From Candidatus Binatia bacterium (GTDB lineage: Bacteria > Desulfobacterota > Binatia > UBA9968 > JAJDTQ01): 46,329 bases of DNA. The stretch lies in assembly GCA_022824205.1 (NCBI GenBank), contig JAJEAI010000096.1, forward strand, positions 1-46,329. The letters are read 5' to 3'. The notes below the pieces were generated by a model. That model made no database searches and was not told where the DNA came from. It was given only the letters and a program-made list of their open reading frames with translations. The position numbers and the translations under genes were made by a program. The first letter of the stretch is position 1; every line of letters starts with the position of its first letter. This document shows, piece by piece, positions 1-46,329 of the stretch.

Positions 1-276
1 CACTCCCGCCTCAAGCTGCCGAGGCCGGTTGTCAACCGCTGCTACCCGTGGCCGTGGCAATACCACCTCCGGCCGCCCCGCTGCCATCTCCGCCAGCGCC
101 TTCAGACACCCCGCTATCTGCAAACGACCCTTCGCATCCACAAACGAAAACTCTTCGCACACCCGCCGCCCCAATGCCCGCCGACTCTCAAACTCTTCCT
201 GCGACAAAATCGCCACTACCCGTGAACGCGCTGCTGCCCTGCGTAACGTGCGACTCACCTGTGTCTGTGCCATCAT
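1..276 (-). CDS. IS transposase with N-terminal DUF4338/DruA-like region, partial
   Basis: The minus strand encodes an open frame of about 92 residues that runs off the window edge. It begins M(M)AQTQVSRTLRRAAARS and contains ESRRALGRRVCEEF followed by DAKGRLQIAGCLKAL. This is the pattern of the DUF4338/DruA-type N-terminus that precedes the DDE domain in a group of IS4-like transposases. Two adjacent ATG codons (276 and 273) could start it, and the first overlaps the stop codon of the upstream open frame. The catalytic part lies outside the window, so family and activity cannot be judged. A stand-alone Druantia-type DruA protein is the alternative, but the position of this gene, cutting into an OLD nuclease gene, favours an insertion sequence. 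Confidence 0.5.
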   Translation of the reverse strand, partial: MMAQTQVSRTLRRAAARSRVVAILSQEEFESRRALGRRVCEEFSFVDAKGRLQIAGCLKALAEMAAGRPEVVLPRPRVAAVDNRPRQLEAGV

Positions 277-1922
277 GGAGCCAGCATACTATGATGGCTT
301 CCCGTTGTCCAGCCCTTTCTGTCAGGACATGGGAGGGCTAGCCCACAGCGAGCGAGATCGTATTCGAGCGTCCAGTGATCGGCGACAAAAGTCCGAACTG
401 ACTGGCCATCGTTCTCCTTTAATCGATCACGCAGCGCCCTTTCGCCTTGTTCTGCATTGTCACCGAAGTCCCTTACTGCCTTCCATCTTCGCTTGCCGGT
501 TTGCCATCTCATGTCGTCATCGCCTTCGACCAAACCGAGGATTGCCGGCGCACAGTCCGGCATCACATCGATATCGGCAAGACACGCAACAGGAACGTCT
601 ATCGTCGGAGCATCTGGCTCTTTCCGTTGGAAAATACGGCTGAAGCGCCGCAATCCCTTGCCGCCCACATTAACGATCGATACGCCGTGTTCGGTCAGAT
701 CGTTACCGATGAGCTTGGCAAGCGCGGGCAGGAGGATTGCCTCGGCATCGCCCTCGACGATCAGTACCCCGTGCGCGAAAAACAGATTGGCCTTCGTCAC
801 ATCGAGGAAGCGTTCAAGAAACCTGTAGTCTCCGGCCTCCAACAGCGTTTGATTGCTTGCGAGCGGGAAAGCTCGCCGCCCTTGCAAGAGAACCAGGTTC
901 GCGAGAGGAATTTTCGAAGCGAGATTTGGACTGTGCGTTGACAGCAGAACCTGAACCGAGTGGTTCGCCCCTTCAATGGCTCCTTCAGCCGCCTGTCGCA
1001 AAAAATCCATCAAGCGAAGCTGGCGTTGTGGATGAAGGTGAGCTTCCGGTTCCTCAATCAGAAGCAACGGAAGCCCTTCGGGTTCTTTACCAAGCAACAG
1101 AAGCTCGCACGCCATGAAGAGCAGGTTGTTTGAACCGAGGCCGTACCGGCCCTTGGGGTCTCCGGTTGTCGCATCAAGCAGACCAAGTTCAAGCCGCTCC
1201 AGAATCTGCCGGAGCCGTGCGCTCTCCGTGCCTCCCTCGGAAACGTCGATCTTGCTTTGCAGATCATCTCCGCGCAAAGACAGTGAAGTAAGATACTGCT
1301 TGTTGATCGCGTCCTGTGCACTCCCGACCCCGGCGTGGTGTTTGATGCTGTGGCGCATGTAGTCCGACAGCCCGACAAGGCTGAGCTTCCCGACGGCAGT
1401 GGCATCTTGGGGGATGTTTGCGGTGTCGAAATGTTCGCCTTCAGAGATTTCCCGGACGTTGGAAAGGATCTGAGACAGGCGCGAGCCCCTTCAGGGAGAC
1501 ATCTCGCGTTCCGCGTCCCGTAGTGGGCGAAGGTATGCGGCGGAAAGCAATTCGCGAACCGGCGTCTCGAATGCCGGCCCTGCACCGTCAACTCCGCTAC
1601 GAACCGACACATCAATCCAGCGGCGTGTACCCGGCGCTTCACTTAGCCTGCGGGCCGTCCAGACAACGTAGAGGACGACATCATCGCCCTCATAAGAGAG
1701 ATACTCGATGAACGCGCCTTTTTCCGCGTCATTGAGACCGATAAGTTTGCAGGCGATGTAGATTTCAGTGGCCTGTTTGCCAGTATTGTCAATGTGGAAG
1801 TCGTCTGGCTGGACGCGGATGAATTCCTGATCTCGCGTGAGCAGTGCATAACGGACAGCGTCAATGATGGCGGTCTTGCCAGAGTCGTTCCGACCAACTA
1901 GCGCGGTTACACCGGGTTGAAG
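273..1922 (-). pseudogene. OLD-family ATPase/TOPRIM nuclease, degraded
   Basis: The minus strand reads as an OLD-family nuclease: Walker A GRNDSGKTA near 1880-1900, the ABC-type Walker B LLLIEEPEAHLHP near 1030-1060, switch motif STHSPNL, then the TOPRIM part VLIVEGDAEAILLPAL and ADIDV. OLD proteins act as ATP-driven nucleases in phage exclusion. Three lesions are visible. No ATG, GTG or TTG precedes Walker A, although the frame is open up to a stop at 2067-2069. An in-frame TGA at 1491-1493 stands where relatives usually have Gly (MSP-stop-RGSRLSQIL). After TLEYDLARCGLA the homology stops and the frame runs into IS sequence, ending at 273. It was probably one gene of a former defence module and is now inactive. 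A sequencing error could explain the TGA but not all three lesions. Confidence 0.75.
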
Positions 1923-2054
1923 AGGGCATCTCGCCGTGGCGCTCGGTAAGAGCCGAAAGCGGCTCTCGACGTCGCGGTGGGTGATCGCATCCAGCGCCAG
2001 GAGAGCCAGTCGCCGAGATACAGGGCCGCATACCGTATCGGCGCTGCCGAGGAG

Positions 2055-2085
2055 TGACAGGCGGGTTTAAAACCCACCCCTGTCA
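2055..2085. repeat. Palindromic repeat / hairpin
   Basis: TGACAGG and CCTGTCA arms flank an inner GGGTTT/AAACCC stem, making a strong imperfect hairpin. It lies 25 bp beyond the stop of the amidohydrolase gene and at the open 5' edge of the broken OLD frame. It may terminate transcription, but no T-run follows on either strand. A dispersed intergenic palindrome is equally likely. Confidence 0.45.
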
Positions 2086-2110
2086 CACACGTACTCGGAG
2101 ACACCCGTTT

Positions 2111-3175
2111 CTACAGCCCGTAAAACACCCGCGAGTTGGTGTTGAGGATCTTCTCGGCCTGCTCTCTGTCGATCCGCCCCTCGTCCACCCAGTTGTGCAC
2201 CTCGTTGAGGCCGCTCAGGTTGGCGGAGATGTCGGTGTGGCTGTAGTCCGTGCCGATGATCAGGTGGTCCTCGGTGTGGAATTTCAGGAGCGACTCGACA
2301 TCGTCGATGGGGTCGATGGTGATGTAGCAGCGGTTCTTGCGGAAGATGTCGGGGTCGAGGTCGCACAGTTGCGGCAGGGCGGTGCCCGTGCCGCGGAGCG
2401 CGGCGCGCTTGGTTGCACCCAGTTGTGACATCACGTAGGGGATCCACGACGCTCCCGACTCGATGAAGCCGAAGCGCAGGTTGGGGAACATCTCCGGCAC
2501 CTTGGAGGTCACCAGCTCGGCGAAGGCGTACATGATGGGGAAGCCGCGGTCCCACTCCCGCGACGGCAGCGGATGGCCCGTGTGGATGCACAACGGCATG
2601 TCCAGCCGGTTGGCCTCCTCGTACACGGGGAAGAAATGCGGGTCGGTGACCTTGCGGCCGATGTCGAAGCCGCGCTTGAAGATGCCGCAGGCGCCGTTTT
2701 CCTTGGCCCAGCGCAGCTCCTCGATGCTCATTTCCGGATTCAGCCACGGCAGCACCGCGGCCCACTGCAGCCGCCCGTTGGTGGGCGCGCATTTCTCGGC
2801 CAGCCAGCGGTTGTAGGTAGTGGCCAGCGCCCACTCGGCCTCGGCGTTCTGGGTGTTGTGGCGGATGAAGAAGGTCGGGAAGATGACCTGGATGTCCACG
2901 CCCATCTCGTCCATGTGAGCGACGCGGCCCTCCACGTCGTCCAACTCCCGCCGCACCCGCGGCGGGTGGTTGATCTCGTCCCGCACCGCGCGGTTCTGAA
3001 GCCTTCCCTCCACCACCCAACTGCGCCGGGTCGTGGTGTTGAAGCCGGCCCGGTTCGCCTCCTCGTCGGACATGTGCACCGTCACCGGCATGTACTTCGC
3101 GTAGGGCGTCCCCTCCAAAGCGGCCCAGGTGGCATCGGACTCGTCGACGTGGGTATCGGCATCGATCACGGACAT
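2111..3175 (-). CDS. Amidohydrolase family protein (amidohydrolase_2, TIM barrel)
   Basis: This 354-residue protein matches the amidohydrolase_2 class of metal-dependent TIM-barrel hydrolases and decarboxylases (ACMSD / resorcylate-decarboxylase-like). The N-terminal metal strand reads DADTHVDE (D7, H9); further metal-site candidates are H198/H201 in CIHTGHP and D310 in IIGTDYSH. The substrate cannot be deduced. Family members act in the cytoplasm on aromatic or carboxylated ring compounds. The ATG at 3175 is chosen because AGGAGGT lies seven bases upstream and homology begins at MSVIDADTH; the same frame stays open much further upstream over the antisense of the ATPase gene. It is a single-gene unit with no clear partner, and length is normal for the family. 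Confidence 0.85.
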   Translation of the reverse strand: MSVIDADTHVDESDATWAALEGTPYAKYMPVTVHMSDEEANRAGFNTTTRRSWVVEGRLQNRAVRDEINHPPRVRRELDDVEGRVAHMDEMGVDIQVIFPTFFIRHNTQNAEAEWALATTYNRWLAEKCAPTNGRLQWAAVLPWLNPEMSIEELRWAKENGACGIFKRGFDIGRKVTDPHFFPVYEEANRLDMPLCIHTGHPLPSREWDRGFPIMYAFAELVTSKVPEMFPNLRFGFIESGASWIPYVMSQLGATKRAALRGTGTALPQLCDLDPDIFRKNRCYITIDPIDDVESLLKFHTEDHLIIGTDYSHTDISANLSGLNEVHNWVDEGRIDREQAEKILNTNSRVFYGL

Positions 3176-3338
3176 GGCAAGACCTCCTGCACTGGCAGCG
3201 CCCGCTCTCGCTCGCGGGCGTCTTCGGATGAGTGCGAAATTTCCCTGTAGACTAGCAACAATCCGGGGCGGCGGCAATTTCCCTTGCCCTGTTTGCGGAC
3301 CTCCCTGGCCGCATGGGCCAGCGTGGCTTCCATGTGGT

Positions 3339-3367
3339 TTGCGGAGTAGCGTTGGTGCTGTCACAAT
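3339..3367 (+). promoter_or_regulatory. Putative sigma70-type promoter of the orphan antitoxin gene
   Basis: TTGCGG (3339-3344) and CACAAT (3362-3367) are 17 bp apart. The start codon at 3374 lies only six bases beyond the -10 box, so the transcript would be leaderless or nearly so; no Shine-Dalgarno is seen. This is pattern matching only. Confidence 0.3.
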
Positions 3368-3373
3368 GCGAGC

Positions 3374-3610
3374 ATGCCGGTACAAATCACCATCCGAGGC
3401 GTTCCAGAGCATGTTCGCGATGAACTCTCGGCGCGGGCTGCGTCGCGGGGGCAGTCCGTGGATGAGTATCTCCGTACCGAGTTGGACCGCATTGCCTCTC
3501 GGCCCTTCCCCGAAGCCTGGCTTCAGGGCGTTCGGGGACGCAAGGAGGCAGGGACCCCACGCGTGAGTCCGTTCCGTATCCTGCACGATCGCGACCTGGA
3601 CCGAACCTGA
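3374..3610 (+). CDS. VapB/FitA-type ribbon-helix-helix antitoxin, orphan
   Basis: This small protein of 78 residues has an N-terminal RHH-type half: MPVQITIRGVPEHVRDEL followed by SARAASRGQSVDEYLRTEL. That is the usual layout of VapB/FitA antitoxins, which bind their operator through the first strand and neutralise a PIN toxin with the C-terminal tail. No PIN gene follows; an AAA ATPase gene starts 61 bp downstream. The C-terminal 30 residues (FPEAWLQGVRGRKEAGTP...) are not recognisable and may be a remnant or a new tail. It could be an orphan antitoxin left after toxin loss, or a regulator of the following ATPase/DUF4276 genes. The second idea rests on proximity only. Confidence 0.6.
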   Translation: MPVQITIRGVPEHVRDELSARAASRGQSVDEYLRTELDRIASRPFPEAWLQGVRGRKEAGTPRVSPFRILHDRDLDRT

Positions 3611-3671
3611 TGGCCCGAAACGCATCCGATGCCTTCGCGAGTCCGGCGGACTCGGATCGGGTAGGAAGCCG

Positions 3672-4790
3672 ATGAGACCCCCCATCATTGAAAGTGTCCG
3701 TATCCGTGGCTTCCGGTCGCTGGCGGACGTGGAACTCGCGGAAATCCCCAAGGTAGCCGTTCTGATCGGTGCCAACGGCTCCGGGAAATCCAATTTCATC
3801 CGGTTCTTCGAGATGTTGCGATGGATGCTCCGGTTCCGAAAGCTGGGGGAGTTTGTGGAGAGGCAAGGTGGGGCCGATGACCAGTTGTATGGCGGCAGCC
3901 GACGTACCGAGCGCATCGAGGCGGAGATCACCTTGCGTAATGACAGTGGACGCAACATCTACCACTTCGAACTGCAGCACGCCCATCCGGACCGGTTCTT
4001 CTTCGTTGGAGAACGTTTCCGATTCGAAGGGCACGCTTGGCAAACGAACTGGTATCGTGTTCACAGTGACCGACAAGAAACCGGGTTGGTCCAGTTCGCG
4101 CAGAGATACAACTCTGCAAATGCGGAGATCGCCAGAGCCATCGTGACAATGCTCCGAAACTGCGCTGTGTACCAGTTCCACGACACCTCCGACACGTCGG
4201 TCTTCAAACAAAAGTGGGATGTGGAGGACAACAACCAGCTCCTCACCCATGGCGGGAACTTGGCGGCGGTCTTGTACAGGTTGGAACGCGAGGACGTCAG
4301 CCGTTATGAGCTCATCTGTCATACCATCGGCCGGGTCCTGCCGGCCTTCGATCGCTTCGCGATCGAAGAGAGTTACGGGAAAGTGTCGCTGAGATGGAAG
4401 GCCAAGGGGACGGCGAAGACCTTTGGCGCCCATCTGACTTCCGACGGGTCACTGCGATTCTTCGCTCTCGTGACGCTCCTGAATCTCCCGCTTGAGATGT
4501 TGCCCGACGTACTTCTGTTGGACGAGCCGGAACTGGGCTTGCATCCAGCCGCGGTGGGCTTGGTGGGAGGCATGATAGGGGCCCTCGCCGAAGAGAGGCA
4601 GGTGATCGTTGCGACCCAGTCTCCGTTGCTTGTCGACGCGTTTGAACTGGGCGAGATCTTTGTCCTGGACCTCAAGGAGGGTCGGACCGAGTTACGTAAA
4701 CTGACGCCGGAGGACTATCGGGTGTGGCTCGACGAGGGATTCACATCGGGTGAGCTTTGGCAGAAGAATCTCCTCGGGGGGTACCCGTGA
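3672..4790 (+). CDS. AAA ATPase (AAA_21/RecF-SMC-like) of a two-gene system
   Basis: This 372-residue ABC/SMC-type ATPase has Walker A LIGANGSGKSN (31-41), an ABC signature-like TSDGSLRFFAL (256-266), Walker B LLLDEPELGLHP (281-292) and a switch motif ATQSPLL (314-320). Such ATPases pair with nuclease or toxin subunits in OLD, Gabija, PARIS and retron-associated defence modules, where ATP turnover controls the effector. Here the partner is the DUF4276 gene, which starts inside the stop codon (GTGA overlap at 4787-4790), indicating translational coupling. The ATG at 3672 follows AGGAAG. No coiled-coil arm of SMC length is present. A defence role is inferred from family and organisation; the ATPase assignment itself is secure. 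Confidence 0.85.
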   Translation: MRPPIIESVRIRGFRSLADVELAEIPKVAVLIGANGSGKSNFIRFFEMLRWMLRFRKLGEFVERQGGADDQLYGGSRRTERIEAEITLRNDSGRNIYHFELQHAHPDRFFFVGERFRFEGHAWQTNWYRVHSDRQETGLVQFAQRYNSANAEIARAIVTMLRNCAVYQFHDTSDTSVFKQKWDVEDNNQLLTHGGNLAAVLYRLEREDVSRYELICHTIGRVLPAFDRFAIEESYGKVSLRWKAKGTAKTFGAHLTSDGSLRFFALVTLLNLPLEMLPDVLLLDEPELGLHPAAVGLVGGMIGALAEERQVIVATQSPLLVDAFELGEIFVLDLKEGRTELRKLTPEDYRVWLDEGFTSGELWQKNLLGGYP

Positions 4791-5428
4791 TACGGCTCGC
4801 CGTGTCGGTGGAAGGGCAAACCGAAAGGGAATTCGTCAAGGATGTTCTGGCGGAGCACCTGAGGGCGAGCGGAGTCGAGGCGACGCCGGTTCTGTTGGGC
4901 CGGGCTCGGGGACGTCACGGCGGTGGCAACGTTTCTACGGGGCGGCTTGTAACAGAGATGGCTCACTTGTCCTGGAGTTTTGACGCAGTGACTTCGCTGG
5001 TGGATTTCTACGGTTTCCGCCGCGATGTGCCCGGAGGCCCGGAAGCGTTACAGGAGCGGTTGTTCGCCGAGATCAAGGACCGGATCGGGCGGGAAATCGA
5101 TCGGGAGAAGGTGCTCCCTTACGTACAGCGGCACGAGTTCGAGGCGTTACTCTTCTCGGACGCAGGCGTATTCGCCGATATTCCCGGTGCGTCCGGGGAA
5201 TCGGTCCGGTTGCTTCAGGACATTCGGCGCCAGTTCCCGACCCCGGAGGACATCAACGATCACAGCGCGACCGCGCCCAGCAAGCGTATCCTGGGGGTCA
5301 TTCCGCGTTACCGGAAGGTGGTCAACGGCCCGCGGCTGGCGGGAAAGATCGGTCTGGCCGTCATTCGCAAGGAATGTCCCCGGTTCGGCGCGTGGTTGAC
5401 GGGTCTGGAGGCACTGGGAACACACTGA
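4787..5428 (+). CDS. DUF4276 family protein (TOPRIM-like effector subunit)
   Basis: A 213-residue protein starting with GTG that overlaps the preceding ATPase stop by four bases. It carries the DUF4276 hallmarks: VEGQTEREFVKDVL near the start (E9, E13), LVDFYGFRRD (D73), HEFEALLFSD (E117, E119) and NDHSATAPSKRI. The E...D...E pattern resembles a TOPRIM metal site, as in the C-terminal half of OLD nucleases, so ATPase plus DUF4276 looks like a split OLD-type enzyme. The frame is open further upstream to 4757, but that would mean a long overlap, and homology begins at IRLAVSVEG. Nuclease activity and anti-phage function are inference; no experiment on this family is relied on here. Confidence 0.8.
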   Translation: MIRLAVSVEGQTEREFVKDVLAEHLRASGVEATPVLLGRARGRHGGGNVSTGRLVTEMAHLSWSFDAVTSLVDFYGFRRDVPGGPEALQERLFAEIKDRIGREIDREKVLPYVQRHEFEALLFSDAGVFADIPGASGESVRLLQDIRRQFPTPEDINDHSATAPSKRILGVIPRYRKVVNGPRLAGKIGLAVIRKECPRFGAWLTGLEALGTH

Positions 5429-5478
5429 ACTCGTTTGACCACGCGCGCGTCAAGCGACAGGCCCTGAACTCACTCCCC

Positions 5479-6606
5479 CTACCCAACCCCCTCCCGCGTC
5501 TCCTCGATCACCAGGTCCACCACCGCCCTCAGCGCCTGAGCATCGGTATCGCCCTCCACCCTGCGCAGGCGGAAGAGGTCGATCTGGCGGTCGGCGCCGG
5601 TGCCTTCGCGGATGATGGCGAGGGCGTGGCGCAGTTCCTCCTCGCAGCCCAGGGCGCGGGCGTCATCGGCCAGCTCTTCCAGCACTTCGTTGGTGTAGTC
5701 CTCGATGTCCTGGCGGCCGCCGTGGCGGGTGTCGCCGAGGAAGCCGAGGACGCCGTAGCGCTGGGCGAGCCAGCGGTTCTCGGCGATGATCTCGGTGGGG
5801 GGCTCGGCGGGCAGCTCGCCCGCGGCGTCGAGGCGCGACAGCCGGCGGATGAGTGAGGCGTACAGGGCGGCGATGCACATGGCGTCGTCGATGCGCGGGC
5901 ACAGGTCGCAGATGCGCAGCTCGATGGTGGGGAAGCGCACGGACGGGCGGATGTCCCACCACAGCTCGCTGCCGTCGCCGATGAGGTTCATGCGCTGGTA
6001 GTCGGCTACGAGCTGGTCGAACTCGGCCTTGGACCACATGGGGCCGGGGAGGCCGGTGCGCGGTAGCGCTCCCATGATGGTCAACCGGTAGGACTTGAAC
6101 CCGGTCTCGCGGCCGCCGTGGAAGGGCGACGACGTGGAGAGGGCGTGCATCAGGGGCATGTAGCGCCGCATGGCGGTCATGACCCGGATGCGCGAGTCGG
6201 CGTCGCCGAAACCGGCGTGGATGTGCATGCCGCTCACGAGCAGGCGCCGCGCGCTCTCCTGAAACGTGGTGGCGAGCCTGTCGTACCGTTCCTTGGGCGT
6301 GCTCATCTGCGCTTCCCACGCGGCGAACGGATGGGTGGACGAGGCGATGATGGTGGCGCCGTGGCGGTCGGCCGCCTCGGCGGCGACCCGGCGGGTTTCC
6401 CGAAGCGCATCGCGCAGGGCAGCCACCGATTCGCACACCCGTGTGTTCGTCTCGATCTGGGAACGCAGGAACTCGTGCACGAAGCCGTGGGGGCCGCGGT
6501 TCTGCTCGCACCAGTCGAAGATCCCGGGGTCGGGGTCCGCGATGATGTCCCGGCTTCCGGGATCGACGAGGAAAAACTCTTCCTCAATGCCGAAGGTCAT
6601 GTCCAT
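5479..6606 (-). CDS. ybdK: Carboxylate-amine ligase, YbdK / glutamate-cysteine ligase type 2 family
   Basis: This 375-residue enzyme starts with MDMTFGIEEEFFLVD, the GCS2 signature, and continues with SGMHIHAGF, YRLTIMGALPRTGLPG and WWDIRPSVRFPTIELRICD. These are the conserved nucleotide- and metal-binding segments of the YbdK group. Members join glutamate to an amine or cysteine with ATP; weak gamma-glutamylcysteine synthetase activity is known for E. coli YbdK. Length is typical. The ATG at 6606 has GGGAG eight bases upstream; an internal ATG at 6600 is possible. The gene is transcribed divergently from the phosphatase gene at 6817. The true physiological acceptor is unknown. Confidence 0.85.
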   Translation of the reverse strand: MDMTFGIEEEFFLVDPGSRDIIADPDPGIFDWCEQNRGPHGFVHEFLRSQIETNTRVCESVAALRDALRETRRVAAEAADRHGATIIASSTHPFAAWEAQMSTPKERYDRLATTFQESARRLLVSGMHIHAGFGDADSRIRVMTAMRRYMPLMHALSTSSPFHGGRETGFKSYRLTIMGALPRTGLPGPMWSKAEFDQLVADYQRMNLIGDGSELWWDIRPSVRFPTIELRICDLCPRIDDAMCIAALYASLIRRLSRLDAAGELPAEPPTEIIAENRWLAQRYGVLGFLGDTRHGGRQDIEDYTNEVLEELADDARALGCEEELRHALAIIREGTGADRQIDLFRLRRVEGDTDAQALRAVVDLVIEETREGVG

Positions 6607-6689
6607 TCTTCCAACTCCCAGCGTCGTTCTCGTCGTCCCCCATCGGCAACCGTCCCGTCGCGATTTCTTCCGGGTCTCTTAGCCTTGCG

Positions 6690-6705
6690 GTCACCGGAAC
6701 GTAAC
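6690..6705 (+). promoter_or_regulatory. Possible Pho-box-like direct repeat upstream of the phosphatase gene
   Basis: GTCAC (6690) and GTAAC (6701) stand exactly 11 bp apart, the helical spacing of PhoB half-sites. They lie about 110 bp before a PhoX-like phosphatase gene, where PhoB control would be expected. The match to the consensus CTGTCAT half-site is weak and only two half-sites are seen. Confidence 0.2.
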
Positions 6706-6816
6706 AGGGTTTGGGTACGTTGTGCTCATCGACGGCCAGGGGTTTTCGGCGATTCACTCGCCGTTCGCGCTTCGCCGATCGCGTCACTACAGGCCACCAT
6801 TACCACGGGGGATATC

Positions 6817-8718
6817 ATGTCAGAAACACGTATCGCCACAAGGCACGAAGCGTCAACCGACGCGTACGACGAAGATCGCGATTCGCGACCGGCAGAAACC
6901 GATTTCGCCAAGCTGGCCGCGAAGGCCATCTCCCGGCGCGGCTTCCTGAGCGGCGGCGTCGCCTTCGCGGCTTCCGCGTTCGTCATGAGCACCGGGGTGC
7001 TCAAGCCCCTCGCCGCTCTGGCCGGCGCCAACCGCTTCGGGTTCGACGCGGTGGCGGCCAACACCCTCGACACGGTCACCGTGCCCAAGGGCTACGGTTG
7101 GCACGCGGTGGCGAGATGGGGCGATCCGCTTTGGTCACGCGGCCCCGAGTTCGACCAGAAGACCCGCGGAACGGGAGCCAGCCAGGAACTCGCCTTCGGC
7201 GACAACAACGACGGCATGGCGCTGTTCAACCACCGCGGCCACAGCGTGCTGGCGGTCAACAACGAGTACGTGAACCGCGGCATCGTCTTCGAGGGCGGCG
7301 GCAAGCTGCCCCGCAACGCGGACGACGTGCGCAAGAGCAAGGCGGCTCACGGCGTGTCGGTGGTGGAGATCCGACGCAAGGACGGCAAGTGGTCCATCGT
7401 CAAGGACTCGCCCTACAACCGCAAGATCACGGGCGATACGCCCATGGAGATCACCGGACCAGCGCGCGGTCACGATCTCGTGAAGACGGCGGCCGATCCC
7501 ACGGGCACGCGCACCCTCGGCACCTGGAACAACTGCGGCAACGGCCGCACCCCTTGGGGCACCTACCTCACCTGCGAAGAGAACTTCGACGATTATTTCT
7601 CCTCGGCCGACGCCGGCGCCAAGGTTACCCCCGAGTTCAAGCGCTACGGGGTCGACGCGAAGGACAAGTACGGCTGGGCCATGACGGACGAGCGCTTCGA
7701 CATCGCCAGGCACCCCAACGAACCCAACCGCGCGGGCTACATCGTCGAGATCGATCCGCTGGACCCCAAGTCGACTCCCAAGAAGCGCACCGCCCTCGGC
7801 CGCTTCAAGCACGAGAACGCCGAGCTGGTGTTGACCGCCAACGGTCAGGTGGTGGTCTACCTGGGCGACGACGAGCGCGGCGAGTTCCTCTACAAGTTCG
7901 TGAGCGACGGCCGCTACGTCGAGGGCGGCAACAACGCCGACCTGCTGGAGACGGGCAAGCTCTACGTCGCCAAGTTCGCCGACGGCGGCCGCGGCGAGTG
8001 GGTGGAACTGACTCCCCAGGCCACGGGCATGGCCTCCGCCGCGGAGGTCTGCATCCATACGCGCCTCGCCGCCTCGGCGGTGAAGGCCACCACCATGGAC
8101 CGCCCCGAATGGGTGGCCGCCAACCCCAAGAAGGCCGAGGTCTACTGCGCCCTCACCAACAACAAGAACCGCGGCAAGAAGCCCAACGCCGGCGGCGACG
8201 CGACGCCCGTGGGCGGACCCAACCCCCGCGCCGGCAACCTCTACGGCCAGATCGTGCGCTGGCGACCGGACGGCGGCGACCACCTGGCCCCCGGCTTCGT
8301 CTGGGACCTGTACGTGGTGGCGGGCAACCCCACGGTGCACCAGGGCGCCAACGCCGGTTCGAAGAACGTCAACAAGGGCAACATGTTCAACTCCCCGGAC
8401 GGTATCGCCTTCGACCGCAACGGCATGCTGTGGATCCAGACAGACGGAAACTACTCCGACGCCGAGGGTTTCGCGGGGCAGGGCAACAACCAGATGCTGG
8501 TGGGCGACCCGGTGACGGGCGAGATCCGCCGCTTCCTGGTGGGACCCAAGGAATGCGAGATCACGGGGATCGCATGGAGCGCGGACGGCAGGACCGTGTT
8601 CGTGGGCATCCAGCATCCGGGCGAACGGGGCAACAGCCACTTCCCGGACGGCGGCGACACCGTGCCACGGTCCACCGTGATCGCGGTGACCCGCGACGAC
8701 GGCGGCCTCATCGGCTGA
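6817..8718 (+). CDS. phoX: PhoX-like alkaline phosphatase (DUF839), Tat-exported
   Basis: A 633-residue protein with a twin-arginine signal: S39-R40-R41-G42-F43-L44, then a hydrophobic stretch up to about residue 70. The rest matches the DUF839/PhoX family, with segments such as WGTYLTCEENFDDYF, GRFKHENAELV, YLGDDERGEFLYKF, NMFNSPDGIAFD and GIQHPGERGNSHFPDGGD. PhoX enzymes are periplasmic calcium/iron phosphatases that release phosphate from organic esters. The frame is open to 6118, but the ATG at 6817 places the Tat motif correctly and is preceded by GGGG. A strong terminator follows. Calcium and iron ligands were not checked one by one, so a PhoX-like esterase of other specificity remains possible. 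Confidence 0.85.
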   Translation: MSETRIATRHEASTDAYDEDRDSRPAETDFAKLAAKAISRRGFLSGGVAFAASAFVMSTGVLKPLAALAGANRFGFDAVAANTLDTVTVPKGYGWHAVARWGDPLWSRGPEFDQKTRGTGASQELAFGDNNDGMALFNHRGHSVLAVNNEYVNRGIVFEGGGKLPRNADDVRKSKAAHGVSVVEIRRKDGKWSIVKDSPYNRKITGDTPMEITGPARGHDLVKTAADPTGTRTLGTWNNCGNGRTPWGTYLTCEENFDDYFSSADAGAKVTPEFKRYGVDAKDKYGWAMTDERFDIARHPNEPNRAGYIVEIDPLDPKSTPKKRTALGRFKHENAELVLTANGQVVVYLGDDERGEFLYKFVSDGRYVEGGNNADLLETGKLYVAKFADGGRGEWVELTPQATGMASAAEVCIHTRLAASAVKATTMDRPEWVAANPKKAEVYCALTNNKNRGKKPNAGGDATPVGGPNPRAGNLYGQIVRWRPDGGDHLAPGFVWDLYVVAGNPTVHQGANAGSKNVNKGNMFNSPDGIAFDRNGMLWIQTDGNYSDAEGFAGQGNNQMLVGDPVTGEIRRFLVGPKECEITGIAWSADGRTVFVGIQHPGERGNSHFPDGGDTVPRSTVIAVTRDDGGLIG

Positions 8719-8747
8719 ACCGTCGCTACCTTCCTTTCCCTCTTCCC

Positions 8748-8775
8748 GAGGGAGGGCGCCTCGGCGCCCTCCCTC
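8748..8775 (+). terminator. Rho-independent terminator after the phosphatase gene
   Basis: GAGGGAGGGCGCC pairs perfectly with GGCGCCCTCCCTC, a 13-bp stem with a minimal loop, followed by a pyrimidine-rich CTCCTTTCTCC tract. It lies 30 bp after the stop codon of the PhoX-like gene. The T-run is interrupted, so termination strength is uncertain. Confidence 0.65.
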
Positions 8776-8874
8776 GCTCCTTTCTCCGCGGCTTGCAGGC
8801 AAGGGCGCGACCATGTATAAGGGCGGGTTCACGGTGACGCGATCGATTGCGCCCAAGGCTTTGCCGACGTCAGC

Positions 8875-9624
8875 ATGATCACGCCCAATCAAACACTCCT
8901 TTCCTTTCTTGCCGTGGCGTTCTCCCTGACCCTGTTCCACTCCGCCGGCGCCGAGACCTGCGTGGAGGCCGGAGACGCCGAAACGGGAGTCTCCTGCGAG
9001 CACGGAGACGGCGTCCGGGCCGGTCATGGCGCCGCGTCCGAGGGCCACGACGACCCTGCGCGCATGGTGCACATCCACCGGATGACGTGCAAGGACGGAG
9101 CGGTGGCCCGGTGGAAACCCGTGGACCGCGACCTGGTGACGTTCAAGGTCAATGATTGGGCCGGCGTGCCCCTGGAGATCGCGCTCGCGGTACGTCGCGG
9201 CGTGTTGCAATGGAACCGCGTGCAGCCGTTCTACGCCATGTGGGAGACGGCGAAGGACGAAGCCGACATCACCATCGAGCTGTTCGACGACGTGTTGCCC
9301 GGGATCGTGGGCGCTACCAAGGTCAAGTGCCGCAACGGACAAGAAGGAATTCGCAAGGCCTACGTCTTCATGGGGCTCAGGGGGGTGGGGGCCGTGGAGG
9401 CCCAGAACATGACCGCCCACGAGATCGGGCACGCCATGGGTCTGGGCCACTCGGATCGCAGCCACGACCTCATGGACGCCAGGCTGGCGGAAAAGAACAT
9501 CGACGAACGCACGATCTGTCCCAGCAACCTGGATCGCGCGGGATTGATCGCCGGCATGCACTCCTATTCCATTCCCGAGGATGAGTGGAGCGAAATGGAA
9601 TGCTGGGGGCGGACTTCGGGATGA
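8875..9624 (+). CDS. Secreted metzincin (matrixin-like) zinc metalloprotease
   Basis: A 249-residue protein with an N-terminal signal peptide (hydrophobic residues 8-20, likely cleavage after AGA at 26). It has the full metzincin zinc site HEIGHAMGLGHSD (H182, E183, H186, H192) and a nearby HDLM (M200) that can serve as the Met-turn. It is small for a matrixin, with no propeptide cysteine switch recognised; two cysteines lie just after the signal and two more around 72-152. The substrate is unknown; it would act in the periplasm or outside the cell. Its stop codon overlaps the start of the OtsB gene (ATGA at 9621-9624), so the two are probably co-translated. Confidence 0.8.
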   Translation: MITPNQTLLSFLAVAFSLTLFHSAGAETCVEAGDAETGVSCEHGDGVRAGHGAASEGHDDPARMVHIHRMTCKDGAVARWKPVDRDLVTFKVNDWAGVPLEIALAVRRGVLQWNRVQPFYAMWETAKDEADITIELFDDVLPGIVGATKVKCRNGQEGIRKAYVFMGLRGVGAVEAQNMTAHEIGHAMGLGHSDRSHDLMDARLAEKNIDERTICPSNLDRAGLIAGMHSYSIPEDEWSEMECWGRTSG

Positions 9625-10421
9625 GCGAATGGACGATCCCCTCCGCGCTGGCCGACTTTCATGACATCGAGAATACCATCGAGGGCAGGCGCGCGGCGGT
9701 GTTCCTCGACTACGACGGGACCCTGACTCCCATCGTCGACACGCCCGAGCAGGCCGAGCTCTCCGACGAGATGCGCGCGGTGGTGCGGCGGCTGGGCGAC
9801 CGTTGCGTGACCGCCATCGTCAGCGGGCGCACGCGCAGGGACGTGCAGGCACACGTCCGCCTCGACAATCTCTTCTACGCCGGAACACACGGATTCGAGA
9901 TCGTCGGGCCGGAGGGCTCCGGCATCCACCACGAGGTGGGACAGGAGTTTCTCCCGGCCATGCAGGAACTGCATCAGCGGCTGCGCCGCGCCCTCGGGGA
10001 TACTCCCGGCCTCTTGCTGGAGACCAAGGGCTACTCCCTGGCGGTGCACTACCGGCTCGTGCAAGAGTCCGCGGTGACGCGGGTGGAATCCGTCGTCGAC
10101 GGGTTGATGGCGGACTACCCCACGCTGCGCAAGACCCACGGCAAGAAGGTGTTCGAGATCCGCCCGCGCTTCAACTGGAACAAGGGCAAGGCGGTCCAGT
10201 GGATTCTGGAGGCCCTCGACCTCGACCACGCGGACGTGGTGCCGTTCTACATGGGCGACGACACCACCGACGAGGATGCCTTCGAGGTGCTGGAGGGCAG
10301 GGGCGTCGGGATCCTCGTGGCGGACGAGCCCCGTTCGACCGCGGCGCGGTACCGGCTGGAGGACAGCGCCGAGGTGGCGCGGTTCCTTCAGTCTCTGGTA
10401 CGTATCCTGCATGTGCCGTAA
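9621..10421 (+). CDS. otsB: Trehalose-6-phosphate phosphatase
   Basis: This 266-residue HAD-family phosphatase shows motif I FLDYDGTLTPI (nucleophile D30, acid/base D32), TAIVSGRTRRDV (motif II region), GTHGFEI, and motif IV MGDDTTDEDAF (around 212-220). These are the signatures of OtsB, which removes phosphate from trehalose 6-phosphate, the last step of OtsAB trehalose synthesis. The ATG at 9621 overlaps the protease stop; an in-frame GTG at 9585 would add 12 residues of no homology. No OtsA synthase gene lies in the window, so its partner is elsewhere or the substrate is a different sugar phosphate. Confidence 0.9.
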   Translation: MSEWTIPSALADFHDIENTIEGRRAAVFLDYDGTLTPIVDTPEQAELSDEMRAVVRRLGDRCVTAIVSGRTRRDVQAHVRLDNLFYAGTHGFEIVGPEGSGIHHEVGQEFLPAMQELHQRLRRALGDTPGLLLETKGYSLAVHYRLVQESAVTRVESVVDGLMADYPTLRKTHGKKVFEIRPRFNWNKGKAVQWILEALDLDHADVVPFYMGDDTTDEDAFEVLEGRGVGILVADEPRSTAARYRLEDSAEVARFLQSLVRILHVP

Positions 10422-10439
10422 CACCCGCCCGCCAAGCTG

Positions 10440-11654
10440 ATGGAGGATCGGCGCCAAGAGTTCTGGAGCCGGCTCCGTGCCGGGGGCATTCCCGGCGTTC
10501 CGGATGAGTTCTCGGTCACGTTCGCGCACCAAGTGATCCCGCCCGCCGTGCTGGACGAGATCGACGCGTTCATCCGTGTCTTCGAGGACGTCACCACCCG
10601 GCCCGCGTGGCAGGAGGCCGTGGTCGGTTCGTCGGGCCAGAGCGTGCCGGCGCACCGGCCGGAGGTCTGCTTCTTCAGCGCCTGGGACTTCCACCTGCCT
10701 CCCGGAGGCCCGTGGCAGGTCATCGAGTTCAATGACAACGGCTCCGGGCTTCTCTTCGCCGGTCTCATCAACGAAGGCTACCACGCACTCCTGGAGCCGG
10801 ACCTCCAGCAGGCCGTCGAAGCGCCGCCGTCGGCGGCCGAGTTGGGCCAACACATCCTTCGCATGGTGCGGCGGGAGGCCGAGGGTTTCTTCGGCGGGAT
10901 GCCCGACGGGCTCTTCCTCATCCTCGACGAGCCCGACGCCCTGGAACGGGGCAAGTTCCAGCGCGAGATGGAGATGCTGCGGGAGTTGTTTCGCGGGGAG
11001 GGCTGGCGCGCGGAAGTGGCCTCCACGGCGGATCTCGACTGGGACGGAGCGCGGCTGCGACACCGCGGCGAGCCGGTTTCCTTCATCGTGAACCGTTCCA
11101 CGGACTTCTTCCTGGAGAAGGAAGTCACGCGCGCGTTGCGCGACGCGTTCCTGGAAGCCCACGTCTACGTCGCGCCCAGCCCCTTCACCTACGCCACGCG
11201 CAGCGACAAGCGGCTGCTGGAGTTCCTTTCCCTGCCGCAATGGGATCGGGATCTCGGCATCGAACCCGGCGAGCGCGCGGTCCTGAGCCGGCACATTCCC
11301 GAGACCCACCTGCTCCGGCCCGACAACCTCGACGGCCTCGCCGCGGACCGGGACCGGTTCGTCTTCAAGCCCATGCGAAGCCACGCGAGCCGCGGCTTTC
11401 TGCCCAGCGCGCGCGTGGGACGCTCGCGCCTGCAACGGCTGGTGCGGCGCGGCGAGGGCTACGTCGCCCAGCGCAAGGTGGGACGGCCACGCATCGCCCT
11501 CGGCGACGGCGCGCACGTTTGGGCCGACCTGCGCGTGTGGGCCTACCGTGGCGAGCGCGTGCTCCTGTCAGGGCGCACCTCCATAGACGAAAATTCCCTG
11601 GACCTGCGCCCGCCCGCGGGGTGGCTCCCCACCTTCGCCGGCAGGGACGTTTGA
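10440..11654 (+). CDS. ATP-grasp-like protein of unknown function
   Basis: A 404-residue cytoplasmic protein starting 18 bp after otsB. Segments such as WQVIEFNDNGSGLLFAG, FIVNRSTDFFLEKE, DRFVFKPMRSHASRG, YVAQRKV and ADLRVWAYRGERVLLSGRTS resemble the phosphate-binding loop, lysine strand and metal-binding strand of ATP-grasp ligases (K in VFKPM, Q in VAQ, DLR plus R near the end). No signal or membrane segment is seen. ATP-grasp enzymes join a carboxylate to an amine or thiol. The adjacency to otsB suggests a role in compatible solute, peptide or cell-surface chemistry, which is inference. The family was not recognised by name, and no good Shine-Dalgarno is present, suggesting translation coupled to otsB. 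Confidence 0.5.
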   Translation: MEDRRQEFWSRLRAGGIPGVPDEFSVTFAHQVIPPAVLDEIDAFIRVFEDVTTRPAWQEAVVGSSGQSVPAHRPEVCFFSAWDFHLPPGGPWQVIEFNDNGSGLLFAGLINEGYHALLEPDLQQAVEAPPSAAELGQHILRMVRREAEGFFGGMPDGLFLILDEPDALERGKFQREMEMLRELFRGEGWRAEVASTADLDWDGARLRHRGEPVSFIVNRSTDFFLEKEVTRALRDAFLEAHVYVAPSPFTYATRSDKRLLEFLSLPQWDRDLGIEPGERAVLSRHIPETHLLRPDNLDGLAADRDRFVFKPMRSHASRGFLPSARVGRSRLQRLVRRGEGYVAQRKVGRPRIALGDGAHVWADLRVWAYRGERVLLSGRTSIDENSLDLRPPAGWLPTFAGRDV

Positions 11655-11729
11655 GGAGTTGACCGCCCCGGCGGTGTGGTCTACCTATGGACGAGTTCCG
11701 GGGGCAGGAAGGCGGCCTGCCTTTACTCT

Positions 11730-11782
11730 CGTCATTCCCGCGAAAGCTTGCCCTCGACACCGATCGGGGGCGGGAATCCAGG
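11730..11782. repeat. Dispersed palindromic repeat, long-arm variant
   Basis: CGTCATTCCCGCGAAAGC followed by an inserted TTGCCCTCGA segment and closing with GGGCGGGAATCCAGG. The same variant recurs at 41345-41396 and, inverted, at 22057-22108. It lies in the intergenic space before the ThDP enzyme gene. Confidence 0.85.
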
Positions 11783-11843
11783 GGTGGGGGAGCGCGAACA
11801 TTGACGCCGACGCGGACCAACGCACCGAATGGAGGAACGACAC

Positions 11844-13553
11844 ATGATCGAAGTCAACGGACTCACGGGCGGAGAGGCCTTCCTGCGCGTTCTGTCGGGC
11901 ATGGGCGTGGAGCGCGTCTTCGCGTCGCCGGGCTCGGAGTGGTCGCCGGTGTGGGAGGCCCTGGCCAAGCCGGACGAGAGCATGCCGGTGTACCTGAGCT
12001 CGCGCCACGAAGAGATCGCGCTGGCCATGGCCAGCGGCTACGCCAAGGCCACCGGCAAGCTGCCGGGCGTGATGATCCACACCACCGTCGGCGCGCTGCA
12101 CGGTTCCATGGCCCTTCGCGGGGCGCTCCACGAGCAGGTGCCCATGGTGGTCTTCACCGGCGAGTCCATCGCCTTCGGCGAGGATGACGGCCCCGATCCC
12201 GGCGGCCAGTGGATGCGCTTCCTCTCGGACGTGGGCGGCCCGGCCCGCCTGGTGGACCGTTGCGTGAAGTGGAGCTTCGGGGTCAACGACAAGAACATCC
12301 TGGTCTCCACCATCCAGCGCGCCTGCCAGATGGCCATGAGTTCGCCGCGCGGGCCGGTGTTCGTGTCGCTGCCCATGGAATACCTGTTCGACAAGGTCAC
12401 CCGTGAGGCGCCTCTCAAGGTGTCCATGCCCACCATGCCGAGCCCGGACCCCGAGGGGATCGCCGAGCTGGCGGGTCTGCTGCGCACGGCGCGGAACCCC
12501 GTCATCGTGAGCGAGAACGCCGGCAAGAACACCGTCATTGTGGAGCGCATGGTGGAGCTGGCGGAGCTGCTCAACGCCCCGGTGGTGGAGACCCGCAGCA
12601 GCGGCTACTTCAACTTCCCGCGGGACCACGACCTGCACGGCGGCTTCGAGCCCGGCGACTACATGGCCGGCGCCGACGTGGTGTGCCTCATCGGTGCGAC
12701 CCAGCCGTGGCATCCGGCATCGGCGGCCATCGCGCAGGGCGCCAAGGTGGTGGCCCTGGACGAGGAGCCGCTGCACATGAACCTGCCCTACTGGGGCGTG
12801 CAGGTGGACCTGAGCATCGCTGGCGAGTTGGAGGCCTCCCTGGGCGCGCTCGTGGAGCGGCTCGGCAAGGACGGGGTCGACGGCGCCGCCGCCGTGGAAC
12901 GACGCGCCAAGCTGCGGGAGCAGGGCGCGGCGCGCCGGGCGGCGTGGGCGGAGCATGCCCAAAGCCTGGAGTCCAAGGAGCCCATGGACACCGACTGGGT
13001 CATGTACCAGCTCAACCAGGTGCTCCCCGAGGACGTCTACCTGGTGGAGGAGACCATTACGCACCGCATGGCGCTGCACCAGTACCTGGACCGGGTCAAG
13101 CCGGGCAACTTCTTCAGCGGCTGCATCGGCGGCCTGGGCACGGGCCTCGGCACCGCCCTGGGGGTCAAGGCCGCGGAGCCGGACCGTCCCGTGGTGCTGA
13201 TCATCGGCGACGGCTCCTTCAACTACAACCCCGGCATCGCGGGCTTCGGCTTCGCCCAGGAATTCCGCATGCCGATCCTCATCGTGCTCATGAACAACCA
13301 CGGCTACAAGTCCATGAAGCGCGGCGTGCCCGCGTACTATCCCGACGGTTGGGCGGTGCGGACGAACCAGTTCGTCGGCACCTCCATCGCGCCGGCGCCG
13401 GACTATCCGGCCATCGCCCGGGCCTTCGACGGCTTCGGCGAGCGGGTGCAGAATCCGGCCGAGGTCAAGGGGGCGCTGGAACGGGGACTCCAGGCCGCCC
13501 GTGAAGGACGGCTGGCGCTGGTGGACCTCTGGCTGGAACCGGTGAACGACTAG
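11844..13553 (+). CDS. Thiamine-diphosphate-dependent enzyme (acetolactate synthase / benzoylformate decarboxylase-like)
   Basis: A 569-residue protein with the three-domain layout of the acetolactate synthase/decarboxylase superfamily. The N-terminal Pyr domain has the cofactor-activating glutamate in SSRHEEIALAMASGYAKATG (E56), the middle domain spans about 190-330, and the C-terminal PP domain carries the ThDP motif GDGSFNYN...LIVLMNN. These cytoplasmic enzymes decarboxylate 2-oxo acids or join the resulting aldehyde unit; the exact substrate cannot be read. The ATG at 11844 has GGAGG eight bases upstream. An FAH-family hydrolase gene follows after 138 bp on the same strand, so both may serve one 2-oxo-acid or aromatic catabolic route. 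It is not a standard IlvB: no IlvH partner is near. Confidence 0.85.
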   Translation: MIEVNGLTGGEAFLRVLSGMGVERVFASPGSEWSPVWEALAKPDESMPVYLSSRHEEIALAMASGYAKATGKLPGVMIHTTVGALHGSMALRGALHEQVPMVVFTGESIAFGEDDGPDPGGQWMRFLSDVGGPARLVDRCVKWSFGVNDKNILVSTIQRACQMAMSSPRGPVFVSLPMEYLFDKVTREAPLKVSMPTMPSPDPEGIAELAGLLRTARNPVIVSENAGKNTVIVERMVELAELLNAPVVETRSSGYFNFPRDHDLHGGFEPGDYMAGADVVCLIGATQPWHPASAAIAQGAKVVALDEEPLHMNLPYWGVQVDLSIAGELEASLGALVERLGKDGVDGAAAVERRAKLREQGAARRAAWAEHAQSLESKEPMDTDWVMYQLNQVLPEDVYLVEETITHRMALHQYLDRVKPGNFFSGCIGGLGTGLGTALGVKAAEPDRPVVLIIGDGSFNYNPGIAGFGFAQEFRMPILIVLMNNHGYKSMKRGVPAYYPDGWAVRTNQFVGTSIAPAPDYPAIARAFDGFGERVQNPAEVKGALERGLQAAREGRLALVDLWLEPVND

Positions 13554-13569
13554 GAGTCTGTCTGGAAGA

Positions 13570-13644
13570 GGGGCGACCGCGGGTCGCCCCTACGGCGGTC
13601 CGCCTCTCCGGGACCCCGATTGTAGGGGCGACCCGCGGTCGCCC
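13570..13644. repeat. MITE-like inverted pair of GTAGGGGCGACCCGCGGTCG repeats
   Basis: Two inverted copies of a palindrome-rich unit (GTAGGGGCGACCCGCGGTCG plus CCC) occupy 13570-13593 (minus orientation) and 13622-13644 (plus orientation), separated by 28 bp. A third copy, identical over the shared length, is at 34767-34790 inside another element. The pair could fold into one large hairpin between the ThDP enzyme and FAH genes. Confidence 0.8.
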
Positions 13645-13691
13645 TTGGATGGCTGAGGCGCAGGCTATCGGAAATACAAGGAGCATTCCGC

Positions 13692-14597
13692 GTGAAAATA
13701 CTTCGCTTCAACGACGACCGCATCGGCGTCCTCAAGACCGACAGCGACGTCGTGGACGTGAGCGGCATCATCCAGTACCGGGTCGAGAAGGGGCCCCAAC
13801 GGGTGATGGAAGAGGTCATCGCCAACTTCGACGACTACCGCAAGGAGTTCGACCGGCTGTGCCGGGAGGGATCGGGCTTCCCGCTGAGCGTCGCGAAGCT
13901 GCTGGCGCCCATCCCGCGGCCGAGCAAGTGCCTGGCCGCCTTCGTCAACTACCTCGACTCGCCGGAACGCACTCCCGACACGCTCCCCATCGAGTTCTTC
14001 TACAAGGCGCCCGAGCTGCTGGGGCCGGAAGGAGCGGTGGAGTTGCCCGACATTCCGGCGGTGGTGGTGACCCAGCCCGAGGCCGAGCTGGCCTTCGTCA
14101 TGGGATCGTGCGGCCGCAACGTCTCCGAGGCCGACGCCATGGACGCGGTGTTCGGCTACGTGCCTTTCTTCGACATCTCCAACCGCGGCATGGTGCGCCG
14201 CACCCAGTTCCTGCCCAAGGGACAGGGCAGCCACAGCCCCTGCGGCCCCTGGATCACCACCGCCGACGAGGTCCCCGACCCCCACGACCTCACGGTCAAG
14301 TCCTGGGTCGGCGGCGAGGCCCGGCAGGACTACAACACCCGCCACATGGCCCACAAGATCCCCGAGCTGGTCTCATGGCTGTCGCGCTTCGTGCAACTCC
14401 AGCCCGGCGACGTCATCGCCACCGGCACCTACCACGTGGGCCTCGGCCCCATGAACAACGGCGATACCCTGGAGATCGACATCGAGAAGCTCGGCAAGGC
14501 GCGTTTCACCGTCCGCGCCGACGGCCCGCGCAAGGACGTGGAGTGGATGCCCGGGAAGTCGCAGCCGCCCGCGGGGGGCGGGATGTCGAGGGTGTAA
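13692..14597 (+). CDS. Fumarylacetoacetate hydrolase (FAH) family protein
   Basis: A 301-residue FAH-fold enzyme. The metal triad is visible as E130 and E132 in PEAELAFVMG and D161 in FFDISNRG; GPWITTADEV, FVQLQPGDVIATGT and GDTLEIDIEKLG are typical of the family. Members hydrolyse or decarboxylate beta-dioxo acids such as acylpyruvates or oxaloacetate, using Mg or Mn. It starts with GTG at 13692, with AAGGAG ten bases upstream, and is complete for its subfamily. It follows the ThDP enzyme on the same strand, which makes a shared catabolic route plausible. The intervening inverted repeat may separate or attenuate transcription. The substrate is unknown. Confidence 0.85.
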   Translation: MKILRFNDDRIGVLKTDSDVVDVSGIIQYRVEKGPQRVMEEVIANFDDYRKEFDRLCREGSGFPLSVAKLLAPIPRPSKCLAAFVNYLDSPERTPDTLPIEFFYKAPELLGPEGAVELPDIPAVVVTQPEAELAFVMGSCGRNVSEADAMDAVFGYVPFFDISNRGMVRRTQFLPKGQGSHSPCGPWITTADEVPDPHDLTVKSWVGGEARQDYNTRHMAHKIPELVSWLSRFVQLQPGDVIATGTYHVGLGPMNNGDTLEIDIEKLGKARFTVRADGPRKDVEWMPGKSQPPAGGGMSRV

Positions 14598-14657
14598 GGA
14601 AGAGTCTGTGAAGAACGACCCGAAGCACACCCTACGAATCGTCATTCTCCGGCGAAA

Positions 14658-14849
14658 CAGGCTGTGTCAGAACTCCATTCAAGAGAGGCAACAATCCCCT
14701 GAATCGTCATTCCCGCGAAAGCGGGAATCCAGGGGCGGTGGCGGGGCGCTGCAGCGGCGTTTCCCCGCTCCACCCCACCTGGATTCCCGCTTTCGCGGGA
14801 ATGACGGATGGCGTTTAGTCGCCAGGAAGCAGCGTTTTGGCACAGCCTG
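14658..14849. repeat. Nested palindromic MITE-like element, about 192 bp
   Basis: The outer inverted arms are CAGGCTGTGTCAGAAC (14658-14673) and GTTTTGGCACAGCCTG (14834-14849). Inside is a second inverted pair, CGTCATTCCCGCGAAAGC... (14705-14733) and its complement (14778-14806). The element fills most of the 336-bp gap between the FAH and sodium channel genes; nothing else is seen there. A copy with the same architecture and nearly the same length is at 36469-36661. Confidence 0.85.
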
Positions 14850-14933
14850 GAAAGCGGGAATCCAGGCGGCGTGTGGGCGGGGACACCGGCCAGGTGGTCC
14901 CTCTCCATGGTTCCAGTTTCTGCAACGTCGAGG

Positions 14934-15734
14934 TTAGCTGTCTCGCTTTAGTTCGGCCAACTCGGTCCGCAACGCGCGTATCTCGGCCTGCAGGTCCCCG
15001 AGCGTCGGTTCCGCGTGGGACTCGGCGGGTATCTCGCCGAAGACGTCTCCGTGCCCGTGGGTCTGCATCGCGTCGACGATGATGCCGATGAACAGGTTCA
15101 GCACGGCGAACGACGTGACCAGGATGAAGGGCACGAAGAAGACCCACGCGTGCGGAAACACTTCCATCACCGGCCGTACGATGCCCATGGACCAACTTTC
15201 CAGGGTCATGATCTGGAACAGGGTGTAGGCCGAGCTGCCGACGCTGCCGAACCAGTCCGGGAAGCGGTCGGCGAACAGGTTGGTGGCCATCACCGAGAAC
15301 ACGAAATAGATCACCGACAACAGCATCACGACCGAGCTCATGCCGGGCACGGCGTGGAGCAGCGCGGCGACCACGCGGCGCATGGAGGGCACGGTGGATA
15401 TCAGCCGGAAGACCCGGAGGATGCGCAGCGCGCGCATTACCGAGAGGAACTCGGTGGCGGGAATCAGCGCGATGGTCACCACCATGGTGTCGAAGTGGTT
15501 CCAGGGATCGCGGACAAAGTCGCGGCGCTGCCCCACCACCTTCAGCAGGATCTCCACCACGAACACGGCGAGGATCACCCGGTCGGCCAGCTTGAGGAAG
15601 CTTCCGGCCGCGGCAATGGCCGCCGGGCTGGTCTCCAATGCCAGCACCAGGGCGTTCAGCACGATCAGGATGGTGATCCAGCGTTGCGTGGTCCGGTTCT
15701 CGACGAACGAGCGGATACGGTCGGTCGACGTCAT
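14934..15734 (-). CDS. Bacterial voltage-gated sodium channel (NaChBac/BacNav type)
   Basis: A 266-residue membrane protein with six transmembrane segments. The voltage sensor S4 carries regularly spaced arginines (RALRILRVFRL, 101-111, then R119-R120). The pore loop holds TLESWSM (177-183), matching the TLESW selectivity filter of BacNav channels, and the C-terminus ends in a short coiled coil (about 244-264) like the tetramerisation bundle of the family. It would sit in the inner membrane as a homotetramer passing sodium on depolarisation. Length matches NaChBac (274). The ATG at 15734 follows AGAAGG. The gene starts 11 bp after the end of the VapC gene on the same strand, so some read-through is likely. 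Confidence 0.9.
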   Translation of the reverse strand: MTSTDRIRSFVENRTTQRWITILIVLNALVLALETSPAAIAAAGSFLKLADRVILAVFVVEILLKVVGQRRDFVRDPWNHFDTMVVTIALIPATEFLSVMRALRILRVFRLISTVPSMRRVVAALLHAVPGMSSVVMLLSVIYFVFSVMATNLFADRFPDWFGSVGSSAYTLFQIMTLESWSMGIVRPVMEVFPHAWVFFVPFILVTSFAVLNLFIGIIVDAMQTHGHGDVFGEIPAESHAEPTLGDLQAEIRALRTELAELKRDS

Positions 15735-15745
15735 GGCCTTCTCGG

Positions 15746-16180
15746 TCAGCCAAGCAGCGGATTGCGGGTTGGAAGTTCGGGGAAGCGGCTGAAGTCGCGG
15801 TCGGCCGTCCACAGTTCCGTGACGCCGTGGTCGATACACATCGCTGCTACCCTTGCGTCGTGGACCAGCGGTCCTCTCGCCTGGGCCGCGAAGAGTTGCT
15901 GCTTGAGTTCGTCCCAGTGCGCGGCGCCTTCGTGCAACAACACGGCGACCGGTGCCTCGAGCCACGCCTCGATCTGCTTCACGGCGTCTGCCAGGGTCGA
16001 TGGCGGATCATATATCCTCGGGTGGGTAGAAATGGCCAGGAACTCGTGGACACAGGGCCAGGGTATGCCCCACGCCACGCGTCCTTCCGCCAGACGTTCG
16101 ATGCAGGACTTGGCCCGCTCATGCCAGTCCGAGTCCGCCCGATGGGCGTAGACGAGAATGTTCGCATCGGTGGCGATCAA
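15746..16180 (-). CDS. vapC: VapC-type PIN-domain toxin
   Basis: A 144-residue PIN-domain ribonuclease. The acidic metal site is complete: D5 in MIATDANILVYA, E46 in VHEFLAI, D108 in VHDARVAAM, and D127/D129 in TADRDFSRF. VapC toxins cleave tRNA or rRNA when freed from their antitoxin. The start is taken as TTG at 16180, which overlaps the antitoxin stop by four bases (TTGA), the usual coupling of such operons; homology begins exactly there. A longer reading to 16222 would run through the antitoxin coding sequence. The target RNA is unknown. Confidence 0.85.
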   Translation of the reverse strand: MIATDANILVYAHRADSDWHERAKSCIERLAEGRVAWGIPWPCVHEFLAISTHPRIYDPPSTLADAVKQIEAWLEAPVAVLLHEGAAHWDELKQQLFAAQARGPLVHDARVAAMCIDHGVTELWTADRDFSRFPELPTRNPLLG

Positions 16181-16422
16181 CTTCCTCGGTCCTTGTACAC
16201 GGCCTCCCGGATGCGGGACCAATCCGCGTCGCGATATTCGGTCTGCAACCCCCGGCCGCCAACGCTGGCGTCCTTCAACTTGAACCCTGATCGCTGTCGG
16301 TCCACACGCATGACCTCACGCAAACCGCGTTCCACCAGCGACCTCAACGTCATGTTGTTCCGGGCTGCATACGTTTTTGCCGCGTTGGCGAGCTCATCGG
16401 AAATCTCGATGGTCGTCTTCAT
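16177..16422 (-). CDS. vapB: VapB-type antitoxin
   Basis: A protein of 81 residues starting MKTTIEISDELANAAKTYA, the ribbon-helix-helix DNA-binding start of DUF2191-type VapB antitoxins. The C-terminal part (DWSRIREAVYKDRGS) would wrap the PIN toxin encoded immediately downstream with a four-base overlap. The ATG at 16422 is preferred; a GTG nine bases upstream is an alternative. The pair is expected to repress its own promoter, which is visible upstream. It is intact and complete. Confidence 0.8.
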   Translation of the reverse strand: MKTTIEISDELANAAKTYAARNNMTLRSLVERGLREVMRVDRQRSGFKLKDASVGGRGLQTEYRDADWSRIREAVYKDRGS

Positions 16423-16452
16423 TATGGCCACCCATATTGCCTAATACAGGTC

Positions 16453-16481
16453 ACTATATAATACGATACGGTTCCCCGCAA
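16453..16481 (-). promoter_or_regulatory. Promoter of the vapBC operon
   Basis: On the minus strand TTGCGG (16476-16481) and TATAGT (16453-16458) are separated by exactly 17 bp, about 30 bp before the vapB start. The region is AT-rich against a GC-rich background and would be the site of VapB autoregulation. Confidence 0.5.
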
Positions 16482-16505
16482 CACATCGATTGATCCGTGG
16501 GCTGT

Positions 16506-19500
16506 TCAGTTCTCATCCTGTTCGAACACCAACTCCGGCACCACCACCTCCCAGCGGTCGCACTTGATGGTGTCGTTGTACTTGGGGTCCGATATCTCGC
16601 GGTCCCACGTCACGATGGCCAGCACCGTGGCGGAGCGGCAGTGCATGCCGGGCGGCGGTCCGAAGCTCGCGGCCAGGCGTCCCACCACCGCGCCTTTGCC
16701 GTCCAACAATTCCCAGCGGCCTGCATTCGTGATCCGTGTTCCGAGTGACTTTCCCGGCGACAAGGCGGCGATGGCCCGGTGCGTCGGGTGGCGGGCGACA
16801 TGGCGCCCGGCGAATCCCAGGTCCACGTCCCGGAGACCGGGTTGGACGTGGCGGTATCGAAGCTCGGCGGGGCAGGGCGGAAGCACGGCGGGGTCCCGGC
16901 GCAGCACCGACGCGCGCTCGAGCAATATGTCCTGGATCGGATGCTGCCCCTCGAACCGCGCCAGCGCCAGGGTGGCGCGCGCCCGCGTCATGGCGACGTA
17001 GTACAGCCGTCTTGGTGCGTCGGGATCCTCGTCGCGGCCGACGCGCTTCCAGCCGCCGTCGAGCACGGCCACGTGGTCGAACTCGAGCCCCTTGGCGCGG
17101 TGGGCCGTGAGCAGGAGAAGGCCGCGCTGGCGCCGGCGTATCTCCCGGCCCCACTCGGCCAGCCATTCGAGGAAGTGGTCGACGGTGGTCTCGCCGCCGC
17201 CGGTTTCGAGCGCGTGTTCGTCCATGGCTTGCCGTAACAGCTCGTGCCAGGGATTGGGCGGCTGCGCGTCCACCCAACCGCGCGAGGCGCGGCCGTCGAC
17301 GAGCCCGGCGTCGCGGCCGCGCAGCCATTCGACGAAGCGCTGGGTCTCGCGCAACCGCCAGAAGGCGGGGATCTCCTCGTTGCCCGTCTGCGCGGGGATG
17401 CCGTGGTGCTCGCAGTACGCGCGCACCGGGACGAGGTAGCGCCACTCGCGTGCGATCACGGCGCACCGTCCCCAGTCCCAGTCCGGCGACAGGGCAGCGA
17501 GCCGCCGCAACTCGGTCATGACGACCCGCGCCTGCGCCACCGGATCCCGCGGCTCGGCGTCACGCGGGACCGGAAGGACCTGGACCCGCCCCCGCGCCAC
17601 CGGGTCCAGCTCCTCCCACTCGCCTCCGGGCGCGTCCTTGGCCCGCGCGGCGTTGACGCGGATGGGATGCTCGTCCTTCATCCGTTCTCGGGCCGGCCCG
17701 ATCACGGCGTTGGCGGCGTCGATGATATGGGCGGTGGAGCGGTAGTTCTCGACGAGGTGGATGGGCTTGGGACCGTAGTCCTCCTCGAAGCGGCGGATGA
17801 ACTCCACCGAGGCGCCGTTGAAGGCGTAGATGTTCTGGTCGTCGTCTCCCACGGCGAAGACGGTGAGCTTGCCGTCGTCGTCTTCGAGGGTGCGTCCGGC
17901 CAAGGCAGAGATCAGCTCGTACTGGTCCGCGGCGATGTCCTGGTACTCGTCCACGAGGATCCAGCGAAAACCGGCCAGGAGCCGCGCCCGTTGCTCGTCC
18001 GCGTCCTCCGGAGGAACCCCCTGGCCGCGCAAGAGGTCCACCGCCCGGCGCAGGACCTCGCGGAAGGACTCCTCGTCGGGACGCTCGGCACGTCCGGTGA
18101 AGCTGGCGCCGGTCAGGCGCATGGCCAGGGCGTGGCAGGTGAGCACGGTCACGCCGCGCGCATCCTCGCCGATCAGTTCGCCGAGGCGGCGGCGGATGTC
18201 GACGGCCGCGTGCCGGTTGTAGGCCAAGGCCAGGATGCCGCGGGCGTTCTCGCGCCGGGCGCGGATGAGATAGGCGATGCGGTGCACCAGCACCCGGGTC
18301 TTGCCGGAGCCCGGTCCGGCCAGCACCAGCACGTTGGTCTGCTCGCGGTCGTCGGCGACGATGCGCTGCTGCACGGGATGCTTGAGGTCTTCGACGATGG
18401 CTGTCCACGACGCGGGCGTGGTCTGCCGGGCGATCTCGCGAGTGCGCTTGGGCAGCCAGCGATCCAGGAACGTCTGCTGATCAAACGCGAAGTAGTCCAA
18501 AGCCATCCGGGTCGCGTCGGCGACGGCCTGCAAACCGCGTTCAGCGAACTCCACCATCACGTGGATCTGCAGCACCTGCCCGCGGTAATGAAGCGCCAGA
18601 GGCTCGAAGTCGGCGTTGGCGAAACCCCGCCGCTCCCGTTGCAGGTGGATGGTCATGGCCGGTCGGAACACCGTCAACCCCTTGTTGAGGCGAATGACCT
18701 CCAGCTCGTGCAGCCATAGCAGGGCGCGGTCCAGCAGCCTGGCCGGGTAGCGGATTCTGCTCTTGATTTCCAGGTCGGATACCAGGGCATGGGTGAGCCG
18801 GCCCAGGGTCGTTTCCGCCAGGATGTCCGTGCCGCGGGTGCCTTGCGGAACACAGTCCAGGAGGTGTGCCAGCAGTAGCTTGGCGCCGTCGCGCCGCATG
18901 CGCGCGGTCTCCTGTAGCGCTTCCCATTCGCGATGGAGCGTCACCCGCGCGGTCTCCGAGTCGAGTTTGCGCGCGGTGAGGCTGCCCGCGGCGCCGTCCT
19001 CGCCGCGGCCGTCGTAAGCGATGCCGCGGAGGATGCGCCACAGCCGCTCCGGCAGGGGATCGGCAAGGCCTTCGTCCCGCAGCACCTGAGACGCCACGCG
19101 CAGGTGCAGCGACGACGTGCCGCCCTTGCCCAGGTCCGGCGCCGCGTCGCGCATGTGCCGGATCAGCGCGGTCTCCAGTTCGGTTGCCGCCTCCAGACGC
19201 CTCAGGGAGGAGTGCTCCACGCCCGCGTGCACGAACGCGGTCAAGGACGTGTCGTTGCTGGCGATGCCCAGGCGTTCCAGGTCGTAGAGGGCGTGGCGCA
19301 CGCCCTCCGGGCTGAGGCCGGACACCCCCATCAGTTCGTCGGTGGAGAGGCCCTCGTCGGGCTTCGCGTCGATCAAGGCCGCGGCCACGCTTTCCAACTG
19401 CTTTTGGTAGGCGGGTGTGATGGACGCTCGTTGAAGACGCCCGCGCACCTCCTCCGCCGACCGCACCCGTAGCGACGACGGGAACACCTGCACGCGGTTC

Positions 19501-21635
19501 TCCTCCCGCGTCAGCAACTCCGCTTCCTCCAGCCATGCGACCGCGATGCGCACGCGGGTGTCGTCGGTGGCGGAATCGCGTTCGAACACCTGATCCTCGT
19601 CCTCGCCGAGGATCTCGCCGGCGGTGGCCACCACCTCGCCGCCCATGCGCTTCTTCCGGTCCAGGTTGCGCAACGCCCGCAGGATGCCGTGGATCTCCGC
19701 TCGCGTCAGCCGCGAGCGCGCCGACATGCCGAATTGCCGCTCCACGTCGTCGGCCGAGTACAGCAGCACGCAGCGCGCCGCGGCCCGGTCCCGGCCGGCG
19801 CGGCCCGCCTCCTGGAGGTAGTTCTCCAGCGAGCCCGGGATGTCGGCGTGGATCACGAGCCGCACGTCGGGCTTGTCGATGCCCATGCCGAAGGCGTTGG
19901 TGGCGGCAATGGCGCGCAACTCGCCGTGGATGAAGCGCCGCTGCACGTCCTTCTTGATCTCAGGCGAGAGCCCCGCGTGGAAATGGTCCGCGGCCACGCC
20001 CTTGCGTTGCAGGGACTCCGCCACCTCTTCGCTCTGGCGCCGCGTGGCGCAATAGATGATGGCGCCGCCAGGGGCGTCCGGCGGCAGATGCGACGTCAGT
20101 ACCCGGTGGATGTCGGCGAACTTCGCGTCGCCGGAGGTGGGCATGACCTCGAAGGTCAGGTTGGACCTCTCGACGCCCCCGTTGATCACGGCCAGCTCGA
20201 TGCCGAGCCGGTGGCGGAAGTGGCGGGTGATGTCGTCCACCACGTCCGGCTTGGCCGTGGCCGTGAGGCACAGCACCGGCGGCGGCTCGCCGTCGGCCCT
20301 CGCCTTGATGAATCGGCCCACGTAGAGGTAGTCGGGGCGGAAGTCGTGCCCCCAGCGCGACAGGCAGTGGGCCTCGTCCAGCACCCAGGCGCCGATCTCC
20401 CGCTGGCCGAGGGCGCGACGCAGGGACGGCGCCCGAAGCTGTTCGGGTGAGGAGAGCAGGATGCCCGCGTCCCCCAGCCGTACCCGGTCCAGGGCGTCGG
20501 CGCGCTCGGGCATGGACAAGAGCCCGTTCACCGCCACGCAGCAGGCTATGCCGCGGGCCTCCAGCCCGGCCACCTGGTCCGCCATGAGCGCCACCAGGGG
20601 CGAGATGACCACCGTCAGCGCGCCGGTCTTGTCGTAGCGCGACAGCGCCGGGATCTGGTAGCACAGCGACTTGCCCGTGCCCGTGGGCAGGATCCCGAGC
20701 ACGTGCCGGCCGGCCATGGACGCCTCGACGATGGTGCGCTGCATCGGCCGCCCCTGGTGGTCCACGGGCTCGGGACGGAAGTCGTCGAAGCCGAACCAGC
20801 GCTTGAGTTCCTTGCGCGGGTCGTGACGTTCCCGGCACCAGCCGCAGTCGGGGTCCGTGCAGGCCGTGTCCCGCAGTCGCCGCACCAGCCGTCCCGCCTC
20901 CGGGAACTGGTGCCGCACCCAGGGCGGCATGACCGAATTGCCTCCGGCCACCGACAGCCACGCCAGGGCATAGGCCAAAGACCAGCGGGAGCGGGCCGTT
21001 GCCGCCGCGTCTTCAGCTTGGGCGGGTCCGTCCGTCTGTGCCGCCACCAACTCGTCCGCCTGGACGGCGCAGCCGGCACCCTCGAAGCGAGTACGGATGG
21101 CGGCCCGTGCTTCGGCATCCGAGGGGCGGCCCGCGCCGCCGCGAAGATCGGAGAAGACCACGTCCAGCGCCCGGTCCGCGTCTCCCGGCTCCGCCGTGAC
21201 CAGCCAGTGCCATGCTTTCAGGAGGTCGGCGTCCGCCTCCCCGAGCGCGCTCCGCTGGTCGCCGAACACCTGCAATGCCAGGCGGGCGTCCAGTTCCGGA
21301 TCGTTCAATTGCCGGCGCCGCAGCCCGCCGTCCTGGTAGTGCTTCACGAGGTGGTGATAAGGGTTCCGCGGGAAGGCCAGCGGGTTGAGGCGTAACGTGT
21401 CCACCGCCGGCAGCCGGAGGAGCCGCAGGTCGGGCTTCGCCGCCCGCAGGTAGGGCAAGTCGAAGGCGATCAGGTTGTGTCCGAGAAGGAAAGAGGCGCC
21501 GTCAGCGAATGCATCGAGCCTGTCGAGGGCCGAGTCGAGGCCGCCCCCGGAATGGGTCAGGCGCCGTCGGGTATCCGCGCGCACGGCACCGAACGCGTGA
21601 ATCGTCCCGTCGTTCTTGCCGACCTCCAGGTCCAA
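16506..21635 (-). CDS. Exonuclease-RecQ-UvrD fusion helicase
   Basis: A 1709-residue fusion. Residues 1-140 look like a DEDD 3'-5' exonuclease (DLEVG at 2-6, HNLIAFDLPYL 53-63, VDTLRLNP, NDPELDA 111-117). A Cys/His cluster (C259, C264, C267, H271) precedes a RecQ helicase: Walker A PTGTGKSL (317-324), DEAH (420-423), motif VI QEAGRAGRDR (608-617). A linker (640-1090) leads into a UvrD/Rep superfamily 1 helicase with LAGPGSGKTR (1105-1114), LVDEYQD, GDDDQNIYAFNG, TAHRAKGLEFD and YYVAMTRAR. It should unwind and trim DNA in repair or recombination. TTG at 21635 is the only start codon in a frame that opens at about 21732, right at a repeat cluster, so the native N-terminus may have been lost. 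Confidence 0.85.
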   Translation of the reverse strand: MDLEVGKNDGTIHAFGAVRADTRRRLTHSGGGLDSALDRLDAFADGASFLLGHNLIAFDLPYLRAAKPDLRLLRLPAVDTLRLNPLAFPRNPYHHLVKHYQDGGLRRRQLNDPELDARLALQVFGDQRSALGEADADLLKAWHWLVTAEPGDADRALDVVFSDLRGGAGRPSDAEARAAIRTRFEGAGCAVQADELVAAQTDGPAQAEDAAATARSRWSLAYALAWLSVAGGNSVMPPWVRHQFPEAGRLVRRLRDTACTDPDCGWCRERHDPRKELKRWFGFDDFRPEPVDHQGRPMQRTIVEASMAGRHVLGILPTGTGKSLCYQIPALSRYDKTGALTVVISPLVALMADQVAGLEARGIACCVAVNGLLSMPERADALDRVRLGDAGILLSSPEQLRAPSLRRALGQREIGAWVLDEAHCLSRWGHDFRPDYLYVGRFIKARADGEPPPVLCLTATAKPDVVDDITRHFRHRLGIELAVINGGVERSNLTFEVMPTSGDAKFADIHRVLTSHLPPDAPGGAIIYCATRRQSEEVAESLQRKGVAADHFHAGLSPEIKKDVQRRFIHGELRAIAATNAFGMGIDKPDVRLVIHADIPGSLENYLQEAGRAGRDRAAARCVLLYSADDVERQFGMSARSRLTRAEIHGILRALRNLDRKKRMGGEVVATAGEILGEDEDQVFERDSATDDTRVRIAVAWLEEAELLTREENRVQVFPSSLRVRSAEEVRGRLQRASITPAYQKQLESVAAALIDAKPDEGLSTDELMGVSGLSPEGVRHALYDLERLGIASNDTSLTAFVHAGVEHSSLRRLEAATELETALIRHMRDAAPDLGKGGTSSLHLRVASQVLRDEGLADPLPERLWRILRGIAYDGRGEDGAAGSLTARKLDSETARVTLHREWEALQETARMRRDGAKLLLAHLLDCVPQGTRGTDILAETTLGRLTHALVSDLEIKSRIRYPARLLDRALLWLHELEVIRLNKGLTVFRPAMTIHLQRERRGFANADFEPLALHYRGQVLQIHVMVEFAERGLQAVADATRMALDYFAFDQQTFLDRWLPKRTREIARQTTPASWTAIVEDLKHPVQQRIVADDREQTNVLVLAGPGSGKTRVLVHRIAYLIRARRENARGILALAYNRHAAVDIRRRLGELIGEDARGVTVLTCHALAMRLTGASFTGRAERPDEESFREVLRRAVDLLRGQGVPPEDADEQRARLLAGFRWILVDEYQDIAADQYELISALAGRTLEDDDGKLTVFAVGDDDQNIYAFNGASVEFIRRFEEDYGPKPIHLVENYRSTAHIIDAANAVIGPARERMKDEHPIRVNAARAKDAPGGEWEELDPVARGRVQVLPVPRDAEPRDPVAQARVVMTELRRLAALSPDWDWGRCAVIAREWRYLVPVRAYCEHHGIPAQTGNEEIPAFWRLRETQRFVEWLRGRDAGLVDGRASRGWVDAQPPNPWHELLRQAMDEHALETGGGETTVDHFLEWLAEWGREIRRRQRGLLLLTAHRAKGLEFDHVAVLDGGWKRVGRDEDPDAPRRLYYVAMTRARATLALARFEGQHPIQDILLERASVLRRDPAVLPPCPAELRYRHVQPGLRDVDLGFAGRHVARHPTHRAIAALSPGKSLGTRITNAGRWELLDGKGAVVGRLAASFGPPPGMHCRSATVLAIVTWDREISDPKYNDTIKCDRWEVVVPELVFEQDEN

Positions 21636-21726
21636 TGAGAGACAACCCGAGAGGAAAGGGTCTTGTTCCTCGGTACCCAGTTGTGCCCCCTCGAATACGT
21701 GGTTCGCGCGAAACTTCCCGCTCCGT

Positions 21727-22237
21727 CATTCCCACGAAACAGACTATGTCAAGACTCGTAAACCAGCGATCTTACGAGTCGTCATTTGATTCCCGCCTTC
21801 CAGGCTGTGTCCAAACGCCATCTTGGAAGAGGCAACAACCCCCAGAAACGTCATTCCCGCGGAAGCGGGAATCCAGGAGTGACGGTGCGGGGAAACGCCG
21901 CCGTAGTGCCCCACACCGCCCCTGGATTCCCGCTTTCCAGGCTGTGTCAAGACACCATCTTGGCGAGGCAACAACCCCCAGAAACGTCATTCCCGCGGAA
22001 GCGGGAATCCAGGAGGGGTGGGCGGGGAAACGCCGCCGTAGTGCCCCACCACCGCCCCTGGATTCCCGCCCCCGATCAGGGTCGAGGGCAAGCTTTCGCG
22101 GGAATGACAGACTGGTCTTGCGGCGTTGGGAACTGGGTTTTGACGCAGCCTGTTCCGCGGGAAAGACGACTTGGGGCCTGGGTGTCATTTCTTATCCGTG
22201 CGGAGTTTCGACACAGCCTGGAAAACCGCAATGACGT
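21727..22237. repeat. Cluster of nested palindromic repeats
   Basis: This gap of about 630 bp between the helicase and TRAP genes contains only repeats. One left-half element starts with CAGGCTGTGTCCAAAC at 21801. A full element runs from CAGGCTGTGTCAAGAC (21938) to GTTTTGACGCAGCCTG (22137-22152), with two CGTCATTCCCGCGGAAGC blocks, one of which closes with the long-arm variant (22057-22108). A 68-bp tail unit (22152-22219) ends in GTTTCGACACAGCCTG. No credible gene lies here. Confidence 0.85.
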
Positions 22238-22266
22238 AGAGGGCGTTCTTGCTCTGGCCGCGTTGC

Positions 22267-24924
22267 TCAGAAACTCAACGAGATGTCGCGGTGGTGCGAC
22301 AGGCAGGCGGCCACTTCCTTGGCCGTCGAGGTCGGCAGCCGTTCGAGTTGGCGGAGGCCGATGGTCTCGCGCAGAGCGTCCTCGTAGGCGGCCAGACCAG
22401 GGTCCAGGTCACGGGCGGCGCGGGAGCGCCACTCCAACTCGCGCTCCAACCGAGCGAGGGCATCCGCCAGCCGTTTCTCGGCGCGTTGCCGGCCGGAGGC
22501 GCCGCGCCTCACGTCCGAACGCGCCTTGGAGAGGCTTTCCCGCAAGTCGTAGGTGCCGGGCACGGTGCGGAGCGCGCGCTCGGCGTCACGTATGGCGGCG
22601 CTCGCCTGTTGCGCCGTTTGCGTGTTCACTATCTCCGGCAGCGCCTTGAGCTTCGCGCCGGCGGCCTCCAGCTCCGGCACTTTGGCGAGCATTTCGCGCA
22701 CCGTTCGCGCGGAGGAAGCGGCGTCGTCGACATTGCGCCGGTAGCTGCGCCGGGCGGTGTTCTCCTTCTTCTCGAGGGCGAGGTAACGCTTGTGCAACTC
22801 CTTCTCGCCCTCGGGGCGCGTCGCCTCCAGTTCGGCCCTCCGCTTCGTCAACTCCTCGACCTCTTGGCGCAACGCCGCGACTACCTCCGCGTCGGCATCC
22901 CGTCTCATGCGCCGGATCGTGGTCCGGATCTCGCGGATCTCCCGGTCGATGCGCCGTTCGTCCGCGTTGATGCGCCGGACTACCGCATGGGTGGACTTGT
23001 AGGTCTCGCCGAAGGCGCTTCGTTCCGCGTCGGCGCGGCGCACTTCCGAAACCAGGTCGAAGGTCCGAGCCGCCTTCTCCATGCCGCCGGTCAGGCTCTT
23101 GCGCACGCTTTCGGGGAGATAGCTCGTATCGAGGCCTTGGGCCGTCCGGATGCTTGCCCGGATGGTCTCGGCGTCGCGGTCGTACCGCTCGAACAGGTAC
23201 TCCTCCAGGCAGCGCTGGAGACGCGGGTTCCGGGGCGGCGGCGCGGTCTCGCCGGTGAGGGAGGTGCGCGCGGGCAGGTAGTTCACCAGGGGAGGATAGA
23301 ACCCGACGATGCCAAGGGCCACGAGCTGCAATGCGATGAACGCCACCACTCCCCGGTAGATGTCCGTGGTCAGCACCGAGGGCGGCGCCACGCCGCGCAG
23401 GTAGAACAGGGCGAAGCCGAACGGCGGCGTCAGGAAGGAGGTCTGCATGTTGACGCCGATCATGACGCCGAGCCACACCGCCGTGATGTTGGCGGAGGGA
23501 TCCGACAGCAGGATCGGCGCCACGATGGGCACCACCACCACGGCGATCTCGATGAAGTCGAGGAAGAAGCCGAGGATGAAGATCACCGCCATGACCACGA
23601 TGAACTGGGTCCAGAAACCGCCGGGCAGGGTGGTCAAGAACTCCTTGACCAACTCCTCGCCGCCGAAGCCCCGGAAGGCGGCGGTGAGCATGGCCGCGCC
23701 CAACAAGATGATGAAGACCATGGCGGTGGTCTTGGCGGTCTCCACCATGACGCCCGCAAGCATCTTCTCCGTACGGTAGGCGCGCCAGCCGCTCCAGGCC
23801 ACGGAGACCAGCAGTCCGGCCACGGCGAGAGCGGCAAGGGTCACACCCGTGGCTTCGTAGGCGCCGTGAACGGTACGTATGTTCAGGTCGAAGGTGGCCA
23901 GCAGGATGAAGAGGGCGATTAGTGAAACGCAGGCGATGATGGCCGGTGTGTAGCTTCCGCGCTGTCCTTCGGTGAGGCGGTAGCCTGCCATGATGGTGGC
24001 GCCCACGGCACCGATGGCGCCGGCCTGGTTGACCGTCGCGATGCCGGCGATGATGGACCCGAGCACGGCCAGGATCAGCGCCAGGGGCGGGACCAGGGCC
24101 AGCACCACGCGCAAGGCGAACCGGCGGTCAAACCGTCCTTCCATGGGGATGGCCGGTGCGCTGCCGGGCCGAATCAGCGCCACGGCCAGGATATAGATGA
24201 CGTAAAGGCCCACCAGCACTAACCCCGGTACGATGGCGCCCAGGAACATGTCGCCGGCGCTGGCCGAGGTGATGCCGAACTCCGTGGGCATGACGAAGTT
24301 GCCGGTGGCGGCCTTGTAGTCCGCCTGCCGCAACGTGCCCGCCTGGTCGGTGGCGTTGGAGAGTTGGTCGGCCAGGATGATCAGCACCACCGAGGGCGGT
24401 ATGATCTGCCCCAGTGTGCCGGCCGCGGAGATGGTTCCGGTGGCGAGCTGGCGGGAATAGCCGTTGCGGAGCATGGCCGGCAGCGAGATGAGGCCCATGG
24501 CCACCACGGTGGCGCCGAGAATGCCGGTGGTGGCGGCGAGCAGCGCTCCTACCAGCACCACCGAGATGCCGAGACCCCCGGGGACCGGCCCGAACAGGCG
24601 CGCCATGGTCACCAGCAGGTCTTCGGCGATCTTGGACCGTTGCAGCATGATACCCATGAACACGAACAGCGGCACGGCGATGATGGTGTCGCGTTCGACC
24701 TCCCAGTAGACACCTCGAAAATTGGTGACACCGGCCGTTAGCCATTGGATCGGTCCGTCCTGTGCGAAGAACGAGCTGGCGTCGCCGGTGAAGATGTAGC
24801 CGGTGACCGCGGCCAGCGCGATGGTCAGAATGGCCGAGCCGGGCAATGCAAAGGCCACGGGAAACCCCGATGCCAGGGCCCCGGCCATGGCCAGGATCAG
24901 CAGTGCGAGGAAGAGATGCTCCAC
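22267..24924 (-). CDS. dctM: TRAP transporter large permease (DctM) with long coiled-coil C-terminal tail
   Basis: An 885-residue protein. Residues 1-550 form the DctM permease with about 12-14 hydrophobic segments and typical stretches such as VPLFVFMGIML, LGQIIPPSVVLIILADQL and VNMQTSFLTPPFGFALFYLRG. The remaining 330 residues are soluble, highly charged and predicted to form long helices (RRINADERRIDREIREIR, EVEELTKRRAEL). DctM is the sodium-driven transport subunit of TRAP importers in the inner membrane; usual length is about 430-450, so both the membrane part and the tail are enlarged. GTG at 24924 starts two bases after the dctQ stop, so the genes are coupled. The tail may dock the SBP or a cytoplasmic partner; its role is unknown. 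Confidence 0.85.
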   Translation of the reverse strand: MEHLFLALLILAMAGALASGFPVAFALPGSAILTIALAAVTGYIFTGDASSFFAQDGPIQWLTAGVTNFRGVYWEVERDTIIAVPLFVFMGIMLQRSKIAEDLLVTMARLFGPVPGGLGISVVLVGALLAATTGILGATVVAMGLISLPAMLRNGYSRQLATGTISAAGTLGQIIPPSVVLIILADQLSNATDQAGTLRQADYKAATGNFVMPTEFGITSASAGDMFLGAIVPGLVLVGLYVIYILAVALIRPGSAPAIPMEGRFDRRFALRVVLALVPPLALILAVLGSIIAGIATVNQAGAIGAVGATIMAGYRLTEGQRGSYTPAIIACVSLIALFILLATFDLNIRTVHGAYEATGVTLAALAVAGLLVSVAWSGWRAYRTEKMLAGVMVETAKTTAMVFIILLGAAMLTAAFRGFGGEELVKEFLTTLPGGFWTQFIVVMAVIFILGFFLDFIEIAVVVVPIVAPILLSDPSANITAVWLGVMIGVNMQTSFLTPPFGFALFYLRGVAPPSVLTTDIYRGVVAFIALQLVALGIVGFYPPLVNYLPARTSLTGETAPPPRNPRLQRCLEEYLFERYDRDAETIRASIRTAQGLDTSYLPESVRKSLTGGMEKAARTFDLVSEVRRADAERSAFGETYKSTHAVVRRINADERRIDREIREIRTTIRRMRRDADAEVVAALRQEVEELTKRRAELEATRPEGEKELHKRYLALEKKENTARRSYRRNVDDAASSARTVREMLAKVPELEAAGAKLKALPEIVNTQTAQQASAAIRDAERALRTVPGTYDLRESLSKARSDVRRGASGRQRAEKRLADALARLERELEWRSRAARDLDPGLAAYEDALRETIGLRQLERLPTSTAKEVAACLSHHRDISLSF

Positions 24925-24926
24925 GG

Positions 24927-25934
24927 TCAGGATGGCTTGGGAGTTGGATAGGACTCAGCCTGTCCACGTAGAATTGCCATGCTATCCAGGAAGTACGCCA
25001 GGAACTGGGTCATCATGGACACCGCGTACACGGCGAGGAATCCCGCCATCAGGTACTTGACGTAGAGGCCAAAGCCGCTCTGTGTCGTCTCGAAGTAGAG
25101 TAGTGGGCTGTTGATGACCGATGCCTTGCCGGCCATGCCGACGCCGAGAATGGTCCAGCACAGCGGCATTCCCAGCACCATGGAACCCCAGGCGTTGACC
25201 AGGGCCTTGCGCTCTTGGGTGAAGTGGGTGAACAGCACGTCCACGCGGACGTGGCCTTCGGCCACCAGGGTATGAGCGCTGGCGAACAGGAACAACGCGG
25301 CGTACCAGAAACGGACCAAGTCTCCCATGAAGGCCTGCTCATAGGAGAAGATGAAGCGCGCGATGACGATCTGGAACTCGGCCACCACCACGAGTAGGGC
25401 GAGCCAAGTGAAGTCCAGCCTCCGTCTGAAGCAAGCCACCACTCCCGCCACCACGATCAGGGGGAAATGCACGTAGGGGCCGCGAAAGCTCGACACGCCC
25501 AGCCGCTGCGCCAACGTCTCGCCAAACACTGGGGGCAGCAGCCCTTCCACGCGCATGAACGAGATCACGGCGTCGACGATACCGATGAGGAACACTGCCC
25601 AGAAGGCCGTGGAGACGACATAGGCGGCGACGGAGCTGAGCAGCGCCGCATCCGACGCGAAGGTCCGATTCTGCGTCCAGAGCGCAATGACGATGACCGC
25701 GGCCACCGTCAGGACATAGCTGGCGAGCTGAACCCACGCCTGGATGAGCGCCGTTCCGTGAAGTGGCGCCTGCCCGAACATGCCCGCCGCGCCGGGCCAG
25801 TTCTGCCAGAAGTCTAGGTAGTTGTTGAAGAGGTACACGAAGGTAATCGCGGCCAGCGACAGCGCCAACGCGCGGTAAAGCGCATCGGCTATGCTGGAAC
25901 GTTTTCCCCCCGCTACCGACCGAACCTGTGTCAC
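24927..25934 (-). CDS. dctQ: TRAP transporter small permease (DctQ), extended form
   Basis: This 335-residue membrane protein has a C-terminal half (about 190-320) with the DctQ pattern: four hydrophobic helices, FASAHTLVAEGHVRVDVL, and a conserved small loop. The N-terminal half adds about four more membrane spans, giving roughly twice the normal DctQ size (160-180). It partners DctM in the inner membrane. The start is GTG at 25934 with only a weak ribosome site. It sits between the SBP gene (75 bp away, across a hairpin) and dctM (2 bp). Extended Q subunits occur in some TRAP systems for 2-oxo acids and related compounds; the substrate here is unknown. Confidence 0.8.
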   Translation of the reverse strand: MTQVRSVAGGKRSSIADALYRALALSLAAITFVYLFNNYLDFWQNWPGAAGMFGQAPLHGTALIQAWVQLASYVLTVAAVIVIALWTQNRTFASDAALLSSVAAYVVSTAFWAVFLIGIVDAVISFMRVEGLLPPVFGETLAQRLGVSSFRGPYVHFPLIVVAGVVACFRRRLDFTWLALLVVVAEFQIVIARFIFSYEQAFMGDLVRFWYAALFLFASAHTLVAEGHVRVDVLFTHFTQERKALVNAWGSMVLGMPLCWTILGVGMAGKASVINSPLLYFETTQSGFGLYVKYLMAGFLAVYAVSMMTQFLAYFLDSMAILRGQAESYPTPKPS

Positions 25935-25961
25935 TGCGGTGAAACCTGGCGACCTGTCACA

Positions 25962-25998
25962 CTACGGGCCGGCTCCTGGTTACTAGGCCGGCCCGTAG
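25962..25998. terminator. Intra-operon hairpin between dctP and dctQ
   Basis: CTACGGGCCGGC and GCCGGCCCGTAG form a perfect 12-bp stem with a 13-nt loop, in the 74-bp gap after the SBP stop codon. No strong T-run follows, so it more likely stabilises the SBP transcript and reduces read-through into the permease genes, as is common in binding-protein operons, than fully terminates. Confidence 0.6.
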
Positions 25999-26008
25999 CT
26001 TGAAATGT

Positions 26009-27121
<1,113 letters not shown>

Positions 27122-27180
27122 GGGCTCCTCCTTGTTGTGAATTGTCCGTCATCCGCCGCATCAGCGGCGGGTATTCCTGT

Positions 27181-27227
27181 CGGGCGCCAACGGTCTCGCA
27201 TCGCCGGACTCCGGATCTTGGCGCCCG
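27181..27227. repeat. Inverted repeat in the dctP leader
   Basis: CGGGCGCCAA (27181-27190) and TTGGCGCCCG (27218-27227) are perfectly complementary around a 27-nt spacer that itself contains a short TCCG/CGGA stem. It lies between the putative promoter and the dctP start, so it may be an operator or an mRNA structure of the TRAP operon. Nothing identifies a known riboswitch. Confidence 0.4.
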
Positions 27228-27252
27228 GACCGCATTGCAAGTTCAACCAATG

Positions 27253-27281
27253 ATACTACGATATGCGACGTTTTTGCGCAA
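27253..27281 (-). promoter_or_regulatory. Putative promoter of the TRAP operon
   Basis: On the minus strand TTGCGC (27276-27281) and TAGTAT (27253-27258) are 17 bp apart in an AT-rich patch about 135 bp upstream of dctP. The hexamers match the consensus only partly. Confidence 0.3.
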
Positions 27282-27299
27282 CGACATTCTTCCGGAATG

Positions 27300-27503
27300 T
27301 TAGCGCAAAGCGATAATCTCCGCCCGCACCTCCGGTGCGATGGCGTTGTTCGCCTTGCGCCCCCGATGCCCCGAAATCAGCCCCCGCGCCCCCTCCTCCC
27401 GGTAGCGCCGCACCCCGCTGCCGCATCCGCTTCCCGCCACCTCCTTTATCACTCCCAGCCGGTCCACTTCCTTCATCGTTAGCCCCGCTTCTGTTTGCGC
27501 CAA
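27300..27503 (-). pseudogene. ISNCY-type transposase, detached N-terminal fragment
   Basis: A fragment of 67 residues starting MAQTEAGLTMKEVDRLGVIKEV and continuing RRYREEGARGLISGHRGRKANNAIAPEVRAEIIA. This is the helix-turn-helix start of ISNCY-like transposases. About 20 residues of the recognition helix region are missing (KEVAGSGCGSGVRRYREE), and the frame runs out at 27300 without a catalytic domain. The catalytic part of the same type of protein lies next to it on the opposite strand, so the two pieces look like one gene split by an inversion or two overlapping insertions. Confidence 0.7.
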
Positions 27504-27544
27504 TCCCTTGCCCCCCTTCCTTCTGTCAAAGGGGACCTCTTAGC

Positions 27545-28350
27545 TTTGTAGAAAAGGGGACATGCTGGGGCTGGTGCGGGAGTGTTACGAGGACTTCTCA
27601 CCGACGTTGGCCGCGAGAAGCTCCGGGAGGTGCATGGCTATCGCGTATCGGCGGAGACGGTGCGCAAGTGGATGATCGAGCAGGGTCACGGAGGCGCGGA
27701 GAGATGCGGGTGCATCCGAGCCGCCTGCGGCGCGCGGCGCCGGGCGAGTTGGTGCAGATCGACGGCTCCCCGCACAGGTGGTTCGAAGACCGGGGGCCGT
27801 ACTGCACCTTGATCGTGTTCATCGATGACGCCACCAGCCAGCTCATGGCGCTGCGCTTCGATGGTGCCCCGACCCAGTTCACCCGCGCTCTGCTCACCCT
27901 CGACATCCAGCCCATCCACGCCAACACCCCCCCAGGCCAAGGGGCGCGTGGAACGGGCCAACGCCACCCTCCAGGACCGTCTGGTCAAGGAACTGCGCCT
28001 GAGGGGCCTGGACTCCATCGGCCAGGGCAACGCCTTCCTGCCCGAGTTCCTCGCCGACTACAACGGTCGCTTCGCCGTGCCGCCCCTCAATCCCCACCAC
28101 GCCCACCGCCCCGTGCTCCACGACTCCGCTTCCCTTGACCTCATCCTCAACAGCCACCACACGCCGCCTCACCCGCAACCTGACGCTACGCTACCGCAAC
28201 CGCGAATACCAGATCCTCGGCCAAGGCAAAGGCTACCGTCTGCGCTCCCACCCGGTCACCGTGTGCGAGGACTTCGACGGCCGCCTCACCCTGTTGTCCC
28301 AAGGCCGTACCCTCGACTACCGTGTCCTGGCACAAGGCCCTGACCCCATC
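27545..28350 (+). pseudogene. ISNCY-type transposase, frameshifted DDE-domain remnant
   Basis: Three plus-strand frames together read as the rest of an ISNCY-type transposase. The first has LVRECYEDFSPTLA and LREVHGYRVSAETVRKWMIEQG; the second has ELVQIDGSPHRWFEDRGP and LIVFIDDATSQLMALRFD; the third has AKGRVERANATLQDRLVKEL, then LTRNLTLRYRNREYQ with LGQGKGYRLRSHPVTVCEDF. Frameshifts fall near 27690, 27930 (a run of six C) and 28160. About 50 residues are missing after ALRFD, including the second catalytic Asp region. The gene cannot make an active enzyme. Confidence 0.8.
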
Positions 28351-28469
28351 CCGCTCGATGATGAAAAAAGCCTCCATCGAACCGTCTCCGCGGGATGCTG
28401 GCTTTCAGTACGGCAAAGATCCGATGGATCGGAAAACCGTTTTCCGGCAACCGGGATGCCCTTGTACCA

Positions 28470-29648
28470 TCAACGACGTTCGCGGACGCTGCTCACCAGC
28501 ATTCCGAACGTGGCGAACGCCACGGCCGACCCCAGCAGCATCGCCAGCGTCATGCTGTCCAGCCACGTGATGAGGTGGCCCATGGCCACCGGGGTGGTGA
28601 GGGCCGCGAGGTAGTGCATGGACATGATGAGTCCGCTGGCCGCGCCCACCCGGCCCTTGGCGGCCGAGTCTTGAGCCAGCGCCACCACCAGGGACGGTAC
28701 CGGCGACTTGCACAGGCCCAGGAGGCAGATGCCCGCGGCCAATGCCAGCGGATGAGTGAGCCAGCCGTAGACGGCCAGCACCACGAACACGCCGGGAACG
28801 GCTCCCATCAGAATGATGCGTTTCCGCCCCAGGCGGTCGGACAGCATCCCCAGCACCATGGCGCCGATGATGGGGGTGGCGCCCCAGGCCGCCATGACCA
28901 CGCCCGCCTCGTCGAGCGTCAGCTTCACCGCCTCCCGCAGGAACGTGGGCGTCCAGGAGGAGGTGATCCAGAATACCGAGCCGCCGAAGAACTGCGCCGC
29001 GGCCAGGATGATCATGTTCCTGTTGGGCGCCCCGGCTCTCGTGGCGCCCATGGCGCGGGGTGGTGCCTGCGCCCGCGCCGGTTCCCGGATGCGCAGCCAC
29101 TGGATCAACGCGATGGTGGCGGCGATGCAGCCCACCGTGGCGGTGGCGCCGCGCCATCCAAAACGCTGGATGACGGCGGCGGCCACGATGGGGCCGCTGA
29201 CGCTGCCGAGGCCGTAGGTGCCGGAGAGGAGGCCCATGCCGAAGCCGCGTCTCAGAGGCAGGAGATCGGACACCAGCGACAGCACCGACGCGGTGATGAT
29301 GCCGTATCCCAGGCCGGCCAGGGCGAGGCACGCGACCGCGGCCCCGTAGCTGTCGGCGGTGGAGACGAGACCGAACCCGAGACCCAGGGAGAAGCCGCCG
29401 CCGACCAGGACCCGGCGCCTGCCCAAGCTGTCGGAAAGCCGTCCGGCCGACCAGCTTGCGCACGCCGCGACCACGAAGATGGCGGTGAAAAGGGTCCCGG
29501 CCCAAGCCTCGGTCAGTGCAAGCGACGCCCGGATCTCCGGCAGGCCGATGCCGAGGACGGCCACCACCATGGCCGGCCCCACCGCAGAGAGGGCCGCCAC
29601 CGCCACGGACCCCCAATCGGTCCGGGCGGATTCGGGAGACGCGGGCAA
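28470..29648 (-). CDS. MFS transporter
   Basis: A 392-residue major facilitator with 12 hydrophobic segments. The loop 2-3 motif is WSAGRLSDSLGRRRVLVGGG and its second-half equivalent is GMLSDRLGRKRIILMG, both matching the MFS G-x-x-x-D-x-x-G-R-[RK] pattern. It is an inner-membrane proton-coupled carrier; the substrate is unknown, with closest general resemblance to drug or aromatic-acid carriers. The start is taken as TTG at 29648 because a TGA lies immediately before it in frame; a downstream GTG at codon 15 is an alternative. The gene is read leftward toward the transposase remnant. No regulator is adjacent. Confidence 0.8.
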   Translation of the reverse strand: MPASPESARTDWGSVAVAALSAVGPAMVVAVLGIGLPEIRASLALTEAWAGTLFTAIFVVAACASWSAGRLSDSLGRRRVLVGGGFSLGLGFGLVSTADSYGAAVACLALAGLGYGIITASVLSLVSDLLPLRRGFGMGLLSGTYGLGSVSGPIVAAAVIQRFGWRGATATVGCIAATIALIQWLRIREPARAQAPPRAMGATRAGAPNRNMIILAAAQFFGGSVFWITSSWTPTFLREAVKLTLDEAGVVMAAWGATPIIGAMVLGMLSDRLGRKRIILMGAVPGVFVVLAVYGWLTHPLALAAGICLLGLCKSPVPSLVVALAQDSAAKGRVGAASGLIMSMHYLAALTTPVAMGHLITWLDSMTLAMLLGSAVAFATFGMLVSSVRERR

Positions 29649-29746
29649 GGGTCAGCGGCCCCGGGATGGCGGAGCGACCGGCCCCGCCGCGGGCGGGGCC
29701 GGCCAATGGAAGGGAGCGGTCAAGCCGGTGTTCGCGGGACGCGCCA

Positions 29747-30724
29747 CTATGCGCCGAGGGCGATCTCGTTGATGCACGGCAGCCCGCTGGCGACGGTGCG
29801 GCAGCTCGATCCGTCGACGATCATGATCTCGCCTTCGGAGGTGGCGGCGATGACGCCGGGGCCGTCGGGGTCGGGCACCGTGTCCATGATGCCGCCGGGC
29901 AGGTCCTCGGCCACCGTCTTCCATTCAGTGGCCCCGTGCTCGCTCCGCAGCAGGGCGGCGCTGGCCCGCACCTTGCGCACCCAGGTGTTGGGCCGGCCCA
30001 GGGTCACCCCGACATACAGGCTGCCGTCATCCGTCTCGGTGACGGTGGTGCCGTAGGTGCGGACGTCGGACGGCGTGATCTCGGCCCAGTGGGCGGCGCG
30101 GTCGCGGCTGCGGAAGATACCCTCGCCGCAGGCCGCCACCACCAGTTCCGGGTCGTGCTTGCAGTGGTGCAGTTGGTGGATGTCGCGGTCCCACAGGCCT
30201 TCGTTGGCCGTGCGCCAGTCCGCGCCGTTGTCGTCGCTCACCAGCAGTCCGCCCACCTCGATGCCGGCGTAGAGCCGCGCAGGCGAAGAAGGATCGCCGG
30301 TCAGGTAGCGCGTACGCGGCGCCTGGGCCGGGTTCGGCGGGAAGACCCCGCAAGAGCCGCCCTCGCGCACGCCGGGCAGTTCCTCCCATCCTTTCCCGGG
30401 AGCGCCGTGGAACAGCGCCGCCGGACGGGTGCCCACGTACAGGGACCCCGGCAAAGCCCACAGCGCGAAGATGTCGAGATGGGGCACGTTGGGGCTCGAC
30501 CGTGTCCAGGTCTCGCCGCCGTCGTGGCTGTAGAACAGTCCCGAGTGCTCGGTGCCGCCGTAAACCGTCCGCGGGTCCTCCGGATCCACGGCGATGCAAC
30601 TCAGGTTCCAGAACGTCAGGTCGCGGGCCACCTGATCCCAGGAATCGCCGTTCTTCTCGAAACGGTACCACCCGGAATGGGTCATGACGTGCAACGCCTT
30701 CGTGTGACCGTTCGTATCGCTCAT
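29747..30724 (-). CDS. BNR/sialidase-like beta-propeller protein
   Basis: A 325-residue protein without signal peptide, made of repeated propeller blades. Asp-box-like motifs are visible: YSHDGGETWTR, VSDDNGADWRT, RSRDRAAHWAE. The pattern of LYVGT and LYAGI strands recurs about every 50 residues. Such exo-alpha-sialidase/VPS10-type propellers are found in cytoplasmic and exported proteins of varied function, and the catalytic residues of true sialidases are not evident. ATG at 30724 has GGGAGGAG nine bases upstream. The gene stands alone between the MFS and sirtuin genes. A binding or scaffold role is likelier than catalysis, but function is unknown. Confidence 0.75.
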   Translation of the reverse strand: MSDTNGHTKALHVMTHSGWYRFEKNGDSWDQVARDLTFWNLSCIAVDPEDPRTVYGGTEHSGLFYSHDGGETWTRSSPNVPHLDIFALWALPGSLYVGTRPAALFHGAPGKGWEELPGVREGGSCGVFPPNPAQAPRTRYLTGDPSSPARLYAGIEVGGLLVSDDNGADWRTANEGLWDRDIHQLHHCKHDPELVVAACGEGIFRSRDRAAHWAEITPSDVRTYGTTVTETDDGSLYVGVTLGRPNTWVRKVRASAALLRSEHGATEWKTVAEDLPGGIMDTVPDPDGPGVIAATSEGEIMIVDGSSCRTVASGLPCINEIALGA

Positions 30725-30834
30725 GGCGGTCTCCTCCCGTGGGTTGGGGTATGAAGCGCACGGAGTCTGCGTACCGGAAAGCTAGCCGAGCACTACCAGT
30801 CTTGCGGCGGATGTGTCAAGCTCGCCCGCGCCCG

Positions 30835-31587
30835 TCACGCGTCGGCGAGCAGCGGGTTCAGCGTGTGGAAGAACTCGCCGATTTCGCCCTGGTAGCTGTA
30901 GTCCGCCAGGGGTTCGATGTGGGTGGGTTCGCGGTTGACGATGGCGAGGAGCGCGCCGGCCTGCTTGGCGATGACGGGGAAGGATGCCGCGGGCTGCACC
31001 ACCAGCGACGAACCCACCACGATGAAGACATCGGCGGCCTCGCTCCAGGCCTGAGCCTGCTGCATGGCCGCCTGGGGCATGGGCTGGCCGAAGGAGATGG
31101 TGCCGGTCTTGAGCAGGCCGTCGCACGCGTCGCAGCGCGGCGAGGTGAAGGTTTCTCCCAGGCTCGCGAGGACCTCGTCGGGGTCGAAGAGCTTGCCGCA
31201 GCCGAGGCAGACTACGGTCCGGTCGGAGCCGTGGATCTCGACGGTCTTCTCGTCGGAGACGCCGCCGCGGCTGTGCAGCCCGTCGATGTTCTGGGTGATG
31301 AGCCCCAAGAGCTTGCCGCGCTTCTCGAAATCGCCGATGGAGGTGTGGCCGACGTTGGGCTCCACGTCCTTGTAGAGCTGGTAGCTTTCCTTCTTGCGCT
31401 GCCACGCCTGGACGCGTGCCTCCTCGCTGCTCACGAACTCGTCGAAGTACACCGGTCGCATGCGTGTCCACTTCCCGCCCGGACTTCTGAAGTCGGGAAT
31501 GCCGGATTCGGTGCTGATGCCCGCGCCGGTGAAGAAGACGATGTCCGTGGCGCGGCGAAGTCTGGCGGCAAAGTCGTCGAGGTTCAT
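30835..31587 (-). CDS. cobB: NAD-dependent protein deacylase, Sir2 family
   Basis: A 250-residue sirtuin with all active-site elements: GAGISTESGIPDFRS (21-35), TQNIDGLH (98-105), catalytic H119 in EIHGS, two Cys pairs for zinc (C127/C130 and C152/C155), GTISFGQPMP, GSSLVVQP, and NREPT for the NAD ribose. It removes acetyl or other acyl groups from lysines using NAD in the cytoplasm. Length is normal. The ATG at 31587 follows AAGGACG. It is read in the same direction as the neighbouring ParDE pair upstream, separated by 49 bp. The acyl preference (Tyr/Arg pair of SirT5-type desuccinylases) is not evident. Confidence 0.9.
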   Translation of the reverse strand: MNLDDFAARLRRATDIVFFTGAGISTESGIPDFRSPGGKWTRMRPVYFDEFVSSEEARVQAWQRKKESYQLYKDVEPNVGHTSIGDFEKRGKLLGLITQNIDGLHSRGGVSDEKTVEIHGSDRTVVCLGCGKLFDPDEVLASLGETFTSPRCDACDGLLKTGTISFGQPMPQAAMQQAQAWSEAADVFIVVGSSLVVQPAASFPVIAKQAGALLAIVNREPTHIEPLADYSYQGEIGEFFHTLNPLLADA

Positions 31588-31636
31588 GGGCGTCCTTCCG
31601 TGGGCTCAGTGCGGTCCGCCTGGGCAACCGTGCGGG

Positions 31637-31984
31637 TCAGTCGCGGAGAAGCCGTGTCGTCATGTGCCGTATGTGATCCTGCCCGCCGAAGAACACGGCC
31701 AGAACGCGGACGGTCCGGACTTCGTCATCGACGTCGAACCAATGGATCGCCCGTCCGATGGCCGCGTGCCGCAGGCCTGGCAGGAGATCGTCGTGGCCTT
31801 GGCCCCGGTGGGGAATGGCCGGTATACGGTTCGCCGCCGCGCGGATTTCCAGAACCCGTGCCTCCGCATGAGCGAATGCGCTCTCCAAGCTCTCGCCGAA
31901 ACCAAGGTAGCTGTCGAGGAGATGGTCGAAGATCAGCCCGAAATCGCGTTCCGCCTCGGCCGAGAACTCAAGACGATACGCCAT
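31637..31984 (-). CDS. parE: ParE-type toxin (RelE/ParE superfamily)
   Basis: A 115-residue toxin with the RelE/ParE fold pattern: MAYRLEFSAEAERDFGLIFDHL at the start, a central helix pair, then RHAAIGRAIHWFDVDDEVRTVRVLAVFFGGQDHIRHM, the strand-rich C-terminal part. ParE members poison DNA gyrase; RelE members cut mRNA on the ribosome, and the sequence fits ParE better because of its ParD partner. The ATG at 31984 lies inside the antitoxin gene, a 17-base overlap. It is complete. It lies directly upstream of the sirtuin gene but is probably an independent unit. Confidence 0.85.
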   Translation of the reverse strand: MAYRLEFSAEAERDFGLIFDHLLDSYLGFGESLESAFAHAEARVLEIRAAANRIPAIPHRGQGHDDLLPGLRHAAIGRAIHWFDVDDEVRTVRVLAVFFGGQDHIRHMTTRLLRD

Positions 31985-32243
31985 GCGCCCGGCGTTTCTT
32001 CGAGATCATTTCCGCCAACCGGCCGTCCATCCCTTCCGCGCTGACGAAGGTGCCCGCGCGGCGGTGGGTGAGAACTTCCCGCAACGCCGCAAGCTCCAGC
32101 TCTTCGGCGTCCATGCGCTGGCGGAGCATGTCCACGCCTTGCTGGAGGACCGCGCTGAGGCTCGCGTACCGGCCGGTGTCCACCAGTGCCCTGGCGAAGG
32201 CGTGCTGCTCGTCGGTGAGCGAGATTGAAGACTTGACAGCCAC
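31968..32243 (-). CDS. parD: ParD-type antitoxin
   Basis: A 91-residue antitoxin starting MAVKSSISLTDEQHAFARAL, then VDTGRYASLSAVLQQGVDML, the ribbon-helix-helix DNA-binding half of ParD/CopG-type proteins. The acidic C-terminal half (EELELAALREVL...) would bind the toxin. It starts with GTG at 32243 with AAGGAG seven bases upstream and overlaps the toxin gene by 17 bases. The pair is expected to repress itself through the inverted repeat just upstream. Confidence 0.85.
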   Translation of the reverse strand: MAVKSSISLTDEQHAFARALVDTGRYASLSAVLQQGVDMLRQRMDAEELELAALREVLTHRRAGTFVSAEGMDGRLAEMISKKRRAHGVSS

Positions 32244-32262
32244 GGATGGTCTCCTTCAGGGC

Positions 32263-32291
32263 AAGGTGCCACCGGGTAGCACCTTTGTCAA
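32263..32291 (-). promoter_or_regulatory. Probable parDE operator with a TTGACA box
   Basis: AAGGTGC (32263-32269) and GCACCTT (32279-32285) form an inverted repeat 20 bp upstream of parD. On the minus strand an exact TTGACA (32286-32291) abuts it; no good -10 box was found at the usual distance. The layout fits an autoregulated toxin-antitoxin promoter. Confidence 0.4.
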
Positions 32292-32421
32292 TGGCGAAAC
32301 CGATCGCGCGTTGACTCGGTCGGAGCGGGGCGTTATGGCATAGTCGCGGGGCAACCGGCGCGGTCCGTAGCGCGCGGGAGCCGACACCGGGGCAAACACT
32401 GGCCGACGACCGAGGTATGGA

Positions 32422-34698
32422 ATGGCGACAGGAAACATCGTAGGCGTGCCCACCCCCCGGGTGGAGGGAGTGGGCAAGGTGACGGGCGAGGCGGTCTATG
32501 CGGTGGACGTGACCCTGCCGGACATGCTGTGGGGCAAGGTGCTTCGCAGCCCGATTCCGTACGGGAGAGTCCGGAGCATCGACACGCGCCGGGCGGAGCA
32601 GGTGCCGGGCGTTCGGGCGGTGGTCACGGGGGCGGACGTGGCCGGGCTCAAGATCGGCCGGCGGCTGCGCGACATGCCGATCCTGGCGGAGGACGCGGTG
32701 CGCTTCGTGGGCGAGAAGGTGGCGGCGGTGGCGGCCGACACCGAGGAGGCCGCGGAACGGGCGGTGGAGCTGATCGAGGTGGAGTACGAGGACATGGAGC
32801 CCTTGCTGGATCCGCTGGAGGCGGTGAAGCCCTCGGCGCCGCTGCTTCACCCCGAGGTGGTGGACTACGAGGGCCTCATGGCGCCGCTGGAAGAGCCCAC
32901 CAACACCTTCGTGTACCTGTCCTGGGGCAAGGGCGACATCGAGAAGGGCTTCGCCGAGTCCGACGTCATCGTGGAGAACACGTTCTACACGCAACCCCAG
33001 CACCAGGGCTACATCGAGCCGCATTCCTGCGTGGCGGACGTGAAGGAGTCGGGGAGCGCGGAGATCTGGGCGTGCAGCAAGACCCCGTTCGCCCTGCGCC
33101 AGCAGATCGCCAAGGCCCTGGAGGTGCCGTTCGAGAGCCTGATGGTGCATCCCTGCTACATCGGCGGCGATTTCGGCGGCAAGGGCGATTTCATGGACGT
33201 GGCCGTGGCTTACGTGCTGTCGCGCAAGAGCGGCCGCCCGGTGAAGATGGTGATGGACTACGACGAAGAGCTCATGGCCGGCAACCCGCGCCACGCGTGC
33301 ACCATCAGGGTGCGCACCGGGGTCAAGCGCGACGGCCGCATCATGGCGCACCATCTCGACTTCATCTTCGACAGCGGCGCGTACGGCGCGTTCAAGCCCA
33401 TCGGCTTCCTCTTCGGCGCCCAGGAGGCGGGCGGCCCGTACAACATGCCGCACCACCTGAGCGAGGAGCGGGTGGTGTACACCAACAAGATCCCGTGCGG
33501 CCACATGCGCGCCCCCGGGGACCCGCAGGGCTTCTTCGCCACCGAGAGCCAGATGGACGCGGTGGCCGGAGAGCTGGGCATGGACCCGGTGGAGTTCCGC
33601 AGGATCAACCTGATGCACGACGGCGACGAGTCGCCCACCGGCCACGTGATGCATCACATCAAGACGGATGAGACCCTGGACCTGGCCCTCGAGGAGTCCG
33701 GCTACCGCACTCCGAAGGGCGCCAATACCGGACGGGGCGTGGCCGTGGCCCAGTGGCTGCCCCTCGGCGGCGAGTGCTACGCCTTCGTCACCATCGACAC
33801 GTACGGGGCCGTGACGGTCTCGTGCGCGGCCATGGACCAGGGCAGCGGCACCTACACGGTGCTCCGGCAGCTTGTGGCGCAGGAGCTCCAGGTGCCGCTG
33901 GAGTCCGTCAACCTGGTGACCCTGGACTCCACCCAGGTGGAGAAGGACCAGGGCCTGGGCGGCAGCCGCGGCACCCGCATCTACGGCAACGCCGCGTGGT
34001 CCGCGGTGACGGCGGTGAAGGAGGAGCTGCTGCGGATCGCCGCCGGGGCCATGGGCACGGAGGCGGACAAGCTGGCCCTGGCCGAGGGCGGCGTGACCCA
34101 GCTCGACGCCGAACGGCGCATGACCTACGCCGAGATCGCCCGGGCCAAGGGCGCCGAGATCCGCGGCGAGGGTTACTACAACGACACCACCATGGGTCCG
34201 GAGGCGTCCATGTGCGCCCAGGTCGTGGAGGTCGAAGTCGATCCCGAGACCGGACAGGTGCGGCTCGACAAGGTGACGGTGGCGCTCAACACCGGCACCA
34301 TCATCAACCCGCTGCTGCACCAGGGCCAGATCGACGGCGGCATCGTCATGGCGGTGGGCTACGCGCTCATGGAGGAGGTGCTGTTCGACGACGGCAAGGT
34401 CACCACCGCCAACCTGGGCGACTACAAGATCCCCACCATCCGGGACGTGCCCGATCTGCGCACCGCCGTGATCCAATCCGACACCGGCAGCGGCCCCTAC
34501 AACAGCATGAGCATCGGCGAGACCCCCGTGATACCGTTCGCCGCCGCGGTGGCCAACGCCGTCGCGGACGCCACCGGCGCGCGCGTCCATTCGCTGCCCG
34601 TCACCGCCGAGAAGGTGCTGTCGAGGATGTCCGGGTCGGACGCGCCGGCCACGCGAAGCTCCGGCCAGGGTCTGGACAGTGTCCTGCCTCGTGGCTAG
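32422..34698 (+). CDS. Molybdenum hydroxylase large subunit (xanthine dehydrogenase / CoxL family)
   Basis: A 758-residue protein of the xanthine dehydrogenase/aldehyde oxidase Mo-binding family. The a/b hammerhead domain spans about 1-130 (GVGKVTGEAVYAVD, FVGEKVAAVAADT). The Mo-binding region includes PCYIGGDFGGKGD, MRAPGDPQGFFATES, AMDQGSGTYTVLRQ, and the C-terminal catalytic glutamate in SIGETPVIP. These enzymes hydroxylate purines, aldehydes or aromatic heterocycles. No FAD or 2Fe-2S subunit gene lies nearby, which is unusual. Homology ends about 20 residues before the stop; the last residues (GLDSVLPRG) are unrelated, and the TAG stop is the edge of a MITE, so the native C-terminus has probably been replaced. 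ATG at 32422 is supported by homology. Confidence 0.85.
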   Translation: MATGNIVGVPTPRVEGVGKVTGEAVYAVDVTLPDMLWGKVLRSPIPYGRVRSIDTRRAEQVPGVRAVVTGADVAGLKIGRRLRDMPILAEDAVRFVGEKVAAVAADTEEAAERAVELIEVEYEDMEPLLDPLEAVKPSAPLLHPEVVDYEGLMAPLEEPTNTFVYLSWGKGDIEKGFAESDVIVENTFYTQPQHQGYIEPHSCVADVKESGSAEIWACSKTPFALRQQIAKALEVPFESLMVHPCYIGGDFGGKGDFMDVAVAYVLSRKSGRPVKMVMDYDEELMAGNPRHACTIRVRTGVKRDGRIMAHHLDFIFDSGAYGAFKPIGFLFGAQEAGGPYNMPHHLSEERVVYTNKIPCGHMRAPGDPQGFFATESQMDAVAGELGMDPVEFRRINLMHDGDESPTGHVMHHIKTDETLDLALEESGYRTPKGANTGRGVAVAQWLPLGGECYAFVTIDTYGAVTVSCAAMDQGSGTYTVLRQLVAQELQVPLESVNLVTLDSTQVEKDQGLGGSRGTRIYGNAAWSAVTAVKEELLRIAAGAMGTEADKLALAEGGVTQLDAERRMTYAEIARAKGAEIRGEGYYNDTTMGPEASMCAQVVEVEVDPETGQVRLDKVTVALNTGTIINPLLHQGQIDGGIVMAVGYALMEEVLFDDGKVTTANLGDYKIPTIRDVPDLRTAVIQSDTGSGPYNSMSIGETPVIPFAAAVANAVADATGARVHSLPVTAEKVLSRMSGSDAPATRSSGQGLDSVLPRG

Positions 34699-34904
34699 TG
34701 TCCTGTCCCGTATAAAACGTCGTGAAGATGCGCAGGACTTTTTGTCGTCGGCAAGGAGCGACGACTGTAGGGGCGACCCGCGGTCGCCCCAGTGGCCCCT
34801 ACCACGTGAGGAGGACCCCGGGTCAAGCCCCGGGGTGACGTAACGCAGCCGACGGCGAAAAGGACAAGCAGATTCATGACGTTTTATACGGGACAGGACA
34901 CTAG
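34695..34904. mobile_element. 210-bp MITE with 32-bp terminal inverted repeats
   Basis: The left end (34695-34726, starting CTAGTGTCCTGTCCCG and reaching TATAAAACGTC) and the right end (34873-34904) are inverted repeats differing at one of 32 bases, bounded by CTAG or a TA target duplication. The interior has no gene. It carries a GTCGTCG/CGACGAC hairpin, a copy of GTAGGGGCGACCCGCGGTCG (34767-34790) and an ACCCCGGG/CCCGGGGT palindrome. The structure is that of a non-autonomous element mobilised in trans by an IS630/mariner-like or similar transposase; the family is not identified. Confidence 0.85.
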
Positions 34905-35015
34905 TGGTCGGTCGCCGCGCTGGAATCGCTTGATGTCGCGAAGACGCCAGGACGAGCAACGGCCAGGCGTGGGCGGGGAACACCGATCCGGTCGCCCCGA
35001 CAACGGGCCAGCAGT

Positions 35016-36281
35016 GTGAATCCGGTCAGGAAGCAGGGCACCCGCTTCGTTGCCGGCTTCATGTCCACCTGGTGGGTCGTGTTCGCCGGCGCCTTCGCGC
35101 ACGCCGTCAGCACCGGTCTGGCCTACTTCGGCCTGGCCGCCTATTTCCCGTCCTTCGAGCGGGAGTTCGGTTGGAGCCGCACCGCCATTTCCGGCGCCTT
35201 CTCCATGGCCCGGGTGGAGTCCGGCCTGCTGGGTCCCGCCGAAGGGTACATGACCAACCGCCTGGGGCCGAGGCGGGTCATGTACCTGGGTATCGTGATC
35301 TGTGCCCTGGGGTTTCTCGGCATGAGCCTCGTGAACACCCTGCCGATGCTCTACGTCACCATCGTCGTGGGTATCGTGCTGGGCTCCAGCGTCGGATTCT
35401 ATATTCCCGTCAGCGTGGTGGTGGCCACGCTGTTCCGCGCCCGCCGGAGCCTCGCCTTCGGCATCTTCCGGATGGGGCCGGGGCTTTCCGGTTTGATGGT
35501 GCCGTTGGTGGGCTTCATGATCGTGTGGTGGGGCTGGCGCGCGGCGTCGGTGGCCTCGGCGGTGATCATCGTGGTCATGGGCTGGCCCCTGGCCCGGGCT
35601 ATCGGCGGCGCGTACGAGCGGGGCACCGGCCTGGAACCGCCGGCGAACGCTCCGGCGCCTGGGGCCGCCCCCAAGGCCCCGCCGCCCGAGGTGTCACTGA
35701 CGCTCAAGGAGACCCTGCGCACGCGGTCGTTCTGGCTTCTCGCCGCGGTCATGGGGCTGCGGCAGATGGTCACCGAGGGGCTCTCGGTCCACCTCGTGAT
35801 TCTCCTGGTGGACCGGGGCTGGAAGCAGGAGGTGGCGGCCGGTCTGCTCGGCACCTCTGCCCTCATCGGCGTCCCGTCGCGCTTGGCTTTCGGCTGGATG
35901 GGAGACTTCATCGACAAGCGCAAGCTCATGATCGGGCTGCTCGCCGCGCTGACCGTCTCGGTCCTGACCATGGGCATGTCCACGTCCTCCGCATGGTTCA
36001 TGGCCGGGCTGGTGGTGTACTCCCTTTGCTACGGCGGCCTCGCCTCGCTCCAGGAACCCATTCGCGCCGACTATTTCGGCATCCGTCACTTCGCCAGCAT
36101 CCAGGGCTTCAGCCGCCTGTTCGTCACCGCCGGCAGCGTCATGGGACCCGTGAGCGCCGGCTTCTTCTACGACCTCACCCACAGCTACACCGTGCCCCTG
36201 ACGATCTTCGCCGGATCCGCGTTCGCATCCACCGTGCTGATGTTCTGGACGCTGCCGCCTGGACGCGACTCCCGGGGGTAA
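35016..36281 (+). CDS. MFS transporter (monocarboxylate/oxalate-formate antiporter-like)
   Basis: A 421-residue major facilitator with 12 hydrophobic segments and a central hydrophilic loop (about 200-230, rich in Pro and Ala). The first segment WWVVFAGAFAHAVSTGLAYFG and FPSFEREFGWSRTAISGAFS are typical of the MCT/OFA branch, which moves monocarboxylates or similar anions with protons or by exchange. Loop motifs include EGYMTNRLGPRRVMYLG and GWMGDFIDKRKLM. It starts with GTG at 35016, or with ATG at 35061; neither has a clear ribosome site. It follows the MITE, so its original promoter may have been changed by the insertion. Confidence 0.8.
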   Translation: MNPVRKQGTRFVAGFMSTWWVVFAGAFAHAVSTGLAYFGLAAYFPSFEREFGWSRTAISGAFSMARVESGLLGPAEGYMTNRLGPRRVMYLGIVICALGFLGMSLVNTLPMLYVTIVVGIVLGSSVGFYIPVSVVVATLFRARRSLAFGIFRMGPGLSGLMVPLVGFMIVWWGWRAASVASAVIIVVMGWPLARAIGGAYERGTGLEPPANAPAPGAAPKAPPPEVSLTLKETLRTRSFWLLAAVMGLRQMVTEGLSVHLVILLVDRGWKQEVAAGLLGTSALIGVPSRLAFGWMGDFIDKRKLMIGLLAALTVSVLTMGMSTSSAWFMAGLVVYSLCYGGLASLQEPIRADYFGIRHFASIQGFSRLFVTAGSVMGPVSAGFFYDLTHSYTVPLTIFAGSAFASTVLMFWTLPPGRDSRG

Positions 36282-36309
36282 CGAGCACGCCGTGACGCCG
36301 CGATACCCC

Positions 36310-36829
36310 GCCTCACCCCGCCTGAATTGCCGCTTTCCAGGCTGTGGCAAAACCTCCCAACGCACCCGCGTCACAGAACGTCATCCCCGCGAGAGCGGCA
36401 ATCCAGGGGCGGTGGTGCGGCACTGCAGCGACGTTACCCCGCCTCGCCACCCCCGGATTCCCGCTTCCCAGGCTGCGTCGAAACACCATTCAAGAGAGCC
36501 AACAACCCCCAGAAGCGTCATGCCCGCGAAAGCGGGAATCCAGGTGGGGTGGAGCGGGGAAACCCCGCTGTAGTGCCCCGCCACCACCCCTGGATTCCCG
36601 CTTTCGCGGGAATGACGGATTGGTGTTTGGTCGCCAGGGAGCAGAGTTTTGACACTGCCTGTTTAGCGGGAATGACGACTCGGGGGCTTGACGCCTATTC
36701 TGGTCCGGGCAGAGTCTCGACACAGCCTGTTTAGCGGGAATGACGACTCGGGGGCTTGATGCCTATTCTGGTCCGGGCAGAGTCTCGACACAGCCTGTTC
36801 CGCGGGAATGGCGTTTCGGGAAGTGGCTG
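36310..36829. repeat. Cluster of nested palindromic repeats with a 68-bp tandem duplication
   Basis: The 610-bp gap after the MFS gene is filled by repeats. A degenerate half element lies at 36330-36465. A full 193-bp element follows, with outer arms CAGGCTGCGTCGAAAC (36469-36484) and GTTTTGACACTGCCTG (36646-36661) and inner CGTCATGCCCGCGAAAGC palindromes. Two tandem 68-bp units (36661-36728 and 36729-36796) differ at one base, each ending with a CGACACAGCCTG block. No gene is seen until 36893. Confidence 0.85.
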
Positions 36830-36892
36830 GAACGAGGCCACTTTCCCGTGGGAAGTTGCAGCGCACACTGGTTCATTGTACTCGTGAAGGCG

Positions 36893-37375
36893 ATGAGCGA
36901 ATCCGGCTTCAGCGTCCCCAGGGATGCACGATATTTTGAAGACTACGTGCCCGGCTCGGTGCACGCGTTCGGTCCCATCAGCCTGGAGGAGGACGAGATC
37001 ATCGACTTCGGCAAGCGTTTCGTGCCGCAGCCGTACCACATCGATGTCGAGCTGGCGAAGAAAACCATCTACAAGGGACTCATTGCCAGCGGCTGGCACA
37101 CGGCCGCGGCCATGATGCGGGTCTACTCCGACAACTATCTCTCGGCGGTGGCGAACCTCGGTTCTCCCGGCGTGGATGAGTTGCGCTGGAACAAGCCTGT
37201 GCGGCCGGGAGACGAGTTGACGGTGCGGGTCACGGTGCTGGAGACGCGGCGGTCGAGCTCGAAGCCCGACCGGGGCATCGTGCATTCGTTCCTGGAAACC
37301 CTGAACCAGGACGGCGAGGTGGTAATGAGCATGAAGATGATCAACTTCATGACCGCACGCCGGGCGTCCGAATAG
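36893..37375 (+). CDS. MaoC-like hot-dog fold protein
   Basis: A 160-residue protein of the MaoC dehydratase-like hot-dog family: ARYFEDYVPGSVHAFGPISLEEDEIIDFG, then GLIASGWHTAAAMMR and DELRWNKPVRPGDELTVRVTV. The usual catalytic motif D-P-Q-P-x-H is VPQPYH here, so the active-site Asp is replaced by Val while the His (H49) is kept. Family members hydrate enoyl-CoA in fatty acid or PHA metabolism; with the Asp missing, activity may differ. The ATG at 36893 begins the homology; upstream in-frame sequence is repeat DNA. The next gene, an LLM oxidoreductase, follows after 73 bp, so a common transcript is plausible. Confidence 0.8.
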   Translation: MSESGFSVPRDARYFEDYVPGSVHAFGPISLEEDEIIDFGKRFVPQPYHIDVELAKKTIYKGLIASGWHTAAAMMRVYSDNYLSAVANLGSPGVDELRWNKPVRPGDELTVRVTVLETRRSSSKPDRGIVHSFLETLNQDGEVVMSMKMINFMTARRASE

Positions 37376-37448
37376 GTCCCGATTCCCGCGAGGAGGAACG
37401 CGCGACGGTTCGTTCGCGCTCGACAAGCGAACAGGAACGAGGAGAAGC

Positions 37449-38450
37449 GTGATCTACGACATTGAAATCAATTCCGCGGCGCACTATCCCGCGGCGGACG
37501 TGGTGGAGCTGGTGGAGCGTGCGGAGCAGGCCGGGTTCGGCGCGTTCTGGAAGGGCGAGTCCAACAGCACCGACCCCATGGTGCTGATCTCGGCGGCGGC
37601 CAGCCGTACCCGCACCATCAAGCTGGGGACCGCCATCTATCACATCTTCGGGCGCAGCCCGGTGACCCTGGGATTGCAGGCGGCGACGCTGCAGGACCTC
37701 TCGGGCGGGCGCGTGTTGCTCGGGCTCGGAGTGGCCAACAAGGCCATCGCGGGGTGGCACGGCGGGGTCTTCGACCGCCCGCTGCGGCGCGCGCGCGAGT
37801 ACATGGAGATCGTGCGCAAGGTGGTGGCCGGCGAGCGCGTGGAGTACGAGGGGGATATCTACACCACCGGCAAGCGCTTCCAACTTTCGTGGAAGCCGCG
37901 GCACCCGCGCATGCCCGTCTACCTGGCCGGCCTGGGGCCGCAGATGACCCGGCTCGCGGGCAGGATCTCGGACGGGGTCTTCATCAACATGGCGACCGCG
38001 GACAAGATCCGCGAGATCGCGGACCGCACCCAGGCGGCCGCCAAGGCCGTGGGGCGCGGTCCGGTGGACGTCATCGGCAAGGTGCGCGTGTCCCTCAACC
38101 CCGACCGCGAGGTGGCGCGCTCGAAACTCCGGCAGGCGCTGACCTTCTACAACATCGCGGACCACTACAGCACCATGCTGCGGGAGCAGGGCTTTGTCGC
38201 GGAAGTGGACGCGGTGCAGGAGGCGTTCCGCAGCGGCGGTTTCAAGGCCGCCATGGGCGCCATGACCGACGACTACATGGACCGCCTGCCAGTGATCCCG
38301 GCCACCTCGGTGGAGGAGATCAAGGACCGCCTCGCTCCCTACGTCGAGGCGGGCGTGACACGGATGGTGGTGCCTTACGTCCCGGTGAGCGAGCCCGCCG
38401 CCGAGGACGCGGCGCGGTTCATCACCGCTTGGGGCAAGGCATCGGGCTGA
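37449..38450 (+). CDS. LLM class flavin/F420-dependent oxidoreductase
   Basis: A 333-residue luciferase-like TIM-barrel enzyme. Typical segments are VVELVERAEQAGFGAFWKGE, IKLGTAIYHIFGRSPVTLG, ATLQDLSGGRVLLGLGVAN, and MPVYLAGLGPQMTRLAGRISDGV. Members use reduced FMN or F420 to oxidise or reduce small organic molecules; methylene-H4MPT reductase-like and F420-glucose-6-phosphate dehydrogenase-like enzymes are relatives. The cofactor cannot be told from sequence by eye. It starts with GTG at 37449, with GAGGAGA six bases upstream. The gene belongs to a plus-strand run with the MaoC-like and DUF6282 genes (52 bp to the next), suggesting one catabolic operon. Confidence 0.85.
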   Translation: MIYDIEINSAAHYPAADVVELVERAEQAGFGAFWKGESNSTDPMVLISAAASRTRTIKLGTAIYHIFGRSPVTLGLQAATLQDLSGGRVLLGLGVANKAIAGWHGGVFDRPLRRAREYMEIVRKVVAGERVEYEGDIYTTGKRFQLSWKPRHPRMPVYLAGLGPQMTRLAGRISDGVFINMATADKIREIADRTQAAAKAVGRGPVDVIGKVRVSLNPDREVARSKLRQALTFYNIADHYSTMLREQGFVAEVDAVQEAFRSGGFKAAMGAMTDDYMDRLPVIPATSVEEIKDRLAPYVEAGVTRMVVPYVPVSEPAAEDAARFITAWGKASG

Positions 38451-38502
38451 CGCTCCATTGGGCGTCTACAACGATTCAAACATCGGAAAGCGAGGAGAAC
38501 TC

Positions 38503-39516
38503 ATGTGTGATTTCGCAGCAGACGCAGAGGCCGCGGGCCTCCTGGTCGGCCGGACGCTCACCGTGGAACGCGTCCGTCAGCTCAACGCCAAGGACTATTT
38601 CTATCAGATGCTGAAAGACAACCCCGAGATGCTCAAGATCTACCCGGGCATCGAGGACGAGTTGCTGGAGAACGCCATCGACTGCCACATCCATGCGTAT
38701 CCCGACTTCGTGCAACGCTCCCAGGACATGATCGAGATCGCCATCGACGCTTCCAAGGCGGGCATGCGCGCGCTGGCCTTCAAGGACCACTGGAACGTCA
38801 GCGCCAACGCCTGTTACGTGGTCCAGCGCCACGTCGACTACCTCGTCGAGCGGGGAGAGCTGGAGAATCGGGTGGAGGTCTACGGCGGCTGCGGCATGTG
38901 CTACGGCATGAACCCGGAGTACGTCCGGATAGCGCTCCAGTACCCCAACGCCAAGATGATCTGGTTCCCGACCTTCACCTCGTTCGGCTTCTGGCGCAGC
39001 GCGGGCCACCCGGAACGGGGCGGCGTGCGCCTGGTGAGCGAGGAGGGCGAGGTGCTGCCGGAGGTGGTGGAGATCATGAAGATGGCGGTGGAGAACAAGG
39101 TGGGCATCGGCTTCGGCCACACCGACTTCGAGGAACTCCTGCCGCTGTGCAAGAAGGCCAGGGAGTTGGGCGTGCGCGTCACCCTGGACCATCCGCTACT
39201 GGAGCTCAACAAGCTCCTGCTGGACGAGATGAAGGAGCTGGCGGACCTGGGCGCGTACGTGGGCACCTACTGCCAGCCCATGATCCCGAGTCTCTATCAG
39301 CCCATCGCCGATCCCATGGAGACGGTCAAGACCATCGCCGAGATCGGACCCGAGCGCTGCATCATCGGCAGCGACTTCGGCCAGGTGTTGCACCTCAAGG
39401 CCGTGGACGGGATGCGCGTGTTCATCCGTGCGCTGTTGGGCTTCGGCATTACCAAGGAGCAGATCTCCATCATGCTCAAGGACAACCCGGCCAAGCTCAT
39501 GTGGCTGGACGACTGA
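38503..39516 (+). CDS. DUF6282 family metal-dependent hydrolase (amidohydrolase-like)
   Basis: A 337-residue TIM-barrel protein related to amidohydrolases. The metal motif DCHIHAYPDF gives H62 and H64; later candidates are H in GFGHTDFEE, H in TLDHPLLEL and D in IIGSDFGQ. The family carries the DUF6282 label and has no assigned reaction. The ATG at 38503 has GAGGAG seven bases upstream. It directly follows the LLM gene and precedes dihydroxy-acid dehydratase after 120 bp. Together with the MaoC-like gene these could process a ring or lactone intermediate, but this is guesswork from neighbourhood. Confidence 0.75.
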   Translation: MCDFAADAEAAGLLVGRTLTVERVRQLNAKDYFYQMLKDNPEMLKIYPGIEDELLENAIDCHIHAYPDFVQRSQDMIEIAIDASKAGMRALAFKDHWNVSANACYVVQRHVDYLVERGELENRVEVYGGCGMCYGMNPEYVRIALQYPNAKMIWFPTFTSFGFWRSAGHPERGGVRLVSEEGEVLPEVVEIMKMAVENKVGIGFGHTDFEELLPLCKKARELGVRVTLDHPLLELNKLLLDEMKELADLGAYVGTYCQPMIPSLYQPIADPMETVKTIAEIGPERCIIGSDFGQVLHLKAVDGMRVFIRALLGFGITKEQISIMLKDNPAKLMWLDD

Positions 39517-39636
39517 GAGGCCGTGACCCTGCGGGGCGGGCCGGACTTCGACAGAGAGTCGCTTACGCCTGTTGCCGTGCGCGCCGCGTCGCGCACGGCG
39601 CCCGGGCAGACAGACGCAGACAAGGAGTAGACGGAA

Positions 39637-41310
39637 ATGGCCGAACCACTCAACCGGCACAGCCGGACCATCACCCAGGGGCCGGACCGGGCGCCGTCCC
39701 GCGCCATGCTCAAGGCGGTGGGGCTGACGGACGAGGACCTCAACAAGCCGCTGGTGGGCATCGCCAACACCTGGATCGAGGTGATGCCGTGCAACTTCCA
39801 CTTGCGCCGGCTCTCGGCCAAGGTCAAGGAGGGGGTCCGCGCCGCCGGCGGGGTGCCCATCGAGTTCAACACCGTGGCGGTCTCCGACGGCGTGTCCATG
39901 GGCACCGAGGGAATGAAGGCGTCGCTCATCAGCCGGGAGGTCATCGCCGACTCCATCGAGCTGGTGACCCGCGGGCACCTGTTCGACGCGGTGGTGGCGC
40001 TGTCGGGCTGCGACAAGACCATTCCGGGCACGGTCATGGCGCTGGCGCGGCTGGACCTGCCGTCGCTGATGCTCTACGGCGGCTCCATCATGCCCGGGCG
40101 TTTCCAGGGGCGCGACGTGACCATCCAGGACGTCTTCGAGGGGGTGGGCGCCCACGCCGCCAAGAAGATGACCGACGCCGAGCTGCTGGACCTGGAGAGC
40201 AACGCCTGTCCGGGGCCGGGGGCCTGCGGCGGCCAGTTTACCGCCAACACCATGGCCACGGCCTTCGAGATCCTGGGGATCTCGCCCATCGGCAGCGCCA
40301 GCGTGCCGGCCATGGACGACACCAAGGACGACGTCGCCTACCGTGCCGGCGAGATGGTCATGGAGCTGGTGCGCGAGAACCGGACGGCGCGGCAGATCAT
40401 CACGCGGGAGGCGCTGGAGAACGCGGTGGCCTCCATCGCCGCCACCGGCGGCTCCACCAACGGCGTGCTGCACCTGCTCGGGGTCGCGCGCGAAGCCGAG
40501 GTGGACCTGCGCATCGACGACTTCGACCGCATCAGCTCCAACACCCCGTTGATCGCCGACCTGAAGCCCGGCGGCCGTTTCGTGGCCAACGACCTTTACC
40601 GGGCCGGCGGCATCCCGCTGGTGGCACGGCGCCTGCTGGACGGGGGCAAGCTCAACGGCGACTGCCTCACCGTCACGGGGCGCACGCTCGCCGAGGAGGT
40701 CCGGGACGCCGGGGAGGCGCCGGGCCAGGAGGTGGTGCGGGCCGTGTCCGAACCGCTCAAGCCTACCGGGGGGCTGGTGATCCTCAAGGGCAACCTCGCG
40801 CCCGAGGGCTGCGTGGTCAAGGTGGCCGGCCACGAGCGCACGCGCCACAGTGGTCCGGCGCGGGTGTTCGACCGCGAGGAGGATTCCTTCAAGGCGGTGC
40901 AGAACGGCGAGATCAACGCGGGCGACGTGGTGGTGATCCGCTACGAGGGCCCCATGGGCGGCCCGGGCATGCGCGAGATGCTGGGAGTCACCGCGGCCCT
41001 GGTAGGGGCCGGCCTCGGCGAGTCCGTGGCGCTCCTCACCGACGGCCGCTTCTCCGGCGCCACCCACGGCCTCATGGCCGGTCACGTGGCCCCCGAGGCC
41101 GCCCGGGGCGGCCCCATCGCCGCGGTGCGCGACGGCGACACCATCACCTTCGACGTCGACGCCCGGCGCCTCGACGTGGAGATCTCCGAGGAGGAGATGG
41201 ACAAGCGCCTGCGCCAGTGGCAGGCGCCGCCGCCGCGCTACGCCAGTGGCGTCATGGCCAAGTACGCGAGACTCGTGTCGTCGGCCTCGGAGGGCGCGGT
41301 CACGCGATGA
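39637..41310 (+). CDS. ilvD: Dihydroxy-acid dehydratase
   Basis: A 557-residue IlvD/Edd-family dehydratase. Fe-S cysteines are visible at C52 (VMPCNFHL), C125 (SGCDKTIPG) and in [17 protein letters not shown] (C191/C197). MYGGSIMPG-like [33 protein letters not shown] and [11 protein letters not shown] are the family's signature blocks. The enzyme dehydrates 2,3-dihydroxy-isovalerate and its homologue in valine/isoleucine synthesis. Three conserved cysteines suggest the 2Fe-2S type. Sugar-acid dehydratases share the fold, but the length and motifs fit IlvD. ATG at 39637 has AAGGAG ten bases upstream. No other ilv gene is in the window apart from the ThDP enzyme 26 kb away. Confidence 0.9.
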
Positions 41311-41344
41311 GCAGGCGCCCGGAACCGCCATTTACGCCCCGAAC

Positions 41345-41396
41345 CGTCATTCCCGCGAAAGCTTGCCCTCGACCCCGATCGGGGCGGGAATCCAGG
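41345..41396. repeat. Dispersed palindromic repeat, long-arm variant
   Basis: CGTCATTCCCGCGAAAGC, then TTGCCCTCGA and GGGCGGGAATCCAGG: a near copy of 11730-11782. It lies between ilvD and the cupin gene. Confidence 0.85.
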
Positions 41397-41443
41397 TGGG
41401 GAACGGGGGGAGCCCCCCTGAGGTCTATTTCAAGGAGGTTGTG

Positions 41444-41848
41444 ATGGCCAAGTACAACAAGATGTCCATGCCCCTGAAGGACGTGAAGGACAAGGAGTTC
41501 CTTTCGCGCAAGATCAATTGCACGGGGGTCGGTTTCGGCATCGTGCGCATCAAGCCCGGCAGGGGCGCGGAGTACGTGCACCAGCACGAGGTGCAGGAGG
41601 AGGTGTTCATGACCCTCAAGGGCGACGGCACCATCATCCTGGACGGCCGCCGGATCCCCATGCCCGAGGGCACCGTGATCCGGGTGAGCCCGGAGGTCAA
41701 CCGCGCCATCGGCAACGATTCGAAGCGGGACGTGGTATTCCTGTGCATGGGAGCGATCCCGCCGAAGGATTTCCCCTTGGGCGGCCGCACGCTGTTGGGC
41801 GACGGCATCCCGCATCGGGACAAGGTGCCGCGCTGGAAGAAGGAGTAG
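41444..41848 (+). CDS. Cupin domain protein
   Basis: A 134-residue single-domain cupin. Motif 1 reads PGRGAEYVHQHEVQEEVFMTLKG (H-x-H plus E). In motif 2, PEGTVIRVSPEVNRAIGND, the usual metal-binding His is replaced by Asn. It may therefore bind metal through three ligands or act without one. Small cupins of this kind are epimerases, dioxygenases, ligand-binding or regulatory proteins; the function is unknown. The ATG at 41444 has AAGGAGG seven bases upstream. It stands between ilvD and clpS on the same strand, probably as its own unit, since a repeat precedes it and a possible promoter follows. Confidence 0.75.
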   Translation: MAKYNKMSMPLKDVKDKEFLSRKINCTGVGFGIVRIKPGRGAEYVHQHEVQEEVFMTLKGDGTIILDGRRIPMPEGTVIRVSPEVNRAIGNDSKRDVVFLCMGAIPPKDFPLGGRTLLGDGIPHRDKVPRWKKE

Positions 41849-41855
41849 AACTGCG

Positions 41856-41884
41856 TTGAACCGTCGCGTTCGGCGTACTAACAT
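41856..41884 (+). promoter_or_regulatory. Possible promoter of clpS-clpA
   Basis: TTGAAC (41856-41861) and TAACAT (41879-41884) with a 17-bp spacer, 34 bp before the clpS start. The hexamers match the sigma70 consensus at four of six positions each. Confidence 0.3.
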
Positions 41885-41917
41885 GGACGGCACGGTTGGT
41901 TCTTGGGGAGGCTCTCC

Positions 41918-42232
41918 ATGAGCAAGCGCGAGCACGATCTCGATCGCGAAGTCGTCGTCGAAACCAAGAAGAAGCTACAGCGGCCGTCGCTCTTCAAGGT
42001 GCTGCTGCACAACGACGACTACACCACCAAGGAGTTCGTGGTGCAGATCCTGGAGTACGTCTTCAACAAGGAAAACACCGAGGCCGTGCAGATCATGCTG
42101 CACGTGCACCGGAACGGCATCGGCGTGGCCGGAGTCTATCCCTACGAGGTGGCGGAGACCAAGGTGAAGACGGTGGAGAGCCTGGCGCGCCAGTACGAGT
42201 ATCCGCTCAAGTGTTCCATCGAAGAGGAATGA
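41918..42232 (+). CDS. clpS: ClpS, adaptor of ClpA
   Basis: A 104-residue adaptor with the conserved ClpS core: FKVLLHNDDYTTKEFVVQIL, where NDDYT forms the N-degron pocket, followed by IMLHVHRNGIGVAGVYPYEVAETK. ClpS binds the N-terminal domain of ClpA and delivers N-end-rule substrates (Leu, Phe, Tyr, Trp first) to ClpAP. The ATG at 41918 has GGGGAG seven bases upstream. clpA starts 35 bp downstream, the standard arrangement. Its length and motifs are ordinary. Confidence 0.95.
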   Translation: MSKREHDLDREVVVETKKKLQRPSLFKVLLHNDDYTTKEFVVQILEYVFNKENTEAVQIMLHVHRNGIGVAGVYPYEVAETKVKTVESLARQYEYPLKCSIEEE

Positions 42233-42267
42233 GTTCCGAAGCGGCGTGAGCTTCGAAGGGAAACGAC

Positions 42268-44511
<2,244 letters not shown>

Positions 44512-44537
44512 CGCAGCGCTACGCGAAGTTGAGGAGG

Positions 44538-44583
44538 TTAGTCAATGACCATTGACTAAATTTAGTCAATGGTCATTGACTAA
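44538..44583. promoter_or_regulatory. Perfect 46-bp AT-rich palindrome, four TTAGTCAATG half-sites
   Basis: Two 22-bp units, TTAGTCAATG-AC-CATTGACTAA and its exact reverse complement, are separated by AT, so the whole 46 bp is a perfect palindrome and each unit is itself palindromic except for the central two bases. It is far richer in A/T than its surroundings. It ends 29 bp before the AAA/DUF4143 start codon, the place expected for an autoregulatory operator. Lack of a GC stem and T-run argues against a clpA terminator. Confidence 0.7.
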
Positions 44584-44612
44584 ATTTTACAAGTGGGTAT
44601 CATTCAAGTGCC

Positions 44613-45995
44613 GTGGCCAGTGTCGATCCCCGCTTCGTCTCGCATAACCTTCACCTGGAAGACCCGGAACTGTTCCGCACCGCAGACCCGCAACTCCGCG
44701 AGTTGCGGCGACTTCCGGTCGAGTATCGCTACCCTATCCTGACGCATCTTCCGGTGGATGAGCCGGGGATCTATTCCATCACGGGCGGCCGCAGAATCGG
44801 CAAGTCCACGGTGCTGAAGCAGTGGATGTACGACTTGCTGGATCGAGGGGTGGCGCCGCGGCGTATTCTGTACCTGACCGGAGAGCTCATCGATGACCAT
44901 CACGCGTTGGTGGCTCTACTGCACCGGACCGCGCCCGAGCACTCTCCCGGACAGCCCGCTTACCTGCTCGTTGACGAAGTGACCTACGTTCGCGGCTGGG
45001 ACCGGGGTGTCAAGTTCCTCGCCGATGCGGGCCTCCTGGAAGACGTCATACTGATACTCACCGGCTCCGACTCGGTCATCATTCACGAAGCCCGCACGTT
45101 GCTTCCAGGTCGCCGGGGTCGTGCGTCGCGCGTCGACTTTCATCTCTACCCACTATCGTTTTCACAGTACCTGGAGTTGTCGGGAATCCCGGGTCGATCC
45201 GCGGGACCGGATTCCCGGGAATACGCCGCCACCCTGACCGACGCCTTCCAGCGTTACCTGATGCACGGCGGATACCTCACGGCCATCAACGACATGGCGG
45301 CGAACGGGCGCATCGAGCCGGCGACGTTCGCGGTGTATAGCGACTGGATTCGCGGCGACATGGTGAAACGTGGCAAACAGGAACACTTCCTCAACGAGAT
45401 TCTTGGCGGCGTGGTCCGGCGTTATGGCAGCCAGGTGAGCTGGAACAGCCTGGCCCGCGATCTCTCCATCGATCATCCGGCGACCGTGGCCGACTACATC
45501 GCGCTTCTTTCCCGGATGGACGTTCTCATGGTGCAGCACGCGTTGCGGGAAGACCGGCTCGCGCCGGCGCCGAAGAAGGCGCGCAAGGTGGCGTTTCCCG
45601 ATCCCTTCGTCTTCCACGCGGTGCGGAGTTGGCTCGATCCCGTGGAAGACCCTTTCGCCGGACACGTCGTGCCGGCTCTGGCGGACCCGGAGTGGACGGG
45701 CAGGTTGGCTGAAGCATGCGCCGCGGCGCACCACCACCGTCTGCACCCTACCTATTACATCAAGGGCGATGGCGAGGTGGATATCGCATACGTCACGGAG
45801 GGCGGGTTTCAGCCAATCGAGGTAAAGTGGACGGGGCAGATTCGCTCCGCGGATCTGAAACAGGCCCGGAAGTACCCCAACAGCATCATCTGTTCGAGGG
45901 TGGCGGCGGTGGACCGCGTGCACGGCCTGCGGAATGAGTTGCTGCCCGCGCACCTGCAGCGCCTGGGCGAGTCGCCCCACTACGTGACATGGTAA
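44613..45995 (+). CDS. AAA ATPase with DUF4143 / PD-(D/E)xK-like C-terminus
   Basis: A 460-residue AAA_14/DUF4143 protein. The ATPase part (about 35-190) has Walker A ITGGRRIGKSTVL (56-68), Walker B YLLVDEVTYV and a sensor-like LILTGSDS. The DUF4143 part follows (about 240-400) with a winged-helix-like SWNSLARDLSIDHPATVADYIALLSRMDVL, and the end shows GEVDIAYV...PIEVKWTG, a PD-(D/E)xK-like nuclease pattern. Proteins of this family are widespread, often isolated and horizontally transferred, with no settled function; a mobile or defence role is suspected. The start is GTG at 44613; no ribosome site is obvious. A 46-bp palindrome precedes it. Confidence 0.8.
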   Translation: MASVDPRFVSHNLHLEDPELFRTADPQLRELRRLPVEYRYPILTHLPVDEPGIYSITGGRRIGKSTVLKQWMYDLLDRGVAPRRILYLTGELIDDHHALVALLHRTAPEHSPGQPAYLLVDEVTYVRGWDRGVKFLADAGLLEDVILILTGSDSVIIHEARTLLPGRRGRASRVDFHLYPLSFSQYLELSGIPGRSAGPDSREYAATLTDAFQRYLMHGGYLTAINDMAANGRIEPATFAVYSDWIRGDMVKRGKQEHFLNEILGGVVRRYGSQVSWNSLARDLSIDHPATVADYIALLSRMDVLMVQHALREDRLAPAPKKARKVAFPDPFVFHAVRSWLDPVEDPFAGHVVPALADPEWTGRLAEACAAAHHHRLHPTYYIKGDGEVDIAYVTEGGFQPIEVKWTGQIRSADLKQARKYPNSIICSRVAAVDRVHGLRNELLPAHLQRLGESPHYVTW

Positions 45996-46329
45996 TGGGT
46001 CTGGACCGGCAGCATGAACCTGGCTGCTGCGGCACCCGTTGGAATAGTCCAGCGAGCCCTTTGTGGCGAAAGCTCCAGATCATCCGGCTCGTGGCGGATG
46101 TCCTGGAGGCCGACTATGTGAGGTGGTGACCGAGGTAGATGAATGCTGGCTAGCTCTACCGAGTCATGACAACAAAGACATGACAACAGGCTAGCCCGGA
46201 TATTTCACCAAGGCGGGTTTGCGGCGTAGGGAAGAGGGTATCAGCGGGGCAGGAGGCGCCATAGGGGTTCAATTCTGGTCCGCAGAGGGTTTTTGTAGGG
46301 CCGGTGATGACCCTGGTGAGGCGAACCGA
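45996..46329. other. Non-coding right end, possible edge of a mobile element
   Basis: No convincing gene was found in these 334 bp. Two direct copies of CATGACAACA lie 14 bp apart (46165-46174 and 46179-46188), and GGCTAGC occurs at 46148 and 46189. The block GGCTAGCCCGGATATTTCACC from 46189 resembles an IS terminus, possibly IS1380-like, read from memory of such ends rather than compared. A short plus-strand frame ending LVADVLEADYVRW at about 46128 might be the tail of a broken gene. Confidence 0.25.

Follow-up and report, generated by a model that had tools for sequence, protein, structure and literature searches.

A perfect palindrome in front of an AAA_14 ATPase gene of a Candidatus Binatia bacterium as a putative autorepression operator

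In the genome of a Candidatus Binatia bacterium (GCA_022824205.1), a perfect palindrome lies between clpA and a gene for an AAA_14 ATPase, which raises the question of what this DNA does and which protein reads it. The window, i.e., the whole stretch of DNA that was analyzed, comprises 46,329 nucleotides of contig JAJEAI010000096.1. An initial annotation, made from the sequence alone, suggested that the palindrome may be a binding or cleavage site of the encoded protein, an operator, or a component of a mobile unit transferred together with the gene.

Layout of the palindrome, its predicted promoter and the encoded protein

The features of the locus are:

42268–44511, + strand: clpA, located upstream; a variable slot with the putative operator and the gene is bounded on the left by the clpA 3′ end
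44538–44583: perfect 46-bp palindrome, putative operator array, with the symmetry centre between 44560 and 44561
44538–44545: half-site 1, TTAGTCAA (8 of 9 consensus bases)
44552–44560: half-site 2, TTGACTAAA
44561–44569: half-site 3, TTTAGTCAA; half-sites 2 and 3 together form the 18-bp core
44576–44584: half-site 4, TTGACTAAA; includes the predicted −35 hexamer and is conserved in same-genus genomes with the gene
44576–44581: predicted −35 hexamer TTGACT, within half-site 4
44598–44603, + strand: predicted −10 hexamer TATCAT, after a 16-bp spacer
44613–45995, + strand: gene for an AAA_14 ATPase with a winged helix and a PD-(D/E)xK-like region (PADLOC PDC-S01), 460 aa, GTG start
45381–45593, + strand: winged helix-turn-helix region, residues 257–327, from the AlphaFold model and the clade alignment
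45477–45515, + strand: predicted recognition helix, residues 289–301
45687–45827, + strand: PD-(D/E)xK-like region, residues 359–405
46015–46083, − strand: higB-start-like stretch, a remnant of a convergent higBA module

The perfect 46-bp palindrome described in the initial annotation is confirmed: TTAGTCAATGACCATTGACTAAATTTAGTCAATGGTCATTGACTAA (44538–44583) consists of two 23-nt arms that are 100% complementary with zero gap. The four half-sites that it reported were located at the positions listed above; they are 8–9 nt long, follow the consensus TTTAGTCAA / TTGACTAAA and recur with a period of 24 bp. Its description of the palindrome as AT-rich also holds (∼30% G+C). The site is placed between the clpA stop (44511) and the GTG start at 44613, 30 bp from the gene. 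A chance origin was ruled out by shuffles, by a genome-wide scan and by sites of mixed spelling as an internal control. The 22-bp unit with at most three mismatches was absent from all dinucleotide shuffles of the window (mean 0.00), and in the 4.82-Mb genome it occurs a single time, at the window site. Exact core sites number only two in the genome, both adjoining AAA_14 genes, and the reversed control gave 0. Those mixed-spelling sites that do adjoin genes are members of a real sub-branch.

A sigma-70-like promoter, TTGACT-16-TATCAT, was predicted by consensus match only (10 of 12 positions), and at the sequence level the palindromic site overlaps this predicted promoter of the gene. The −10 region, GGGTATCAT, is conserved in the same-genus loci L310 and L312 and altered in L313, which has no gene.

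The window protein matched Pfam AAA_14 over the cut-off (2.5e-20) and has the P-loop GGRRIGKS; its genome contains 20 AAA_14 matches over the cut-off. Of the family name AAA/DUF4143 given initially, the AAA_14 part stood, whereas Pfam DUF4143 gave zero matches for the window protein itself; the name is nevertheless right in substance, because five of the six proteins in its alignment match DUF4143. In PADLOC, the protein matched the PDC-S01 profile PDLC04787 with an E-value of 2.3e-32, at partial coverage and with the curated cut-off not shown, and the protein of L014 from the same genome matched PDC-S01 with 6.3e-155. An AlphaFold model based on 54 sequences (mean pLDDT 91) replaced an earlier model based on six sequences (pLDDT 56). 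It consists of an AAA+ module, a winged helix, for most of which the pLDDT is >90, and a PD-(D/E)xK-like end; the model thereby shows a predicted DNA-binding domain, the winged helix, in the gene product. The PD-(D/E)xK-like end had been noted before and is supported as a prediction: E367, E388, D390 and E403 are invariant and K405 is nearly invariant in 54 proteins, and the signature has matching strands and a helix in the model of the window protein.

Association of the site with AAA_14 genes and with protein clades

The 18-bp core, TTGASTAAATTTASTCAA, was scanned against 84,980 species genomes, and at least 119 stretches matched. At least 121 core sites were listed, 59 of which are placed immediately 5′ of an AAA_14/DUF4143 gene and oriented towards it, defined as an AAA_14 frame in the correct orientation at −20 to +300 bp from the core; L136 and L154 are just beyond this distance cut, yet also belong. 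The chance rate of a core next to an AAA_14 gene is ∼0.4% by our own estimate, which is based on five AAA_14 genes away from any site in ∼0.8 Mb of loci. Hosts among the matches listed are Bacteroidota, Desulfobacterota, Nitrospirota, Planctomycetota, Verrucomicrobiota, Gemmatimonadota, Acidobacteriota, Eggerthellaceae and Pseudomonadota. Among the rest of the listed sites, some are cut off by chunk edges, some lie beside remnants of deleted genes (L118, L132, L068, L067), and some gene-less GACT matches resemble terminators (e.g., L097, L128, L131) or chance matches. One other gene of the window's own genome (C98, L014) is preceded by a perfect palindrome of 38 bp, whose core, TTGAGTAAATTTACTCAA, is related. 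On another contig of this genome (L011, C164), TTCTCCTTNGCATAAGGAGAA occurs twice, at a distance of 33 bp, 5′ of a further AAA_14 gene.

In the protein tree, GACT sites are confined to the window's clade and GAGT sites to another clade, and between the two lie AAA_14 subfamilies of the same genome without such sites. In the window's clade, TTGACTAAA is found with 6-bp spacers between the half-site pairs, and in the second clade TTGAGTAAA is found with 4-bp spacers in a 400-aa GAGT branch and 0 bp in a 420–430-aa branch. Spelling and spacing of the half-sites go with the protein clade rather than with the host. The recognition helix reads SIDHPxTVxDY in the window's clade and GNTTTLAHY or GNTTTLARY in GAGT proteins. 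The protein of L301 (38% identity) has the helix GLISKETFMDY; its site keeps the AAATTT centre and the 24-bp period, with the half-site CTAGACAAA instead. The correlation of site and helix is not strict, because in L053 the helix is partly divergent (SISHHDTIREY) while TTGACTAAA is retained. Overall, the site is gene-specific and covaries with the DNA-binding helix, with the exceptions of L032 (see below), the helix of L053 and the AAA_16 sites. Beyond the searched core, mirroring between the arms exceeded that in arm-swapped controls out to ∼24 bp (z of 5.5 in the 400-aa and 4.8 in the 420-aa branch); farther out, it was not above that of arms swapped between loci. Consensus matches to promoters were also observed in these branches: in several loci of the 420-aa branch a −10-like hexamer lies 17 bp after the core TTGAST, with the ATG immediately behind it, and in the 400-aa branch TTGACA tends to sit 17–18 bp 5′ of the central TAAATT.

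For the converse test, from gene to site, protein searches in 247 genomes yielded 23 GAGT-clade genes, 21 of them with a readable 5′ end. A core of at least 13/18 was found in 18 of these 21 (one of the 18, L279, is the already known L014), a 12/18 core in one and none in two, and of 46 control zones not one reached a 13/18 core match. Apparent upstream matches at −900 to −600, which arose from negative slice indices close to contig edges, were left out of account. Protein searches for the window's clade gave L292, with two cores and an exact match, and L300, with two cores and a 17/18 match, which has the exact 22-bp unit in common with the window at 52% protein identity. The protein of L032 is 54–55% identical and has the same recognition-helix motif as the window protein, yet its site is degenerate (15/18); upstream of the L293 and L034 genes (27–28% identity), no such site was found.

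Palindromes were also counted in a family-wide sample of 96 DUF4143/AAA_14 genes from one phylum and the window's genome, which were chosen independently of the pattern. An inverted repeat score of at least 9 was reached in the 5′ zone of 42 of the 96 genes, compared with 35 of 235 intergenic starts of other genes, 1 of 99 intragenic zones, 5 of 98 zones at 3′ ends and 2.7% in shuffles. The Fisher p of 6e-8 for the comparison with the starts of other genes is optimistic, because the genes are partly same-genus orthologues, so that not all are independent, and because the starts were inferred. The palindromes differ from subfamily to subfamily, and a strong palindrome is missing from more than half of the DUF4143 genes tested. 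In the initial annotation, a complete lack of palindromes upstream of homologues was expected to speak against its proposal; such palindromes are present. Same-genus DUF4143 genes of other subfamilies (L240/L242, L261/L262, L243/L256) have different palindromes with mirrored changes, e.g., TGACAAGGGTAATTTATCC... vs. TGACAAGAGCAATTTATCC....

The best explanation, to which a probability of roughly 0.7 is assigned, is that the palindrome is a private operator, to which the gene product would bind through its own winged helix, resulting in autorepression. The symmetry and conservation of the site, its overlap with the predicted promoter and the covariation of its spelling and spacing with the protein clade are the sequence observations behind this reading. 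Of the roles considered initially, that of an operator or own binding site is favoured, since palindromes occur before homologues, match the clade in spelling and spacing and lie on the predicted promoter.

Alternatively, the operator could be read by another host regulator, the gene being one target among several. This would account for a near-palindrome that the same genome has in front of the gene for an unrelated AAA_16 ATPase, as well as for an exact core before an AAA_16 gene in L085. It is improbable, however, as the site follows the gene through many phyla with different regulators, spelling and spacing track the protein clade, and the genome's two exact core sites are both at AAA_14 genes. 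At the first of these AAA_16 loci (L305, C199:40140), the related site TTGACTAAATTTAGTCTT and then TAGACTAAATATAG lie just 5′ of the gene for a 401-aa AAA_16-type ATPase, and the exact core at L085:6422 precedes another gene of this AAA_16 family. PADLOC gave no match, and L323, another relative, is without the site. Because a related site precedes an AAA_16 ATPase, recognition may not be exclusive to the AAA_14 gene.

The variable slot 3′ of clpA and arrays without a gene

Loci 3′ of clpA were compared in seven same-genus and four same-order genomes. The window, L310 and L312 have both operator and gene (83% identity for the gene), and there the half-sites, TTGACTAAA and GGGTATCAT are kept. 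In L313, the gene is lost, the operator core is retained, the promoter has degenerated and a convergent higBA module lies next to it; L308 has higBA without the operator, and L309, L311 and L314 have other sequence in the slot. Across the genus, genomes with the gene show conservation of half-sites, −35 and −10, and loss of the gene goes along with a degraded promoter. The higB-like stretch at 46015–46083 in the window matches the same-genus higB start (L308, L313), and therefore the operator, the gene and higBA were probably all present in the ancestor. From the operator without a gene in L313 it follows that an operator can persist after its gene has gone, and some of the arrays without a gene are explained in this way. 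Two near-identical direct repeats of 13 nt (AGTCATGACAACA) are located 3′ of the gene at 46162–46188.

In several loci (L041, L062, L132, L118, L061), AAA_14 genes are internally deleted or mere remnants and the operator is intact, and arrays of the 22-bp layout without a detectable gene remnant within the locus were found at L039:5215, L114:5064, L087:5050, L140:4149 and L043:6900. Viral contigs (L326:5804, L332:12481, L330:1281, L331:200) contain GAGT-type arrays with a 22-bp period beside small unrelated genes, with no AAA_14 gene near these arrays; they are possibly decoys, remnants or a phage use of the host operator. A phage origin was rejected, as the 22-bp unit had no match in viral contigs and a single, weak protein relative was found there. 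Relatives on plasmids are distant.

Instead of being primarily an operator, the palindrome could be the recognition or cleavage site of the PD-(D/E)xK domain or an assembly site for an action on DNA. Such a role would fit the conserved catalytic-type residues, the Orc1/Cdc6 initiators bound to origin DNA among the top fold neighbours and the existence of gene-less arrays, some of them in viral contigs. It is considered unlikely, since the array lies on a predicted promoter that decays once the gene is lost, a self-cleavage site in the chromosome would be harmful, and several of the arrays without a gene are what is left after a gene deletion; cleavage of the palindrome by the protein finds no support here.

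The very stable RNA fold (z −5.9) and also the mirror covariation would fit an RNA hairpin (attenuator or terminator), but with the predicted promoter, transcription would start only after the palindrome, the 420-aa branch has its −10 beyond the palindrome and apparently leaderless starts, the window gave no terminator-like site, and the two-core layouts with a 24-bp period (L292, L301) are not hairpin-like, which makes this explanation highly improbable.

It is likewise highly improbable that the palindrome is one end of a mobile unit travelling with the gene, a role in which the initial annotation expected a matching sequence at the other end. Operator and gene do lie in the variable slot 3′ of clpA, a second array is found 3′ of the gene in four Cyclobacteriaceae loci, and several internally deleted genes have an intact operator. 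However, a second copy is missing from the window's 3′ flank, which extends over 331 bp to the contig end, the second array occurs in only four of the loci examined, all from a single family and probably sharing one position, and the same-genus L313 keeps the operator without the gene and shows no trace of a repeat-mediated excision. In these Cyclobacteriaceae loci (L070:6206, L046:4327, L112:386 and the 3′ flank of L129), the second array is ∼110–430 bp away from the stop codon and is followed by a convergent rlpA-like gene.

Proposed autorepression and comparison with known systems

If the palindrome is an operator for autorepression, the central TTGACTAAA/TTTAGTCAA would be bound by one dimer, and additional subunits would occupy the outer half-sites 24 bp away, cooperatively along the array. 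The cooperative binding of two dimers that was suggested initially fits such an array with 24-bp spacing. Because the array overlaps the predicted −35 box, the bound protein would block RNA polymerase and expression would be low. We infer that the gene's own protein is the binder, that its binding represses rather than activates, because the site overlaps the promoter, and that nucleotide state or infection would lift the autorepression; relief driven by infection is speculation. It is a doubtful, though conceivable, extension that the ATPase-nuclease is parked on its own promoter as an ATP-controlled, Orc1-like assembly that infection releases, so that it would be sensor, self-repressor and effector, with phage arrays as decoys or triggers. 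If true, control by a parked assembly would be a general principle of the fourth most common defence-candidate family.

The conserved clade-specific site makes PDC-S01 testable, as it provides the exact DNA for assays of binding, footprinting, structure and ATP-dependence, and the operator offers an in vivo reporter of what turns the gene on. Natural protein-operator pairs are available for specificity swaps (GACT with 6 bp, GAGT with 4 bp, GAGT with 0 bp, and CTAGACAAA with a 24-bp period). For annotation, a promoter-overlapping palindrome marks many DUF4143 genes and their remnants.

PDC-S01 is a single-gene candidate defence system, unvalidated, in which an ATPase is fused to a PD-(D/E)xK domain (PMC12988326), and it is reported to be the fourth most common defence in prokaryotes, with roughly 39,000 genes counted (PMC12988326). 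Its profiles match the window protein, and palindromic operators are the element added here; no operator or regulation of PDC-S01 is described in that study, whose text does not contain the words palindrome, operator, promoter or repressor (PMC12988326). In the open-licence literature, no published description of a DUF4143 palindrome or operator was found, and work in subscription journals is possible. A DUF4143 gene of Thermus was up 6.6-fold when a plasmid and Argonaute were both present (PMC4406477).

The nearest folds of the model are the archaeal AAA+ ATPases Sso1545 and PABY2304, followed by Orc1/Cdc6 and STAND NTPases (e.g., CED-4), in all of which an AAA+ module is followed by a winged helix; Orc1/Cdc6 binds origin DNA. 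They differ from the window protein in that identity is 9–18% and that the site of the window protein is at its own promoter. VIA-align gave a Z of up to 16.4 (to 2qen), with many AAA+ families scoring close by, and the fold matches span residues 6–360, so that the C-terminal PD-(D/E)xK part is barely covered. The signal-transduction ATPase IniR of mycobacteria also combines a Sso1545-like AAA+ domain with a DNA-binding domain and binds a promoter (PMC5760070), but it activates another operon and has a LuxR-like DNA-binding domain, and a nuclease domain is not described for it (PMC5760070). In the MazE and RelB toxin-antitoxin systems, a product of the locus represses its own promoter via an operator (PMC9477884, PMC2812701), whereas the window encodes one 460-aa protein with ATPase, DNA-binding and nuclease-like parts and no separate antitoxin gene. 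Autorepression through palindromes is a familiar principle; what appears to be new, as judged from these comparisons, is a putative autorepression operator for an ATPase-nuclease defence candidate that consists of a single protein, together with the breadth of its occurrence and its clade-specific site grammar.
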